From: an endosymbiont of Bathymodiolus septemdierum str. Myojin knoll
GTDB taxonomy: Bacteria; Pseudomonadota; Gammaproteobacteria; PS1; Pseudothioglobaceae
Direction of reading: 5' to 3'
NCBI RefSeq assembly: GCF_001547755.1
Contig: NZ_AP013042.1
Location: forward strand, 1,240,001-1,304,000
Length of the DNA stretch: 64,000 nt
Position numbers and translations under genes: made by a program
Notes under the pieces: model-generated
Databases searched by the model: none
What the model was told of the DNA's origin: nothing
The model's input: only the letters and a program-made list of their open reading frames with translations
Shown here: in pieces, positions 1 through 64,000 of the stretch
How the letters are laid out: each line of letters begins with the position of its first letter
How positions within the stretch are numbered: the stretch's first letter is position 1

Positions 1-385
1 CCAAAGTACTTAAATATTTAAACAAGCTGATGGTTTCGATGGTACTACCTGACTTTGAAATGACAACGAAGTGCGCATCATTAATGTCTAATTTCTTTAG
101 GCAATATTTGATTTCGAGTGGGTCAACCGTTTCTAAAAAAATCAAATCTTTTTGATATTTATTTGACGGCAATAAAAATTCATAAATGGCCCTTGCACCC
201 AAACTTGAACCGCCAATACCCAGTACGACGATGTGCCGTTGCCTGACTGTGGCAACATAATTTTTGATGTCGTTAGTATCTTGATAGGGTAAATCATAAT
301 AGCCAATTTCCGCGCGCTCATCTTTAATGCGTTGAAAAATATCGTCATTAGAATGAATTTGGTAGAAGTTTTTATTGTATTCCAT
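1..385 (-). CDS. pgi: Glucose-6-phosphate isomerase, N-terminal part (cut by window edge)
   Basis: This is the first 128 codons of a leftward gene that runs off the left edge. The enzyme interconverts glucose-6-phosphate and fructose-6-phosphate in the cytoplasm. The phosphosugar-binding SIS fold shows as GIGGSSLGAR (residues 56-65) and SKSGSTIET (110-118), both diagnostic of the family. The glycine motif lies close to the N-terminus, so this is the short form without the long N-terminal extension of the E. coli enzyme; short forms are familiar from epsilonproteobacteria. The ATG at 385 is chosen because a TATAAT on the same strand ends 7 bases before it. The gene is divergent from glnS. Confidence 0.88.
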   Translation of the reverse strand, partial: MEYNKNFYQIHSNDDIFQRIKDERAEIGYYDLPYQDTNDIKNYVATVRQRHIVVLGIGGSSLGARAIYEFLLPSNKYQKDLIFLETVDPLEIKYCLKKLDINDAHFVVISKSGSTIETISLFKYLSTL

Positions 386-392
386 GCGAGTT

Positions 393-398
393 ATTATA
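393..398 (-). promoter_or_regulatory. -10 element for pgi, probably leaderless
   Basis: TATAAT on the minus strand, with 7 bases between it and the pgi ATG at 385. Transcription would start at or next to the start codon. There is no Shine-Dalgarno sequence. Confidence 0.5.
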
Positions 399-420
399 AC
401 CATAACCGCTACTATCACGC

Positions 421-426
421 TATAAT
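421..426 (+). promoter_or_regulatory. -10 element for glnS, probably leaderless
   Basis: A perfect TATAAT with 9 bases before the glnS ATG at 436 and no Shine-Dalgarno sequence. It faces the pgi -10 element across 22 bases. Confidence 0.5.
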
Positions 427-435
427 TTACCACCT

Positions 436-2124
436 ATGAGCGACAATACAACAAACAACAAGCCCGTGATTAATTTTATTCGTCATCAGATTAACGATGA
501 CTTGGATAAAAACTTGCACGATTCAATTCAAACCCGTTTTCCACCTGAGCCAAATGGCTATTTACATATCGGTCATGCCAAATCTATTTGCCTGAATTTC
601 GGCTTAGCGAAAGATTATAACGGTAAATGTAATTTGCGTTTTGATGACACCAATCCTTCTAAAGAAGAGGTAGAATTCATTGATTCTATTAAAAATGATG
701 TGCAATGGCTGGGTTTTGATTGGGATGGCGAGGTTAGATATACTTCCAATTATTTTCCAAAATTTTACCAATACGCCAAAGAATTAATCGATAAGGGATT
801 GGCATTCGTGTGCTTTTTGAATGCGGAAGAAACGCGTGAATATCGTGGCACTTTAAAACAAGCAGGTAAAAATAGCCCATATCGTGATACCTCAAAAGCA
901 GAAAATTTAGACCTACTTGCGAAGATGAAAGATGGAAAATTTTCTGAAGGCGAATGCGTTTTGCGTGCCAAAATTGATATGGCTTCCCCGTTTATATGTC
1001 TGCGTGACCCGACACTTTACCGTATCCGTTTTGACAAACATCATCAGACCGGCAACGAATGGCGTATTTATCCAATGTATGATTTTGCCCATTGTATTAG
1101 TGATGCAATTGAAGGTATTACTCATTCACTGTGCACTTTGGAATTCCAAGACAATCGTCGCTTGTATGACTGGATATTGGAGAACTTGGACGATTTTAAC
1201 AAGCCCAATCGCCCCCATCAATATGAATTTTCACGCCTAAATCTTGAATACACAGTAATGAGCAAACGCAAATTGCAGCAATTGGTAGAATACAATTTGG
1301 TTACTGGCTGGGATGACCCACGGATGCCAACCCTATCGGGCTTGCGTCGTCGTGGTTATACGGCGGCAGGTATTCGTGATTTTATCGATAGAATTGGCAT
1401 ATCGAAAGTAGACAGTATGACAGATATGTCCATTTTAGAAGCCAGCATTCGTGATGATTTGAATACCGTTGCACCTCGCACGATGGGCGTTATTGACCCG
1501 ATTAAAGTTATTATTGAAAACTATCCAGAGGATAAAATTGAGTCATTGCAAGCGCCAATTCACCCGCAAAACGAAGCCATGGGCAAGCGAGAAATTTTCT
1601 TCTCAAGAATGCTTTATATTGACAGGTCTGACTTTGAAGAAGTTGCACCGAACAAAAAATTCAAACGCTTAGCACTCAATAAAGAAGTGCGCCTGCGTAA
1701 TGCTTATGTGATTAATGCCACAACTTTTGACACTGATTTTGACGGCAATATTACTACGGTTTATGCGACTTATGATGCAGAGACTTTAGGCAAAAACCCT
1801 GCTGATGGGCGTAAAGTCAAAGGTGTGATTCATTTTGTTGAAGCCAGCAAAGCCCTTAAAGCAGAATTCCGATTATATGATAGATTATTTACCCTTGAAA
1901 ACCCAGGTAAAAACGACCATTTTGAACAATTACTCAATTCAGAATCTTTGATAACGACTCATGGCGTGGTTGAGCCAGGGATGAAAAATGCAGAACCCGA
2001 ACAGGCTTATCAATTTGAACGAGAAGGATATTTCTGCCGTGATGATAAAGATGAAAGTAAATATTTAATATTTAATAAAACAGTTGGACTAAGGGATACT
2101 TGGAGTTCGTCAAAAATCAGTTAA
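436..2124 (+). CDS. glnS: Glutaminyl-tRNA synthetase
   Basis: Cytoplasmic class I aminoacyl-tRNA synthetase that charges tRNA-Gln. The HIGH-type signature sits in [11 protein letters not shown] (residues 37-48) and the KMSKS-type signature is VMSKRK (about residue 274). The 562-residue length matches full bacterial GlnS with its C-terminal anticodon-binding beta barrels. Presence of GlnS suggests direct Gln charging rather than reliance on the amidotransferase route for tRNA-Gln, as in other gammaproteobacteria. The stop codon overlaps that of the convergent sulfatase-family gene, so no terminator fits between them. Confidence 0.97.
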
Positions 2125-3866
2125 TTCGCAATTAAAGATCCAAACCTCGCTCCAATGAATATTTTTTGATGTCGTGCGTCCCAATCTTTAAAATGAATGA
2201 CTTTCTTTTCGTCGGGAAAACTGACGCTCATTTTTTCAAAATCAAGTGTGTAAAGTTTTAAATTAGGCTCTGCCAAAACTGCTCTTGGGTCATTGTGTTG
2301 CGTTGGCATATATTGGCTAACCACCCTCAATCGATTTGAATTTATTGGTTTTAATAAAGACTTCCCATTGATATTTTTATCAGGCTTCATACCAATAATA
2401 TCCAAAATACTCGGCACAATATCTGCCTGCGATACAGGCGCATCTTGGTTGCGTAACAATTGTGCAATTTTGGATTTTGGTGCAGAGATTAAGAGTGGAT
2501 TATGAATAGTATTCAAGTGTGGGTCTTGGTTGAATTTCCCTGCTTTACCACCCAAACCTTGCCCGTGGTCAGTAGAATAAAATACCCAACTATTTGGATA
2601 TTCTTGTCGCATTTTTTGAATGATTTTAAACAGATATTCATCAGTTTTAACCACGGTATTGTCATAGGCATTGATAGAATTTGGCGTATTTTCAGGTAAG
2701 AATATTTTATGTTTTTTGGTGGAATGTTCTGCGTAAGGATAGTGCGACCCATCCATTTGTAAGACTAAGAAAAACGGCGTTTTTTGTTTACCAACTTTGG
2801 CAATATACGGCAGTGCAATCTCATTCAACACACGCATATCATCGGCACCTTTGTGTACCGATGCGTTCTTATTCATATCCACACCATGCCAAAAATAATC
2901 CACACTTTCATCAACAAACATTTCTTTAATATGACCCCAATCTGTATCCTGTGCGCTGATAAACGCTGTGGTGTAACCTCGCGCTTTGGCATAATTAAAC
3001 ACGGTTGGGGTTTGATAAATCCTGCCTTTTGGATCAATACCTTCAATGCCCACCAACATATATGGAACGCTGAGGCGGGTATGAGTGCCAATACTAAGTG
3101 CGTTATTGTATTTAATCAATTGCCTGTCTTTTTCAAGTTGTGCTAATTGTGGCGTGGTATTGCGCTTATAACCGTAAATACTCATGTGCGAAAGCGTCAA
3201 CGACTCGCCCACAATATAAATTATATTCGGCAAACCCTCGGTTGATAATTGGCTAGGAATAACACTCGGTTTGTCATATTTGAATTCTAATACCTGCATG
3301 CGTGACATTTGCAACAAGGTAGAATAATATGACAGCGTTGAATTTTGAAAATTATTCACCCCATACCAACTAAAAGTTGTGAGTAAATATAGCAGTGTAA
3401 ATCCAATCACATTTAACCCATAACGCCATCTGACTATTTTGGTTTTTACACCTGATAATAAGCTTAATAATCCATAGACAAACAGCAAAATAATAGTGGA
3501 TTTTAGCCAATTAAATTGGTCCATCCACACACTCAACACCAATGACGGATCTTGTGAAAATTCACGAAAACCTGAGCTACTCGCAAAACTACGATACACC
3601 TCATAATGCGACATTTGTACCCACATTGGTACGGCAATAAAGGCAAAAACAAGATATTTACCTGTCTTAAAGTATCTAATAATCGGACTAAGAATAAACA
3701 AAAGTAACATCATTGCTAACGCTGTTAAACCATAATTAACAACCACACGCTTAGAATTCCAATGCTCAAATATCCAAGAAAAATCACGCACTACAAATAA
3801 ATCAAGCAAAGTAATGCCCAGCCAAATCAGTAGAATTTTTAAGCCTGCTCTATCAAATCTAACCAT
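2121..3866 (-). CDS. Membrane phosphoethanolamine transferase (sulfatase superfamily, CptA/OpgE/EptA-like)
   Basis: The N-terminal ~190 residues hold about five hydrophobic helices. A periplasmic alkaline-phosphatase-fold domain follows. The metal and nucleophile region reads [20 protein letters not shown], where the YGY..NTTP pattern is typical of CptA/OpgE/EptA phosphoethanolamine transferases, and a C-terminal STDHGQGLG supplies further metal ligands. The likely reaction moves phosphoethanolamine from phosphatidylethanolamine onto LPS core, lipid A or periplasmic glucan; the acceptor cannot be read from sequence. It overlaps the end of surE by 28 bases as the last gene of clpS-clpA-surE. 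An LTA-synthase-like role is less likely in a Gram-negative. Confidence 0.8.
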
Positions 3867-4588
3867 AGGGAAACCGTATCCATTTCATTATATTTTGTTA
3901 AATCAATTTGCAATGGCGTAACTGAAACAAAACCATTGGCAACTGCATAAAAGTCCGTTCCCACACCATTATCTGCTTCCTTACCATTTTCACCAATCCA
4001 AAATTTTGAGGCATCGTCTTTATCGGGCAGGCTTTGCTCAGATTGGTGTCGTTTGCCCAAACGCGTGGTTTGCAAACCTTGAATCTCATCAATCGGCACA
4101 TCGGGTACATTGACATTCAGAACAGTATCGTGTGATAAGGGGGCGTGAGAAATTTGTGCAACCAATCTTTGTGCGATGATACCCGCTGTTTCAAAATGTT
4201 CGCCCTCCCAGCTCGCCAATGAAATTGCTAACGATGGCAACCCTAAAAAACGCCCTTCAATTGCCCCAGCAACTGTGCCAGAATAAATCACATCATCCCC
4301 TAAATTCGCTCCAAAATTAATCCCTGTAACCACCAAATCAAATTCATCCTCCAACAGTCCGCTGAGCGCTAAATGCACACAATCACTCGGCGTGGCATCA
4401 ACGCTATAGGTATTTTTTTTGATTTTAATCGGTTGCAAGGCTCTATTTAGTGTTAAAGAGCTACTGGATGCAGATTTATTTTCATTTGGCGCCACCACAA
4501 CCACTTGATGATCTTTGGATAAATATTGCACCAAAGTTTTGATGCCCTGCGCATCAAAACCATCATCATTACTGATTAATATTTTCAT
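3839..4588 (-). CDS. surE: 5'/3'-nucleotidase SurE
   Basis: Metal-dependent survival protein SurE, which dephosphorylates nucleoside monophosphates. The N-terminal NDDG (residues 7-10) holds the paired metal-binding aspartates, followed by NENKSASSSSLT and TPSDCVHLAL, both standard SurE motifs. The 249-residue length is normal. Its ATG overlaps the clpA stop by 4 bases, and its 3' end runs 28 bases into the next gene, so the run is almost certainly one operon with translational coupling. SurE usually pairs with pcm and rpoS; neither is adjacent here. Confidence 0.95.
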   Translation of the reverse strand: MKILISNDDGFDAQGIKTLVQYLSKDHQVVVVAPNENKSASSSSLTLNRALQPIKIKKNTYSVDATPSDCVHLALSGLLEDEFDLVVTGINFGANLGDDVIYSGTVAGAIEGRFLGLPSLAISLASWEGEHFETAGIIAQRLVAQISHAPLSHDTVLNVNVPDVPIDEIQGLQTTRLGKRHQSEQSLPDKDDASKFWIGENGKEADNGVGTDFYAVANGFVSVTPLQIDLTKYNEMDTVSLWLDLIEQA

Positions 4589-6810
4589 TTAATGGTAAGT
4601 GTGATTTTGTCTTTTTTAATCTCAACTTTGACAGTGCCTCCTGTGACTAACTTACCAAATAACAACTCATCCGCTAAGGGTTTTCGGATTTCTTTTTCTA
4701 TCAATCGTGACATTGGGCGAGCACCCATTTTGGCGTCATAACCGTTTTTGGCAAACCATTTTCTTGAGGTTTCTGAGACGATTAGGGAGACATTTTTGTC
4801 TTCTAAAGCCGATTCTAATTCAAACAAGAATTTATTAACAACAAAAACAATGGTTTTTTCGTTTAATGAATTGAAATAAATGACTTCAGACAAACGATTT
4901 CTAAATTCTGGGGTAAAGGCTTTTTTCAATTCACCTTCATAGTCCAACGAATGGTCTTGCTCGTTAAAGCCAATTGATGCACGCCCAACACTTTGCGCAC
5001 CAATGTTAGAGGTCATTACCAAAATCACATTGCTAAAATCAACTTCTCGTCCATTCGCATCAGTGAGTTTACCGTTATCCATCACCTGTAATAATAAATT
5101 GAAAATATCAGGATGCGCTTTTTCAACTTCGTCCAACAACAATACTGCATATGGATTAGCATTCACCGCTTCGGTCAACAAGCCCCCTTCATCGTAACCC
5201 ACATAACCTGGTGGTGAGCCCACCAATTTTGATATTGAATGGCGTTCCATATATTCACTCATATCAAAACGCAATAATTTAACCCCCATAATGCGAGCAA
5301 GTTGTTTGCAAATCTCGGTTTTACCAACACCTGTTGGACCAGCAAATAGAAAAGAGCCCATTGGCTTGTCTTCGTGCGCCAAACCCGAACGAGATAATTT
5401 AATAGCCGTCGATAGACTTTCAACTGCCTTCTCCTGTCCGAACACACCGAGTTTTAAATCTGCTTCCAAGCTCTTCAATAAAGACTTGTCATCCTTTGTC
5501 ACTTGTCGCGACGGAATACGCGCTAATTTTGCGACAATGTCTTCAATATCGCCCACACCAATATTCACTTTTCGTTTAGATTTAGGTTGAATTTGTTGCA
5601 GGGCACCAACTTCATCGATCACATCAATTGCTTTATCTGGCAGGCGACGGTCATTCATATAACGGTGTGACAACTCCACTGCCGACACCAACGATGCCTT
5701 AGAATATTTAACCTTATGATGCGTTTGATAAGCTTCTTTCAAGCCATTTAAAATCTTAATCGTGTCATCTACCGATGGCTCATCAATGTCAATTTTTTGA
5801 AAACGACGCGATAGCGCATGGTCTTTTTCAAATACCTTGCGATATTCTTCGTAAGTCGTCGAACCCATACATTTCAATGTGCCATCCGCCAATGCGGGTT
5901 TTAACAAATTAGACGCATCCAATGAGCCACCAGACACACTACCTGCACCGACAATAGTATGGATTTCGTCAATAAACAAAATAGCATCAGGGATTTTTTC
6001 TAAATCACTGAGTACCGATTTCAAACGCTTCTCAAAATCTCCCCGATACTTTGTTCCTGCAACCAACACACCTACATCTAATGAGTAAATACTAGCATTT
6101 TTTAAAACCTCTGGCACCTTTCCATCGACAATTTTTTTGGCGATTCCTTGTGCAATTGCCGTTTTACCTACGCCCGCCTGTCCAACAAACAAAGGATTGT
6201 TTTTACGGCGTCTGGATAAAATCTGCACTGTGCGTAACACCTCTTCTTCTCTACCAAGTAGCGGGTCAATCTTGCCAGACTTCGATTTTTCGCACAAATT
6301 AGTGGTGTAAGTTTCTAACGCATTTTTGTTCTTTTTCTTTGGCTTGGCATCGGTTTTATAATCCCTATCATCATCAGTATATGCGGCTGTTTGCGTTGAC
6401 ATAGCCTCCATCACTTCAAGGCGAGAAACGCCATTTTGCTTAAGTAAATAAACCGCATAAGATTCTTTTTCAGAAAAAATACTGACCAAAATATTCATTG
6501 CATAAACTGTATTTTTCTGTGCTGATTGTGCTTGATAAACACTGCGTTGCAACACGCGTTGAAAGCCTACAGTAGGCACAATATCGATTTCTGATTGCTG
6601 AGGAATAAGCGGCGTATTTGAATCAATATAGTCTTCCAAATCAGCACGAAATTCTTCCAAATTCACTTGCTTATTGCGTAAAAAACTCACCACTTCGTCA
6701 ATATTAAACAAAGCAATTAATAAATGTTCAACCGTTACAAACTCCAAACGGTTGTTACGCGCTTTGGTCATAATGTAATTAATTTCTTGTTGTAAGCCAG
6801 CTTCAATCAT
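4585..6810 (-). CDS. clpA: ATP-dependent Clp protease ATP-binding subunit ClpA
   Basis: AAA+ unfoldase that feeds substrates to ClpP. The N-domain (residues 1-~145) starts with the Clp_N helix pair. The first AAA module has Walker A GQAGVGKT (210-217) and Walker B LFIDEIHT; the second has FAGPTGVGKTE and LLLDEVEKAHPD, followed by the D2-small domain. The 741-residue length is close to E. coli ClpA (758). There is no middle coiled coil, so it is ClpA and not ClpB. clpS lies 8 bases upstream, as expected for the adaptor. A TATAAT overlapping the clpS stop codon, 7 bases before this ATG, could give clpA its own leaderless transcript. Confidence 0.97.
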   Translation of the reverse strand: MIEAGLQQEINYIMTKARNNRLEFVTVEHLLIALFNIDEVVSFLRNKQVNLEEFRADLEDYIDSNTPLIPQQSEIDIVPTVGFQRVLQRSVYQAQSAQKNTVYAMNILVSIFSEKESYAVYLLKQNGVSRLEVMEAMSTQTAAYTDDDRDYKTDAKPKKKNKNALETYTTNLCEKSKSGKIDPLLGREEEVLRTVQILSRRRKNNPLFVGQAGVGKTAIAQGIAKKIVDGKVPEVLKNASIYSLDVGVLVAGTKYRGDFEKRLKSVLSDLEKIPDAILFIDEIHTIVGAGSVSGGSLDASNLLKPALADGTLKCMGSTTYEEYRKVFEKDHALSRRFQKIDIDEPSVDDTIKILNGLKEAYQTHHKVKYSKASLVSAVELSHRYMNDRRLPDKAIDVIDEVGALQQIQPKSKRKVNIGVGDIEDIVAKLARIPSRQVTKDDKSLLKSLEADLKLGVFGQEKAVESLSTAIKLSRSGLAHEDKPMGSFLFAGPTGVGKTEICKQLARIMGVKLLRFDMSEYMERHSISKLVGSPPGYVGYDEGGLLTEAVNANPYAVLLLDEVEKAHPDIFNLLLQVMDNGKLTDANGREVDFSNVILVMTSNIGAQSVGRASIGFNEQDHSLDYEGELKKAFTPEFRNRLSEVIYFNSLNEKTIVFVVNKFLFELESALEDKNVSLIVSETSRKWFAKNGYDAKMGARPMSRLIEKEIRKPLADELLFGKLVTGGTVKVEIKKDKITLTIK

Positions 6811-6817
6811 AATGCGT

Positions 6818-6823
6818 ATTATA
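6818..6823 (-). promoter_or_regulatory. -10 element for clpA inside the clpS stop region
   Basis: TATAAT on the minus strand, 7 bases from the clpA ATG and overlapping the clpS stop codon. The same spacing is seen at pgi and guaA. It could allow clpA expression independent of clpS. Confidence 0.4.
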
Positions 6824-7112
6824 CTTCCCTAACGACACACATCAACGGTTGTTCGTTGCTACGGGAAAAATCAATTACTTGCGTTACTTTTGTTTGTGCC
6901 ACATCGTGCGAATAAATACCGCAGACACCTTCGCCATCAATATGAACTTTAAGCATAATTGCGTGTGCGGCTTCTTCAGTTTTGGCAAAAAACTGCATCA
7001 ACACCTCAATAACAAAATCCATTTCGGTATAGTCGTCATTCAACAGCAGCACTTGAAATTGACTGGGCTTTTTGAGTTTCGGCTTTGCCGTTTTGGTCAA
7101 TGTATCGTCCAT
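6819..7112 (-). CDS. clpS: ATP-dependent Clp protease adaptor ClpS
   Basis: Small adaptor (97 residues) that binds N-degron substrates and the ClpA N-domain. The core motif LLNDDYTEMDFV (residues 24-35) includes the Asn-Asp pair that recognises the substrate alpha-amino group. KVHIDGEGVCGIYSHDVAQTK further on holds the conserved ClpA-contact and pocket residues. The N-terminal ~15 residues are Lys-rich and flexible as in homologues. It is the first gene of clpS-clpA-surE and is divergent from guaA. Confidence 0.96.
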   Translation of the reverse strand: MDDTLTKTAKPKLKKPSQFQVLLLNDDYTEMDFVIEVLMQFFAKTEEAAHAIMLKVHIDGEGVCGIYSHDVAQTKVTQVIDFSRSNEQPLMCVVREV

Positions 7113-7182
7113 CTATAGAATCTTTACAAAAGAGTGCTATTTTAACAATGTAATTTTCATTAAAATAGAGTCTTTATTATTT

Positions 7183-7188
7183 TATAGT
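7183..7188 (+). promoter_or_regulatory. -10 element for guaA, probably leaderless
   Basis: TATAGT with 7 bases before the guaA ATG at 7196 and no Shine-Dalgarno sequence in between. Confidence 0.4.
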
Positions 7189-7195
7189 AGCCGTA

Positions 7196-8770
7196 ATGGA
7201 AAATATTCACAAAGACAAAATTCTTATCCTTGATTTTGGTTCGCAATACACACAACTTATTGCTCGTCGCGTGCGTGAAATCGGTGTTTATTGTGAGTTG
7301 TTACCTTACGATGTTGATGAGAATTTCATTAAGCGATTTAACCCAAAAGGTATCATCCTTTCAGGCGGTCCTGATACCGTAACTTTGGACGATTCTGCGA
7401 GAGCACCACAAATCGTTTTTGACCTTGGTGTGCCAATTTTAGGTATTTGTTATGGCATGCAAACGATGGCAACGCAGCTCGGCGGTTTGGCTGTTTCAGC
7501 TGATAAACACGAATACGGCTTTGCCAAAGTTCGTGCCCGCAATCACTCATCGTTACTAAATAATATTATGGACGAAGTTAATGACGAAGGTCATGGCTTG
7601 TTGGATGTATGGATGAGTCACGGCATTGAGGTTAAAGAATTACCAAAAGGCTTTAAACTCATCGCTTCTACTGATAATTGTGCGATTGCAGGGTTTGCTA
7701 ATGTAGAAAAACACTATTATGGTTTGCAATTCCACCCAGAAGTTACGCATACAAAACAAGGTGTACACATCTTAGAGCGATTTGTTTCTGGTATTTGCGA
7801 CTGTGAGAAAAACTGGACCACCGATAATATTATTACCGATTTAATCCAAGCATTAAAAAATCAAATCGGTGATGGCAATGTCCTACTAGGACTGTCAGGT
7901 GGTGTCGATTCTTCCGTTGTTGCCGTGCTATTACACCAAGCCATTGGCAATCAATTGACTTGTGTTTTTGTGGATAACGGACTATTGCGACTCAACGAAG
8001 GTGATGAAGTCATGAAAACTTTCGCTGAAAATATGGGTGTTAAAGTTATCCGTGCTGATGCACAAGAAAAATTCTACAATGCCTTGTCTAATGAAAATGA
8101 ACCGGAGGCAAAACGCAAAATTATTGGCCGCACCTTCGTTGAGGTATTTGAAGAAGAAGCAAAACACCTTGATAATATTAAATTTTTGGCCCAAGGCACT
8201 ATTTACCCCGATGTGATTGAATCAGCAGGCGCTGCTTCGGGCAAGGCAAAGGTTATTAAATCCCACCACAATGTTGGTGGATTGCCCGATGATTTAGCCT
8301 TTGAATTGGTCGAACCACTTAAAGAATTATTCAAAGACGAAGTCCGCACTATCGGTGTCAAACTCGGCATCCCTGCCCATATGCTTTACCGTCATCCATT
8401 TCCAGGACCGGGTTTAGGCGTTCGTATTTTAGGGCAAGTCAAACAAGAGTATGCCAATATTTTGCGCGAAGCCGATGCTATCTTTATGGATGAACTTTAT
8501 AAAAACGATTTATACGATAAAGTTAATCAAGCCTTTGCTGTATTTCTACCTATTAAATCCGTCGGCGTTACTGGCGATGAACGCCGCTACGACTATGTCA
8601 TTGCTCTGCGCGCTGTTGAGACCATCGACTTTATGACCGCCCGTTGGGCGCACTTGCCATACGATTTTTTAGACACCGTTTCTAACCGAATTATGAATGA
8701 AATATCGCGTGTTTCTCGCGTGGTTTATGACATTTCAGGCAAGCCACCAGCAACGATTGAGTGGGAATAA
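7196..8770 (+). CDS. guaA: GMP synthase (glutamine-hydrolysing)
   Basis: Converts XMP to GMP using glutamine, the last step of guanine nucleotide synthesis. The class I glutaminase domain comes first: GICYGMQ holds the nucleophile Cys (about residue 85), with a His-Glu pair in QFHPEVTHT. An ATP pyrophosphatase domain follows with PP-loop [10 protein letters not shown] (about residue 232), then the dimerisation domain ending in [10 protein letters not shown], the invariant GuaA C-terminus. The 524-residue length is exactly typical. guaB is not adjacent. tadA follows directly. Confidence 0.98.
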
Positions 8771-8772
8771 TA

Positions 8773-9231
8773 ATGTGTGATAATCTCATTGACTCTCAAT
8801 GGATGGCATTAGCAATAGAACAAGCATTACTCGCTGAAAAAATAAATGAAGTCCCCGTTGGTGCTGTCCTAATACAAGATGAACAACTCATTGCTAGCGC
8901 TCACAATCAACCTATCAGCAACAACGATCCAACCGCCCATGCGGAAATTCAATTATTACGCAAAGCAGGCGAAAAACTGAACAACTACCGCCTACCCAAT
9001 ACAACCTTATATGTGACTTTAGAACCTTGTACAATGTGCTTAGGTGCAATGGTTCATGCCCGTATAAATCGCATTGTATTCGGTGCTTTTGATGAAAAAA
9101 CAGGTGTTTGTGGTTCCTGCCAAAATCTTGCAAACAGTGATTGCTTCAATCACAACATACAAGTAACAGGCGGCATACTTGCCACCGAGTGTAAAACCTT
9201 ACTACAAAACTTTTTTAAGCGTCGTCGCTAA
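8773..9231 (+). CDS. tadA: tRNA-specific adenosine deaminase TadA
   Basis: Zinc deaminase that makes inosine at the wobble position of tRNA-Arg(ACG). The zinc site is AHAEIQ (His ligand plus catalytic Glu) and LEPCTMCLGA (the two Cys ligands). I take the ATG at 8773, 2 bases after the guaA stop; an in-frame GTG at 8761 inside guaA would only add four residues. That gives 152 residues, about the length of E. coli TadA. It probably forms an operon with guaA. The C-terminus ends FFKRRR, the basic tail typical of the family. Confidence 0.95.
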   Translation: MCDNLIDSQWMALAIEQALLAEKINEVPVGAVLIQDEQLIASAHNQPISNNDPTAHAEIQLLRKAGEKLNNYRLPNTTLYVTLEPCTMCLGAMVHARINRIVFGAFDEKTGVCGSCQNLANSDCFNHNIQVTGGILATECKTLLQNFFKRRR

Positions 9232-9239
9232 AGAGACTG

Positions 9240-9986
9240 TTAAACGGTGTACATACCACCATTGACATGAAGCGTTTGAGCGGTAATATAAGAACCTGCA
9301 TCCCCTGCCAAGAACAATACCGAATTAGCAACTTCCTCAACCAAGCCCAATCGACCCATCGGAATTTGTTTCGCTAAAGCGTCTTTTTGCTCTTCTGGCA
9401 ACGCATCCGTCATATCGGTTTTAATAAACCCTGGTGCCACTGCATTGACAGTGATACCACGAGCACCAACTTCCCTAGCGAGGGATTTGGTAAAACCCAT
9501 AATACCCGCTTTTGCGGCAGCATAGTTGGTTTGCCCTGCGTTACCCATTGCACCAACGACAGAAGCAATTGAAATAATACGACCTGCTTTTTTCTTCATC
9601 ATGCCGCGCAAAACAGCTTTTGACATTTTGTAAACAGAGGCTAAATTAGTGTTCATAATATCATCCCATTCCTCTTCTTTCATACGCATCAGCAAATTAT
9701 CACGCGTGATTCCAGCGTTATTAATCAAAATATCTACCGCGCCATAAGTATCAACAATAGCATTCATCACTTCGGCAATTTGGTCGTTGTTAGTGACATT
9801 CAATGCCATGCCCACACCAATTACACCATTCTCTTTAAGTGTTGCGCTGATTGCATCTGCACCTTTATCACTGGTCGCTGTGCCGATGACAGTTGCACCT
9901 GCGCCACCCAAAGTAAGGGCGATGGCTTGTCCAATACCACGGCTTGCGCCAGTGACTAAAACGATTTTTCCCGCTAAATTGTTCAT
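9240..9986 (-). CDS. fabG: 3-oxoacyl-[ACP] reductase FabG
   Basis: Short-chain dehydrogenase that reduces 3-ketoacyl-ACP with NADPH in fatty-acid elongation. It has TGASRGIGQAIA (Rossmann glycine motif, residues 13-24), NNAGITRDNLLMRMK and the YAAAKAG active-site Tyr/Lys, which together match housekeeping FabG very closely. Length 248. It overlaps the end of fabD by 4 bases. A second, more divergent FabG-like protein occurs in the polyketide cluster at 48.6 kb; this copy is the primary-metabolism one. acpP and fabF would normally follow but are not here. Confidence 0.96.
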   Translation of the reverse strand: MNNLAGKIVLVTGASRGIGQAIALTLGGAGATVIGTATSDKGADAISATLKENGVIGVGMALNVTNNDQIAEVMNAIVDTYGAVDILINNAGITRDNLLMRMKEEEWDDIMNTNLASVYKMSKAVLRGMMKKKAGRIISIASVVGAMGNAGQTNYAAAKAGIMGFTKSLAREVGARGITVNAVAPGFIKTDMTDALPEEQKDALAKQIPMGRLGLVEEVANSVLFLAGDAGSYITAQTLHVNGGMYTV

Positions 9987-10915
9987 TGTTCTATCTCCTG
10001 TGAAATTGCCGCAATATTTTCTGTGGTCAAAATGGCGCTTGCCGTTAATGATTTTTCAATTCTACGCGTCAATCCCGTCAATATTTTACCTGGTCCTGCT
10101 TCAATTAATCTTGAAACGCCCATATCGTGCATCGCTTGAACCGTACCCGTCCACAAAACTGGTCGGTGTAATTGCGCTACTAATTTTGCACGAATATCAT
10201 CGGCATCGGTTGCTTTTTTTGCATCTACATTATGCAACACATCAACACCACCCAATCTAAATTGAACACCCTGCAGCGCATTTGCCAACATCGTCGCCGC
10301 ATCATTCATCAGTGAACAATGCGAAGGCACACTCACTGGCAATATCACCGCGCGTTTTGCACCTGCCGCTTTCATCAAATCGCAAGTTACATCAACAGAT
10401 TCTTTATTACCCGCAATCACCACTTGCCCCTTAGAATTAAAATTCACCGCTTCAACAATACCCTCACCTGAATATTGTGTGCAAACCTTAACCACAGTCT
10501 CATCATCCAGACCTAAAATCGCCGCCATTGCACCAACGCCAGCAGGCACGGCCGATTGCATTAACTCTGCGCGATGCTGCACCAATTTAATGCCATCAGC
10601 AAATCCCAATGCACCCGAAGCCACCAATGCTGTGTATTCACCCAAACTATGTCCTGCCATACAAACAGGTGATAAATCTATTTCATTTTCCAACACTTCA
10701 TAAGTTGCATAACCCGCTGCCAACATTGCTGGCTGCGTTTTTTGTGTTTGATTGAGCCCCTCTTGATCCTCTTGCGTGAGTTTCCATAAATCATAACCCA
10801 ATACATCACTTGCATGCTCAAAAGTCACTTTAACTGATGCAAAATTATCCGCCAAATCAGACAACATACCAAGAGATTGAGAGCCTTGCCCTGGGAATAC
10901 GATAGAATATTTCAT
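9983..10915 (-). CDS. fabD: Malonyl-CoA:ACP transacylase FabD
   Basis: Loads malonyl groups onto ACP for fatty-acid synthesis. FPGQGSQ near the N-terminus and the nucleophile elbow GHSLGEYTAL (about residues 90-99) are diagnostic; the catalytic His region follows as PVSVPSHCSLM. Length 310 is typical. It is followed by fabG with a 4-base overlap, the usual fabD-fabG order, and preceded on the same strand by rplU-rpmA and a hairpin terminator. The same enzyme could supply malonyl-ACP to the polyketide cluster at the right of the window, which has no transacylase of its own in view. Confidence 0.96.
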   Translation of the reverse strand: MKYSIVFPGQGSQSLGMLSDLADNFASVKVTFEHASDVLGYDLWKLTQEDQEGLNQTQKTQPAMLAAGYATYEVLENEIDLSPVCMAGHSLGEYTALVASGALGFADGIKLVQHRAELMQSAVPAGVGAMAAILGLDDETVVKVCTQYSGEGIVEAVNFNSKGQVVIAGNKESVDVTCDLMKAAGAKRAVILPVSVPSHCSLMNDAATMLANALQGVQFRLGGVDVLHNVDAKKATDADDIRAKLVAQLHRPVLWTGTVQAMHDMGVSRLIEAGPGKILTGLTRRIEKSLTASAILTTENIAAISQEIEQ

Positions 10916-10942
10916 GATAAATCCTTTATTATTTTAAATAAT

Positions 10943-10969
10943 AAAAAAGCACCCGAAAGTGCTTTTTTT
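10943..10969 (-). terminator. Intrinsic terminator after rplU-rpmA
   Basis: Perfect 10-bp arms AAAAAAGCAC / GTGCTTTTTT around a 6-base loop, with T-runs on both strands. It ends the leftward rplU-rpmA transcript just before fabD. Confidence 0.8.
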
Positions 10970-10991
10970 AAATGCTTATTTGATAAACAAA

Positions 10992-11249
10992 TTATGCAGA
11001 TTCAATAGAAATATATTGACGCATAAATTTACCTTTTTTAGCAAAAACAACCTTACCATCTGCAGTGGCAAACAAAGTGTCGTCTTTACCTTTACGGACA
11101 TTGGTGCCTGGATGGAATTTAGTGCCTCTTTGACGCACTAAAATATTACCCGCCAAAGCAACTTGACCACCAAATTTCTTAACACCCAATCTTTTTGATA
11201 CCGAATCTCTGCCGTTATTAGTACTACCGCCTGCTTTCTTATGTGCCAT
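10992..11249 (-). CDS. rpmA: 50S ribosomal protein L27
   Basis: bL27 of the large subunit, whose N-terminus reaches the peptidyl-transferase centre. It starts [16 protein letters not shown], the unprocessed proteobacterial form, and continues with [11 protein letters not shown], both hallmark motifs. Length 85. It lies 13 bases downstream of rplU with a Shine-Dalgarno AGGAG before the ATG. obgE, the frequent third gene, does not follow. Confidence 0.98.
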
Positions 11250-11262
11250 GGTCTATTTCTCC

Positions 11263-11574
11263 TTATGCTTTAATTTTTGTGATTTCAATTTCAGTGAACA
11301 ATTGTCTGTGACCTTGTTGCTTCATTGAGTGCTTACGACGACGGAATTTAAGGATATGTACTTTTTTACCTTTGCCTTGTGCGATGATTTTCGCTTCAAC
11401 AGAAGCTTTTGCAACGGTTGGTGCACCGATTTGAACTTTGTCGCCATCAGCAACCATTAAAATATCGTCAAAAGTAATGCTCTTACCTATTTCAACTTCT
11501 AATTTCTCAACTTTTAGTGTCATACCTTGCTCAACTCTAAACTGTTGACCACCTGTTTTGATAACTGCGTACAT
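11263..11574 (-). CDS. rplU: 50S ribosomal protein L21
   Basis: bL21, a 23S rRNA-binding protein of the large subunit. It begins [17 protein letters not shown] and has [19 protein letters not shown] near the C-terminus, both conserved. Length 103 as in E. coli. First gene of rplU-rpmA, transcribed from a TATAAT at 11609-11614. Confidence 0.98.
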
Positions 11575-11608
11575 AATAAAACCTATCTGTGTGTCGTAAA
11601 AAGGAGAA

Positions 11609-11614
11609 ATTATA
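11609..11614 (-). promoter_or_regulatory. -10 element for rplU-rpmA
   Basis: TATAAT on the minus strand about 34 bases before the rplU ATG. No good -35 is visible. It is back to back with the TATAAT at 11640-11645 that faces the cyclophilin gene. Confidence 0.45.
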
Positions 11615-11639
11615 CGCTAAGCGATGTGTTTACGAAAGG

Positions 11640-11645
11640 TATAAT
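11640..11645 (+). promoter_or_regulatory. -10 element for the cyclophilin gene
   Basis: TATAAT followed after 27 bases by the ATG at 11673. The position supports the downstream start over the in-frame ATG at 11589, which would lie upstream of the promoter. Confidence 0.45.
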
Positions 11646-11672
11646 TTACATTTTTGTTTAGACAAGCACACA

Positions 11673-12311
11673 ATGATTATTTTAAAAACTAATATGGGCG
11701 ACATTCACATCGAATTAGATGCCAAAAATGCACCGATAACCAGCAAAAATTTTATCGATTATGTCAAATCTGGCTTTTATGATGGCACAATTTTTCATCG
11801 TGTGATTAAAAATTTTATGATTCAAGGCGGCGGTTTTACAGAAGATATGAAAGAAAAGCCAAGCAAAAAAGAAATTAAAAACGAAGCCAAGAATGGGTTA
11901 AAAAATTCTAAATACACTATAGCAATGGCAAGAACAGCGGCACCTCATTCAGCCAGTTCACAATTCTTCATTAACACTAGCAACAACAGTTTCCTAGACT
12001 ATCCAGGTCAAGACGGCTGGGGCTATTGTGTATTTGGCGAAGTGGTTAAAGGTGAAGAAATTGTGGATAAAATCAATGATGTTAATACGGGCAATCTCGG
12101 TATGCATGCTGATGTACCGAATGACGCCGTTATCATTACTAAAGCCACCGTAAAAACGCCAACTAAAAAGAAACCTGTTGCTAAGAAAGTTGCTACGAAA
12201 AAGAAACCTGTTGCTAAGAAAGCTGTTGTGAAAAATCCTGCCACCAAGAAAACAACCGCTAAAAAAGCAACCACCAAAAAGACCGCAACTAAAAAAACAA
12301 CCAAAAAATAA
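11673..12311 (+). CDS. Cyclophilin-type peptidyl-prolyl isomerase with a Lys/Ala/Thr-rich histone H1-like tail
   Basis: Residues 1-~160 are a PpiB-type cytoplasmic cyclophilin: FHRVIKNFMIQGG (41-53), ARTAAPHSASSQFFI (86-100) and a late GYCVFGEVVKG. There is no signal peptide. Residues 161-212 are a low-complexity basic tail built from KKPVAKK, KKTTAKK and TKKTATKK repeats, like the AlgP/histone-H1 tails of proteobacterial DNA-binding proteins and absent from ordinary PpiB (about 164 residues). The tail probably binds nucleic acid, and this part is inference. Start chosen at 11673, where homology begins and behind a TATAAT. lpxH follows 3 bases after the stop, as ppiB-lpxH in enterobacteria. 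Confidence 0.9.
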   Translation: MIILKTNMGDIHIELDAKNAPITSKNFIDYVKSGFYDGTIFHRVIKNFMIQGGGFTEDMKEKPSKKEIKNEAKNGLKNSKYTIAMARTAAPHSASSQFFINTSNNSFLDYPGQDGWGYCVFGEVVKGEEIVDKINDVNTGNLGMHADVPNDAVIITKATVKTPTKKKPVAKKVATKKKPVAKKAVVKNPATKKTTAKKATTKKTATKKTTKK

Positions 12312-12314
12312 TCA

Positions 12315-13019
12315 ATGCAAACTTTACTGATTGCAGATTTACACTTAATCTCTGGTGAAACAGAAAAAACCAATCTGTTTATCAGGTTTTGCCAAGAACA
12401 GGCATCGCAAGCAGATCAACTCTTTATTTTAGGAGATTTGTTTAACACTTGGCTGGGTGACGATTTGTCAATTAATAACTATCCGAGTATTATTTCCGCA
12501 TTAAAAGCGTTGAGCAGCACGACCAAAGTTTTTATTACTGGGGGCAATCGTGATTTTTTATTGGGTGATGATTTTGTCACACAAACGGAATGCGTGTTAT
12601 TAAAAACCCCTTACTTATTAACGACCGAAAACAAAAATTATGTCTTAATTCACGGCGATGAATTGTGTACTGATGATAAAAACTACCAAAAGTTAAAAAG
12701 CATTCTACGACACCCAATCACCCAATTTATTTTCTTGCGTTTACCGACAAAGACCCGCCTAAAACTCAGCGGTCAATTACGCAAAAAAAGCGTGGAAGCG
12801 CAGCAGTATAAAACCCGAAAGATTATGGATGTTAATCAAGCATTTACTGATAAATTTATGCAAAAATATCCAAATGCAGATTTAATTCACGGACACACGC
12901 ATCGTCAAAACACGCATATTGGCGTCAGTTATACGCGTTTTGTTCTAGGAGATTGGTGCACCGACCAAGGTAACGCCATTAAGGTTGACGAGCAGTTAAG
13001 TTACCTTGAAATTCGCTGA
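12315..13019 (+). CDS. lpxH: UDP-2,3-diacylglucosamine diphosphatase LpxH
   Basis: Hydrolyses UDP-diacylglucosamine to lipid X and UMP in lipid A synthesis at the inner-membrane face. The calcineurin-like metallophosphoesterase motifs are all present: DLHL (residues 8-11), GDLFNTWLGDD, GGNRDFLLG (the GNRD motif), HGDEL and HGHTHRQ. Length 234, close to E. coli LpxH (240). Placement right after the cyclophilin gene is the usual gammaproteobacterial order. It converges with the RNase II-family gene, overlapping its 3' end by 24 bases. The gene shows that the organism makes lipid A by the LpxH route. Confidence 0.95.
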   Translation: MQTLLIADLHLISGETEKTNLFIRFCQEQASQADQLFILGDLFNTWLGDDLSINNYPSIISALKALSSTTKVFITGGNRDFLLGDDFVTQTECVLLKTPYLLTTENKNYVLIHGDELCTDDKNYQKLKSILRHPITQFIFLRLPTKTRLKLSGQLRKKSVEAQQYKTRKIMDVNQAFTDKFMQKYPNADLIHGHTHRQNTHIGVSYTRFVLGDWCTDQGNAIKVDEQLSYLEIR

Positions 13020-14807
13020 TTTATCAACCAAATTAACACGCGTCACCTGAAGTTGCATTTCTTCATCTAATTTTGGCAGATTTTTAAATTTAATCTGCGT
13101 CATCATCCCTAATTCAGGAATCATAAATAACGCCTTATCGCCACGAGTATCAACAACGATGCCCGTACCCAACCACTTTGGATTTTGCATTAAAAAGACG
13201 CATTTAAAATGGTCTTTGCTAAAACGGTCAACCCTGCCGACATCTGCCAACGCCATATTAACTGAGCCGATAATTTCTTTCACGCGTTTCACTTCCAACA
13301 TTGGTTTATCATTGATGAAATTAATAATTTGCTGGTGTGCCAATAAATCATAATAGCGACGCATCGGACTGGTTACGCGCAAATAATAAGGCAGTCCTAA
13401 ACCATAATGTAATAACGGTTTAACTGAAATTGCAGAGCGCTTAAAATTCTTAATCGCTAAAAAAGATTCGCTCAGAGTTAATGCGTCTTTTTTTGCCAAA
13501 AATTCTTCGTCAAAATCTCCTTTATCCTGCAAAGCATAAGGCACAGGAATTAGATTATCATTCGTAAATTGTGCCATTGTACGCCCTGCCATCACCATCA
13601 TTTCTGCCACTAAATCTCGACTGGCACTGGTCGCTTGAGGTGCAATAATGACTTTTCCATCAACCAAGCGCACATCAACATTTGGCAAATGCAGGTTAAT
13701 AGACCCTTGGGCATCTCGATATTTTTTATGCGCCTCGCCAATCGCTTTGATGCGTGCCAAATCCTCATTAGAATTCGCCATCAACATCTCATCTACCGCT
13801 TCATAAGTGGTGTTAGTCACACAAACCACACTTTGCATAACTTTAATATTATTAATGTTCTCACCGTCAAATTCAAAACTAAATGACAAAGCGTCTGATT
13901 TTTCCGTTGCCCCTAAGGCTGATGCCTCCGTCACTGAAACTGGCAACATATGAATAATTTCATTCGGCAAATAAAAATTAGAGCCTCGCTCCTGTGCATA
14001 AACATCCAAATCCGACCCAGATGGTACAATATTTGCCACATCTGCCACATGTACCCACAGCGTATTGCCATCAATACTAATGGCATCATCGGCATCATTT
14101 GAGCCGTCATTATCAATGGCGTAACAAGTCAAATGCGTTAAATCAACGCGCTCTATTTCTGGCACTTTCACTGCAATTTCTTCGTCTTTAGGAATGGCAA
14201 AACGGGCAGGATATGGATTAAAATCTACTGCAAAATATTTAATTTTAAGTAACAATTGATACGCTGCATCGGGTGTATTTTCCACACCGACTTGCGCTAA
14301 AATTTTTGCCGTTTTCGACTGATTAAGCGCTACTCTAGCAATCTCTTTAAGGTAGGGCTCATCTGCCTCATTAAAGGTGTTATTAGACAAATTCTCAACA
14401 CAATGTGTCAAACTTTGTGCCGCCAATTTCTCAGCATCGCGCTTTGCTTGTATATTCTCAATCTGCGAAGTCGGCCGCACAAAAATACGGTCTTTTTGCC
14501 AATAAAAATACAGCCCATCTTCCACCATTAGGCACACACACCAAGCGTTTTGCGCCGTATATTCGTCAAACAGCCATTCGGTAATTTCTTGCAGGGTTAA
14601 GGTTTCTTCTTGAAATTCTGCCAACATTTCAAAGTCGGCTTTTGAGTAGTCTTCATTGACTGTGGTAAATTCCGGATGAATAAATCGAAAATCTTTCTCG
14701 CGTACTTTTAGCGTTGCACCATCGGCAAATTCTAAGGCGAACTTGCTTTCAACAATATCGGTAATGCGTGCAGGTTTGCCCTTGTAGGCAACCAGAGAAT
14801 TCTTCAT
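12996..14807 (-). CDS. RNase II-family 3'-5' exoribonuclease
   Basis: Degrades single-stranded RNA from the 3' end. The RNB catalytic domain carries the clustered aspartates in DNDGSNDADDAIS (about residue 235), then LWVHVADVA and SPMRRYYDLLAHQQ near the C-terminus, all standard for RNB enzymes. A winged, basic region (residues 1-~200) precedes it, and a short S1-like region closes the 603-residue protein. The shape fits a VacB/RNase II variant of small genomes better than full RNase R, which is longer with a basic tail. It lies 9 bases downstream of gcvH on the same strand and converges with lpxH. Confidence 0.85.
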   Translation of the reverse strand: MKNSLVAYKGKPARITDIVESKFALEFADGATLKVREKDFRFIHPEFTTVNEDYSKADFEMLAEFQEETLTLQEITEWLFDEYTAQNAWCVCLMVEDGLYFYWQKDRIFVRPTSQIENIQAKRDAEKLAAQSLTHCVENLSNNTFNEADEPYLKEIARVALNQSKTAKILAQVGVENTPDAAYQLLLKIKYFAVDFNPYPARFAIPKDEEIAVKVPEIERVDLTHLTCYAIDNDGSNDADDAISIDGNTLWVHVADVANIVPSGSDLDVYAQERGSNFYLPNEIIHMLPVSVTEASALGATEKSDALSFSFEFDGENINNIKVMQSVVCVTNTTYEAVDEMLMANSNEDLARIKAIGEAHKKYRDAQGSINLHLPNVDVRLVDGKVIIAPQATSASRDLVAEMMVMAGRTMAQFTNDNLIPVPYALQDKGDFDEEFLAKKDALTLSESFLAIKNFKRSAISVKPLLHYGLGLPYYLRVTSPMRRYYDLLAHQQIINFINDKPMLEVKRVKEIIGSVNMALADVGRVDRFSKDHFKCVFLMQNPKWLGTGIVVDTRGDKALFMIPELGMMTQIKFKNLPKLDEEMQLQVTRVNLVDKSANFKVT

Positions 14808-14816
14808 TAAAGCGTT

Positions 14817-15191
14817 TTAGTCGAGCGTTTCGCTATACGCTGCAGCATCCATCAAGCCGTCAATCGCATCTGACCTAAATTTCACCAGCCAACCATCATC
14901 ATAACAACTGGTATTTACCAATTCAGGCTCGCCATCAAGGACTTCGTTCGCCTCAAGGACTTCCAAATCAACTGGCGCATACACACCGCTCGCCGCCTTC
15001 ACCGACTCCACCACACAAAATTCATCTTCCGCGCTCGCCTCGTCGCCTGCGCCTGGCAATTCAACAAAAACCATATCGCCTAATAACGCCTGAGCATGAT
15101 CAGTCACACCCATTGTGTAAGTGCCATCGCCATTGTCTAAAATCCACTCATGTGTTTCTGTATATTGTCTATCGTCCCTTACTTCACTCAC
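14817..15191 (-). CDS. gcvH: Glycine cleavage system H protein
   Basis: Lipoyl carrier that shuttles the aminomethyl group between GcvP, GcvT and Lpd. The N-terminus reads YTETHEWI and the lipoylation site is [14 protein letters not shown] with the modified Lys at about residue 66. Length 124. It follows gcvT by 17 bases on the same strand. gcvP is not in the window, so the P protein must be elsewhere. No glycine riboswitch structure was seen upstream of yciB-gcvT. Confidence 0.96.
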
Positions 15192-15208
15192 GCCGCTCTC
15201 CTTGTTGC

Positions 15209-16285
15209 TTAAACTAAAATTTTTCCATTTCTGACAAATGGTGGTTTGACTATTTTAGCCGATACCTTCTTATTACGCATCTCAATTTCACACAATCCTT
15301 CACTGCCTTTTGGTACGCTTGCCAACGCAATCGCTCTGCCCATCGTCGGTGAGAATGTGCCCGAAGTCACTTCGCCATCGCCAAGATTAGTCACAACTTT
15401 TTGGTGGTCACGAATGACACCTTTGCCTTCTAATACCAGTCCAACAATGGTTCTGTCCGCACCTTTTTGTTTTAATGCTTCCAACGCCTCACGACCTACA
15501 AACGCACGATTTTTATCAGACAAATCAACCGTCCACGACAATGCAGCCTCCAACGGTGAGACTTCCTCGTTCATCTCTGATCCATACAAACTCATTCCTG
15601 CCTCTAAACGCAGCGTATCACGAGCACCCAAACCACAAGGCTTGACACCTGCTTCCAGTAACATTTTCCAAGTAAATTCCGCCGACTTTTCTGGCAACAT
15701 AATTTCAAATCCATCTTCGCCTGTATAACCTGTGCGCGCAATAAACAGCGCACCCAAATGTGCGGCATTAAACAATTTCAATTCGCCACAAACCTCCTCA
15801 ACACCGGGCATTGCCTGATAGACTTTCTCTCGTGCATTCGGACCCTGTACTGCAATCATTGCCAAATCAAATTTCGGCTCAACACTGACCTTAAACCCTT
15901 CCGCCTGCTGATTAATCCAGGCGATATCCTTCTGCGTTGTGCCTGCATTAATCACCATACGATAATCCGTATCATCTTGATAATATACAATTAAATCATC
16001 AACAACGCCGCCGTTTTCATTCAGCATACAACTGTATAACGCCTTGCCTGTGATTTTAAGTTTATCAACATCGTTGGCGATCAAAGTCTGCAAAAATTGC
16101 TTCGCCTCACTGCCCTTAAAATCCACTACCGTCATATGCGAGACATCAAACATCCCTGCATCCTCACGCACTTGATTGTGTTCTTCCAATTGCGAACCAT
16201 AATTCAACGGCATTTCCCAACCGCCGAAATCAACCATTTTTCCATTGGCATCTAAATGGGCTTGATATAAAGGGGTTTGCTTCAT
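15209..16285 (-). CDS. gcvT: Aminomethyltransferase (glycine cleavage system T protein)
   Basis: Transfers the methylene group from H protein to tetrahydrofolate and releases ammonia. It has [18 protein letters not shown] near the N-terminus, MFDVSHM (about residues 44-50), and [12 protein letters not shown], all core GcvT motifs. Length 358 is typical. Its ATG overlaps the end of yciB by 4 bases, and gcvH follows. Confidence 0.97.
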
Positions 16286-16947
16286 GATTTCTTCTTAATA
16301 TGTTTTGATATTGTTATAACGGTTAGTAAAATAAGTACCAAAGTTAATCCCATGGTGCCAAATAATTTAAAATTAACCCAAGATTCCTCTGCCTGCTGCG
16401 CTAATAAACACAATGCTTGATTAGCACTTGTGGCGCAATCAAAACCACTTAAACCAAAACGCTCACCCGTACCAAAAAAATTATCATTTGCCTGTATGGA
16501 CGGCAACACATAATAATAGGCATTAACGATTGCGATACCCACAAAACCCAACCCCCAAAGCCAAGTTATTTGCATCCAAACTTTACCAGGCAAATCAAGT
16601 TCTTTACCAAGCATACGCTGTAGTAAACTTTTTTCACCAATCCACAAACTTGCCACTAAAGCTAAGGCAAAAACAACATACAAGACGCTCACTTTCCACA
16701 TGATAAAAACAGGGTTATCAATATAAATCGTTATTCCGCCAAACACCACCAAAAACACCAGTCCAATCACTTGTGCTTTTTCAAATTTCTTTTGCTTAAT
16801 ATAGGTAACAGAAATTTGCACAACTGTTGCCAATATCATGGCAATAATGGCAGAATGCAATCCTTCATTTTGATAAAAATGCAACGCTTTTATCTTATAA
16901 ACTGCAAAAAATAACGCAATTGGGAAAAAATCTAACAGTAATTTCAT
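16282..16947 (-). CDS. yciB: Inner membrane septation protein A family (YciB)
   Basis: Integral membrane protein with six or so hydrophobic segments. It starts [18 protein letters not shown], the conserved YciB/IspZ N-terminus, and has a [14 protein letters not shown]-type segment in the middle. The E. coli protein is linked to cell-envelope integrity and septation; the biochemical activity is not established. At 221 residues it is longer than E. coli YciB (179); the extra ~40 residues form a loop between late helices (around residues 150-185) with a Cys in DCATS and another in ALCLL. It starts the yciB-gcvT-gcvH run. Confidence 0.85.
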
Positions 16948-16956
16948 AATAATCTC

Positions 16957-17160
16957 CTACACACACTCTTTAGAGCAATAAATTTTTCCATTCTGCATAA
17001 TCGCCTCATTTTCAGGAATATGCACCTTACAAACACTACACGCCACCATTTTATCCTTAGATGGTTGCTTTTCCGTCGTGCTACGCGGACTTCTCATTTT
17101 CTTAAATAAATAAAATCCTACAAACACCAACAGTGCAATCGCAATAAATCGAATACCCAT
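16957..17160 (-). CDS. Small PP0621-type membrane-anchored protein with a Cys4-like motif
   Basis: 67-residue protein: one N-terminal membrane helix (residues 2-18), a basic polar linker, then CSVC-(x)16-CSKEC-V at the C-terminus, a likely zinc ribbon facing the cytoplasm. The arrangement fits the small PP0621 family of proteobacterial proteins, function unknown. I prefer the ATG at 17160 because it begins directly with the helix and lies downstream of a TATACT -10-like sequence on this strand; the longer in-frame start at 17247 adds an unrelated Cys-rich leader. It lies 9 bases upstream of yciB. Confidence 0.65.
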   Translation of the reverse strand: MGIRFIAIALLVFVGFYLFKKMRSPRSTTEKQPSKDKMVACSVCKVHIPENEAIMQNGKIYCSKECV

Positions 17161-17253
17161 GTAAATACCACAACAAAAGAATGGAATTTTACCTGTGCTT
17201 AGTATATAATTTCCCATTTTTATTGTGTCTATAAAATAATTACACAACGCATT

Positions 17254-17340
17254 GCCCGGGTGGTGAAATTGGTAGACACACAGGACTTAAAATCCTGCGC
17301 CTTCACGGGCGTGCCGGTTCGATTCCGGCCCCGGGCACCA
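17254..17340 (+). tRNA. tRNA-Leu (anticodon UAA)
   Basis: An 87-base gene with encoded CCA. Acceptor stem GCCCGGG pairs with CCCGGGC. The anticodon stem CAGGA/TCCTG surrounds loop CTTAAAA, giving anticodon UAA. The long variable arm (GCGCCTTCACGGGCGT) marks a class II tRNA, and the T arm is CCGGTTCGATTCCGG. Confidence 0.97.
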
Positions 17341-17349
17341 TATATTAGA

Positions 17350-17376
17350 AAAACTATCTATACGATAGTTTTTTTT
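17350..17376 (+). terminator. Intrinsic terminator after tRNA-Leu
   Basis: AAAACTATC / GATAGTTTT arms around a 5-base loop, followed by a T-run, starting 10 bases after the tRNA. Confidence 0.8.
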
Positions 17377-17781
17377 CGTCTGTAAAAGTTAATATTTAGA
17401 TTGTTGGAAGTAATGTATATTTACCCACTGAATAAACATCTTTGCCATCACCATTGGTGAATAATAGAGGTCATAATAAACCAATAGGGAGTAATGGACA
17501 GACTTTTTATACTCCCATTAATTAAGAATAAGGTTGATTTTTAAGATGGCATCTGACCCCTTGATTGCATTATTTACTGCATGTGCCTTTTTTGGCTAAC
17601 TCTAATTTAGAAACAGCCCTCTTTCCTTTTTTGGGATTTACAAATTCAAGTCCTGCACCTCCGACAAAAAGACCAAATTTTATATATTACCGTATAAAAT
17701 AATTTTGATCTTTTTCTGTTTCTAGAACTAAAGCAACTATAACAACTAATGAGATTTTTTTAACGAATATGTTAAATAATT
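17377..17781. other. Non-coding stretch with decayed coding shards
   Basis: About 400 bases without an intact gene. Two shards on the minus strand look protein-like: 17396-17467 (containing TNGDGKDVYSVGKYTLLP before a stop) and 17570-17688 (containing FGLFVGGAGLEFVNPKKG before a stop). Both are closed upstream by stop codons. Between them is an inverted repeat, GGGAGTA (17487-17493) and TACTCCC (17510-17516). I do not recognise the parent gene or genes. This is most simply a graveyard at the 3' side of a tRNA. Confidence 0.4.
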
Positions 17782-18111
17782 TCAGCTTTTCATCTTGATA
17801 AAAACTTGCTCAATTTTTTGCTCCAAAGCCAATAAACTAAAGCCTCGAACTTCTTCAATAAATTTTTGCCCCATAAAGAATACATGCACAACGGGGAGGG
17901 AGAACACGCCGTGTTGGGCGCAAATTTCTTGTTGTTGTTCGCAGTCGATGTAAATCATTTCTAGGGTGAGAAATTTGTGAGTGAATTTTTCGCTAATTTG
18001 GGGTTTGATGACCTGGCAAACGCCACAGTTTGCACCACCAAAAAGGAGCAGGAGCGCGTCTTTTTCACGCTTTAAGTTGTCTAATTGTTCCTGAGTTTTT
18101 AACGGATTCAT
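17782..18111 (-). CDS. Thioredoxin-like protein with a CGVC active site
   Basis: Thioredoxin fold of 109 residues. The redox motif NCGVCQVIKP (about residues 33-42) sits after strand LLLLFGG, and the cis-Pro shows in FSLPVVHVF. There is no signal peptide, so it is cytoplasmic. CGVC instead of CGPC suggests a different redox potential from housekeeping thioredoxin. Its ATG overlaps the end of the HIT gene by 4 bases, making it the last gene of the rnf-queA-HIT run. Partner proteins cannot be told from sequence. Confidence 0.8.
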   Translation of the reverse strand: MNPLKTQEQLDNLKREKDALLLLFGGANCGVCQVIKPQISEKFTHKFLTLEMIYIDCEQQQEICAQHGVFSLPVVHVFFMGQKFIEEVRGFSLLALEQKIEQVFIKMKS

Positions 18112-18464
18112 AATTGGGTTTTGAGTTGCTTGAAAAATGTATCAAAATCAGGCAGGTTGAGCCCAGATTCCCTTTGTTTTTTGCCCCACATTGGCTCGGG
18201 AAAATGGCTGTCTAATTCAAATCGTGCCATAATGTGCCAATGGACTTGTGGCAAAATGTTGCCAAAAGAAGCGATATTGATTTTATCTGCGTTGAAATAT
18301 TGCAACATTGTTTTTTCGACGATGTCAATGATGCGGAAAATTTCTAATTTTTCTTCCGTGCTACATTCGCTGAATTCTTTCATTTTGCGTTTAGTAAAAA
18401 CTTTGACCCACGGGATGTCGCTGGGTTCGATTTCTACGGTGACTAAGGCGTTTTCATAAATCAT
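18108..18464 (-). CDS. HIT-family nucleotide-binding protein
   Basis: Histidine-triad protein, a nucleotide hydrolase or transferase family. The start at 18464 (MIYENALVTVEIE) gives 118 residues; the longer in-frame start at 18527 lies deep inside queA and adds unrelated sequence. The triad region reads LPQVHWHIMARF. The third His position of the strict HxHxHx motif is Ala-Arg here, as in the shorter HIT subgroup with HxHxxxR. It overlaps the queA stop by 11 bases and the thioredoxin-like gene by 4. The substrate is unknown. Confidence 0.8.
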   Translation of the reverse strand: MIYENALVTVEIEPSDIPWVKVFTKRKMKEFSECSTEEKLEIFRIIDIVEKTMLQYFNADKINIASFGNILPQVHWHIMARFELDSHFPEPMWGKKQRESGLNLPDFDTFFKQLKTQL

Positions 18465-19476
18465 TATTTCTCTCCAGAAGCATGGCGTCGCCATACGAGA
18501 AAAATCGATATTTTCCTTTAATAGCATGTTGGTAGATTTCCATCATTCGTTCGCGTCCGATGAAAGCACTGACCAGCATTAAAAGTGAAGATTTTGGCAA
18601 ATGGAAATTTGTAATCATTGCATCCACCACTTGGAATTGATAGCCTGGGTAGATAAAAATATCCGTCTCTTCTTGTCTTTGTTTGAGTGCACCATGTCTA
18701 GCGGCAGATTCTAAGGAACGAACAGCTGTCGTGCCTACGGCAATGATGCGTCCGCCGTTGGCTTTGGCTTTGGTAATTTTATCAACAGTTTGTTGTGGCA
18801 ATTCATAATATTCGCTGTGCATATGGTGGTCTTCGATTTCATTGGTTTTAACGGGTTGAAAGGTGCCTGCGCCAACATGTAAAGTGACAAAAGCTGAATT
18901 AACGCCTTGGTTTTTTAAGCTGGTAAGTAATGCATCGTCGAAATGTAATCCTGCGGTAGGGGCGGCAACGGCACCCTCTTTTTGTGCAAAAACAGTTTGG
19001 TAGCGACTTAAATCTTGCGCATTGTCTGCACGCTCAATGTAGGGTGGCAATGGAATATGCCCGACTTTGTCCAATAAATTTAACAAGGAGTCGGTAGCGA
19101 ACTCAAGGGTGTAAAAGCCTTCACCTTTTTGTAAAATGGTTGCCTGAACTTGGTTTTCTAAGATGATATGACTGCCAACTTTTGGCGCTCTGCTGGCTTT
19201 AATCATTGCCAATGCTTGGCAGTCGCTGAGTAAACGCTCAATCATAATTTCAACTTTTCCGCCTGATTCTTTATGTCCGAATAGGCGGGCAGGAATGACT
19301 TTAGTATTGTTTAGCACCAATAAGTCCCCCTCTTTAATAAAATCTCCAATATTACTAAATATTGTATCTATAATGTTCAATTGTGGGATTAAAAGACGCG
19401 AACTTGTTCTATTTTCTGGCGGTGATTGTGCAATCAATGCCTTTGGTAAATCAAAATCAAAATCACTTAATTTCAT
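18454..19476 (-). CDS. queA: S-adenosylmethionine:tRNA ribosyltransferase-isomerase
   Basis: Makes epoxyqueuosine in tRNA from the preQ1-modified base. It begins KLSDFDFDLPKALIAQ-P, has LVLNNTKVIPARLFGHK (about residues 52-68), the GGKVEIMIER and TAGLHF motifs, and LHVGAGTFQPV, all QueA signatures. Length 340 is typical. tgt does not follow here, unlike E. coli. It overlaps the rnfG stop by 14 bases, so it is probably co-transcribed with rnf. Confidence 0.96.
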   Translation of the reverse strand: MKLSDFDFDLPKALIAQSPPENRTSSRLLIPQLNIIDTIFSNIGDFIKEGDLLVLNNTKVIPARLFGHKESGGKVEIMIERLLSDCQALAMIKASRAPKVGSHIILENQVQATILQKGEGFYTLEFATDSLLNLLDKVGHIPLPPYIERADNAQDLSRYQTVFAQKEGAVAAPTAGLHFDDALLTSLKNQGVNSAFVTLHVGAGTFQPVKTNEIEDHHMHSEYYELPQQTVDKITKAKANGGRIIAVGTTAVRSLESAARHGALKQRQEETDIFIYPGYQFQVVDAMITNFHLPKSSLLMLVSAFIGRERMMEIYQHAIKGKYRFFSYGDAMLLERNNDL

Positions 19477-20056
19477 GTTCAGAGAAATAAGTTAAGAGTT
19501 GATAAGTGGCAGTAACAATGGCTCTCGGGGTAATGGTGGCACCTGTAAAAGCATCAAACCTGCCACCATCGCGTTTGACTTTCCACTGGCTTGCAGTCGG
19601 ATTGCCTAAAGACAGCCCTTTGAATTGTTCAATCCAATTGGATTTTTTGGTTTCTATTTTATCGCCCAAACCTGGGGTTTCTTTGTGAGCAATGACACGG
19701 ACACCTAAAAGTTGGTTGTTGCTATCAATGCCTGTTAATAGGCGAATACTACCGCTATAACCGTTGGGGTAATTGTGCTCAACAAGGTAGGCAAATACTT
19801 GATTGTTGCGTTTGGCAGGGTAAATATTAATGGTTTGTTTACTGCCGTATAAGGTGATTTCTTTTGAAAATTTATCTTCTAAAATATTATTATCATAATT
19901 TTTAACTAACTCACCAAGGCGCTGAATAAGTAACTGTTCTTCATTGTGTTTAATGCGTTCTTTCATGGATTGTTGTGCCAATGATACAAAGAAAATACTA
20001 ATGGCGGTGAAAATAAACAGCAAAAAACCTGCTTTGATTATCGGTTGCGATTTCAT
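19463..20056 (-). CDS. rnfG: Ion-translocating oxidoreductase subunit G
   Basis: Periplasmic flavoprotein subunit of the Rnf complex, anchored by one N-terminal helix (residues 9-27). The FMN is bound covalently to Thr in the motif FTGATITPRA (about residues 168-177). Length 197. It overlaps rnfD by 4 bases. In most gammaproteobacteria rnfE follows rnfG; here queA follows instead. Confidence 0.93.
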   Translation of the reverse strand: MKSQPIIKAGFLLFIFTAISIFFVSLAQQSMKERIKHNEEQLLIQRLGELVKNYDNNILEDKFSKEITLYGSKQTINIYPAKRNNQVFAYLVEHNYPNGYSGSIRLLTGIDSNNQLLGVRVIAHKETPGLGDKIETKKSNWIEQFKGLSLGNPTASQWKVKRDGGRFDAFTGATITPRAIVTATYQLLTYFSEHEIK

Positions 20057-20997
20057 TTTCCAAATACCTTTGGCTGAGTGTAATAATCAATTAGCGGCAC
20101 GGCGATATTCATTAACAAAACAGCAAATGCAATGCCGTCTGGATAATTACCAAAAGTGCGAATAATCACAATTAGCATACCGATAAGGAAGCCATAAATA
20201 AGCCTCCCTTTTGGCGTAGTACAAGCAGATACGGGATCGGTGGCAATGAAGAAAGCACCCAACATTGTACCCCCAAGCATCAAGTGATTTTGGATGGGTA
20301 GGTAATGTTCGGTGTTGCCGAATGAAAGTAAAGAGGCGCTGACGACAATACCCAATAAAAATGCCGCTGGAATATGCCAAAAAATAACACGACGAACAAG
20401 CAAATAAAAACCACCTAATAAAAATCCTGCGTTAATATAGGCTTGCGCCGTTGAATGCAGACTTAATTCGCTGATGGTTTTACCCAGTCCTAATTGCGTT
20501 TTTACCTCATCTAATCGGGTTGCACCGCTGAGCGCATCTACAGAATTAAGGTTGAAAATTACATCCAAAGTTTGCGTAAAGGTGACAAAATCGCCAGCCC
20601 AAGTAGTCATTTGTAGCGGGTATGAAATCAATAAAAAAGCGTAGCCTAACATTGCAGGATTAAAAGGATTATTGCCCAAACCACCGTAAAGTTGCTTGCC
20701 AAAAATAATGGCAAAACTCACGCCAACAACGACAATCCACCATGGTGCAATGCTCGGAATTGAGATGGCTAACAAGATACCTGTGAGCGCTGCGGAACCA
20801 TCGCCAATGGCAGGTGCAACTGGTAGTTTTCTGATTTTCAAAAACGCAGCCTCTACGGCAACTGCAGTGGTGACGGCTAAGATAATTTGCAGTATTACAC
20901 CCCAACCAAAAAAGTAATAAGAGGCGGCAACGCCCAAGGCAAGCGCATAAATCACTTGCCGCATCATTTGTGAAGTTGAATTAAGTATCGCTATCAT
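20053..20997 (-). CDS. rnfD: Ion-translocating oxidoreductase subunit D
   Basis: Multi-helix membrane subunit of Rnf (NqrB-like), with about eight or more hydrophobic helices. The segment ATDPVSACTTPKGRLIYG near residue 257 contains the flavin attachment Thr region, and GNNPFNPAMLGYAFLL is a conserved family signature. Length 314, slightly short of E. coli RsxD (352). It overlaps rnfC by 17 bases and rnfG by 4. Confidence 0.94.
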   Translation of the reverse strand: MIAILNSTSQMMRQVIYALALGVAASYYFFGWGVILQIILAVTTAVAVEAAFLKIRKLPVAPAIGDGSAALTGILLAISIPSIAPWWIVVVGVSFAIIFGKQLYGGLGNNPFNPAMLGYAFLLISYPLQMTTWAGDFVTFTQTLDVIFNLNSVDALSGATRLDEVKTQLGLGKTISELSLHSTAQAYINAGFLLGGFYLLVRRVIFWHIPAAFLLGIVVSASLLSFGNTEHYLPIQNHLMLGGTMLGAFFIATDPVSACTTPKGRLIYGFLIGMLIVIIRTFGNYPDGIAFAVLLMNIAVPLIDYYTQPKVFGK

Positions 20998-22471
20998 TTT
21001 TCTTTTTAACCCTTGCCATTGCTTGTACTATTTTATCTTTTTGAATCTTGTCGCCCGCCATTTTTTTCTTTAATTCTGCTTTCTTTCTCTCCATCATCTC
21101 AGCGCGTTCGATTTTATTGCGTTCTAAGCGATATTCTCGATACTCAAATCGCTTGCGAGCCTTATCAATCTTTTGTTTTTCTTGTGTTTCTTTGCGGTGC
21201 AACGCCTTGGCAAAGGAAAAATACTCTGCTAATGGAATATGACTCGGACATACCACATCGCAACAGCGACACTCAATGCAACTGCTTAAATTATAACGCA
21301 TTGCTTTCTCGGTATTTTCACTTTTTGCGTACCAATACAACTGTTGTGGTAATAAATCCACTGGGCAAACTTGATTACATTGCCCGCAACGAATACATTC
21401 TTGTACACTCGGTTTTGGCTTAACATTGTTGACAAAAATACAATTAGTAATCTTACAAATTGGCACGGCCAACGACGCCACATCAACCCCCATCATCATA
21501 CCGCCCATACGCACTTCATGGGGCTGATTATTCGGCTTTGCCAACGCCACAATATGTTCAAATGATGCACCCAAACGCACTTCAAAATTATTCGGTATCA
21601 CTGCGTCTCCCGTTACCGTTACTACGCGTGAAACCAACGGTCTATCCTCTACTACTGCATCAAAAATGGCTTTAGCAGTCGATACATTTTGACAAACAAT
21701 ACCTTTATCAATAGCAAGCTTGTCTGCAGGGATTTCAATATCCAATAAAGTTTTAATCAATAATTTTTCTGCTCCCGATGTGTATTTAGTCGGAATTTGT
21801 CTAATGGTAATTCGCTCATTATGATTAAACATCAATAACGATTGATAAGCTTCTTGCTTGTCATCTTCAATGGCAATAATTACCTTCTGTGCACCACAAA
21901 TACGCAACAAAACTTCCACACCAAGAATGACTTCTCGTGCAAAATATTGCATCAATGCATCATCACACATAATCCCTGGTTCACATTCAGTTGCATTGAT
22001 AATCAGCGTCTGACAATCAATTGCTTTATCTAATTTTGAATGCGTTGGAAACCCCGCACCACCCAAACCTACAATACCTGATTGTTGCACACAATCAATC
22101 AAAATTTCACGCGAGCAATGCAAGAAATCGCCAATCCACTCATCCTTAATCCACTCATCCTTGCCATCTGATTCAATGGTAATACATTTTGATTTCAACC
22201 CCGATTTATGTGGAATAATTTGCTCGTCAATAGCCACCACTACGCCAGAAATAGAGGCGTGAATCGGGGTACAAAATTGGTCTGTCGTTTGTGCAATTAA
22301 TTGTCCTGTTAATACCAAATCACCGACCTCAACACAGGGTTCAGCCTGCTCGCCAATGCGTTGCTGTAAAGGTAGAACTACCTTATCAGGCAATGGTGCT
22401 TGAATAATTTCAACCTGTGCCACAGGGTGGGGGTTTTCAATCACAACACCATTATTAAAAGCGTTAAGCAT
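20981..22471 (-). CDS. rnfC: Ion-translocating oxidoreductase subunit C
   Basis: Peripheral NADH-side subunit of Rnf. It has the N-terminal barrel, the NADH/FMN-binding SLBB region with [15 protein letters not shown] (about residues 125-140), and two 4Fe-4S motifs, [14 protein letters not shown] and [17 protein letters not shown] basic charged helix of about 65 residues closes the protein, shorter than the Ala/Lys-rich tail of E. coli RsxC. Start taken at ATG 22471 ([12 protein letters not shown]); it overlaps the rnfB stop by 8 bases. Confidence 0.94.
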
Positions 22472-22997
22472 GTGCCATATTCCCCACAAAAGTCGTCAGC
22501 GTCGGTTGAATTTCTTTAACATAAATACAATCCACAGGGCAAACTGGAATACATAAATCACAGCCTGTGCATTCCTCTTCGATCACCGTTGTCATTACTT
22601 TAGACGCCCCGACAAACGCATCAACCGGGCAGGCCTGAATGCATAAAGTACAGCCGATGCATAATTTTTCATCAACGAACACCACATGGTCAGTGGTATT
22701 TTCGCCATGCGCTTCATTCAGCAATAAAGTTTCCACGCCCAATAATTCTGCCAAAGCGTCTGCGCCTTCTTGTCCACCTGGTGGACATTGATTGACTTCT
22801 GCTTCACCTTTTGCTAATGCCTCCGCATAAGGCTTGCAACCCGGAAAATCACATTGTCCGCATTGTGTCTGTGGCAAAATCGCATCAATTTGATCTACCA
22901 ATGGGTTGCCTTTAACCTTGAATTTAATCGCCGCGTAGCCTAAGACCAAACCTAATGCTAATGCCAGTAAAGAAAAAATGGAAATAGACGCTATCAT
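22464..22997 (-). CDS. rnfB: Ion-translocating oxidoreductase subunit B
   Basis: Ferredoxin-like subunit with one N-terminal membrane helix (residues 5-25). A four-Cys cluster, [16 protein letters not shown], follows, then two ferredoxin motifs, [16 protein letters not shown] and [16 protein letters not shown]. It passes electrons between the soluble pool and the membrane part of Rnf. Length 177, close to E. coli RsxB (192). Overlaps of 4 and 8 bases to its neighbours point to coupled translation. Confidence 0.95.
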
Positions 22998-23569
22998 GCC
23001 AAACCGATAAAACCCATAAATGCCATAGACATAAGCCCTGCAGTAATCAGTGCAATTGGAACGCCTTTAAAAACTGTTGGTACATTCGCCCCATCAATGC
23101 GTTCACGAATGCTTGAAAATAAAACCAATACAAAAGAAAAACCAATGGCCGCACCAAATCCATACACTGCCGATGCTAAAAATCCATTGTCCTGATTGAC
23201 ATTTAATAACGCCACACCTAACACCGCACAATTTGTCGTAATTAATGGCAAAAATACACCTAAAGATTGATGTAAAACTGGTGAAGTTTTATTCACCACC
23301 AACTCAGTAAAGCCTACCACACCTGCAATCGTTACAATAAACGCCACTGTGCGTAAATATTCCATCTCAAAGGGAATTAAAATATAAGTATTAATTAAAT
23401 AACTGGTAACACTTGCCAAAGTTAGCACAAAAGTCGTGGCAAAGCCCATACCAATAGCTGTTTCTACCTTTTTGGACACCCCCATAAAAGGACATAAGCC
23501 CAAAAACTTTACCAAAACAAAGTTATTGACTAAAATCGTACTCACTAAAATTAAGATATATTCGTTCAT
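22994..23569 (-). CDS. rnfA: Ion-translocating oxidoreductase subunit A
   Basis: Six-helix membrane subunit of Rnf. It has [19 protein letters not shown] (residues 14-32) with the Cys ligand and a second inverted copy region, [12 protein letters not shown], typical of RnfA/NqrE. Length 191 as in E. coli RsxA (193). The ATG overlaps the stop of the upstream MazF-like toxin gene by 4 bases, so translation of rnfA may be coupled to the toxin gene. Confidence 0.96.
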
Positions 23570-23895
23570 AATAAATCACACAAAGCCTGGCGAATATCCT
23601 CTAATTCGCTACTTGTTACACTGCCAATTTTATCGCCTACTCTGCTTTTAGATAAAGATCGAATTTCATAAATACAAGCATCTGAATCTTTTTCGAGTGC
23701 CTGTCTTTTGCTAATAAAATAGCGATACGGTTGATTATCTTCAATCACCAAACTTGAAAGTGGTACAACCACAACGGTCGCAAATATCGTTGAGTCTTGA
23801 TTATCGCTCAAAATAATGGCGGGTCTTAGTTTTCCAATTTCGTCCTTTTTTGCAGGATTGAAATTAACCAAACAGATGTCGCCCTTATTTAACAT
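23566..23895 (-). CDS. MazF/PemK-like toxin (type II toxin-antitoxin)
   Basis: 109-residue PemK/MazF-fold protein. It opens [20 protein letters not shown], then [12 protein letters not shown], the core MazF pattern that builds the RNA-binding groove, and has VVVVPLSS and the closing AICDLL-like helix. Known relatives cut mRNA at short sequences. I take the ATG at 23895, 1 base after the antitoxin stop, because homology begins there; ATGs at 23910 and 23925 inside the antitoxin gene are also possible. The stop overlaps the rnfA ATG, an unusual place for a toxin. Confidence 0.85.
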
Positions 23896-23896
23896 T

Positions 23897-24148
23897 TTAC
23901 TCAATACCATCTCCTGCTGTGCCATCTCCTACAGGGTCAAGCATTTGAGCATTTGCTGCACGCTTAGCATTTTTTAGGCGTTTTTCTTGTTCTATTTTTT
24001 TCAAAAATTCTAAAAAATCTGCCTTAAATATATTTGGAACAAAGTAGCCAATTTCTTGTTTCTTTCTGCCGTTAATAATATTAATCACTTGATCGGTTTG
24101 AAAAAAATCAACCGACTTTCGCATATCTGCCATCGTTGCTTGAATCAT
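23897..24148 (-). CDS. Putative antitoxin of the MazF-like pair
   Basis: 83-residue protein directly upstream of the toxin on the same strand. It has no MazE-like AbrB motif that I can see. The middle (residues 11-60) is amphipathic with a short basic helix EQEKRLKNAKRAAN, and the C-terminus contains a small repeat, VGDGTAGDG, that comes from a duplicated 'ccatctcct' in the plus strand. Size, polarity and position fit an antitoxin. The Shine-Dalgarno AGGAAG lies before the ATG. The name rests on context, not on a family I recognise. Confidence 0.6.
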   Translation of the reverse strand: MIQATMADMRKSVDFFQTDQVINIINGRKKQEIGYFVPNIFKADFLEFLKKIEQEKRLKNAKRAANAQMLDPVGDGTAGDGIE

Positions 24149-24171
24149 TATATCTTCCTATTTTGTTGAAC

Positions 24172-24191
24172 CATTATGTAACATTATAATG
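24172..24191 (-). promoter_or_regulatory. Candidate toxin-antitoxin promoter with palindromic operator
   Basis: CATTATGTAACATTATAATG contains a perfect 10-bp palindrome, CATTATAATG (24182-24191), which includes TATAAT on the minus strand. It lies 34 bases before the antitoxin ATG. A palindrome over the -10 box is where self-repressing toxin-antitoxin operators usually sit. It would also drive the downstream rnf genes. Confidence 0.4.
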
Positions 24192-24202
24192 CAATATTAG
24201 CG

Positions 24203-24937
24203 TTACACAAATACTTTTAAAAGTCCAAACGAACTAATCAACAACAATGCCAGCCCAACCCAGCGTTTAAATAAAGCATCATTTTGAATGATTTTTTCGT
24301 GTAATTTTAGTCCGATGACATGCCCAATCGCTGCGATAGGAATCAGTCCTAACGATAATTGCCAATCAATCGTCACGCCCACTGCCACAAAGGTACTCAT
24401 CTTAATACTAACCAAAATAAACCACAGTACAAATAGTGTGTTACGCAAATATTGTTTAGCCACATAACGCATATAAACTGCGACAATCAATGGCGCACCT
24501 GTGAGCGAAGTGCCAGCGACATAACCACCAAGAATCAACAGCACTTTATCTGCCCATGAGCGATGTGAAGTGATTTTTTGATTAAAAATCCAAGTGATTG
24601 CGTAGAAAATAGTAATGCAATAGACGAAAATAATCATCACCTTATCAGGTAATGCTAACAATCCAAATACGCCAACTAAAGTCGGTGGAATAACCCACCA
24701 AAGGGAATATTTAAGGTATTTCCAGTCGACTTGTTTGAGTGATTTTGACAACGTTAATGATGAGAAAAACAACAAATGCAGTCCAATCACTGGCAGCCAA
24801 TAAAGGGGTGACCCGCCCAATAACAACATCAGTGGCAAGCCCAAAGCAGCGCCACCAAAGCCTAAACCTGTACGCACAAATCCCGCCCACATAAAAATTA
24901 AAGCGACTAAAAATAATTCTGTATTGGAGAAAATCAC
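24203..24937 (-). CDS. TauE/SafE-family membrane transporter
   Basis: 244 residues with about eight hydrophobic helices in two repeated halves, each opened by a glycine-rich signature: MWAGFVRTGLGFGGAALGLP and the second ILGGYVAGTSLTGAPLIV. This family exports sulfite, sulfoacetate or related organosulfur anions in known members. In a sulfur oxidiser sulfite export is a plausible role, but the substrate cannot be read from sequence. It lies 19 bases downstream of glmM on the same strand. Confidence 0.8.
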   Translation of the reverse strand: MIFSNTELFLVALIFMWAGFVRTGLGFGGAALGLPLMLLLGGSPLYWLPVIGLHLLFFSSLTLSKSLKQVDWKYLKYSLWWVIPPTLVGVFGLLALPDKVMIIFVYCITIFYAITWIFNQKITSHRSWADKVLLILGGYVAGTSLTGAPLIVAVYMRYVAKQYLRNTLFVLWFILVSIKMSTFVAVGVTIDWQLSLGLIPIAAIGHVIGLKLHEKIIQNDALFKRWVGLALLLISSFGLLKVFV

Positions 24938-24955
24938 ATCTTGAGACTGTTGAAC

Positions 24956-26284
24956 TTAACTCAATGTGACAGCTAAGGCTTCGGCACTTTTTTGAACCAG
25001 CGTTAAGTCCTTACCTTCCACCATTATCCGAATGAGTGGCTCGGTACCAGATGCACGAATTAACACTCTACCAGAATCACCTAAAGCACTTTCCACTGCA
25101 ATTTTCGCTTCTTTTAATGCTTGGTGCTCCGATAAATCAAGATGCCCTTTGACTTTAACATTGATTAATACTTGCGGATATTTTTGCACTTCAGATTTTA
25201 ACTTGTCCAGTGTTTTACCGCTGCTAATAATAATTTCTAGAACCTGCAGGGCGGCAATAATAGCATCCCCTGAGGTGGTTTGATTAAGGCAAATAATATG
25301 CCCAGAACCTTCGCCACCCAGAATAGAATCGTTATTTTGCATTTCCTCCATAACAAATCTATCGCCCACATCCGCTTCAATAAAGTTAATATCTAAAGTT
25401 TTATAACCATGACGCACACCAAGATTGGTCATTTTCGTCCCCACCACGGTATTGTTAACTAATCGATTTTGTACTTTCCAAGCTTTGGCAATAATGAAAA
25501 CCAATTCATCACCATCAATCAACTTACCTTGGCTATCCACCATCATTAAACGATCACCATCACCATCAAAAGCAATGCCTAAATCGGCTTTTTCCTCAAC
25601 CACAACCTGTTGTAAATTTTCGGTATCCGTCGCACCGCAATTCAGATTAATATTAAAGCCATCCGGCTGATTGTTGATAACTGTAATATTTGCACCCAAC
25701 TCAGAAAATACATTTTCGGCAATATGATAAGTTGCACCATTAGCACAGTCCACCACGATATTAAGACTGGACAAATCCATTTTTTTATCAAATGAGCGTT
25801 TACAAAAATCAATATAACGCCCCAAAGATTGCTCGTGACGAATAGCCTTTCCGATGTTTTCACTGCTGACACTAACCATCGGTTGACTCAGTCTCATTTC
25901 AATGTCTTTTTGGTCTTGGTCACTGAGTTTAAAACCTTTTTCGGAGAAAAATTTAACCCCATTATCTTGAAAATGATTGTGTGATGCGCTGATAACTACG
26001 CCCGCAGTAGCGCCATAAGTTTGTGTCAAATAAGCGATTGCAGGGGTTGGCATTGGACCCAAAAGACCGACATCCACACCTGCTGATAAAAACCCAGCTT
26101 CCAATGCAGACTCGAATAAATAACCTGAAACACGGGTATCTTTACCAATAACGACACTGGGGTTGTTATGATTTTGCGCCAAAACAGAGCCGACTGCCCA
26201 GCCTAGTTTTAAGAAAAAATCTGCCGTAATCGGCTCAACCCCAACTTCGCCTCGTATCCCATCTGTTCCAAAATAACTAGCCAT
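24956..26284 (-). CDS. glmM: Phosphoglucosamine mutase
   Basis: Interconverts glucosamine-6-P and glucosamine-1-P on the way to UDP-GlcNAc for peptidoglycan and LPS. It starts [12 protein letters not shown], has the phosphoserine loop [12 protein letters not shown] (about residues 99-110), the Mg site DGDGDR and the sugar-binding GEGSGH, and ends [15 protein letters not shown]. Length 442. Its ATG overlaps the end of folP by 8 bases. The order ftsH-folP-glmM is the common gammaproteobacterial one. Confidence 0.97.
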
Positions 26285-27077
26285 TGTTAACCTTGTTTAA
26301 TATCGTTAATGCATCTTTAGTTTCCAGAACATCGTGCACACGCACAATATCTGCACCATTTTGAACCGCTATTATAGCCCCAGAAACACTGCCTATCATC
26401 CTTGATTCTATGCTTGCGTCATTGAGCATTTGTCCAATCATATTTTTGCGTGACAATCCCGCTAATACAGGCAGACCAAAAGATTTGAATTCATTAAAAC
26501 GACGCAGAATTTCTAAATTATGTTTGTAAGTTTTCCCAAAGCCAAATCCTGGGTCTAAAATCAACCTATTTTTATTGATACCAAAATCAACACAAACCTT
26601 TATTCTATCTGTAAAAAAGTCTTTAATATCCGCCACCACATCAAAATACTTAGGGTTGTTTTGCATACTACGAGGGCTACCTTGCATATGCATCAAACAA
26701 ACATCAACATCCAAAGCGGCAACCGCCTCCACAGCACCCTCCATACTCAATGCACACACATCATTAATCATACTTGCACCCGCCCGAACAGCCTGTGTCA
26801 TTAATTCTGGTTTTGAAGTGTCAATAGAAATCGGAATATCAGTGGTTTTAGCAAGCGCCTCAATCACAGGAATCACCCGATTAAACTCCTCTTCAAGGGA
26901 AACGGAATTTGCACCTGGGCGGGTTGATTCGCCACCGATATCAATAATATCAGCCCCTTGCTCAATCATCCGTTGCGCACGCTGAACAGCATTAGTAACA
27001 TTAAAATACTGACCACCATCAGAAAAAGAATCGGGTGTTACATTCAAAATGCCCATAATTTTAGGCTGGATAGCCAT
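26277..27077 (-). CDS. folP: Dihydropteroate synthase
   Basis: Condenses p-aminobenzoate with 6-hydroxymethyl-dihydropterin pyrophosphate in folate synthesis; the sulfonamide target. [14 protein letters not shown] (residues 9-22) and [11 protein letters not shown] (47-57) are the two signatures, and [10 protein letters not shown] follows later. Length 266. It is 7 bases after ftsH and overlaps glmM by 8. Confidence 0.97.
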
Positions 27078-27084
27078 AATTTTT

Positions 27085-29004
27085 TTAGGCGACTTGCTCG
27101 TTTAATGGTGCTTCGTTAGTGTTATCATCTGTATCTTCAGTTGCATCTTCATCAAGCCCTTTGCCTAATTCAGTAGAAGCCACATCAGAATCTACAATTA
27201 CCGCTGCTTCACGCATTGGTACTCTTGACATTAAATCATCAATTTGGTCTTTATCAATGGTTTCAAACGCCATTAACGCTTTTGTCATCGCATGCAAAAT
27301 ATCAACATTGTCTTCCAAAATTTTAAGCGCAACCGCATAATTAGTATCAATAATTTCACGGATTTCAGCATCAATGACTTTAAAAGTATCTTCTGAGATG
27401 TGCTTATGTTTGGTCACCTGCTTACCCAAGAATACTTCACCCTCTTCTTCGCCGTACGCCAAGGGACCTAATTTATTAGACATACCCCATTGTTTAACCA
27501 TTTTATGTGCAATTTCTGTGGCGCGTTCAATATCATTGCTCGCCCCTGTCGTTACTGCATCGTCGCCATAAATCAAACCTTCGGCAATACGACCACCAAA
27601 TAATGCTGCTATTTGAGAGTTTAATTTGCGTTTAGAAATACTGTAACTGTCTTTTTCTGGCAAGAACATTGTCACGCCCAACGCACGACCTCTTGGGATA
27701 ATGCTAACCTTATAAACAGGGTCATGCTCAGGTACCAAACGACCTACAATCGCATGTCCTGCTTCGTGATAAGCCGTCATTTCCTTCTCAGATTCATCCA
27801 TAGCCATCGACTTTCGTTCAGCGCCCATCATAATCTTATCTTTGGCTTTTTCAAGCTCATTCATACCTACTAAATCTTTACCTTTACCTGCTGTAATCAG
27901 CGCTGCTTCATTGCATAAATTTGCCAAATCTGCACCTGAAAACCCTGGTGTACCTTTAGCAATATCAACAGATTTCACATTTTTCGCAATCGGCAGTTTG
28001 TTCATATGCACTTTTAAAATCGCATCACGACCATTAATATCTGGCAGACCAACCACCACTTGACGATCAAAACGACCTGGTCTCAATAGCGCAGGGTCTA
28101 AAACATCTGGGCGGTTAGTCGCCGCAATCACAATAATACCTTCTGAACCTTCAAAGCCATCCATTTCCACCAACATTTGGTTTAGTGTTTGCTCTCTCTC
28201 ATCATGACCACCGCCCATGCCCGCACCTCGTTGGCGACCAACTGCATCAATTTCATCAATAAATATAATACACGGTGCGCTTTTCTTCGCTTGTTGAAAC
28301 ATATCGCGCACACGAGAAGCGCCAACGCCGACAAACATTTCTACAAAATCAGAGCCTGAAATAAAGAAAAATGGCACTTCTGCTTCACCTGCAATGGCTT
28401 TAGCCAATAAGGTTTTACCTGTACCTGGTGGTCCAACCAATAAAACACCTTTAGGAATTTTACCGCCCACCCTGGTAAATTTACTCGGATCAGATAAGAA
28501 ATCCACCAATTCTTTAACATCTTCTTTAGCTTCTTCCACGCCAGCAACATCTTTAAAGGTCACATTCGACTCATCCTTGGGAATTAATCTTGCTTTAGAT
28601 TTACCAAAACTCATCGGATTTTTACCACCCATCGTACCGCCAGCACCTTTCATTGTGTAAAGAATAACTCCGATTAATAATAAAATCGGCGCCAAAGAAA
28701 TGATTAATTGTTTAAAAAAACCTTCTTTTTCTGGGGGCTTTGCCACCACATTCACACCATTATTAAGTAAATCTCCCATCAAGCCTAAATCTCCAGGACT
28801 GTAAGTAGTAAACTGTTTGCCACCAACACCCGTACCTGAAATACTACTGCCAGCAATCGTTACATTAGAAACATCGCCCTGCTTAACGCTTTGAATAAAC
28901 TCAGAATAAGTGATGTTGTTGCTCTTTCCACCCGTCTGAAACTGACTAAAAAGTGAACTTGCAACAATGCCCAAAACCAACCAAAATAATAAATTTTTAA
29001 ACAT
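27085..29004 (-). CDS. ftsH: ATP-dependent zinc metalloprotease FtsH
   Basis: Membrane-bound AAA+ protease that degrades sigma-32, LpxC and damaged membrane proteins in E. coli. Two N-terminal helices (residues 4-20 and about 100-117) flank a periplasmic domain. The AAA module has VGPPGTGKT (about 193-201), IFIDEIDA and the second region of homology [19 protein letters not shown]. The zinc site is HEAGH (about residue 416). The C-terminal tail is acidic. Length 639 matches E. coli (644). rlmE usually precedes it but is not here; lptE is divergent. Confidence 0.98.
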
Positions 29005-29080
29005 AAAAAAATCAATAGAAAATAAGAAATAAAATATACCCTAAATACGCCCGAGATAAAGTAGGTTTTTTCAAGGTTTA

Positions 29081-29110
29081 TTACACAAATAAATTCAAAT
29101 TCTGTCATAA
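29081..29110 (+). promoter_or_regulatory. Candidate promoter for lptE-holA-proA
   Basis: TTACAC (29081-29086), an 18-base spacer, then CATAAT (29105-29110), 30 bases before the lptE ATG. Confidence 0.35.
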
Positions 29111-29140
29111 TTACTACTTTTACTTATTCAATACAAATCA

Positions 29141-29581
29141 ATGTCAAAATTTAATTTACTTACCGTCCTCCTTGTTTCTAGTCTATTAAGCGCTTGTGGC
29201 TTTCACACACCAACCAATACAATATCGATAAATGTGTCAATCACAGGCAACTCAAACGGTGCATTTGCAACCGAATTCAAAAAACATCTTAGTGCAAAAG
29301 CAGAACGCACTTTAACGGTAAAAATTGGCGATGAAGTGCAAAAACAACAAGCGATTGCTTATACAAAAGGCGTTGCCAGTAGTTACACACTGATATTAAG
29401 TGTGCCTGTAGAAATATCTCGTGGTAAGAAAATATTATTATCAAAAAAATTGACAGCAAGCACTACAGTAAGCGACATAACAACATCTCAAGCTGATAGA
29501 CTACGCATTGGTGACAGTTATGTGCAACTTCGCAAGGCGCTTGTCGTGAAATTATTGAGAAGGTTAAACGCTCTCAAATAA
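29141..29581 (+). CDS. lptE: LPS-assembly lipoprotein LptE
   Basis: Outer-membrane lipoprotein that plugs the LptD barrel during LPS insertion. The signal peptide ends in the lipobox LLSACGFH, with the lipidated Cys at residue 19; CGFH is the typical LptE start of the mature protein. 146 residues, shorter than E. coli LptE (193). The core is poorly conserved, so the name rests on the CGF motif and on the gene order lptE-holA, which is the standard one. holA starts 6 bases downstream. Confidence 0.85.
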   Translation: MSKFNLLTVLLVSSLLSACGFHTPTNTISINVSITGNSNGAFATEFKKHLSAKAERTLTVKIGDEVQKQQAIAYTKGVASSYTLILSVPVEISRGKKILLSKKLTASTTVSDITTSQADRLRIGDSYVQLRKALVVKLLRRLNALK

Positions 29582-29587
29582 TTTTAA

Positions 29588-30607
29588 ATGCGCATTAAAC
29601 CTGAACAACTCAAAACTAACTTAGTCAGCCAATTCAATTCACTTTACTTTGTTTTTGGTCCAGAGCTTTTATTGGTTGAACAAAGTCTTTCCCATATTAG
29701 AAACACTGCAAAAATGCAAGGCTTTGATGATAGAGTCAGCTTTGAAATAGAGGGTAATTTTGATTGGGGTGAAATCACAGCTGAACTCTCAGCAACCTCT
29801 TTATTTTCACCAAAACGTATTATTGAATGTCGTCTAAAAACTGGGAAAATCGGCATTAAAGGTTCAAAAGCATTAACTGAAATCGCTTCAAATCTATCAA
29901 ATGACATCTTATTTATCGTTTCCACAGGTAAACTTGATTTCGCCCAACAAAAAGCAAAATGGTTTAAAACCCTTGATGCAAATGGCACGATTGTGCAAGT
30001 GTGGGAAGTGCAACGCGACCACCTTGTCGGTTGGGTTGCCAACCACATGGCAGAGGAAGGTTTGACTGCCAATCTAAAAATTGCAGAAGGTATCGCCTAC
30101 TTCACCGAAGGTAATTTACTCGCCTCCATGCAAGAAATTCAAAAATTAAAAATGGCATACCCTGACGGTAATATTGATGCGGATGATTATCTCAAACAAC
30201 TCAGTCAGCAATCGCATTACAGCATTTACAACCTTGTTGATTCTGCACTATTAGGCAATAGCGACCAAGTGTTGAAAATTTACGAAACCATGATTGCTGA
30301 CACAGCAACACCGATTATTTTAAGTAGCACGCTCTACCGAGAAATCAGCGCATTGATTGATATGGCTATTGAACTGCGACAAGTTAAACAGGTAGCAAGT
30401 GTCATGAATAACCATCGAGTTTGGAAAAGCAGACAGGCTGTCATCAGTAACGCACTCAAGCATCATTCTTACCAACGCCTACAAAAAATCTTATTATTGC
30501 TCGGGCGTATTGACCGCTCCATCAAGGGTATGGATAATCTCAATGTTATTAACGAACTACGCACACTCTTATTAAATTTAGCAGGGAAAACACCATGGAC
30601 TCAATAA
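29588..30607 (+). CDS. holA: DNA polymerase III subunit delta
   Basis: Clamp-loader delta subunit, which opens the beta clamp. The N-terminal domain has [15 protein letters not shown], the degenerate nucleotide-site region with no Walker A lysine as in other delta subunits. The C-terminal part is helical with [11 protein letters not shown] in the middle, a family signature. 339 residues, as in E. coli (343). It sits between lptE and proA, overlapping the proA start by 13 bases. Confidence 0.95.
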
Positions 30608-31854
30608 CAACTCTCATCAACACACTCGGTCAAAACGCACGCACTGCGTCAAAAACACTTCGTAGTGCGACGACTTATCAAAAAAATAATGCACTGATTA
30701 ATATTGCCGAACAGGTAAATAAAAATCGCAAAGATATTCTAAACGCCAATCAAAAAGACTTAACCCAAGGTAAGGACAATAAATTAGACGCCGCTTTATT
30801 GGATAGATTAATGTTAGACGATGTGCGTTTAGACGGCATCATTGAAAGCCTAAAGCAAATCGCCGCGCTACCCGACCCAGTTGGAGAAATCACCGACTTA
30901 AAGTACCGCCCAAGTGGCATTCAAGTCGGAAAAATGCGTGTACCACTTGGTGTTATGGGCATCATTTACGAATCGCGTCCAAATGTAACAATTGACGCTG
31001 CTGCCCTGTGTCTTAAATCAGGCAATGGTGCAATTTTGCGTGGTGGCTCCGAAGCCATTGATTCAAACATTGCTCTTTATGCCTGTGTTAGGCGAGGATT
31101 GATTGATGCGAGTTTAAATAAAAATTGTGTACAACTGATTGACACCACCGATAGAGCCGCCGTTACTGAATTGGTTAAAGCCAAAGACTTCGTTGATGCG
31201 ATTATTCCACGAGGTGGCAAAGGCTTGGTTGAAGCCATTAGTGATAGCGCTAAGATGCCTGTTATCAAACATTTACATGGAATTTGCCACACTTACATCG
31301 ATAAAGACGCTGACACCAAAAAAGCCATTAACATTGCTTTCAACGGCAAAGCACGACGATATGGTGTATGCAATGCCACCGAAACTTTATTGATCCACGC
31401 ATCCGCAGTCGGTCGGGTTATGCCTGAACTCATTGCAGAATTTATTGCCAAAGGTGTAGAATTAAGGGGCTGCAAAGAAACGCAAAAACTCTCAAAACAA
31501 ATTAAAAAAGCCACTGAAGAAGATTGGGACACCGAATATTTAGATGCAATCCTATCTATTCGCATTGTCAATTCAATGACGGATGCAATTGACCATATTG
31601 AACAACATGGTTCGGGGCATACCGAGGCCATCGTTAGCGAAAACTACGGTGCTACTCGTCGCTTTATGACCGAAGTCGATTCATCTTCCATTATGGTCAA
31701 CGCTTCTACAGGTTTTGCCGATGGTTTTGAATACGGACTTGGGGCAGAAATTGGTATCAGTACGGATAAATTTCATGTTCGTGGTCCTGTCGGATTAGAG
31801 GGTCTAACTTCACAAAAATACATTGTCCTTGGCGATGGACATATCCGAAGTTAA
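30595..31854 (+). CDS. proA: Gamma-glutamyl phosphate reductase
   Basis: Second step of proline synthesis, reducing glutamyl-5-phosphate to the semialdehyde. It has [17 protein letters not shown] (about residues 109-125), [12 protein letters not shown], and [11 protein letters not shown], where the Cys is the catalytic thiol of this aldehyde-dehydrogenase-fold enzyme. Length 419, typical. holA overlaps it by 13 bases. proC lies in the same window at 45.7 kb; proB is not seen. Confidence 0.97.
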
Positions 31855-31894
31855 AGAATTAAGATTAAAAATAGTAGATATAGGCACACAAACA

Positions 31895-33079
31895 ATGGAT
31901 TTAGAACAGCAATTAGAAATATTTTTAAGGGGCACTGACGAAATCTTGCCACTGGATGAACTCAAAGACAAACTCAAACGCAAAAAAGTGTTAAAAATCA
32001 AAGCGGGTTTTGACCCAACAGCACCTGACTTACATTTGGGGCATACCGTTTTAATCAATAAATTGAAAATGCTGCAAGACCTAGGTCACGAAATTCAATT
32101 CCTAATCGGCGATTTCACCGCAATGATTGGTGACCCAACAGGAAAAAGCAAAACTCGCCCACCGCTTTCGCGTGAACAAGTGATAGAAAACGCCAAAAGT
32201 TACACAGAGCAAGTATTCAAAATCTTGGACGAAAACAAAACCACCGTTGTTTTCAATTCGCAGTGGATGGATAAAATGACGCCAATGGAATTTATCAAAC
32301 TTTCATCAACGCGTACTGTTGCCAGAATGTTAGAGCGCAATGATTTTGAAACCCGTTACAAAAATGGCAATGATATTGCCATCCACGAATTCCTATATCC
32401 ACTGGTGCAAGGTTATGATTCTGTTGAACTTGAAAGTGATATGGAAATCGGTGGCACTGATCAAAAATTCAATCTACTAATGGGCAGAGAATTACAAAAG
32501 CGTTATGGCAAAGAACAACAAGTCATCCTAACTATGCCAATTTTAGAGGGTTTGGATGGCGTACAAAAAATGTCAAAATCCTTAGATAATTATATTGGTA
32601 TTGACGATACTGCTGATGAAATGTTTGGCAAAATTATGTCCATTAGCGATGAACTTATGTGGCGTTATTTTGAGTTATTGAGTTTTGAAAGTTTGCAGGC
32701 GATTGCCAATTTAAAGCAAGAAATGAACGATGGTAGAAACCCAAGAGATATTAAATTTATCTTGGCTGCTGAAATCATCACCCGTTTTCATAATGAGAAA
32801 GCCGCCAAACAAGCACAACAAAACTTCATTGACCGCTTTGCCAAAAATCAAATTCCTGATGAAATGGAAGTCTTTATTTTTGATGCTGGCATCAAAATTG
32901 CCAACCTACTCAAAGATGCCGGGCTTTGCAACAGCACCTCAAACGCCTACCAAATGATTAAAGGTGGCGGTGCAAAGATTGACGGTGAAAAGATTACGGA
33001 TAAAAGCCTTGAACCTGAAAAAGGCACAGCCGTTTATCAAATCGGTAAACGCAAATTTGCCAGGGTTACCATTCAGTAG
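31895..33079 (+). CDS. tyrS: Tyrosyl-tRNA synthetase
   Basis: Class I synthetase charging tRNA-Tyr. The HIGH-type motif is DLHLGHT (about residues 45-51) after AGFDPTAP, and KMSKS is present exactly as MSKS in [13 protein letters not shown]-terminal S4 RNA-binding domain ends the protein, as in the TyrZ-like 400-residue form rather than the E. coli 424-residue form. I take the ATG at 31895 ([10 protein letters not shown]), 40 bases after proA; the in-frame ATG at 31823 lies inside proA and adds non-homologous sequence. Confidence 0.96.
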
Positions 33080-33082
33080 GTG

Positions 33083-33088
33083 TATAAT
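33083..33088 (+). promoter_or_regulatory. -10 element for ssrA
   Basis: TATAAT 12 bases before the tmRNA 5' end, just after the tyrS stop. No clear -35 at the right spacing. Confidence 0.6.
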
Positions 33089-33100
33089 ATTATTCTTCCA

Positions 33101-33444
33101 GGGGATGACATGGCTTCGACGAGGAGTTGGATCTCAAGGATGCATGCCGAGGATGAGAATAACTCGTAACCGTTTCTCAAAAAAGATAGTTGCAAACGAA
33201 AACAACTACGCTCTAGCTGCATAGCTAGCCGCTCCCTTGAAGTTGTCTGTGCTTCTTGGACAGCGGTCGATTACAGACTCGCTAGAATTATTGGTTTAGG
33301 GTAATTCGGTTAAAACCAACTAAAATCGCACTTACATCCCTGATGGTCGGGTGGTAAATTGTTAAACTAATAGGCTAAACTAAGCATGTAGATTCTTTGT
33401 TTGAAGGTTTTCGGACGGCGGTTCGATCCCGCCCATCTCCACCA
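33101..33444 (+). ncRNA. ssrA: Transfer-messenger RNA (tmRNA)
   Basis: 344 bases with encoded CCA. The 5' end GGGGATG pairs with CATCTCC before the A-CCA end, and the T arm reads GGCGGTTCGATCCCGCC. The tag frame starts at GCA 33192 and stops at TAG 33222, encoding ANENNYALAA. The E. coli tag in the same part is ANDENYALAA, so two residues are exchanged while the YALAA degron read by ClpXP/ClpA is kept. It rescues ribosomes stalled on broken mRNAs together with SmpB. Confidence 0.97.
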
Positions 33445-33456
33445 CTTCATTAAATT

Positions 33457-33481
33457 AGCCCGCTTTATGCGGGCTTTTTTT
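33457..33481 (+). terminator. Intrinsic terminator after ssrA
   Basis: AGCCCGC / GCGGGCT arms with a 4-base loop followed by TTTTTT, 12 bases after the tmRNA. Confidence 0.9.
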
Positions 33482-33535
33482 ATCGCTCAAAATATTCAGA
33501 AAAGAGCCGCTTAAATTGTTATGATCCTAGTTGTT

Positions 33536-34816
33536 TTATTTTTTGAAAAAAGTTTTTTTCTTCTTGGGTTTATTGTCGGCAGAGTTACTATTTTTTCCGT
33601 ATCTTGGTTTGTTGCGACTTTTGCTTTTCTTTGGTTTCTTATTTTTTGGGGGTAGTAACTTCTTACCAGTTTCAGGAACATCGTGATTTGGAATAAAATC
33701 ATCAACCATTATGCGCTCAAGTTTTTTCTGGGTTAGGCGTTCGATGTCAAACAATTGTTTGGCTTCGTCGGCGCTGACTAATGAAATGGCCTCTCCTTTT
33801 GAACCAGCACGACCTGTTCTACCGATACGATGAACATAATCCTCTGGGACATTGGGAAGGTCAAAGTTAACCACATGAGGGAGTTCAACGATGTCAATGC
33901 CACGGGCAGCGATGTCGGTTGCCACTAAGACATTCACTTTTCCAGCTTTGAAATCTGCTAAGGCGCGTGTTCTAGCGCCTTGGGATTTATTGCCATGAAT
34001 GGCGGCGGCGGTGATGCCGCGTTTTCCCAACTGTGTGGCAATACGATTAGCGCCATGCTTAGTGCGACTAAATACCAACACTTGATACCAACTGTGTTCT
34101 TGTATAAGATGCGTCAGCAGGGCTTGTTTTTTAGATTTGTCAACGGGATGAATCCATTGTTTGACGGATTTCACTGTGGTATTTCTTGGGGTTACTGAAA
34201 TTTCTACTGGATCATTAACCAAGGTTTTAGCCAGTTTTCTAATATCGTCAGAAAAAGTAGCTGAAAACATTAAAGTTTGTCTATTTGCTGGTAAAATCTT
34301 TAAAATTCTCTTAATATCGTGGATAAATCCCATATCTAACATTCTGTCGGCTTCATCCATCACAAAAATTTCTAAATGGTCGAATTTCACTGCATTTTGT
34401 GAATATAAATCTAATAATCTACCTGGGGTTGCTACCAAGATATCCACACCACCTCTGAGTTTTTGCATTTGTGGGTTGATTTTAACGCCACCAAAAACCA
34501 CGGTTGATTTGAGTGGTAACTGCCTACCATAATCCATCACGCTGGCATTCACTTGTGCGGCAAGCTCGCGTGTTGGTGTCAAGATAAGGGTGCGCACTTG
34601 GTTGGATTTTGCAGGGGTGCCTTTTGATAGAAGTTGCAAAATTGGCAAAGTAAAGCCTGCGGTCTTACCGGTACCTGTTTGTGCAGCGGCCATAATGTCC
34701 TTACCATCTAAAACAACAGGAATTGCCTGTTCTTGAATGGGCGACGGTTTGTCGTAGCCCTTTTTAATGACTGCCTCAAGGATGGCGTCAGATAAACCTA
34801 ATTTCGAAAAACCCAT
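33536..34816 (-). CDS. DEAD-box RNA helicase, RhlE-like
   Basis: ATP-dependent RNA helicase. It has the Q-motif [13 protein letters not shown], motif [10 protein letters not shown] (about residues 41-49), PTRELAAQ, the [17 protein letters not shown] box, SAT, and motif [12 protein letters not shown]. The C-terminal ~50 residues are Lys-rich and disordered, ending KKKKTFFKK, typical for RhlE/SrmB relatives that act on rRNA. Length 426. It is a single gene, divergent from a DUF1289 gene. Which of the E. coli paralogues it replaces cannot be said, though the N-terminus [14 protein letters not shown] fits RhlE best. Confidence 0.92.
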
Positions 34817-34862
34817 AGCAAACTATTTTTTAAATAAAGACGCACATTTTACATTAGCATCC

Positions 34863-34868
34863 TATAAT
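34863..34868 (+). promoter_or_regulatory. -10 element for the DUF1289 gene, probably leaderless
   Basis: TATAAT with 6 bases before the ATG at 34875, so the expected transcription start coincides with the A of the ATG. Confidence 0.5.
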
Positions 34869-34874
34869 ACATTA

Positions 34875-35051
34875 ATGAATACTCAAATCAAATCGCCTTG
34901 TGTTGGCATTTGTAAATACAACAAACAGAACTTCTGTGTCGGTTGCAAGCGCAACAGTGATGAAATTAGTAACTGGATTAATTATTCAAATGCAATGCGT
35001 GAAGCAATTATGAAAGATCTAGAGGGTCGGAAAGTTAAAGGTAGAGATTAA
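34875..35051 (+). CDS. Small DUF1289 protein
   Basis: 58-residue Cys-rich protein with the DUF1289 pattern SPCVGICKYNKQNFCVGCKR, four cysteines that probably hold a metal, followed by an EISNW helix. The function of the family is not established. The start at 34875 is chosen because the family begins just before SPC, and because the TATAAT lies 6 bases upstream; the longer in-frame ORF would begin inside the helicase gene. It converges with the BolA-type gene, with 4 overlapping bases at the stops. Confidence 0.85.
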   Translation: MNTQIKSPCVGICKYNKQNFCVGCKRNSDEISNWINYSNAMREAIMKDLEGRKVKGRD

Positions 35052-35278
35052 GACACTTCCGAAGGCGTACGGGCTTTAATACTTAAAGCATGTAACGCAC
35101 CGCTATCAATATCTGAACGCACCGCAGCCAACACCATTTTTTGTCTGGCTAATAACGACATACCTTCAAAGACAGGGGAAACTACCAAAGTTGAACAATT
35201 ACAACCATCACCCTCCATGGTAACAGTTGAATTTTCAATAGCTGCTTCAAGTTTTACTTGGATTTCTTCTAATGTCAT
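35048..35278 (-). CDS. BolA/IbaG-family protein
   Basis: 76-residue BolA-like protein. Start at ATG 35278 (MTLEEIQVKLEAAI). The fold signature is GDGCNCSTLVVSPVFEGMSL followed by the Arg-x-Lys helix and HALSIKARTP, closest to IbaG. BolA-type proteins bind glutaredoxin with a shared 2Fe-2S cluster through a conserved His; here the invariant C-terminal HALSIK His is present. The extra Cys pair in GDGCNCS is seen in some family members. It lies 1 base downstream of the phosphate transporter stop. Confidence 0.85.
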   Translation of the reverse strand: MTLEEIQVKLEAAIENSTVTMEGDGCNCSTLVVSPVFEGMSLLARQKMVLAAVRSDIDSGALHALSIKARTPSEVS

Positions 35279-35279
35279 A

Positions 35280-36548
35280 TTATGCACCAAACACGCCTTT
35301 AAGGGTAAAAAAGAATAAAATCGACATTAACGCACCTGCCGGCAATGTTATTAACCATGATAAAAATATTTTATTAATCACACGGGTATTGAGTGCCGCC
35401 ATACCTCTTGCCAAACCAACACCTAAGACTGCACCTACCAAAACTTGCGTGGTGGAAACTGGCAAACCTGTACCTGATGCAATGACCACAGTTGTGGCAG
35501 CCGCCAAAGTTGCCGCAAAACCGCGTGAAGGCGTTAGCTGAGTTATACCAGCGCCAATTGTGGCAATAACCTTATGCCCATAAGTCACGAGACCAAAGAC
35601 GATACCCACGCCACCGACCAACAAGATACCAACGGGCAAAGCGCTTTTAGAGCCAATCAAGCCACCACTTTCAATCACACCGTAAATAGCAGCCAATGGA
35701 CCAATCGCATTTGCCACATCGTTTGACCCATGTGCGAACGCCATAGCAGCGGCGGTAATGACCATTAATACACTGAATATTCGTTCCATTGAGGTAAAGT
35801 GAAAGTCTTTATTTTCTTTCGGATCTACATGAATGCGGCGAATAATTACAGTACCAACAAGGGTAACCAACAATCCAAACCCGACTGCCAAGGCATAACT
35901 TGTACCCATTTCGAATTCTAAACCAACATGTTTAAGTCCTTTAAAAATCGTTACCAGGGAAATAATAAAGCCCACTAAAAACATATAAAACGGTACATAT
36001 TTTTTAGCATTATCAAATGGATCAGAAGTGTCAATAATTAAATTTTGCAAACTTTTAAACAATACAAAAGCGATGCTACCAGCCAAAATCGGTGAAACAA
36101 TCCAACTCATTGCAATGTTGCCAACTTTTCCCCAAGCAACCGCATCAATACCTACGCCCACCGCACCAAAGCCAACGATTGCACCAACAATTGAGTGCGT
36201 GGTTGATACCGGCCAACCAAAAGAAGAGGCAATCATTAGCCAAAAACCCGCTGCTAATAACGATGCCAACATACCATAAACCAATAAATGCGGACTGTCA
36301 GTAAACACATTGGCATCTAAAATGCCTTTACGAATAGTTGCCGTAACTTCGCCACCTGCCAATACTGCCCCTGCAAATTCAAAAATAACAGCAATGATAA
36401 TGGCTTGTTTGACAGTAATGGCGCCCGAACCGACAGATGTCCCCATTGCATTTGCGACATCGTTTGCACCTACGCCCCACGCCATAAATAAGCCAAAAAC
36501 AACCGCAAGGATTAATAAGATATCGCCGTGATTTGCAATAATTTCCAT
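35280..36548 (-). CDS. PiT-family inorganic phosphate transporter
   Basis: Low-affinity phosphate permease of the PiT family, 422 residues, with about ten membrane helices in two inverted repeats. Each repeat carries the signature GANDVANAMGTSVGSGA and AHGSNDVANAIGPLAA. Coupled ion (H+ or Na+) cannot be told from the sequence. It lies 9 bases downstream of a DUF47/PhoU-like gene, the common arrangement for PiT transporters in bacteria, and the two probably form one operon. Confidence 0.93.
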   Translation of the reverse strand: MEIIANHGDILLILAVVFGLFMAWGVGANDVANAMGTSVGSGAITVKQAIIIAVIFEFAGAVLAGGEVTATIRKGILDANVFTDSPHLLVYGMLASLLAAGFWLMIASSFGWPVSTTHSIVGAIVGFGAVGVGIDAVAWGKVGNIAMSWIVSPILAGSIAFVLFKSLQNLIIDTSDPFDNAKKYVPFYMFLVGFIISLVTIFKGLKHVGLEFEMGTSYALAVGFGLLVTLVGTVIIRRIHVDPKENKDFHFTSMERIFSVLMVITAAAMAFAHGSNDVANAIGPLAAIYGVIESGGLIGSKSALPVGILLVGGVGIVFGLVTYGHKVIATIGAGITQLTPSRGFAATLAAATTVVIASGTGLPVSTTQVLVGAVLGVGLARGMAALNTRVINKIFLSWLITLPAGALMSILFFFTLKGVFGA

Positions 36549-36557
36549 AACGCTCCT

Positions 36558-37235
36558 TTATTTTGCAAGCAAGACTTCTAAGCGAGACCCAACTTTTTGA
36601 GCAGAATCTGCTAACTCACCTAGCCACTCAACCGCACGATAGTAAAACATTACATCAACGGGTGGGTAATCTCCTTCTATCGGGAATAATTTGGTGCGGA
36701 TTTGGTGCTGAATTTTGTCAGATTTACTTTCTAGTTGATTGACATCGTCAATAATAGAACTCACAACTTTGCGCTCTCTATTGCCAAAAGCAGTTTCCAT
36801 TAACTCATCTAACTCATTCACCGCCTTAAGTGCTGCTGCAGAAGTTTTAATACATACATCTGTCAATTCAATAACATCGGCAGAAATTGCTTCTGGCAAG
36901 GTCATTTTGCGATTAATAATTAAGCCTGCAACATCCTTTGTCGTGTTGGCAATAGAATCTTGAATCAATAATAAATCCAATAAATCACGACGAGAGAAGG
37001 GCATCATAAAAGTTGAAGGTAATTTTGCACGCAATTTTTTCTTCAAAATATCGGCTTCGCCTTCTTTATGTCCAATATCAACTCTGATTTCTTGCGCCTT
37101 TTCCCAGTCTTTTTCGTCAATAGCAATCATAAAACCTTTGAGCAATGAAATACACGAATGAACACTGCTCATATGCTGTTGTAGTGGGCTAATTGGTGAT
37201 TTTCCGAACAGCCCATCAATGATACTTTTTGGCAT
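36558..37235 (-). CDS. DUF47/TIGR00153 PhoU-like regulator of phosphate transport
   Basis: 225-residue all-helical protein of the DUF47 family. It starts IIDGLFGKSPISPLQQHM and has DLLLIQDSIANTTKDVAGL in the middle, the family core. Members sit beside PiT transporters and resemble PhoU; their likely job is to control or assist the transporter. First gene of the DUF47-PiT pair and divergent from accA. Confidence 0.9.
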   Translation of the reverse strand: MPKSIIDGLFGKSPISPLQQHMSSVHSCISLLKGFMIAIDEKDWEKAQEIRVDIGHKEGEADILKKKLRAKLPSTFMMPFSRRDLLDLLLIQDSIANTTKDVAGLIINRKMTLPEAISADVIELTDVCIKTSAAALKAVNELDELMETAFGNRERKVVSSIIDDVNQLESKSDKIQHQIRTKLFPIEGDYPPVDVMFYYRAVEWLGELADSAQKVGSRLEVLLAK

Positions 37236-37320
37236 TTTAACCCCACTTTAAAATTATGATTTCAATAAAGTGCATTTTCAACAGATAACCCCATATGTCA
37301 AGTCTTTTTTTAATTAAAAC

Positions 37321-37357
37321 TTAAATCCATTCTTAATCCTGCCAAGAGTGGATTTAA
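37321..37357. other. Imperfect hairpin in the DUF47-accA divergent region
   Basis: TTAAATCCATTCTT (37321-37334) pairs with AAGAGTGGATTTAA (37344-37357), 13 of 14 positions, around a 9-base loop. No T-run fits a terminator in either direction. It could be an operator or an mRNA structure. The rest of the 243-base intergenic region has no gene. Confidence 0.4.
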
Positions 37358-37432
37358 AAAATTTATAAATTAATAAAATCTGTCATTTTGCTAATCACCC
37401 TTATTTATGCAGAGGTCTTAATAATAATTTAA

Positions 37433-37441
37433 TGTTATAAT
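37433..37441 (+). promoter_or_regulatory. Extended -10 promoter for accA
   Basis: TGTTATAAT, a perfect extended -10 (TGnTATAAT), 37 bases before the accA ATG. Confidence 0.5.
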
Positions 37442-37478
37442 TTACCACAATTGTAAAAAACACCCACTTTAACTTGAT

Positions 37479-38429
37479 ATGAATTTAAATTATCTCGATT
37501 TTGAACAACCGATTGCCGACTTAGAAGGTAAGATTGAAGCCCTACAGAGCGTCAAAGACAAAGTAGATATTTCCGAGGAAATACAAGCCCTAAAAGACAA
37601 AAGCACTTCATTAACTAAAAAAATTTTCTCTTCATTGTCGGACTGGCAAATTGCACAATTAGCACGCCATCCTAATCGCCTTTATACGCTTGATTATATT
37701 GACGATGTGTTTGATGAATTTACCGAACTCCATGGCGACCGTGCTTTTGCAGATGATTATGCAATTATTGGCGGTCTTGCCAAACTTGATGGCATGCCAG
37801 TAATGTTCATCGGTCAGCAAAAAGGTCGAACCACGCAAGATAAAATCAAACACAATTTTGGTATGCCAAGGCCAGAAGGCTATCGCAAGGCTTTGCGTTT
37901 AATGAAAATGGCTGAAAAATTTTCACTGCCCATTGTTACTTTTATTGACACCCCAGGTGCCTATCCAGGTATCGGCGCCGAAGAACGCGGTCAGTCTGAA
38001 GCAATTGCCAGAAACTTGTTCGAAATGTCCACCCTAAAAAGCCCAATTGTTTCTGTCGTCATTGGCGAAGGTGGCTCTGGTGGCGCATTGGCAATCGGCG
38101 TGTCAGATAGAATAATGATGTTTGAATACAGCATTTATTCCGTGATTTCTCCTGAAGGTTGCGCATCTATCCTTTATAAAGATGCAGCAAAAGCAAACAT
38201 TGCAGCAGAATCGCTTAAATTAACCAGTGCTCATCTTAAAAAAGAAGGGCTGATTGATACGATTATCACTGAACCACTTGGTGGCGTTCACCGTGATACT
38301 GAGTCAGCCAAAATAATTCTCAAAGCTGCCTTAAAACAACAACTCAACGAAATAACTGCCATTGATATTGAACAATTGGTGGCTCAACGCGCAGAAAAAC
38401 TATTAGGTTTTGGAAAATTTAAAGACTAA
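37479..38429 (+). CDS. accA: Acetyl-CoA carboxylase carboxyltransferase subunit alpha
   Basis: Makes malonyl-CoA together with AccD and biotinylated AccB. It starts [15 protein letters not shown], has [16 protein letters not shown], and the CoA/oxyanion loop [13 protein letters not shown] (about residues 202-214). Length 316, as in E. coli (319). tilS follows with a 20-base overlap, a common gammaproteobacterial pair. Its product feeds both FabD and the polyketide cluster. Confidence 0.98.
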
Positions 38430-39579
38430 AGATGCATTTTTAGAAGGGAAAAACATCGTTCTCGGGCTGAGTGGTGGCATTGATTCGGTGGTTTTATTGC
38501 ATTATTTGCACGCCAAATATCCTAATAAAGTCCGCGCTGTACATTGCAATCATCATCTTTCAAGGCATTGTAATGAATGGCAAGCATTTTGCGATGATTT
38601 GTGCCAATCTCTAAATATTCCTTTTACCAAAATCAATCTTATTATTAAAAAATCGTCAAATGTGGAAGAAAATGCGCGTAAAAGTCGTTATCTCTCACTA
38701 TCTTCAGATTTAAAAAAAAACGAAGTGCTTTGCACTGCCCATCATAAAAATGACCAGGCAGAAACTTTATTGCTACAATTATTCCGTGGCTCTGGCGTGG
38801 CTGGATTGGCATCTATGCCAACCTTTAAAACCTTTGGCAAAGGCACCCTTTACCGTCCACTGCTAAATATTGCCAAATCTGAAATTATTCAATACGCTAA
38901 AGACAATCAATTGTCTTGGATTGAAGATGACAGCAATACGGATACAAATTTCCGTCGTAATTTTTTGAGATTAGACATTCTACCAAAATTAGAAACCGTT
39001 TATCAAAACCTAACAAATACTTTAGCGCGTAGTGCAAAACATCAGTCTGAATCCTTGCGTCTTACACAGGATTTAGCAAAATTAGACATTGAACAATATC
39101 ATTTAATCTCAAGCAATAGATTGAATGTTGCGCGTTTGTCGGTTCTCAAACCTTATCGCATTAGGAATGTTTTGCGCCACCATCTGAGTAATTTAGGTTT
39201 TTTAATGCCCTCGGATAAAGTTATGCAACAAATCTTGGATTTACTCTATGCCAAAGAAGATGCTGTGCCGCTTGTTAGTTGGGGAGAGGCTGAAATTCGT
39301 CGTTATAAAAATGAACTTTATTTTATCAATCAAGCGCTAGAAAATAAGTCAAACTGCCCTTACCACGCTGAATTTAAGGATATGAATAATTTCTCCATTC
39401 GCCATCGTAAGGACGGTCAGCGTATCAAACTTTCAAACAAGCGTCACTCGCAATCCTTAAAAAAAGTCTTACAAGAAGCAAGCATCCCACCTTGGGAGCG
39501 TAATACTTTAAAGATGTATTATGTTGAAGATGAATTGCGGGCAATGGAACGCATCGGCTATATGGAAAATGCAGAATAA
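38410..39579 (+). CDS. tilS: tRNA(Ile)-lysidine synthetase TilS (TTG start)
   Basis: Converts C34 of tRNA-Ile(CAU) to lysidine. The PP-loop [17 protein letters not shown] begins about residue 17, followed by the [12 protein letters not shown] motif with the second catalytic region. Length 389 includes a C-terminal substrate-binding domain. There is no ATG in frame before the PP-loop, so the TTG at 38410, inside the accA end, is the most likely start. It converges with ybeY, 1 base apart. Confidence 0.93.
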
Positions 39580-39580
39580 C

Positions 39581-40018
39581 CTAGTAAGGGTTAGCTATTC
39601 CTAGTCCATTCAAAATCTTAACTTCTAACGCTTCCATTTCCTCAGCCTCAGCCTCTACAATATGGTCGTAACCAAGCAAATGTAATACGCCATGAATAGA
39701 CATATGCATCAAATGGTGTTCAAAAGTTTTGCCTTGCGCCTTTGCCTCTTCGCGTACGATTTCAAGGCAAACAATGACATCACCCAAAATCATTTCTTCA
39801 ATCTCTTTAGGTAAATCACTAGAAAAAGACAGCACATTGGTTGGTTGATTTTTATCGCGATAAGTTTTATTCAACGCCTGAATTTCATTTTTATCCACCA
39901 GTCGAATTAATAACTCGCTATCGCCCTCACCCAAGTCTGCAATCACTTTTTGCAAGGTGTTAATAAGATTTGGCTCATTAATTGACGCATCATTAGCGCT
40001 ATTTTGAATAACAACCAT
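39581..40018 (-). CDS. ybeY: Endoribonuclease YbeY
   Basis: Zinc-dependent RNase involved in 16S rRNA 3'-end maturation and ribosome quality control. The metal motif is HGVLHLLGYDH (HxxxHxxxxxH, about residues 110-120), preceded by NVLSFSSDLP, both diagnostic. Length 145, as usual. It lies alone between convergent tilS and divergent priA; the usual phoH-ybeY-ybeX order is not kept. Confidence 0.96.
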   Translation of the reverse strand: MVVIQNSANDASINEPNLINTLQKVIADLGEGDSELLIRLVDKNEIQALNKTYRDKNQPTNVLSFSSDLPKEIEEMILGDVIVCLEIVREEAKAQGKTFEHHLMHMSIHGVLHLLGYDHIVEAEAEEMEALEVKILNGLGIANPY

Positions 40019-40059
40019 ATCCGCCTATTGTCTTATTGATAAAATGATTTATTTTATAG

Positions 40060-40065
40060 CATAAT
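40060..40065 (+). promoter_or_regulatory. -10-like element for priA, probably leaderless
   Basis: CATAAT with 7 bases before the priA TTG start codon at 40073. Confidence 0.35.
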
Positions 40066-40072
40066 TTTTATC

Positions 40073-42037
40073 TTGTCATTAATCCTTGAAGTTGCTATTC
40101 CAGTGCCGTTAAACAAAACTTTTGATTACCTTTGCAATCAGAAGGCAACAGTTGGTGCGCGCGTCAAAGTACCCTTTGGGCGTAAAACAGTCATCGGCGT
40201 GGTGCTGACAATCAAAGACAAAAGCGACTTTGAAAAGTTAAAAAGCGTTGAAGAAGTCGTGGACGACACGCCAATCCTCGACCAGCCTATCCTTGATTTT
40301 TTGCTGTGGTCAGCCAACTACTACCATCACCCAATCGGTGAAGTTATTGCCACTGCTCTACCAAAAAACCTACGCATTGGTAAAGAAGCCATTATTAAAA
40401 AAGTCGTCGGACTGCCTCTAAAAACCAATGAACCCGACTTTGAGCCTACTGAAGAACAAACCAATGCGATTAATACAATCATCGGCGCTTTAGGAAAGTA
40501 CCATGGCTTTTTACTACACGGCGTTACTGGTAGTGGTAAAACCGAAGTCTATTTACGCATCGCTCAAAAAGCCCTCAACCAAGGTAAACAAGTTCTTGTC
40601 CTTGTCCCCGAAATCGGACTCACGCCACAAATGGTCTCACGATTTGAATCCAGACTCAACACCCGCATCGTTTCCATTCATTCACAACGCAACGAAACAC
40701 AAAAATTAGACGCTTATTTAATGGCAAAAAGTGGTGAGGCGGGTGTGGTACTCGGTACTCGTAGTGCGATTTTTGCCCCAATGCCAAACCTAGGTTTAAT
40801 CATCATTGACGAAGAGCATGACAGTTCTTTCAAGCAACAATCCAGTTTTCGTTACTCCGCCAGAGACTTGTCTTTTGTCCGTGCCAAACAAGCCAATATT
40901 CCTGTGGTACTTGGCACTGCAACGCCGTCATTAGAAATGCTAAAACGCATGATAGATAAAAAGATAACGCGTTTAACCCTCGCTAAACGAGCAAATGGGG
41001 CGTTATTGCCAAAAGTGAGTTTGCTTGATATGCGCACCGAAACGGGGGTTGCTTTATCCGCCTTATTGGTTGAAAAAATGAAACAGTATTTGAAAAAAAA
41101 TAAGCAAGTAATGTTGTTCATTAACCGCCGCGGCTATGCCCCCGTGTATTTTTGTACCGAATGCGACTGGAAAGCACAATGCGACCATTGCGACACAGGT
41201 ATGATTTACCATCGCCACATCAACCGTCTAAAATGCCATCATTGTGGCGACGAAAAAATACCTCAAAGCACTTGCCCTGACTGCAATCAAGCCTCATTAG
41301 AAGTCTATGGATACGGCACTGAACGCCTAGAAGAAACCCTCTGTTCTCACTTTCCAGACACAGCAATTATCCGCATTGACCGCGATACCACACGACGCAA
41401 AAAATCCTTTGAGCAACATTTAGAACAAATCAATTCTGGCAAACCGTGCATCATCGTCGGTACACAAATGCTTGCCAAGGGTCACGATTTTTCTAACCTT
41501 GCAATGGTCGGCGTTTTGGACATTGACGGCGGTTTATTATCCAGTAATTTCCGAGCTACAGAATATTTGGCGCAACTCCTCATTCAAGTTTCCGGTCGTG
41601 CTGGACGCAGTGGTGACCAAGGCGAAGTTGCCATTCAAACCCGCTACCCAGAACACCCAATTTTTAACTTCGTACTCTCTAATCGCTACACCCAATACGC
41701 TGGCATATTACTCAAACAACGCAATCAAGCGATGATGCCTCCCTACGCCCAATACGCCCTATTATGTGCCAATGCCAAAGATAAAACGCTCGCTGAAGCC
41801 TTCCTCAACGAAGCCGTCACCCTGCTCAAACGCATCCAAATAGACAGTGTAGAACTCTGGGGGCCCGTTGCCAATACCATTGAGAAAAAATCTGACTACT
41901 ACTACTTCAACCTTTACCTACAATCTAACGATAGAAAAGCATTACACCAACTGCTCTCAACTTTCAATCAACACGCTCATACCTTAAAACTCAAAAACAA
42001 AGTGCGTTGGTATTTAGATATAGACCCAATTGAATAA
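40073..42037 (+). CDS. priA: Primosomal protein N' (replication restart helicase PriA), TTG start
   Basis: Superfamily 2 helicase that reloads the replisome at stalled forks. It has the N-terminal DNA-binding part starting LILEVAIPVPLNKTFDYL, Walker A VTGSGKTEVY (about residue 152), the DEEHDSSFKQ box and the zinc-binding Cys cluster with CTECDWKAQCDHCDTG and CHHCGDEKIPQSTCPDC (residues about 364-407). Length 654, about 80 residues shorter than E. coli PriA (732). The homology starts right after the TTG at 40073, so TTG is used as start codon. Confidence 0.96.
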   Translation: MSLILEVAIPVPLNKTFDYLCNQKATVGARVKVPFGRKTVIGVVLTIKDKSDFEKLKSVEEVVDDTPILDQPILDFLLWSANYYHHPIGEVIATALPKNLRIGKEAIIKKVVGLPLKTNEPDFEPTEEQTNAINTIIGALGKYHGFLLHGVTGSGKTEVYLRIAQKALNQGKQVLVLVPEIGLTPQMVSRFESRLNTRIVSIHSQRNETQKLDAYLMAKSGEAGVVLGTRSAIFAPMPNLGLIIIDEEHDSSFKQQSSFRYSARDLSFVRAKQANIPVVLGTATPSLEMLKRMIDKKITRLTLAKRANGALLPKVSLLDMRTETGVALSALLVEKMKQYLKKNKQVMLFINRRGYAPVYFCTECDWKAQCDHCDTGMIYHRHINRLKCHHCGDEKIPQSTCPDCNQASLEVYGYGTERLEETLCSHFPDTAIIRIDRDTTRRKKSFEQHLEQINSGKPCIIVGTQMLAKGHDFSNLAMVGVLDIDGGLLSSNFRATEYLAQLLIQVSGRAGRSGDQGEVAIQTRYPEHPIFNFVLSNRYTQYAGILLKQRNQAMMPPYAQYALLCANAKDKTLAEAFLNEAVTLLKRIQIDSVELWGPVANTIEKKSDYYYFNLYLQSNDRKALHQLLSTFNQHAHTLKLKNKVRWYLDIDPIE

Positions 42038-42112
42038 CTCGTAATAAAGTTTATAAGATTTAAATATGCCCCTATAATAGTCAATTCATCAAAATAGTAA
42101 AAAGAAAAACAA

Positions 42113-42166
42113 ATGAACCACTGGGCAAAATTAAGTATTGAATTTGCAAACCAACGCAATTATTAA
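42113..42166 (+). CDS. Seventeen-codon ORF, possibly the stump of a lost gene
   Basis: Encodes MNHWAKLSIEFANQRNY then TAA. It has a TATAAT at 42073-42078 and an A/G-rich stretch before the ATG, so it may be translated. It looks like the first residues of a larger protein, cut off by the stop, rather than like a leader peptide. I cannot name the family. It lies directly before the FRG-domain gene and may share its transcript. Confidence 0.3.
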   Translation: MNHWAKLSIEFANQRNY

Positions 42167-42204
42167 ATCAATTACTCTGGCTCCTTGATTTTAATCCGCA
42201 TTCT

Positions 42205-43593
42205 ATGACAACAAACAACGAAAAAAATATTAAAACTGTCTCTGATTTTCAAAAGCAAATTTTGAAATTAAAAGGTAGTTTTGCCTATCGCGGACAAGGC
42301 GACAAAACCTGGGGAGTTGAGTCTGGTGCATATAGACGCTTAGAGGGAAATGTCAATCAAGACCTAATTAAATACACCGAAAATATTATCAACCAAGCAA
42401 AAAACTACACGCAAGAGATTGCCAGCAATAACGACCTTGAACTTTTGGCAGAATTGCAGCATTATGGGTGCGCCACGCCTTTGATTGATTTTTCCTTGAA
42501 TGCTTTAACGGCTTTGTGGTTTGCCTGTGAAGACACGAAAGAAGACGGCAAAGTTGTTTGTTTGAAGGTTGACGATAAAGCGCGTTTTTTAGAAGTATCC
42601 GGCGAAGATAAAAACAAGTTATTAAGCAGTATTTTATCTTTGTCAATTAGAGATGGTATAACATACACCCTTGGAAAGTGGCAACCACCCTTAAACAACA
42701 GCCGTATTGTTAAACAAGACAGCCTCTTTATATTCACAGCAAGTGGCGAGATTAAAGACAATGAATTTGAAGCGATACTCATCATTGACAAAGACTCAAA
42801 GTTAACCATTAGAGGCGAACTTGAGCAACTTTGTGGCATAACACAAACCAGCATCTACCCAGATTTTTATGGCTTTGCCACCAGTAATAGTGCAGTTAAG
42901 ACTTATCGAGAACCAACCGTTGAGGAACTTATCAAGCGAGCCGATAAAGACTACCAACAAGGCGAATATAAAAAAGCCATTGAGTATTATGAATTGGCAC
43001 TGGCAAGTGATTTAAAAACCTATGGTGAGGCGCATCCTAGTGTGGCAACTTGTCGCAATAATTTAGGCATGGCGTGGGAATCGCTAGGCGAATATAAAAA
43101 AGCCATTGAGTATTATGAATTGGCACTGGCAAGTGATTTAAAAACCTATGGTGAGGCGCATCCTAGTGTGGCAACTCGTCGCAATAATTTAGGCATGGCG
43201 TGGCAATCGCTAGGCGAATATAAAAAAGCCATTGAGTATCTTGAATTGGCACTGGCAAGTGATTTAAAAACCTATGGTGAGGCGCATCCTAGTGTGGCAA
43301 CTTGTCGCAATAATTTAGGCGTGGCGTGGCAATCGCTAGGCGAATATAAAAAAGCCATTGAGTATTATGAATTGGCACTGGCAAGTAATTTAAAAACCTA
43401 TGGTGAGGCGCATCCTGATGTGGCAAATCGTCGCAATAATTTAGGCATGGCGTGGCAATCGTTAGGCGAATATAAAAAAGCCATTGAGTATTATGAATTG
43501 GCACTGGCTACGCTTCAGAAAACTTTGGGTGATGAGCATCCTACCACTAAACAGGTGTCTGAAAATTTAGCAAATGTCTTAACGCACCTATGA
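42205..43593 (+). CDS. FRG-domain protein with C-terminal TPR repeats
   Basis: 462 residues in two parts. Residues about 10-110 match the FRG domain: FAYRGQGDKTWGVESGAYRR contains the YRG motif, and ELQHYGCATPLIDFSLNALT holds the conserved QHYG.PT.L.D-type core. Residues 253-462 are five TPR units of exactly 42 residues each (kinesin-light-chain style, with EYKKAIEYYELAL). There is no signal peptide. FRG proteins have no agreed biochemical function and are often found in accessory islands. The TPR part suggests protein-protein binding. It sits alone between priA and bioA. Confidence 0.8.
   Translation: MTTNNEKNIKTVSDFQKQILKLKGSFAYRGQGDKTWGVESGAYRRLEGNVNQDLIKYTENIINQAKNYTQEIASNNDLELLAELQHYGCATPLIDFSLNALTALWFACEDTKEDGKVVCLKVDDKARFLEVSGEDKNKLLSSILSLSIRDGITYTLGKWQPPLNNSRIVKQDSLFIFTASGEIKDNEFEAILIIDKDSKLTIRGELEQLCGITQTSIYPDFYGFATSNSAVKTYREPTVEELIKRADKDYQQGEYKKAIEYYELALASDLKTYGEAHPSVATCRNNLGMAWESLGEYKKAIEYYELALASDLKTYGEAHPSVATRRNNLGMAWQSLGEYKKAIEYLELALASDLKTYGEAHPSVATCRNNLGVAWQSLGEYKKAIEYYELALASNLKTYGEAHPDVANRRNNLGMAWQSLGEYKKAIEYYELALATLQKTLGDEHPTTKQVSENLANVLTHL
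42961..43590 (+). repeat. Five tandem 126-bp TPR-coding repeats
   Basis: Units start at 42961, 43087, 43213, 43339 and 43465, an exact 126-base period. Units 1-4 differ from each other by only a few bases each; unit 5 keeps the first half and diverges in the second. Such near-identity implies recent duplication or gene conversion. Confidence 0.95.
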
Positions 43594-43701
43594 CTTTCGT
43601 TGAGGTGGTCGTTCTTACAAACTAGGGATATCTAAATTTCCTGCAAGATATGGCTGAAGTATTGGCAGTGCTAATGCTCGGAAACAATAAGAAATATATT
43701 G

Positions 43702-44934
43702 TTATTTAGTTACTTTTTTTATAGCGTTTGTTAACAATAACAACTCATCATCAGTAATGGTAAACGCTGGCATAGTGTAGAGTAGTTTGCCGTAAGGTCG
43801 CAGCCAAACGCCGCCCTCAAGCAGCTGGTTTTGAACTTTTTCTACCTCAATTTCAGCAACCATTTCTACCACGCCGATGGCACCCAAAATTCGCACACTG
43901 GCAACTTTGTCATTTTCACTGAGAGGGGATAAATGGGTGTAGAAATGTTTTTCTATGCGGGCAATATTGTCTTGCCATGGTTCGTTTAACAGCAATTCAA
44001 TGCTGGCATTCGCGACGGCGCAAGCGAGCGGGTTTGCCATAAAAGTTGGTCCGTGCATTAGCGTACCGACTGTTGTCGCGACTTTATCACTGGTGAGCGT
44101 GGCAGCGAGCGTCATATAACCGCCTGTGAGTGCCTTACCAAGGCAGAGAATATCGGGCTCAACATCAACATATTCTAAGGCGAACAATTCACCTGTTCTA
44201 CCAAAACCAGTGGCAATTTCATCTAAGATAAACAACACTTTGTATTGTTCGCACAATGCTTTTGCGTGGCTGAGGTATTGGGGATTGTAGATGCGCATTC
44301 CACCTGCGCCCTGCACCACAGGCTCTAAAATCATGGCGGCAATTGTATTAGCGCTTTTACTTAAAGTTTGCTCTAAATCTTCAAGCGCTTCGTCCATTGC
44401 TACTATGGATGGACTTTTGACAAAAACTTGCTGTGCTAATGTGTCGCCGAATAAGTGGTGCATGCCATTTTCAGGGTCGCATAGACTCATCGCGCCAAAA
44501 GTATCGCCATGATAACCACCATAAATGGTGATAAATTTTTGCTTATCGGTTTTTCCTTGCTTATGCCAATATTGCAATGCCATTTTAAGGGCGACTTCAA
44601 CGGCTATAGAACCCGAATCAGAAAAAAATACTTTGGTTAAATTATCGGGGGTAATGTTAATTAATGTTTTTGCAAGATCAATTGCAGGTTGATGCGTCAG
44701 CCCGCCAAACATCACATGTGACATTTTTTTCAACTGTTCGGTAATCGCTTGATTTAATACAGGATTATTGTATCCGTGAATCACGCTCCACCACGAACTC
44801 ATACCATCAATTACCTGCTTTCCATTCTTTAAAACCAAGTAAACACCTTGGGCAGATTCAACTAAATGCGTGGGAACCTCATTGGGAATCTTAGCATACG
44901 GATGCCAAATATGCGAATTGTCAAATGCATCCAT
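43702..44934 (-). CDS. bioA: Adenosylmethionine-8-amino-7-oxononanoate aminotransferase
   Basis: PLP enzyme of biotin synthesis that makes 7,8-diaminopelargonate, using SAM as amino donor. It starts IWHPYAKIP after MDAFDNSH, has DGMSSWWSVIHGYNNP, and the PLP Lys in LGKALTGGYMTL (about residue 275). Start taken at ATG 44934; the in-frame start at 44979 is inside gph and adds unrelated residues. 410 residues. A TATAAA lies 9 bases before the ATG inside the gph end. No other biotin genes are near. Confidence 0.95.
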   Translation of the reverse strand: MDAFDNSHIWHPYAKIPNEVPTHLVESAQGVYLVLKNGKQVIDGMSSWWSVIHGYNNPVLNQAITEQLKKMSHVMFGGLTHQPAIDLAKTLINITPDNLTKVFFSDSGSIAVEVALKMALQYWHKQGKTDKQKFITIYGGYHGDTFGAMSLCDPENGMHHLFGDTLAQQVFVKSPSIVAMDEALEDLEQTLSKSANTIAAMILEPVVQGAGGMRIYNPQYLSHAKALCEQYKVLFILDEIATGFGRTGELFALEYVDVEPDILCLGKALTGGYMTLAATLTSDKVATTVGTLMHGPTFMANPLACAVANASIELLLNEPWQDNIARIEKHFYTHLSPLSENDKVASVRILGAIGVVEMVAEIEVEKVQNQLLEGGVWLRPYGKLLYTMPAFTITDDELLLLTNAIKKVTK

Positions 44935-44944
44935 AACGGTAGTT

Positions 44945-45613
44945 TTATAGGTATTCCTTAAGTTCAACCATAGAATCAATCACCATATCTGGATTGGCAT
45001 CGCGGATATCAACGCCGTGATTATAACCATAAGACATACAAATAATATCAAATCCAGCTGCACGAGAGGCTTTAACATCACTAATAGAATCGCCTAACAT
45101 CAGTGAGTCTTCTGGACTAATGTCAAAAAATTCTGCCGAATGCAGCAAAGGCAATGGGTCAGGTTTTTTCTTTGCCAAAGTGTCGCCAGAAACCACGATG
45201 CCGAAATAATCAAAAATCCCTAAATCTTTCAAAATAGGCAAAGTAAATTGCGCTGCTTTATTGGTCACACACCCCAAGGTATAGCCTTGTGCTTTCATAT
45301 AATCCAAGCCCTCTTGTACACCCGGATACAGCGACGAGCGACCTGTAGTATTTTTGGCATATAATGCCAAGAAAATTGGATAAGCCTTGTCATAATCTTC
45401 TTGATTAACTGTGCCTTCTAACTCACCTGTTAACGAACGCTCTACTAACTTAGGCACGCCATTGCCTACCCACTGACGCACTTTCGCTTCGCCCCATTTT
45501 TTGCGTCCCATTGCCAACATCATTTCATCAACGCAATATGCCAAATCTGGCACACTATCAACCAAAGTGCCATCAACATCAATCATAATAAGTTTTGGGT
45601 TAAATTTTTTCAT
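44945..45613 (-). CDS. gph: Phosphoglycolate phosphatase (HAD family)
   Basis: HAD hydrolase, 222 residues. Motif I is DVDGTLVDSVPDL (residues 12-24), motif II CVTNKAAQ, and motif III-IV KKKPDPLPLL and LGDSISDV. The DSVPDL continuation and length fit Gph, which clears 2-phosphoglycolate made by Rubisco or DNA repair. In an autotrophic sulfur oxidiser with a Calvin cycle it would be needed for photorespiratory-type salvage; this role is inferred. A clear AAGGA Shine-Dalgarno precedes the ATG. It is divergent from proC. Confidence 0.88.
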   Translation of the reverse strand: MKKFNPKLIMIDVDGTLVDSVPDLAYCVDEMMLAMGRKKWGEAKVRQWVGNGVPKLVERSLTGELEGTVNQEDYDKAYPIFLALYAKNTTGRSSLYPGVQEGLDYMKAQGYTLGCVTNKAAQFTLPILKDLGIFDYFGIVVSGDTLAKKKPDPLPLLHSAEFFDISPEDSLMLGDSISDVKASRAAGFDIICMSYGYNHGVDIRDANPDMVIDSMVELKEYL

Positions 45614-45666
45614 ATTGTCCTTTTTTAGGTAGAATAGTCATCTTCTATAAGTTTTAAGATATTTTA

Positions 45667-46497
45667 ATGGAAAAGACAACAACAATCGGTTTTATTGGTG
45701 CAGGAAATATGGCGTTTGCTTTGATATCTGGACTGCGTAGTAGTGGATTTCCAGTAAAAAATATCAAAGTCAGCGATAAAGATGCGGTTTTATTATCACA
45801 ACGAAAGACCGAACTCGGTATTGAGATTTTTACCGACAATATGCAATTAGCCCGACAATCTGATGTCATTGTTTTTGCCGTCAAACCGCAAATATTATCA
45901 ACAGTTTGTCAAGAATTACAGCCACATATTAACCACCAGCCTTTAATGATTTCTATTGTTGCAGGGGTCAAGTCCACCAGTATTAATCGCTGGCTCGGGG
46001 GCGATGCATCAATTGTGCGTGCTATGCCAAATACACCTGCATTATTAGGTGTAGGCGCAACTGGCATGATGACAAATGATGCGGTTAGCAAAGAGCAAAA
46101 GGCTTTAACCGAACAAATATTGAGTTCTGTTGGTGCGTGTTTCTGGGTTAAAGATGAGGATATGATTGATGCGGTAACCGCATTATCGGGCAGCGGTCCA
46201 GCCTATTTCTTTTTAATGATTGAATCAATGACAAAAGCGGGGGTCGCCCTCGGACTGGATGAAAAAATAGCCGAAAAACTCAGTATTCAAACCGCATTAG
46301 GCGCAAGTATGATGGCAAGTCAAAGCAACGATTCCAGCAATGAATTACGCGCCAAAGTAACTTCAAAAAATGGCACAACGCAGGCGGCGATTGAGTCCTT
46401 TCAAACGCAGAATTTTGAGTCTGTGGTTTCTCATGCAATGCGTGCTGCTTTTGACCGCGCTAAGAAAATCGGCTTCGAATTAGATGACAATGCGTAA
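45667..46497 (+). CDS. proC: Pyrroline-5-carboxylate reductase
   Basis: Last step of proline synthesis, NAD(P)H-dependent. The N-terminal nucleotide site is IGFIGAGNMAFALISGL (residues 7-23). The later VRAMPNTPALLGVGATGM and ALSGSGPAYFFLMIE are strongly conserved family signatures. Length 276 is typical. It overlaps the next gene by 14 bases. Confidence 0.97.
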   Translation: MEKTTTIGFIGAGNMAFALISGLRSSGFPVKNIKVSDKDAVLLSQRKTELGIEIFTDNMQLARQSDVIVFAVKPQILSTVCQELQPHINHQPLMISIVAGVKSTSINRWLGGDASIVRAMPNTPALLGVGATGMMTNDAVSKEQKALTEQILSSVGACFWVKDEDMIDAVTALSGSGPAYFFLMIESMTKAGVALGLDEKIAEKLSIQTALGASMMASQSNDSSNELRAKVTSKNGTTQAAIESFQTQNFESVVSHAMRAAFDRAKKIGFELDDNA

Positions 46498-46894
46498 TAA
46501 TTTGAGCGTCAAAATTCAACCGTCAAAAATCTATCTAGGCATTAGTATTGCTGTCTATCTATTGGGTATATTTTCAGCTTGGTATTATTTTTATAGCCTA
46601 TGGCTCAGTCTTGCCGTTAGTATCGCCTTATGCTTTTGGTTGGTTTATTTTTTACCTAGGTTTTTATGGCTTACCCATCCGAACTCTATCGTAGAAATTT
46701 CTCTGAATATGGATAAATTAATGGTGACAAAAAACAATTTTGCCACCCAACAATATTCCACTTTCCACCTTGAATTTCAATCTCGTTTCTTGGTTATTAT
46801 CCGCATTGGCAAAGAATCTGTGGTTATTTTTAAAGATGCTTTGGCACCTGCTTCCCTTTCAAAAATTAACAAATATTTCAATGCTCACAGCTGA
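46484..46894 (+). CDS. Small two-helix membrane protein, YgfX/CptA-toxin-like
   Basis: 136 residues: two adjacent membrane helices (about residues 17-33 and 38-55) in a hairpin, then a beta-rich cytoplasmic part of ~75 residues. This layout and size resemble YgfX (CptA toxin family), but I see no decisive motif, so the match is weak. It overlaps proC by 14 bases at the start and the DsrS-like gene by 14 at the end, which suggests coupled expression. The role is unknown. Confidence 0.45.
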   Translation: MTMRNNLSVKIQPSKIYLGISIAVYLLGIFSAWYYFYSLWLSLAVSIALCFWLVYFLPRFLWLTHPNSIVEISLNMDKLMVTKNNFATQQYSTFHLEFQSRFLVIIRIGKESVVIFKDALAPASLSKINKYFNAHS

Positions 46895-47921
46895 AGACAC
46901 CCTTAAACTCAATGTATTAATGGCAACCTGTGAGGCGATTCGCGTTGATGTTTATAAAATCGTCGTCGTCGGATTGACCGCAGATAAAAAAGAGCAAATC
47001 ATCGTCCTCAACCCGCCTGGTGATAGTAGTAAGTATATTCAAGCCGTGCAAAAATTATTAGTCTCGCAAGCATTAGGCAGTATGGGCGGCTATCCATCTT
47101 ACCTCAAACGCTGGTCAAGAATGGGGCAAGTCAGCTCCGTCAATCTAAAATCCTTGCTCAAAATCGGCAACATTGAAGCCGTTGTTGCTGTAGCAAATGC
47201 TCAAAGTTTAAACGATGAAGTGCTGGATTTAGTCTGGTGGTGTGCCACCAACACCGACCAACAAGCGGAAATCGGTCGCTTCCTACTGACCCGTGATTTT
47301 GTTGTAAAACACCCTGTTGGTAAACAAATTGCCGATTATTTATTAGAGTTTTTACCTTTTACCGACGACACAACGCAATTAATTGACACTACCAATCTAC
47401 TTTTGCAAGACGCATTAATTTCTCAAGAAGCAAAAGATAGATTGTGGAAACAAGGGCAAAGAAAAACCGCCTTCTTAGTGGGATTTATTGAGAGAGATAC
47501 CGACAATTTACCGAATAATGACCACACAATTGCGTTAGATAGCGACATTAAAGAACTTGAATGCATTAATAGCGAACAAAGGCAAATCCTACTCAAAACT
47601 ATTATTACTATCTTGAAAAAAATCAACCAAGAACATGTCCTATATCGCACTTTAGAAGTCTTGGGTAGTACTTTGGCACATCCAATGATTCAACGCTCAG
47701 ACGACATCAAACATTGCCAAACCCAAGCACAACAAGTTTTAGGCAGCTTAGGTTTAGATAATGAAAAAATCAAAGCCCGTCTTTTCCTGGCAAGCATCGG
47801 CGAACAATTGGTCGTTAGTACCATCTCCGCCCACAGTTTGGCAGGTTCTGCCATTCGCAAAAAACTTGCTAATGTGCTAATGCCTATTCAGGATGCTCTG
47901 AAACTACTAACTACCCCATAG
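46881..47921 (+). CDS. DsrS-like protein
   Basis: 346 residues, soluble, no signal peptide. The N-terminal segment has EDTLKLNVLMATCEAIRVDV, then GSMGGYPSYLKRWSRMGQ, followed by a mostly helical region; this pattern recalls DsrS, a cytoplasmic protein of dsr-dependent sulfur oxidisers such as Allochromatium, whose exact function is unclear. The assignment is from memory of the motif. Start taken at ATG 46881 because homology begins there; the long in-frame ORF upstream is inside the previous gene. It converges with rsmE, overlapping by 15 bases. Confidence 0.6.
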   Translation: MLTAEDTLKLNVLMATCEAIRVDVYKIVVVGLTADKKEQIIVLNPPGDSSKYIQAVQKLLVSQALGSMGGYPSYLKRWSRMGQVSSVNLKSLLKIGNIEAVVAVANAQSLNDEVLDLVWWCATNTDQQAEIGRFLLTRDFVVKHPVGKQIADYLLEFLPFTDDTTQLIDTTNLLLQDALISQEAKDRLWKQGQRKTAFLVGFIERDTDNLPNNDHTIALDSDIKELECINSEQRQILLKTIITILKKINQEHVLYRTLEVLGSTLAHPMIQRSDDIKHCQTQAQQVLGSLGLDNEKIKARLFLASIGEQLVVSTISAHSLAGSAIRKKLANVLMPIQDALKLLTTP

Positions 47922-48623
47922 CAACTGCATATTAGCAATCGCCACCAATGAAGCGGTTTCAGTTCTAAGAACGCGGGCACCTAATAATAAAGGTTGACAA
48001 CCCGCCTGTGTGGCTTGATCAATTTCTACCCCGCTCAGCCCACCTTCTGGACCGATTAAGATGGTGGCTTGGTTGACTTTTTCTACTTCTAATAAAATTT
48101 TTTCACAACGATGATGAAGGACAAAACCATTGATAATTGGCTGTTGTAAAAAAGCCTCTAATGTCATTGGTGCAACAACTTCTGGAACGACAGAGCGACC
48201 TGATTGCTCGCAGGCACTAATGACGATTTTTTGCCAATGTGCGTGGCGTTTTGCTAATTTATCACCTTTAAGACGGACGACGCAACGCTCAGTAAAAATA
48301 GGGATGATTTTATTAATACCGAGTTCCACCGCTTTTTGCATTAAGAAATCCATTTTTTCACCCTTGGCAATGCCCTGCACTAAAGTGAGATTGAGTTTTG
48401 ACTCGGACAAATTTTGAGATTTCTCTAAAATTTTTACAACACATTTCTTTTGCACTTGTGATATTTCAGCTGTGTAATTCGCACCATCGCCATTAAACAA
48501 AGTCACTCTCTTCCCTTGTTGAAAGCGTAAAACTTTCACCAAATGATGTGATGCAGGTGCATCCAGTGTCAATTCATCGTTAACATTAATTAAGGTATTT
48601 TGGTAGAGCCGTGGGTTTTTCAT
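47907..48623 (-). CDS. rsmE: 16S rRNA (uracil-1498-N3)-methyltransferase
   Basis: SPOUT-class methyltransferase for m3U1498 of 16S rRNA. It has HHLVKVLRFQQGKRVTLFNG near the N-terminus, and the knotted SAM site LIGPEGGLSGVEID plus LGARVLRTETASLVA at the C-terminus. Start at ATG 48623 gives 238 residues; the longer ORF start would sit inside the ketoreductase gene. It lies 4 bases downstream of the last polyketide gene on the same strand and marks the left border of that cluster. Confidence 0.95.
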   Translation of the reverse strand: MKNPRLYQNTLINVNDELTLDAPASHHLVKVLRFQQGKRVTLFNGDGANYTAEISQVQKKCVVKILEKSQNLSESKLNLTLVQGIAKGEKMDFLMQKAVELGINKIIPIFTERCVVRLKGDKLAKRHAHWQKIVISACEQSGRSVVPEVVAPMTLEAFLQQPIINGFVLHHRCEKILLEVEKVNQATILIGPEGGLSGVEIDQATQAGCQPLLLGARVLRTETASLVAIANMQLLWGS

Positions 48624-48627
48624 TAAA

Positions 48628-49347
48628 TTAAGCCATGGCGCCATTAATACCGATGACTTGTCCAGAAATATAACCAGCAGAATCGCTTGCTAAAAACGAT
48701 ATTAGTGCGGCAACTTCTTCTGGTGTGCCTTCTCGCCCAGCAGGAACTACTTTTTTTATGTACTCTTTATCAAACACATCTTGCGTCATACTACCTTTTA
48801 TAATGCCTGGAGCCACAGCATTAACCGTAATGCCTCTTGACGACATTTCTATCGCTAAAGATTTGGTAGCGCCAATGATTCCTGCTTTTGTTGCCGAATA
48901 ATTTACTTGTCCACGATTACCTATTACACCTGCAACTGAAGATAAATTAATCACCCTTCCCCAGCGAGTTTTCATCATTGGCAACATTAATTTTTGTGTA
49001 ACATTAAAAAAGCCGTTTAAATTTACATTAATAACTTTTTGCCACTGGGCATAGCTCATACTCGCAAAAATACCATCATCGTGAATACCGGCATTATTAA
49101 CCAAAATTTGTATAGCACCCTGCTCTAAAACTTTATCTAACGCCTTCTGTGTGGATTCTATATCGGTAATATCAAAACAAACTAAGGTCGCTTTCCCTCC
49201 ATTTTCAGTAATAATTTGCACAACTTCAATCGCTTTTTCTTCATTGCGATTACTATGAACCAAAACTTCAACGCCCTTCTTGGCTAAATCAATACATATT
49301 GCACTGCCTAAATCCCCACTACCACCTGTTACTAAAGCTCTTTTCAT
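48628..49347 (-). CDS. APE-type 3-ketoacyl-ACP reductase (FabG-like, ApeQ-like)
   Basis: Short-chain dehydrogenase of 239 residues. Glycine motif TGGSGDLGSAICIDLA (residues 7-22), NNAGIHDDG, and catalytic YSATKAGI. It is clearly distinct from the housekeeping FabG at 9.2 kb: the glycine motif is TGGSGDLG instead of TGASRGIG, and the C-terminus ends VIGINGAMA. In aryl-polyene clusters such a reductase reduces the 3-keto group in each extension round. It follows the dehydratase gene by 11 bases as the last gene of the polyketide operon. Confidence 0.88.
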   Translation of the reverse strand: MKRALVTGGSGDLGSAICIDLAKKGVEVLVHSNRNEEKAIEVVQIITENGGKATLVCFDITDIESTQKALDKVLEQGAIQILVNNAGIHDDGIFASMSYAQWQKVINVNLNGFFNVTQKLMLPMMKTRWGRVINLSSVAGVIGNRGQVNYSATKAGIIGATKSLAIEMSSRGITVNAVAPGIIKGSMTQDVFDKEYIKKVVPAGREGTPEEVAALISFLASDSAGYISGQVIGINGAMA

Positions 49348-49358
49348 TTTTTATCTCA

Positions 49359-49796
49359 TTAATCGTTAAAAATAGCAACCACTGTTGCCCTTCCAGATAT
49401 TAAATTCTCACCCTCAGAAGTAATTAAAAAATCATATATCATATTGCCATGGGAGGCTAGTCTTCTTGTAGCTTCAATGACCAAAGGCGAAGTAACACTA
49501 TTTATTTCAGCATTCTGGTAGAAATCTATACCCCTTAATGCTGCCAAATACCCTTTTTGCATTTTCTCCTTAGACTCTTTTGCAATCAGAGCTCCATGAA
49601 CTGCCATCGCCTGAGCTCCGTATTCTATCAAAGCAGATGTATGTAATATGCCATTACTAAGCAAGGGATTATCCTGCTTTTGATGTGTTTGCGTTGTACA
49701 GAGAATTGAATCTTTATCCCATTTTTCAACAAAATCTATTAAGCACATCGCTCCAGCGTGCGGAATCAATTGACAAATTTCATCACTGCTAAACAT
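49359..49796 (-). CDS. APE-type hotdog dehydratase (ApeP-like)
   Basis: 145-residue hotdog-fold protein. LIPHAGAMCLID (about residues 10-21) carries the catalytic-type His and HTSALIEYGAQAMAVHGAL the central helix, the pattern of the ApeP-like 3-hydroxyacyl-ACP dehydratases in aryl-polyene clusters. It would dehydrate the reduced intermediate to the conjugated double bond. It overlaps the end of the chain-length-factor-like gene by 8 bases. A second hotdog gene lies at 55.5 kb, and known APE systems use such a pair. Confidence 0.82.
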   Translation of the reverse strand: MFSSDEICQLIPHAGAMCLIDFVEKWDKDSILCTTQTHQKQDNPLLSNGILHTSALIEYGAQAMAVHGALIAKESKEKMQKGYLAALRGIDFYQNAEINSVTSPLVIEATRRLASHGNMIYDFLITSEGENLISGRATVVAIFND

Positions 49797-50580
49797 TATT
49801 AACTTTGACCAATAATTGATTTTTATTTAAATATGGAATGAAAATTTTAGTATCCATCTTGCTAACAAGCGCTTCAACCAAAGGCAACCCAAGTCCGATA
49901 GGGTTTCCAACTCTAACTTTTTCCAGGGAGTCATTAAAACATTGGGTTATTCTTTGTTGCTGGTCTGCAATTGAAATATCAATGCTTGCTATTGTGCCAA
50001 TTTCCTTGTTTGCGCTTAACAGCAAGGAAATGGCAACTGGATATTCAAAATGACGAAAGCCATCTAAATTATCAGGGATAACATTATCATAAGCCACTAA
50101 TAAAACATCGTTTTCCTCAACTAATACTTGACTTACTGCCTCAATCAATCCAGCAGAAAAGGTGTTGTCTCCCGCAGATAAACTGGTTGAAGGTGTTTTC
50201 ATGTTAGCAGAAATAGAAAAATACCCTGCAGGGGCATTATGTACAGAATTATGGAATAAAGTTGGGGATACCATTTTAGTTTCAGTTGCCAAAGTCTTAC
50301 AGATTTTATCTGTTATACCTAAATCCCCTTCTGACGAAGCAAAAACTGCCAATGTAATATCATTGTTATATTCTACCAATTCGATGACTTTTAAGGCAAG
50401 TCTAATAACTGTCGTCGTCCTACGAGCCTCATTTGCTGGTAATAAAGATGGAATCATTTTAGACAGTGCCTTTGCTTGCCAGTTTTTATGACCTTTTAAA
50501 ATCTTTAACGACTCACTAGAGTCTTCCATTCCTGGGATTATCACTGAGACACCGTTAACATAAACTTTTTTATTTAGCAT
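49789..50580 (-). CDS. Chain-length-factor-like ketosynthase partner (ApeC-like, no active Cys)
   Basis: 263-residue protein with thiolase-fold ketosynthase features such as FHNSVHNAPAGYFSISANMK. The segment that should carry the nucleophile Cys reads STSLSAGDNTFSAGL, with no Cys, and the distal His motifs are missing, so it cannot condense by itself. In aryl-polyene systems a similar short protein pairs with the active ketosynthase and acts as chain-length factor. It overlaps the ketosynthase gene by 7 bases and the dehydratase gene by 8. Confidence 0.82.
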   Translation of the reverse strand: MLNKKVYVNGVSVIIPGMEDSSESLKILKGHKNWQAKALSKMIPSLLPANEARRTTTVIRLALKVIELVEYNNDITLAVFASSEGDLGITDKICKTLATETKMVSPTLFHNSVHNAPAGYFSISANMKTPSTSLSAGDNTFSAGLIEAVSQVLVEENDVLLVAYDNVIPDNLDGFRHFEYPVAISLLLSANKEIGTIASIDISIADQQQRITQCFNDSLEKVRVGNPIGLGLPLVEALVSKMDTKIFIPYLNKNQLLVKVNNV

Positions 50581-51761
50581 GAGAATATTAAACTACAGTT
50601 ACTGCCACCGAATCCAAAAGAATTAGACATTATATGGTTTAGTGATTTTTTGACGCTCTTTGTCAATACCTGAACTGGTAGATTTTCATCTACAGTGTCT
50701 AAATTTATATTAGCAGGAATAATAGAGTTCTCTAACGCCAAAATGCAAATAATAGCCTCATTAATGCCAGCCGCCCCCAAAGTGTGTCCAGTCATACCTT
50801 TGGTTGAACTGCATAAAATTTCTGAGTTAAAAACTGTGGATAGTCCTATAGATTCTGATTGGTCATTTGATGGCGTTGCTGTACCATGTAAATTCACATA
50901 GTTGATATCCGTAGCATTAATACCGGCGGCCATTAACGCACTCTCCATTGCCATCTTTCCACCGGCACCTTTGGGATGAGGTGAAGAAATATGATAAGCG
51001 TCATTACTTTCTCCGTAGCCCGTTAGGCGAATATGATTATTACCACTAGATTTTTCTAACAACACAAAGCCCGCAGCCTCGCCTATATTAATACCCTGTC
51101 TATTCTTATCCCAAGGTCGACAAATACCCTCAGACACTAATTGCAAAGCGTTAAATCCATACAAAGTTGTTAAACACATACTATCAACACCGCCCACAAC
51201 TGCAGCATCGCAGAAACCTGCTTGTATATGTCGATAGGCTGAGGCAAAAACTTTGGCACTTGACGAGCAAGCAGTAGAAATCACCATACCAACACCTGTC
51301 AAACCTAATGAGCGACAAACATATCTTTGGATAGAACTAGTATTGTCGGTATAAAGCATATCTATGTTGAGTAATTTACCTGTCTCCTCATTTCTACCAA
51401 TATAAGCATTCTCAGTTTCTGCAATACCCGAAGTGCTAGTACCCAGAAAAACACCAATTCGATCTTTGCCATACCTTTCAATAGCCATATCAACTTCATT
51501 GCGGAAATCATTAGTATCTAATGCCAATTTAGCTAATCTATTATTTCTACAACTAAATTTTGTTAGAGGGTCTTCTAATTCGACATTGTTAACACTGTTA
51601 ACCAGCCCCAAAAAGGTATTGAAGTTCATCCCGGGATAATGAACATTACGCAAACCACTGGAACTATTAAACATTGCCTCTAAGGTGGTACCTTTTCCAA
51701 CGCCCAGTGCGTTAACCAGAGTACTTGCAGTGATTTGAAGAGCGTCTATCGTTTTATTCAT
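50574..51761 (-). CDS. APE-type beta-ketoacyl-ACP synthase (KS)
   Basis: 395-residue FabF-type condensing enzyme. Nucleophile Cys in STACSSSAKVFASAYRHI (about residue 163), His in VNLHGTATPSND, and KGMTGHTLGAAG with the second catalytic Lys/His. It would add malonyl units to the growing aryl-polyene on ACP. It overlaps the MMPL exporter gene by 8 bases. Only one full KS is seen in this operon; some APE clusters encode a second one (ApeR). Confidence 0.9.
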   Translation of the reverse strand: MNKTIDALQITASTLVNALGVGKGTTLEAMFNSSSGLRNVHYPGMNFNTFLGLVNSVNNVELEDPLTKFSCRNNRLAKLALDTNDFRNEVDMAIERYGKDRIGVFLGTSTSGIAETENAYIGRNEETGKLLNIDMLYTDNTSSIQRYVCRSLGLTGVGMVISTACSSSAKVFASAYRHIQAGFCDAAVVGGVDSMCLTTLYGFNALQLVSEGICRPWDKNRQGINIGEAAGFVLLEKSSGNNHIRLTGYGESNDAYHISSPHPKGAGGKMAMESALMAAGINATDINYVNLHGTATPSNDQSESIGLSTVFNSEILCSSTKGMTGHTLGAAGINEAIICILALENSIIPANINLDTVDENLPVQVLTKSVKKSLNHIMSNSFGFGGSNCSLIFSC

Positions 51762-54045
51762 ATTTATTCACAGCAGATAAAGTAGGTGTACTAACAAATT
51801 TAGCAACAATAAAACAACTTAGCACACCCACAACAACAACTTGTCCAATCGAACTTAGCACACTAACCTCTGAAAAAGTCAGTACAGAAAAGGACATTAT
51901 AGTCGTTATTGCACTAATAGTAATGGCATGCGTGCTATTAGAAGGTTGACCTGCTTTTATGTTTTCATAATTAAAAAACAAGCTGTAATCAAAACCCAAA
52001 CCCACAACTAGCAATAACGACAATAAATGAAAAATGCCAATACTATTTCCTAACAACACTTGAAAACTAAGGCTAATCAGAACCCCTGAAAACACAGGTA
52101 GAACTATCCAAATTCGACTTTTATCTTTGCGAGAAAACCAAAGTACGCTAAAAAAGAGCAACGCCATCATCAGCAACAACCTGTTCCAAGTTTCACTCAA
52201 ATAATTATCCATAATATTACTAGCTTCTTCACTGACAGAATAATAAGCATCTTTTAAGATAGGATCGCTATCAACTTGTTGACTAAATTTATCCATCTCT
52301 TTAATGTCAATAATCCTAATTAAAGAATACCATATGCCTTCTTGAGTAAACAACAATGACCGCATCTTATTACCCATAATAGACTCTTTGAACGCTTGAT
52401 AATTCAACAAAGGTAGTGTTTTACTGTTGCTAACATCTTCAATGAATTGTTTAAATACACCTTTTTTAAAAGGTAGTTCTAATACAGACAGCGCCACCTT
52501 ACTTTGTAATGTCTCTTTACTCGGTAAATGACTTTGGCGATATTGTTGCATTTTTTTACTTGGTAGCAATGTATCCACGCCAATAGACCCAGCAATAATC
52601 TGCTGATTAATAAGATTTTTTAACTGTTGCCGTATCTCTTTAGTCTTTGCCAAAACACCTTCTAAATCTTTATCGGATACCAAAAAAAGCTGGTCAATTT
52701 CCTCAACTCCCAATGCTTGGCGTAAATTTGAATCAATCTGTCTTGATTCAATCGAAGCCGGGTTTAATTGTGAAATACTGGCATTAAATAAATTGTTTTG
52801 TTGCCATAAAAATATTGCAGGTAACAAAACAACCAAAAAACTAATTAAAAATTTTAGCCTTAATGACGAAGGTTTTCCGATAGAAACCTCTCGTTTGTTT
52901 ACCTTTTGATTCCGCATCCACACAGGGATTAAATAAACACTGACTACAAATGCTATGAACAATCCCACAATAGCAAAAACAGCCAATTGATTGAGCCCAT
53001 CAAATCCAGTTCCCATCAAGGAAACATAAGCAAATATAGAGGTTAATAAGCCAATTTTAAGCGGGTTTGAAATATAATTAACTGCATCAGAAGCTGATTT
53101 TTTTGCTGATATATTACTAAATATATGTAATGGGTAATCTAAGCAAACACCAAGTGCGGTAATGCCAAACGCCAACACAATACCGTGTATTTGTCCAAAG
53201 ATAATTTGGGTCATGGTCATTGCAATAAGAATAGAGGATCCAAGTACAATATTTGCTAATAGCAATAAATAAACAGACCTATAGACAAAGATAAAGATAA
53301 GAAACATAACCAAGAGAAGCACAAAGCTAGCCTTTTTAATAGTATCTTGAATGTTTTCACGCACCTGTGTTGCCACAACACTCGGACCCGATAACAATAA
53401 CTTAGCACTGCCTGGTTTGCTATTGATAAAAGCATCTTTAATAGCCTTTATTGCTATATCTTGCTGTCCAGTCGTAGAATTTTCTTGAATTTGTATCATT
53501 AACAACGACTTGTCAGCAACAAACCAAACGCCATGTTTTTCTTTTGCTACTGTTTTAACTTGATTTAAAAACAGATAGTCTAAAAATGCCTTTTGAGGGT
53601 CAATCAATAAATAATCAATGAGCTTATTAGGGGCATTAGCAGTAAAAGTAGATAATAATTCTGCAAAATTATTACGCAATTCATCCACTTCAAAACTATT
53701 ATCGTGTAATAAATACCGGTATTTCAATAACTCTTTATACCTCAAATTATCGTAATCTTGGGAGTTAACAATAAAATCAAATATATTATTTGTTTGCAAT
53801 TTTGCCTTTAGCGATTGACTGAGTCGAGATAACTCTTTGCTATTAGACTCTAAAATTTGTACCAAAATAAGGTTGGCAGACGCTCCTTTTTGAGACTGCT
53901 CAATTAACACTTGCGAATTTTTATCTTGAATATTGCTAGGTAAAAATTGCTCAATATTAGAAACAACTAATAAGTGGTTGTTTAAATACCAAGTAGAAAT
54001 TACGATAGTCATTAAAAATAAGAAATTTTTATACGCAATACTCAT
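51754..54045 (-). CDS. MMPL/RND-family exporter (ApeM-like)
   Basis: 763 residues with two repeated halves, each a large periplasmic loop and about six membrane helices (first block about 245-385, second about 630-760). FGITALGVCLDYPLHIF and LVVGLGFDYSLFFNYEN are the helix-4 Asp/Tyr motifs of MMPL transporters. In aryl-polyene clusters this exporter, with a LolA-like carrier, is thought to move the lipid to the outer membrane. It follows the LolA-like gene by 3 bases. Confidence 0.88.
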   Translation of the reverse strand: MSIAYKNFLFLMTIVISTWYLNNHLLVVSNIEQFLPSNIQDKNSQVLIEQSQKGASANLILVQILESNSKELSRLSQSLKAKLQTNNIFDFIVNSQDYDNLRYKELLKYRYLLHDNSFEVDELRNNFAELLSTFTANAPNKLIDYLLIDPQKAFLDYLFLNQVKTVAKEKHGVWFVADKSLLMIQIQENSTTGQQDIAIKAIKDAFINSKPGSAKLLLSGPSVVATQVRENIQDTIKKASFVLLLVMFLIFIFVYRSVYLLLLANIVLGSSILIAMTMTQIIFGQIHGIVLAFGITALGVCLDYPLHIFSNISAKKSASDAVNYISNPLKIGLLTSIFAYVSLMGTGFDGLNQLAVFAIVGLFIAFVVSVYLIPVWMRNQKVNKREVSIGKPSSLRLKFLISFLVVLLPAIFLWQQNNLFNASISQLNPASIESRQIDSNLRQALGVEEIDQLFLVSDKDLEGVLAKTKEIRQQLKNLINQQIIAGSIGVDTLLPSKKMQQYRQSHLPSKETLQSKVALSVLELPFKKGVFKQFIEDVSNSKTLPLLNYQAFKESIMGNKMRSLLFTQEGIWYSLIRIIDIKEMDKFSQQVDSDPILKDAYYSVSEEASNIMDNYLSETWNRLLLMMALLFFSVLWFSRKDKSRIWIVLPVFSGVLISLSFQVLLGNSIGIFHLLSLLLVVGLGFDYSLFFNYENIKAGQPSNSTHAITISAITTIMSFSVLTFSEVSVLSSIGQVVVVGVLSCFIVAKFVSTPTLSAVNKYE

Positions 54046-54048
54046 TTT

Positions 54049-54612
54049 TTACAGATCACTAAAAGTTGTTGTAACATCAGCGCCATTAGACTTAATTAAT
54101 TTAATAGTGTCTATAATGCCAAGATGCCCTTTTATTAAAATACTTGGAATTTCAGCTAGCACTTCTTCATCTTTTGGCACCAGTTCAATTTCCCATTTAT
54201 CGGTTTTAGCAAGATATTCAATGGCATAATTACTTGCAATTTTTTCCACATCCCCCAATAAAAGCCACTTAATAACATTAACACTACTAGCAAGAACAGG
54301 ATAGTTAGCAATTATCACACTTTTTTCTTTACCTTCATTATTTATCAATAAAAGCGTCTCTTCTGTTATATGCGATTCAGATTTTTTAGGTGTATGAATA
54401 TATTTACTCATCACCCCATCGCTACTGAGCGAGACTATGCCTGTTGATATAATCTCATTGGTAAAGAAAGTTTCACTATGTACTTCAATAAAATTTCGAG
54501 ACTTGCTTGAATTTTGAACAATGTTGTCAAAAATAGTATTAACCTCAATTTTTGCGTAAGCAATACTCGTCATTAATACTGAAAAAATTAATAAAAACCT
54601 GAGAGAAATCAC
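54049..54612 (-). CDS. LolA-like periplasmic carrier (ApeL-like)
   Basis: 187 residues with an N-terminal signal peptide (residues 1-~20, hydrophobic ISLRFLLIFSVLMTSIAYA ending in an AxA-like site). The rest is beta-rich like LolA, with FDNIVQNSSKSRNF near the start of the mature part. APE clusters usually encode one such carrier to ferry the product across the periplasm. It is 4 bases from the acyltransferase stop overlap and 3 bases upstream of the exporter. Confidence 0.75.
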   Translation of the reverse strand: MISLRFLLIFSVLMTSIAYAKIEVNTIFDNIVQNSSKSRNFIEVHSETFFTNEIISTGIVSLSSDGVMSKYIHTPKKSESHITEETLLLINNEGKEKSVIIANYPVLASSVNVIKWLLLGDVEKIASNYAIEYLAKTDKWEIELVPKDEEVLAEIPSILIKGHLGIIDTIKLIKSNGADVTTTFSDL

Positions 54613-55502
54613 AACTCATCTCCCCAATAATCATAAAAATTAAACCAGTTGTATGGATGCTCTCTAACTATATCCTCAATATACGACACATACACTTGAG
54701 CATCTTTTTCAATATTACTTTCTCTTGCAATGCGCCCCTCTTTATAATTACTTTTTAATTCCTTGAAGTGAATCTCATATTTATTACCACCCATATATAT
54801 TCCAAAAAAAACAATGGTAGGTTTTTTTAATATGTATGAAAGTGTAAATGGATATTTTGGTACGCTTACATCACCACCTAGCAGTGAACATTGGATAGTT
54901 TTTCGCCCATTAATACTTCTATCTGCTAATATAGCCACAAATCTAGCGTCATCTAAAGCCTCCTTAACCTCCAATAAAGCATTATTATCATTAACATTAA
55001 TCACAGCATCTAGCATAACTGGATTAAGGTTGTACAAAATATCTGTAATCATTGAATTATGGGAAATATCCATCATAATTTTTGCTTGACCATATTTTGG
55101 GGTTAAATATTGCAAAATATCAAACCCACCGATATGAGAACCAAGTAATATAAAGCCAGAATTATCTTTGGTTAATTTTGATACGATATCTTCATTAACA
55201 ACCTTAATGTTAAATTGCTCTGTTTGATTAGTAATGAAATAAACTCTATCTAAAATCATGGCAGAAAAACAATAAATGTGTTTCAAGGTTTTAAATAACC
55301 CATATTTTGTTAAGGTTACTCTTTTTAGATAATTTTTAGAAGCTCGACGCACTTGCGACGAAGTAAAAAAGAAATACAGCGTAATTGGATACAGCCAAAA
55401 TCTTGCAAAATTGCGAGAAATATTAACAGCAAACCAACAAATTAAGCGAATAAAAAATGGACTACCTCTTTCTTTGCTTGCCCTCCAATCAAGATTTTTC
55501 AT
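54609..55502 (-). CDS. LpxL/HtrB-like acyltransferase
   Basis: 297 residues of the lysophospholipid-acyltransferase fold. The HX4D motif is HIGGFD in LLGSHIGGFDILQYL (about residue 122), and VAILADRSINGRKT carries the second conserved block. One N-terminal hydrophobic helix suggests membrane association. In many aryl-polyene clusters a glycosyltransferase and this acyltransferase are one fused protein (ApeJ); here they are separate genes. It probably attaches the polyene or a fatty acyl group to the lipid anchor. It overlaps its neighbours by 4 bases each. Confidence 0.82.
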   Translation of the reverse strand: MKNLDWRASKERGSPFFIRLICWFAVNISRNFARFWLYPITLYFFFTSSQVRRASKNYLKRVTLTKYGLFKTLKHIYCFSAMILDRVYFITNQTEQFNIKVVNEDIVSKLTKDNSGFILLGSHIGGFDILQYLTPKYGQAKIMMDISHNSMITDILYNLNPVMLDAVINVNDNNALLEVKEALDDARFVAILADRSINGRKTIQCSLLGGDVSVPKYPFTLSYILKKPTIVFFGIYMGGNKYEIHFKELKSNYKEGRIARESNIEKDAQVYVSYIEDIVREHPYNWFNFYDYWGDEL

Positions 55503-55789
55503 TTAATTTTTAAACGCCCTAGCACTGAAACTTCATCATTACAAATACATTCAAAAGAGACCAATGTGGGGGAAATATCTTTCAAAAACACAGTAACTCT
55601 TTGATTAGATAAAATAGGTTTTACAAACTTCACTGTGGGCAAAAATATCTCTTCCTTGGCACCCCCTAACTCAAAAAAACCCTGAAGGACATGCTCAATA
55701 ATTACTGCCCCAGGAACAATAGGGTTGCCAGGAAAGTGCCCTACAAGGGATTTATGTTTACTATTAACAACAAAATTAAAAAAATTCAT
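55499..55789 (-). CDS. Small FabZ-like hotdog dehydratase (ApeI-like)
   Basis: 96-residue single hotdog domain. GHFPGNPIVPGAVIIEHVL (residues 18-36) is the FabZ/FabA-type active-site loop with the catalytic His. It ends soon after, at the size of ApeI. It is probably the second dehydratase of the pathway. It overlaps the acyltransferase gene by 4 bases and lies 50 bases after the AMP ligase gene. Confidence 0.83.
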   Translation of the reverse strand: MNFFNFVVNSKHKSLVGHFPGNPIVPGAVIIEHVLQGFFELGGAKEEIFLPTVKFVKPILSNQRVTVFLKDISPTLVSFECICNDEVSVLGRLKIK

Positions 55790-55839
55790 AACAGCCTCAA
55801 ATCAAAAAAATTCAACAACCCTTTATACCTCATATTATA

Positions 55840-57156
55840 TTACTTTTCTAAAGGTAAAATATTCATTGTCTTAATCAAGTCATCTAATGGCAATTTTCCC
55901 AATTCATTATAAGGGAGTTTATCAACAATTTTCAAGGGTCTTGGCAAGAAAACAGAATCCACTGCTTCTGACAATTTCTGTATTATTTGCTTGTTTGTTA
56001 AAGTTTTAGACACAACTAAAGCAGCCAATCTTATGCGACAATTTGAGTCTTCTTTAGGGATAAAAAAGACACCATCACTAACACCGCCAATGCCTTTAAG
56101 TTTGCAAGAAAGTCCAGCTAATGACTCTCTTTTCCCGCCAATTTTAATTAAATCATTACTCCTTCCAAGTAAATAAAAAAATCGATTATTAATGACCTTA
56201 ATTTTATCAGAAAGTTTAATTAAATCGTCATATCCAATCGCATTTAATAAGGCCCCGTTCTCTGTCTCTTGAATATTATAATTCTCTAGTAATTCCCATT
56301 GCTTATGCTTGCTCGTTTGCCTTGTTGCGATAGCACCAGACTCACTGCACCCATATATTTCAAATACCTTAGCACCCAATATCTGTTCCGTCTTATAAGC
56401 AATCTCATTAGACAATGGGGCGGTTGCTGAAATGATTAAATCAATATTTCTCCAGCCTTCAATCAACCCAGTGCAGGCCTTTAGATGTAATGGCGTTGTA
56501 ATAACAATCTTTGGCTCCAAAGTTTCTAGCACGGTTTGCTGAATATCCAATGGATAAAATGGATGAGCATCATGCATCGTCACTCCCAAAGTCAAGGGGA
56601 AAATAATAGAAGTCTCAAACCCAAACATATGTTGTGGGGGAACAGAAGCAACAACACACTTCCCAGCAATACCCATCGGCCACAACCTTTGGCTAACTCT
56701 AATTGAACTTTCATTTAATTGCCCCCAAGTTTTTGGGTTTTCCTTTGGCTTTCCAGTAGTACCTGAAGTAAACAAAACAGCGACAATTTGCTGTGCGTCT
56801 ATATCAAAATTCTTTGCCATATCTTTTTCATTGTGACAGTCTCCGCTATACAAATGAGCAACATCCTCGTCATTAATAATATCACTATCAGAATATAGCT
56901 CTGAGAGCCGACCTATCTCTTTTGTTGCTTTTGAATTTGGAAATAAACTTACTTTCCCAAGGGCAACACAGGCTGAAAAAGTAACTAAAAAATGATATTT
57001 ATTCTCACAAAGATTAATCATATATTTACCCGATGATAAAGTAGCCCTTGTGAGTTCAATATGAAATAGAAACTCTTCTTTGAAAATTTTACGACCCTGG
57101 TAAATAGCAACTGCGTTTTCATTAAAATCATTCAGCAGTTTAAATGTTTTGTTCAT
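55840..57156 (-). CDS. AMP-dependent acyl/aryl ligase (ApeH-like)
   Basis: 438-residue ANL-superfamily enzyme: P-loop LFTSGTTGKPKENPK (about residues 134-148), the A5-like EIYGCSESGAIA, and the hinge GRSNDLIKIGGKR with the C-terminal Lys domain. It is shorter than acyl-CoA synthetases, like ApeH. It would activate the aryl starter (for instance a 4-hydroxybenzoate or coumarate type acid) and load it onto ACP. The gene for making that acid (an ammonia lyase) is not in the window. It overlaps the membrane-protein gene by 4 bases. Confidence 0.82.
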   Translation of the reverse strand: MNKTFKLLNDFNENAVAIYQGRKIFKEEFLFHIELTRATLSSGKYMINLCENKYHFLVTFSACVALGKVSLFPNSKATKEIGRLSELYSDSDIINDEDVAHLYSGDCHNEKDMAKNFDIDAQQIVAVLFTSGTTGKPKENPKTWGQLNESSIRVSQRLWPMGIAGKCVVASVPPQHMFGFETSIIFPLTLGVTMHDAHPFYPLDIQQTVLETLEPKIVITTPLHLKACTGLIEGWRNIDLIISATAPLSNEIAYKTEQILGAKVFEIYGCSESGAIATRQTSKHKQWELLENYNIQETENGALLNAIGYDDLIKLSDKIKVINNRFFYLLGRSNDLIKIGGKRESLAGLSCKLKGIGGVSDGVFFIPKEDSNCRIRLAALVVSKTLTNKQIIQKLSEAVDSVFLPRPLKIVDKLPYNELGKLPLDDLIKTMNILPLEK

Positions 57157-57758
57157 AAACTATTTTTCAGTCTGCAACGAGAAAGGCGGATAATAAAAAC
57201 TTTGAAACTAATTTTATCATCTTTAAATTTAATATTTCTATATAAAAACTCAATCAGCATAATCAATGTCAAAATAGCGTAGTTCCCAAAATTTGAAACC
57301 CAACTCCAAGTCTCAATAGAAAACCAGATAAAGACAACTACATTTTGCACAAGCATATACATAAAGCCAACTACCCAAATGACAGTAACCGTCCTCGTGT
57401 ATTTTTTCTTGTTAGCGTTCAATGGTTTGTTATCAATGCAATCTGCAAATTGTGTAATAACGGGCACATTTCCAGATAGAAGAGATTTGGAAAATATATA
57501 AAGTAAGGTTAATAAAACCAATATAGGTGTTGATTGAATTAACGCTTGTCCTTTATTGCACATAACAATAAAAAATGCAGCACTTGTTGCAAATGCAATA
57601 ATCGAAACCTTCAAAGTATAAGATTTGGTTTTTAAGGAGTAAGTAAGAAAAAATACTGCCATTAATAAATAAATAACGGGTAGCAATGTATTAGAAATTT
57701 GAACGCCTATATGGGAGACCACTGGATACAGGATAACCCATATAGGAAATTTCCCCAT
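57153..57758 (-). CDS. Polytopic membrane protein of the APE operon (COG4648-type)
   Basis: 201 residues with about six hydrophobic helices and a basic C-terminus. Small polytopic proteins of this kind occur between the ACP and the AMP ligase in aryl-polyene clusters; the family recollection is COG4648 and the function is unknown. It lies 6 bases downstream of the ACP gene and overlaps the AMP ligase gene by 4, which supports a common job. Confidence 0.65.
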   Translation of the reverse strand: MGKFPIWVILYPVVSHIGVQISNTLLPVIYLLMAVFFLTYSLKTKSYTLKVSIIAFATSAAFFIVMCNKGQALIQSTPILVLLTLLYIFSKSLLSGNVPVITQFADCIDNKPLNANKKKYTRTVTVIWVVGFMYMLVQNVVVFIWFSIETWSWVSNFGNYAILTLIMLIEFLYRNIKFKDDKISFKVFIIRLSRCRLKNSL

Positions 57759-57764
57759 TAGAAA

Positions 57765-58031
57765 TTAGACTTTATTTAATTTAACATGTTTGGCGAGCGA
57801 GCGAATAGAGGAAAAAATTTCCTTATTGTTTGCACCATCTGACTTTAATTGAAAACCGTATTGGGCCGATAATGCCATAGACAATTCTAAAGAGTCAATT
57901 GAGTCTAAGCCAAGTCCATCATAAAATAATGGCTCATCAAAATTAATATCAGATGCGTTAATATCCTCAAGATTTAAGGTTTCAACGATTAATTCTGCAA
58001 TTTCACTTTCTAACTGCTCTGTACTTGACAT
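57765..58031 (-). CDS. Acyl carrier protein of the APE operon
   Basis: 88-residue acidic helical protein. The phosphopantetheine site is LGLDSIDSLEL with the modified Ser at about residue 44. The acidic start fits an ACP. APE systems usually have two ACPs (ApeE and ApeF); only one is seen here. The Shine-Dalgarno AGGAG precedes the ATG. It is followed by the membrane-protein gene by 6 bases. Confidence 0.9.
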   Translation of the reverse strand: MSSTEQLESEIAELIVETLNLEDINASDINFDEPLFYDGLGLDSIDSLELSMALSAQYGFQLKSDGANNKEIFSSIRSLAKHVKLNKV

Positions 58032-58053
58032 AACTAGCTCCTAATATTTTGTT

Positions 58054-58740
58054 TTAAGGTGTGGAAATTCGATTGATAATTATACTGTTATTTGTGAGCA
58101 TTGCCCAATACTTTCCTACTAAGTAAAAGTTAATAAAAAAAGCTTCAATAATAATTTTCCCCATACAGGGTAATCTGTATTTAAAAGCATCCTCCGCAGA
58201 GCAGCTAAGTGCATTTATTTTAAAACCTTTTGCCATCATTATGGCGCGTGCCATGTGGTAACGATTGGTTATCAATAAAACCTGTTGACTCTTGTTGCTG
58301 TACAAACCATAGAAATTCTTTAGATTTTCTAATGTATGTTTGGATTCTTGCTCTAAAAATATTCTATTATCCTCAACGCCCAAATCTTTTAAAACCTTCT
58401 TTCCTGCCTCTGATTCAGTAATATTTGCATTATTAGTCATCCCTCCTAGAATATAAACATTACTATCAGAATTTTTACCCAACATCCATGAAGCGCGTTT
58501 TAATCTACTACGGTATTCAGCATCTGGGATATCGTTGTCCAATTTTTTTCCCAACACCAGTAATACACCTGTATCACTAATACAATAGTCTTTAGATTTT
58601 GCAATAACAAGCACATATAAGAATGAAACTACCAAACTAAAACCAACTGTTATCAAAATAACAACCATTGATAAGATTAAGATTAAGATTAAGATTAAGA
58701 TTAAGATTAAGATTAAATGTTTATCATAATCAATTTTCAC
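58054..58740 (-). CDS. YdcF/ElyC-type DUF218 membrane protein with a Leu-Ile repeat helix
   Basis: 228 residues. The N-terminal helix is an unusual run of alternating Leu-Ile (residues 9-23) coded by the (GATTAA)7 microsatellite, then a second hydrophobic segment to about residue 47. The DUF218 domain follows, with VLLVLGKKLDNDIPD, ILGGMTNN and LLITNRYHMARAIMMAKG, motifs of SanA/ElyC/YdcF proteins linked to envelope integrity. The gene ends 22 bases before the ACP gene and starts 1 base after the glycosyltransferase gene. Confidence 0.75.
   Translation of the reverse strand: MKIDYDKHLILILILILILILILSMVVILITVGFSLVVSFLYVLVIAKSKDYCISDTGVLLVLGKKLDNDIPDAEYRSRLKRASWMLGKNSDSNVYILGGMTNNANITESEAGKKVLKDLGVEDNRIFLEQESKHTLENLKNFYGLYSNKSQQVLLITNRYHMARAIMMAKGFKINALSCSAEDAFKYRLPCMGKIIIEAFFINFYLVGKYWAMLTNNSIIINRISTP
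58675..58716 (+). repeat. (GATTAA)7 hexanucleotide microsatellite
   Basis: Seven perfect copies inside the start of the DUF218 gene. The unit is 6 bases, so slippage would change the length of the Leu-Ile helix by two residues per unit without breaking the frame. Confidence 0.97.
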
Positions 58741-58741
58741 A

Positions 58742-59486
58742 CTATCTAAATAACTTTAATATCATTGGCTTAATAGCAGATTTATACAGACCTTGGGGGT
58801 ACACCCCCCTGAGGATTAAAAACTTTGCTACCATTAAAGTAATCAGGGTTATGTCTCTCACCCCTTGAAAATGACTGGGCCGGGCATCTTCTCTATAAAC
58901 GGCAGGAATAGGTACAGATTGGCTGATTATCCCCACCTGGGCAGCTTTAATAATAATTTCACTCTCAAAAACGAAACTGTTGTTTTTTGAAGTTGATATT
59001 TTTAATTTTTTAAGAAAATTTGCTGGATAAAGCCTAAAACCCGATTGACTATCAGAAATAGGGTAGCCCGCAGCCCATGCAATCCAAAAATTGGCAATTT
59101 TATTGGCGTAATATCTTTTTGCAGGTATGGAATCTTTATCGGCCAAACGAGCACCAATAATAATATGATGGTTGTATTTAAGTCTTTTATCAATCAAAAG
59201 ACCTGTGTCCTCTGGTGCATGCTGGGCGTCTCCATCCAGTGTCACAATAAAATCAACTTCTTTTTTTAAAGCCAACTGAAAACCATCCCATAAACTAGAA
59301 GCCTTACCTTGATTCATTTTATGCTCAATTAAATCAATAGGTAAACCCTTTAATTCTAAAATAGTGTTGTCATTAGAGCCGTCATCTACTACAATGACTT
59401 TTGAGTGCTCTTTGAACAACATCTCGAATGGTTTTCTCTTCATTATAAGCTGGGATAACGATAGCAAAATTTTCTTGGAACGCCAA
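58742..59486 (-). pseudogene. DPM1-like family 2 glycosyltransferase, frameshifted
   Basis: The main frame encodes VIVVDDGSND, LDGDAQHAPED (the DxD-type motif), GARLADKDSIP and SQSGFRLYP, which mark a dolichol-phosphate-mannose-synthase-like GT2. The conserved start AIVIPAYNEEKTIRDVVQRAL lies in another frame, from a TTG at 59486, and runs into a stop just after the change of frame near the A-run at 59399-59402. The two halves should be one protein, so the gene is broken, or misread, or read by +1 frameshifting; a few residues are also missing at the join, which favours a small deletion. The long ORF start at 59506 is an artefact of the shifted frame. It is the head gene of the polyketide operon and would add a sugar to the product. 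Confidence 0.8.
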
Positions 59487-59514
59487 ATTACCAATACCTT
59501 AAACAAAAAAATAC

Positions 59515-59522
59515 ATTATAAT
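59515..59522. promoter_or_regulatory. Symmetrical divergent -10 element
   Basis: ATTATAAT contains TATAAT on both strands (plus 59517-59522, minus 59520-59515), between the glycosyltransferase and the lipoprotein genes. It may serve both directions. Confidence 0.45.
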
Positions 59523-59565
59523 CCCTTCCGAAAAAATTTTTTAATTATATAAACAGGGGTAAAAG

Positions 59566-59952
59566 ATGGAATTTAATTTATTTGGAAAAATATCAATCGT
59601 TATGGTTTCTTTAGCATTACTAGTGGGTTGTGGTTCTAAGCCAGTTAAAAATATTGATAATTCTACAATTTCTGGAGTTAGTTCTATTTCAAGTGTTGAG
59701 AATGCAATTATTAGGGCTGGCGCTGGACTTGGTTGGATTATTAAAAAGAAGAACAGCGGACACATGGTAGGAAAGTTAGCCCTTAGAAAGCATGTTGCAA
59801 TTGTAGATATTACATATACTAAAAACAGCTATTCAATTAAATATAAAGATAGCACTAATCTAAATTATGATGGCACAAATATCCATTCAAATTATAACGG
59901 TTGGATTCAAAACTTACAGAATGCTATCAATGTCCAATTGAACTTACAATAA
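59566..59952 (+). CDS. Small lipoprotein of unknown function
   Basis: 128 residues with a signal peptide ending in the lipobox LLVGCGSK (Cys at about residue 22), so an outer-membrane or periplasmic lipoprotein. The mature part has GAGLGWIIKKKNSGHMVGKL and IKYKDSTNLNYDG, the pattern of a small lipoprotein family found in many proteobacteria; the function is not known to me. The Shine-Dalgarno AGGGG precedes the ATG. It is followed by a strong terminator, so it is a single-gene transcript divergent from the operon. Confidence 0.75.
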   Translation: MEFNLFGKISIVMVSLALLVGCGSKPVKNIDNSTISGVSSISSVENAIIRAGAGLGWIIKKKNSGHMVGKLALRKHVAIVDITYTKNSYSIKYKDSTNLNYDGTNIHSNYNGWIQNLQNAINVQLNLQ

Positions 59953-59980
59953 ATATCTTATCTATTTAAAACAAACATTA

Positions 59981-60016
59981 ACCCGCTGAGCGTAAATTAC
60001 ACTCAGCGGGTTTTTT
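59981..60016 (+). terminator. Intrinsic terminator after the lipoprotein gene
   Basis: ACCCGCTGAG / CTCAGCGGGT arms (10 bp) with an 11-base loop, followed by TTTTTT. Confidence 0.9.
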
Positions 60017-60042
60017 ATGAAAATAAATATATTTAATAACAC

Positions 60043-61134
60043 ATGACTTCAAAAAAACAGCTCTTCTCTCAAGGTGAAAAAACAGCCCAAGAAGCAATTT
60101 ATGACGCTCAAAAAATAGCCTTTGCACCCATGACATTCCAAGCAGTTAGAATTGCTTGGAAAAGAGGTCTATTAAAAGCATTAGATAAAAACAAAGATGG
60201 GCTGACACCGAAAGAATTATCATCATCTGTCAACATGAGTTTATATGGAGTTAGAGTGATACTTGAGTCTTGCTTAAGTGTCAATGTTGTTTCATTAAAA
60301 GAAGGGGTTTATCATATTACTAAAACAGGTAAAGTTTTCTTATACAGTGAAATGACTCAAGTTAATATGAATTATAATCATGATATCAATTATTTGGGTT
60401 TGTTCTATTTAGAAGAAAGTATTGATAAATCTAGCCCTGAAGGGTTAAAAAAAATATTTGGCAACTACCCAACCATATACCCAGCACTAACATCACTTCC
60501 AGAGCCTGCTAAGACAAGTTGGTTTGAATTTGACCACTACTATTCTGATATTACCTTTCCATCGATATTGCCGCATATCTTCAAGGATAGCCCAAAAACA
60601 ATTATGGACATTGGAGGTAATACAGGTAAGTTCTCTATCGTTTCTGCAAATTATGATAGCAATGTTAATGTTACCATTGTTGATATCCCTGAGCAATTAG
60701 CAGTTGCCAAAACTGAAATTACAAAAGCAGGCTTTAAAGATAGAATTGATACCATTCATATTGATATGCTTGACCACTCAAAACCACTACCAAAAGGTAA
60801 AGATGTTATTTGGATGAGTCAATTTTTAGATTGTTTTGGTGATAACGATATTATTGCCATCTTAAAAAGAGCGGCGGCGGCTATCACAAAAGATGGCAAA
60901 ATATTCATTCTAGAAACCTATTGGGATAATCAAGAACTTGATAAAGCAGCATTTTGTATTGTTAATACATCTTTATACTTTACAGCAATGGCAAACGGAA
61001 CCAGTAGAATGTATCGATTGTCAGATATGTTAGAATTTATTAAACAGGCAAACCTAAAAGTAAGCAATACAATAGAAAATATTGGCATGGGGCATACATT
61101 ACTTGAAGTAGTCCCAGTTGTCTCACTTAAGTAA
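60043..61134 (+). CDS. SAM-dependent methyltransferase of the polyketide region
   Basis: 363 residues. The N-terminal ~110 residues are a winged-helix dimerisation domain (LTPKELSSSVNMSLYGVRVI), followed by a Rossmann domain with the SAM motif IMDIGGNTGKFSIV (about residue 187) and VTIVDIPEQLAVAK. This is the layout of O-methyltransferases of the plant-COMT type and of a methyltransferase found in many aryl-polyene clusters. It would methylate a ring hydroxyl or carbon of the aryl head. It converges with the ABC permease, overlapping by 8 bases. Confidence 0.82.
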   Translation: MTSKKQLFSQGEKTAQEAIYDAQKIAFAPMTFQAVRIAWKRGLLKALDKNKDGLTPKELSSSVNMSLYGVRVILESCLSVNVVSLKEGVYHITKTGKVFLYSEMTQVNMNYNHDINYLGLFYLEESIDKSSPEGLKKIFGNYPTIYPALTSLPEPAKTSWFEFDHYYSDITFPSILPHIFKDSPKTIMDIGGNTGKFSIVSANYDSNVNVTIVDIPEQLAVAKTEITKAGFKDRIDTIHIDMLDHSKPLPKGKDVIWMSQFLDCFGDNDIIAILKRAAAAITKDGKIFILETYWDNQELDKAAFCIVNTSLYFTAMANGTSRMYRLSDMLEFIKQANLKVSNTIENIGMGHTLLEVVPVVSLK

Positions 61135-62239
61135 TAAGCGTTTTTTGTAATTGCCAGTAAGTCAATAAGAATAAGAATATTGCCAAACCGACTAACTTTA
61201 ACATATGGGGCAAGACAGAATAAAAATCTCCTTGCCTTAACAAAATCTCTAAAAAAGCGTTAAGCCCCCAATTCATAGGGGAGAATTCTGCTAAAGTTTG
61301 CATGGTTTTTGGCATAACAAAAACAGGCACCATAACCCCACCAATAGCACCCATAAGTAAATTACTCACCCCACCAATACTGGAGGCTTGCTCGTGTGTT
61401 CTAACAATAATAGCAATCAACAAAGCAAAACTAATAGCCGTCAAACTAAGTGCTATTGATACAGGTAATAATAACCAGGCGTTAGCACCTAGCACTAACG
61501 CCTCTCCACCAAGTGCTGGTACTAAAAATAAACCTGTGGCAAACATCAAGCAAGCTTGAATTAAATTAACCAACATATAAGGTAAAAGCTTGCCCAGTAA
61601 AATCCAAGTTTTTGCAATTGCAAAGGTATTTAAACGCTCTAATGTCCCATTATTAAGTTCAATAAGTAGTGTAGAGGATAGCGGAATAATAATAAAAAAC
61701 ATAGCAAATATTAGCCAAGCTGGTACACTTTGTTGTACAGACGATGGTTTTTTATTTGTTGTTGTGTTCGCCAGTTCATATACTGTTAAAGGGCTGGGCA
61801 CTTTACTTGATTGTTTATTGCTTAATTTTAATAATAAATACGCCTCAATCAAAGCACGACTATAATCAGGTGTATTAGGGGCATAATAGATATCGATAGC
61901 AATTTTTTTAGACACTTGATTAAAGACAATAACGGCTGATGTATCGCCAGCTAAAGTGGTTTTTTTAGCGGCCTTAATTACATCAATATCATTTGAAACT
62001 GATTCTATTGTCGCATTGGCTAATGTTGAAAAATGTTGCCTTGTTTTTGGGTCGATATTATCAGCAAATACTGTCATTAGTTGCAAACTTCTATTGGCAC
62101 TATCTTTACTAGAAAAAACAGACTGTAAACTGAATGACACAATAAGCACAAATACAATTGGCATAAAAAATAAAACCAATAAAGCATGATAATCCCTTAG
62201 TATAAGGCGAAATTCTTTAATGAGTAAAGTGCTAAGCAT
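61127..62239 (-). CDS. ABC-2 type transporter permease
   Basis: 370 residues: one N-terminal helix, a soluble extracytoplasmic region of ~130 residues, then five C-terminal helices, the standard ABC-2 exporter layout. The motif GVSNLLMGAIGGVMVPVFVM near residue 285 is typical. It overlaps the ATP-binding gene by 8 bases. Together they form an exporter in the polyketide region; its cargo is unknown. Confidence 0.88.
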   Translation of the reverse strand: MLSTLLIKEFRLILRDYHALLVLFFMPIVFVLIVSFSLQSVFSSKDSANRSLQLMTVFADNIDPKTRQHFSTLANATIESVSNDIDVIKAAKKTTLAGDTSAVIVFNQVSKKIAIDIYYAPNTPDYSRALIEAYLLLKLSNKQSSKVPSPLTVYELANTTTNKKPSSVQQSVPAWLIFAMFFIIIPLSSTLLIELNNGTLERLNTFAIAKTWILLGKLLPYMLVNLIQACLMFATGLFLVPALGGEALVLGANAWLLLPVSIALSLTAISFALLIAIIVRTHEQASSIGGVSNLLMGAIGGVMVPVFVMPKTMQTLAEFSPMNWGLNAFLEILLRQGDFYSVLPHMLKLVGLAIFLFLLTYWQLQKTLIT

Positions 62240-63149
62240 GGTTTATTTTTTGTAAAAATAAAGATTCCATACTACTTGGTCTGATGCTGAATTGTTTTAA
62301 ATTAGCTTGCTGGCGTTCAAAATAACGATGAAACTCTTGGGTTATTTCGATAATATTGATTTGTGCAGGGAGTTGCCCAACAATATGACATTCTTCTAAT
62401 TTTAGTTCGTACTGTTTAACAAAGTCAGATATGCCTTGTGGCCAAGGGTACATTGTTTCTGCTTCAAAAGTGTAACCATTATTTTTCTTTAATGTAGATA
62501 AATCGCCCTGGTGTAGAACCTCGCCCTGATTAATAATGATAACCTGGTCACATAAGATATCAATTTCAGCCATTTGATGGGAGGTATAAACAATACTAAC
62601 ACCTGTTTTTTTTAAGCGTTGAATTGCCGTTAAAATGAAATTACGAGAAACAGGGTCGATACCTATAGTTGGCTCGTCTAAAAATAATAAGCTAGGCTTA
62701 TTAACAATACCGATAGCTAAGTTAAGTCGCCTTTTAAAGCCACCCGACAATGTTTGAGAGACTTTATCTTGATGATTTTTCAATTGACAAAAATCTAACG
62801 CTTCGTCAACCCTAGTTTTAAAAGCACCCAGCTCTTTTCTAAGCTTGGCAAAAAATAACAAATTTTCTTTCACGCTAAGCGTTGGATAAAAGGCATACTC
62901 TTGTGGCACAAGTGCGATTTTATTGAGTATTTGACGACGCTGATACTGGTAATCTTTGCCAAAAATATCAAGTGTCCCTGCTTGTGCTTTAAGCTGCCCA
63001 GTTAGCAACGCAATAAGGGTGCTTTTTCCTGCACCATTAACACCTAACAGCCCGGTAATACCTGGCTGAATAGATAAGCTTAGTTTCTTGATTGCCCAAT
63101 TATCTTTTTGATAAGCATAACTAAGTTGCTTGGTTTCTATAAGGGTCAT
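62232..63149 (-). CDS. ABC transporter ATP-binding protein
   Basis: 305 residues. Walker A GVNGAGKST (about residues 36-44), Q-loop, signature LSGGFKRRLNLA, and Walker B LLFLDEPTIGIDP are all intact. The C-terminal ~85 residues form a small accessory domain. It partners the permease encoded downstream with an 8-base overlap. Similar pairs lie next to DarB-type genes in Bacteroidetes flexirubin clusters. Confidence 0.9.
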   Translation of the reverse strand: MTLIETKQLSYAYQKDNWAIKKLSLSIQPGITGLLGVNGAGKSTLIALLTGQLKAQAGTLDIFGKDYQYQRRQILNKIALVPQEYAFYPTLSVKENLLFFAKLRKELGAFKTRVDEALDFCQLKNHQDKVSQTLSGGFKRRLNLAIGIVNKPSLLFLDEPTIGIDPVSRNFILTAIQRLKKTGVSIVYTSHQMAEIDILCDQVIIINQGEVLHQGDLSTLKKNNGYTFEAETMYPWPQGISDFVKQYELKLEECHIVGQLPAQINIIEITQEFHRYFERQQANLKQFSIRPSSMESLFLQKINHA

Positions 63150-63179
63150 AAATCATTGACATATAAATTATTCAAAATC

Positions 63180-63587
63180 CTAGTCAGGTAAATCGCTGAT
63201 ATTTTGTAATGTATTGACATCAATGTCTAAAGCTACTGCGTATTTTCTCAGTATTTTTAAGGGCAATCTTTTAAAAATATTTGGCTTAAAATGGCGTTTA
63301 ACCTGCCATTTAAATTGCCCAGTTGCTTGTGCTAGCATAGTCACATCTAAGCGTTGATGATGCATATGATATGCCAATATTGAAATTTTACTTAATTTTA
63401 CTTGTTCTAACGCTATTTTTGTATTGTACTCAATTTCTTTAATTGCCTCTTTAAGAGCATTAATCTCAGCATCACAACCTGTACCTGTGGTACTTTTTAT
63501 TTGACCTTGCTTGTTAATCGTATAAATAATTTTTTGATTATTTTCATAAATATCGTCAATTTTATTTGAAATTTTATTATTGCTCAT
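63180..63587 (-). CDS. Small protein with a C-terminal HTH-like region, next to the KAS III gene
   Basis: 135 residues. The N-terminal half is charged and has TSTGTGC-like small residues (KSTTGTGCDAEINAL), then a predicted helix. The C-terminal part, ending LPLKILRKYAVALDIDVNTL, looks like the end of a Cro/Xre-type domain. I recall similar small proteins beside DarB-type KAS III genes in flexirubin clusters, but this is from memory. It lies 9 bases downstream of the KAS III gene. Confidence 0.5.
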   Translation of the reverse strand: MSNNKISNKIDDIYENNQKIIYTINKQGQIKSTTGTGCDAEINALKEAIKEIEYNTKIALEQVKLSKISILAYHMHHQRLDVTMLAQATGQFKWQVKRHFKPNIFKRLPLKILRKYAVALDIDVNTLQNISDLPD

Positions 63588-63596
63588 AAAAAATTA

Positions 63597-64000
63597 TCAT
63601 ACCACTGTTAGCAGCATAAATCCACTGGAAAAGCGCCCACTTTCAGGCACAAAACACAATATTTTATTCCCTGGTTTTAAAGATTTGGTTTTAATAAACT
63701 CATCCAACATAATAAAAATAGAAGCGGCACCTGTGTTACCTTTAGTGGCTAAATTGGTAAACCACTTTTCCATTGGAATCGCAAAATTTTTTGCCTCTAA
63801 GGCTTGTTTAATTTTCGGCATAAAATACATAGACGAAGCATGTGGTAAAAAATAATCAATATCGCTGGCTTGGATACCTGTGCAGGCAATAATTTTATCA
63901 ATAGTTTGATTGATAGCAAATTCAATAATACTATAATTGAGTAATTTTACATCTTGTTTCAAAGTAAATGCATTGGGTTGGTAATGCATCCAGCCTAATA
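63597..64000 (-). CDS. DarB-like beta-ketoacyl-ACP synthase III, C-terminal part (cut by window edge)
   Basis: The gene runs off the right edge; the last 133 codons are visible in one open frame. The catalytic His and Asn of KAS III appear in DYFLPHASSMYF and NLATKGNTGAASIFIML, with the C-terminus CFVPESGRFSSGFMLLTVV, a strong match to the DarB/StlD-type condensing enzymes of dialkylresorcinol pathways. The Cys part lies beyond the edge. An ATG at 63989 exists but is an internal Met; the frame stays open to the edge. The partner aromatase/cyclase gene darA is expected beyond 64000. Confidence 0.78.
   Translation of the reverse strand, partial: LGWMHYQPNAFTLKQDVKLLNYSIIEFAINQTIDKIIACTGIQASDIDYFLPHASSMYFMPKIKQALEAKNFAIPMEKWFTNLATKGNTGAASIFIMLDEFIKTKSLKPGNKILCFVPESGRFSSGFMLLTVV

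What the first reader, a model, noticed from the sequence alone, without database searches (positions are those of the whole stretch)
42205..43593. FRG-domain protein with freshly duplicated TPR units in an otherwise housekeeping region
Five 42-residue units with an exact 126-base period; four are nearly identical at the DNA level. Recent expansion in a ligand-binding repeat is typical of genes under arms-race pressure. FRG domains occur in many accessory and suspected defence loci but have no agreed activity. A lone FRG-TPR gene between priA and bioA is a candidate defence or host-interaction protein.
Basis: partly seen in the sequence, partly recalled or inferred. Interest (0 to 1): 0.6.

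Follow-up and report, generated by a model that had tools for sequence, protein, structure and literature searches.

The report
Orphan FRG-TPR defence-type gene
A mussel-symbiont genome carries, in a gene-swapping spot beside the stump of a lost restriction enzyme, a protein that joins a domain resembling ADP-ribosyltransferases to freshly copied binding repeats; relatives elsewhere often sit next to known antiviral genes, so it is probably an antiviral protein rather than a housekeeping one.

Summary
In detail: a 462-residue ORF (42205-43593), FRG domain first, then five 42-residue TPR units of exact 126-bp period; units 1-4 differ pairwise by 2-9 of 126 bases, unit 5 by 45-48. The setting is not simply housekeeping: 42107-42164 is the first 17 codons of a lost Tsp45I-type restriction gene, and none of the 8 genus-mates whose priA-bioA gap can be read has FRG there; their gaps run from 11 to 4,187 bp. 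FRG genes occur in 5 of 12 genus genomes, elsewhere.

New here: the FRG part resembles ADP-ribosyltransferase-superfamily folds (the 50 listed solved structures, Z 5.0-7.0; Foldseek alone is weak). In relatives, FRG-TPR lies just downstream, same strand, of TIR, type I or IIG restriction, or Pycsar-cyclase genes in 12 of 37 loci.

Best reading: a cytosolic immune-type protein, TPR array as sensor, FRG as NAD+-using effector, left alone here after a restriction system was lost. Activity, trigger and phage protection are inferred. Diversifying selection on the repeats is suggested, not significant. Repeat-number polymorphism within the species could not be tested.

The parts
42205..43593 (+). 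FRG-TPR gene, 462 aa
   Evidence: PADLOC candidate family PDC-S15, 8.6e-31, residues 5-226
42205..42900 (+). FRG region, residues 1-232, predicted ART-like fold; R29, S97, Q171 conserved in the family
   Evidence: Pfam FRG core is residues 26-114 = 42280-42546
42919..43590 (+). TPR superhelix, residues 239-462, kinesin-light-chain/LGN type
   Evidence: predicted helices; VIA-align Z 26.5 to LGN, 25.4 to KLC1 TPR
42960..43463 (+). four nearly identical 126-bp units (42960, 43086, 43212, 43338)
43464..43589 (+). fifth, diverged unit
   Evidence: 45-48 of 126 bases differ from units 1-4
42107..42164 (+). stump of a Tsp45I-type restriction endonuclease gene: upstream bases and 17 codons (MNHWAKLSIEFANQRNY), then a stop
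   Evidence: 91% over 58 bp to the start of the genes in G059 and G057, 84% in G050; the G059 gene is PF06300 Tsp45I, 6.9e-120
42165..42191 (+). 27-bp motif at the deletion joint, repeated at two other places of the genome
42050..42078 (+). promoter-like site TTTATA-17-TATAAT upstream of stump and FRG gene
   Evidence: 10 of 12 consensus matches; 9 sites found in the stretch against 5.6 expected, so weak
40073..42037 (+). priA (left neighbour)
43702..44979 (-). bioA-type class III aminotransferase (right neighbour, convergent)

Best explanation
A stand-alone, cytosolic, defence-type protein. The C-terminal TPR superhelix (five full units) is the sensor or docking arm: it binds a polypeptide that appears or changes on phage infection. 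The N-terminal FRG domain is an ART-fold effector that then acts on NAD+ (hydrolysis, or transfer of ADP-ribose to a target) and stops growth of the infected cell. The array grows and is reshuffled by recombination between nearly identical units, which changes binding specificity. The gene sits in a cargo site behind priA that once held a Tsp45I restriction-modification system; deletion of that system left 17 codons and an orphan FRG-TPR gene. Shown: domains, repeats, stump, variable site, predicted folds, defence neighbours of relatives. Inferred: NAD+ chemistry, trigger, phage protection, and that FRG-TPR and the Tsp45I system once worked together.
For: PADLOC PDC-S15 match 8.6e-31. Site: priA-bioA distance 11, 17, 19, 59, 146, 224, 597 and 4,187 bp in 8 genus-mates against 1,670 here, with ParD in G056 and a 993-aa ORF in G057; in G060 priA is followed by a Sacsin/TmtA-type gene. 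Tsp45I stump 40 bp upstream, no other copy in the genome. In relatives the nearest upstream same-strand ORF is a defence gene in 12 of 37 loci (33 had any upstream ORF): TIR in L106-L109 (44-111 bp), type I methylase-specificity fusion in L120, L121, L124 (overlap to 30 bp), type IIG in L110, L112, L113, L123 (66-527 bp), Pycsar cyclase in L111 (534 bp). FRG also in a P2-type phage beside a retron-type reverse transcriptase and in the same arrangement in both E. coli prophages looked at; that allele is in 59 of 5,426 E. coli genomes. ART-like fold; R29 in 37 of 37 rows that cover it, S/T97 and Q171 in 38 of 38. TPR behind FRG in 34 of 38 relatives incl. the window. Fungal immune receptors use highly alike TPR units in the same way (PMC4986451, passages seen).
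Against: No experiment. Foldseek alone finds no PDB match below E 0.001 (best 9.2e-3), and Z 5-7 is in the range the tool calls middling. No conserved glutamate as in classic R-S-E ARTs. In the mussel-symbiont genus the immediate neighbours of most FRG genes are not defence genes: TRAP-transporter genes in G058 (both copies) and G051, xth and trmB in G056 and near one G052 copy. Several sponge-type loci have ABC-transporter or metabolic genes directly upstream (L118, L119, L128, L129, read by eye). The 12 loci are perhaps five independent arrangements, as sister species share them. Selection test not significant.
Confidence: 0.5

Rival explanations
1. Symbiosis factor: a TPR-bearing, eukaryote-like protein that acts on the animal host, its repeats matching a host ligand.
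For: Most of the 41 genome loci found are Poribacteria and Caldilineaceae MAGs, which I recall as sponge symbionts, plus named Bathymodiolus symbionts; KLC/LGN-type TPRs.
Against: The N-terminus shows no obvious signal peptide by eye; relatives with TPR also come from Methanogenium and a marine Rhodobiaceae MAG; defence neighbours; FRG without TPR in P2-type prophages and enterobacterial plasmids. No secretion system was searched for.
Confidence: 0.18
2. Toxin half of an addiction or guard module: FRG arrests the cell when a neighbouring restriction system fails, so it protects the module and not primarily the cell.
For: Position just behind restriction genes in relatives and behind a restriction stump here; ART-like fold.
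Against: Here the gene persists without the system and with no recognisable antitoxin in the gap; the upstream partner varies between TIR, restriction and cyclase genes.
Confidence: 0.15
3. Decaying passenger: an acquired gene without present function, the repeat array expanding by neutral slippage or recombination.
For: FRG genes are broken in G056 (two ORFs) and as remnants in G041 and G042 (stop codons); the excess of nonsynonymous differences is not significant.
Against: The window copy is open over 462 codons with a good predicted structure (pLDDT 88.9) and family-invariant residues intact.
Confidence: 0.12

Closest known systems
FRG domain family (Pfam PF08867)
   Same: FRG core, 65.5 bits, cut-off 25
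   Different: Carries a KLC-type TPR array of nearly identical units; the Pfam model covers only the 94-residue core
PDC-S15, a phage-defence candidate of PADLOC
   Same: Residues 5-226 match PDLC04938 at 8.6e-31, and 14 further PDC-S15 models at E up to 1
   Different: The TPR array lies outside the matched stretch; PDC-S15 is a candidate, not a tested system as far as I could see (only one paper names it, listing seen)
ADP-ribosyltransferase superfamily (Rhs Tre toxins, cholera/LT A1, Tpt1/KptA, Scabin)
   Same: Predicted fold, Z 5.0-7.0 in the 50 listed entries; range starts put R29 at position 7 of cholera/LT A1 and 9 of pertussis S1, the catalytic arginine as I recall it
   Different: Invariant Gln171 and no conserved Glu; sequence identity 5-14%
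Fungal NLR proteins with TPR repeats of high internal conservation
   Same: N-terminal effector part, C-terminal TPR units over 85% alike across more than 100 residues (PMC4986451, passages; window)
   Different: No NACHT or NB-ARC domain was matched; bacterial; no population data
Tsp45I restriction enzyme (PF06300)
   Same: 58-bp stump 91% identical to a gene whose product matches PF06300
   Different: Only 17 codons remain; not functional

Membership tests
FRG domain (PF08867) | score above Pfam gathering cut-off | tested here: met
   65.5 bits against 25
PDC-S15 (PADLOC candidate) | match to the profile over most of its length | tested here: met
   PDLC04938 positions 41-264 of 276, 8.6e-31
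PDC-S15 (PADLOC candidate) | protects against phage | not testable with these tools
   needs plaque assays
ART superfamily | ART fold | tested here: inconclusive
   the 50 listed entries are ART-superfamily by title or recall, Z 5.0-7.0; 0 of 996 chains reach Z 8; Foldseek best E 9.2e-3
ART superfamily | NAD-binding arginine on the first core strand | tested here: met
   R29 on strand 26-31, present in 37 of 37 rows that cover it; equation with the toxin arginine rests on range starts and recall
classic R-S-E class of ARTs | conserved catalytic glutamate | tested here: not met
   no Glu conserved in 32 or more of 38 rows; Q171 in 38 of 38. Not filed as an R-S-E ART; the wider superfamily has members without that Glu (recalled)
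NAD+-consuming enzyme | uses NAD+ | not testable with these tools
   proposed for Frg in PMC9503650 (passages)
KLC-type TPR (PF13374/PF13424) | 42-residue TPR units above cut-off | tested here: met
   143.8 and 157.3 bits, cut-offs 27.5 and 30.1; Z 25.4 to KLC1
NLR/STAND receptors | NTPase core between effector and repeats | tested here: not met
   no such Pfam family among the best 25 of 34 listed; the model runs from FRG straight into TPR helices

The most novel reading that the evidence does not exclude
FRG-TPR is an exchangeable effector-sensor module that bacteria attach behind quite different alarm or attack genes (TIR, type I and IIG restriction, Pycsar cyclase), with its TPR array rewritten by recombination between units, a bacterial counterpart of the repeat-shuffling fungal NLRs without an NTPase. 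It can outlive the partner system, as in this window, and its ART-like domain uses Gln instead of the usual Glu, which hints at an unusual NAD+ reaction.
Probability: 0.25. Interest if true: 0.75.

Novelty: new variant of a known kind. Interest (0 to 1): 0.5.

Why it matters
FRG domains are widespread and functionally open. A recurrent FRG-TPR architecture, repeatedly next to restriction, TIR and cyclase genes in at least two phyla, gives a concrete, testable hypothesis (TPR-gated ART-fold effector), and the near-identical repeats give a place to look for rapid receptor evolution in bacteria that live in animals and meet location-specific phages (PMC12927875, passages).

Tried and rejected
Ordinary core gene: rejected, absent from the site in 8 of 8 readable genus-mates and FRG above cut-off in only 7 of 83 family genomes (8 of 83 at E 0.001).

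Recent transfer from sponge symbionts: not shown. The best local match outside the genus is 40% (L106), but the tree leaves the window row unplaced on a long branch, and a clade with its genus-mates is not rejected (AU p 0.234).

Positive selection on units: 9 of 10 variable columns nonsynonymous, P 0.13-0.29; 3 of 7 variable residues fall on the seven hypervariable TPR positions of PMC1261162 (passages), P 0.077; adjacent-unit pN/pS 3.9 here but 0.26-1.80 in eight relatives. Not significant. The line 'P(all 10 nonsyn)' printed does not apply, as one column is synonymous.

Neighbour scan: 102 of 136 ORFs within 3 kb of FRG genes in 30 loci match 198 PADLOC families at 1e-10, 102 of 102 ORFs 6 kb or more away match 50. 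Near ORFs are longer (mean 387 against 270 aa) and families are not genes, so this is a weak control; far ORFs also hit AriA and HEC families.

Attachment-site duplication at priA: seen in G046 (66 nt, 76%) but not in the window. Own-genome paralogues: none for FRG. Viral collection: the single-sequence scan found nothing, the alignment scan 2 loci. PDB by sequence: no match. Rows left out of A2: 6 of 43 loci (L108, L112, L144-L146, L148: broken, cut, short or duplicate). Rap-type and other helical TPR hits were not followed.

Full report
What was checked. The ORF, its FRG domain and its TPR array are as described: 42205-43593, 462 aa, units of exactly 126 bp at 42960, 43086, 43212, 43338 and 43464; the first four differ pairwise by 2-9 bases, the fifth by 45-48. 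The array is by far the strongest tandem repeat of the window (score 1021 against 53-90).

Where it is. The window is one stretch of a 1,469,434-bp single-contig genome. Two genomes of its genus are identifiable: contig G058:C130 (4,719 bp) and G051:C40 (4,789 bp) have the lengths and FRG genes of records named as symbionts of Bathymodiolus sp. 5 South and B. azoricus. From its size I recall the window's genome as the B. septemdierum symbiont; this was not tested.

The site. priA and bioA are convergent neighbours in the genus. The distance between the two C-terminal matches is 11 bp in G054, 17 in G051, 19 in G058, 59 in G059, 146 in G055, 224 in G052, 597 in G056, 4,187 in G057 and 1,670 here. 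G056 has a ParD antitoxin gene in the gap, G057 a 993-aa ORF. In G053 and G060 the two genes are not adjacent in the assembly; G060 has a Sacsin/TmtA-type gene behind priA. G050 gave no priA match. So this is a cargo site. In other genera of the family a gene of about 312 aa often lies between the two (seen in 7 of the stretches read), and G046 adds further cargo with a second copy of the priA end.

The stump. Bases 42107-42164 match, at 91%, the start of an intact 258-aa gene in G059 and of a gene cut by its contig end in G057, and at 84% a broken copy in G050. The G059 protein is a Tsp45I-type restriction enzyme (PF06300, 6.9e-120) followed by an N6/N4 methylase. In the window only 17 codons remain and the genome holds no other copy. 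The next 27 bases recur at two other places of the genome; the FRG ATG follows 40 bp after the last stump base. A promoter-like site lies upstream of both (weak).

Distribution. FRG is found in 8 of 83 family genomes at E 0.001 (7 above the Pfam cut-off): 5 of the 12 genus genomes and 3 of another genus, where G041 and G042 are remnants with stop codons and G036 is below cut-off; none of 14 control genomes has it. A scan of genome contigs with the genus alignment gave 41 loci, mainly Poribacteria and Caldilineaceae MAGs, which I recall as sponge symbionts, but also a Methanogenium and a Rhodobiaceae MAG. 34 of 38 proteins (window and 37 of 43 loci) carry TPRs behind FRG, some as DNA-level tandem arrays of 102-bp units; one G052 gene has 135-bp units, 7.1 copies.

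Neighbours. In 12 of 37 relatives (33 with any upstream ORF) the nearest upstream ORF on the same strand is a defence gene: TIR proteins in L106-L109, type I methylase-specificity fusions in L120, L121 and L124, type IIG enzymes in L110, L112, L113 and L123, and a Pycsar cyclase in L111 (2.3e-102). The 12 are probably about five independent arrangements. Not every upstream ORF was searched: those not named here or were read by eye or only in the pooled scan. Others have ABC-transporter or metabolic genes there (L118, L119, L128, L129, by eye). In the genus itself the direct neighbours are mostly not defence genes: TRAP-transporter genes in G058 (twice) and G051; xth and trmB in G056 and, with a VapBC-like pair read by eye, in G052; the second G052 gene lies about 3 kb from a pair that I read as McrBC-like (PADLOC supports only the first, REase_II 3.2e-15); one G058 copy is 1.9 kb from a HaeIII-type system. 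A P2-type phage has an FRG protein beside a retron-type reverse transcriptase (RT_VI, 1.1e-105); the allele is in 59 of 5,426 E. coli genomes, and both regions read show the same arrangement between portal and replication genes.

Structure. The whole protein is predicted well (pLDDT 88.9); the TPR part matches LGN and KLC1 TPRs at Z 24-26 and the Podospora 'nearly identical TPR-like repeats' proteins at Z 21. The FRG part alone (pLDDT 85.9) gives, among 996 aligned chains, 54 with Z 5 or more and none with Z 8; the 50 entries listed are, by title or recall, all of the ART superfamily. Foldseek alone is weak (best E 9.2e-3) and also lists unrelated folds. R29, S/T97 and Q171 are kept throughout; no glutamate is. 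This agrees with the published placing of Frg in the ART superfamily as a possible NADase (PMC9503650, passages; the primary source was not held).

Repeats. 9 of 10 variable columns among units 1-4 change the residue, and 3 of 7 variable residues fall on hypervariable ligand-facing TPR positions (PMC1261162, passages), but neither is significant (P 0.13-0.29 and 0.077). Similar highly alike TPR units, with unit-number polymorphism and diversifying selection, are documented for fungal NLRs (PMC4986451, passages).

Verdict. Probably a defence-type effector-sensor protein, left beside the stump of a restriction system. Printed work on FRG-TPR as such was not found in two searches of the open library ('FRG domain', 8 papers; 'PDC-S15', 1 paper; listings seen), which is a limited test of novelty.

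Noticed in passing
G046:C73 (locus L094: 3110-3175 and 4183-4248); G076:C105:3969-4106: A second copy of the end of priA lies beyond cargo genes (66 nt, 76% in G046; a 46-residue match in G076), as if cargo enters at the 3' end of priA with partial duplication.
   Followed up: partly
L091 (G052): 7010-7126 and 8845-8961, further pieces to 9631: Part of xth is duplicated (97% over 117 nt) around a 505-aa TPR gene next to an FRG-TPR gene, a similar pattern at another cargo site.
   Followed up: partly
window 42165-42191; also G000:C1:9573-9597 and 325034-325058: A 27-bp motif recurs three times in this genome and in none of the 11 other genus genomes at up to 3 mismatches over 25 bases.
   Followed up: partly
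window 58672-58716: A perfect 6-bp repeat (TAAGAT, 7.5 copies) lies within the start of a minus-strand ORF (58054-58740) and encodes a run of Leu-Ile; a length change in this run keeps the frame.
   Followed up: no
loci L154-L156 (G041, G042, G036): FRG remnants lie just upstream of what looks like bioF in another genus of the family, two of them with stop codons.
   Followed up: no
L127, L130, L131, L137, L142 and others: Several FRG-TPR proteins end in a Gly-rich tail (GNAGNVGNFGG-like) shared across phyla.
   Followed up: no
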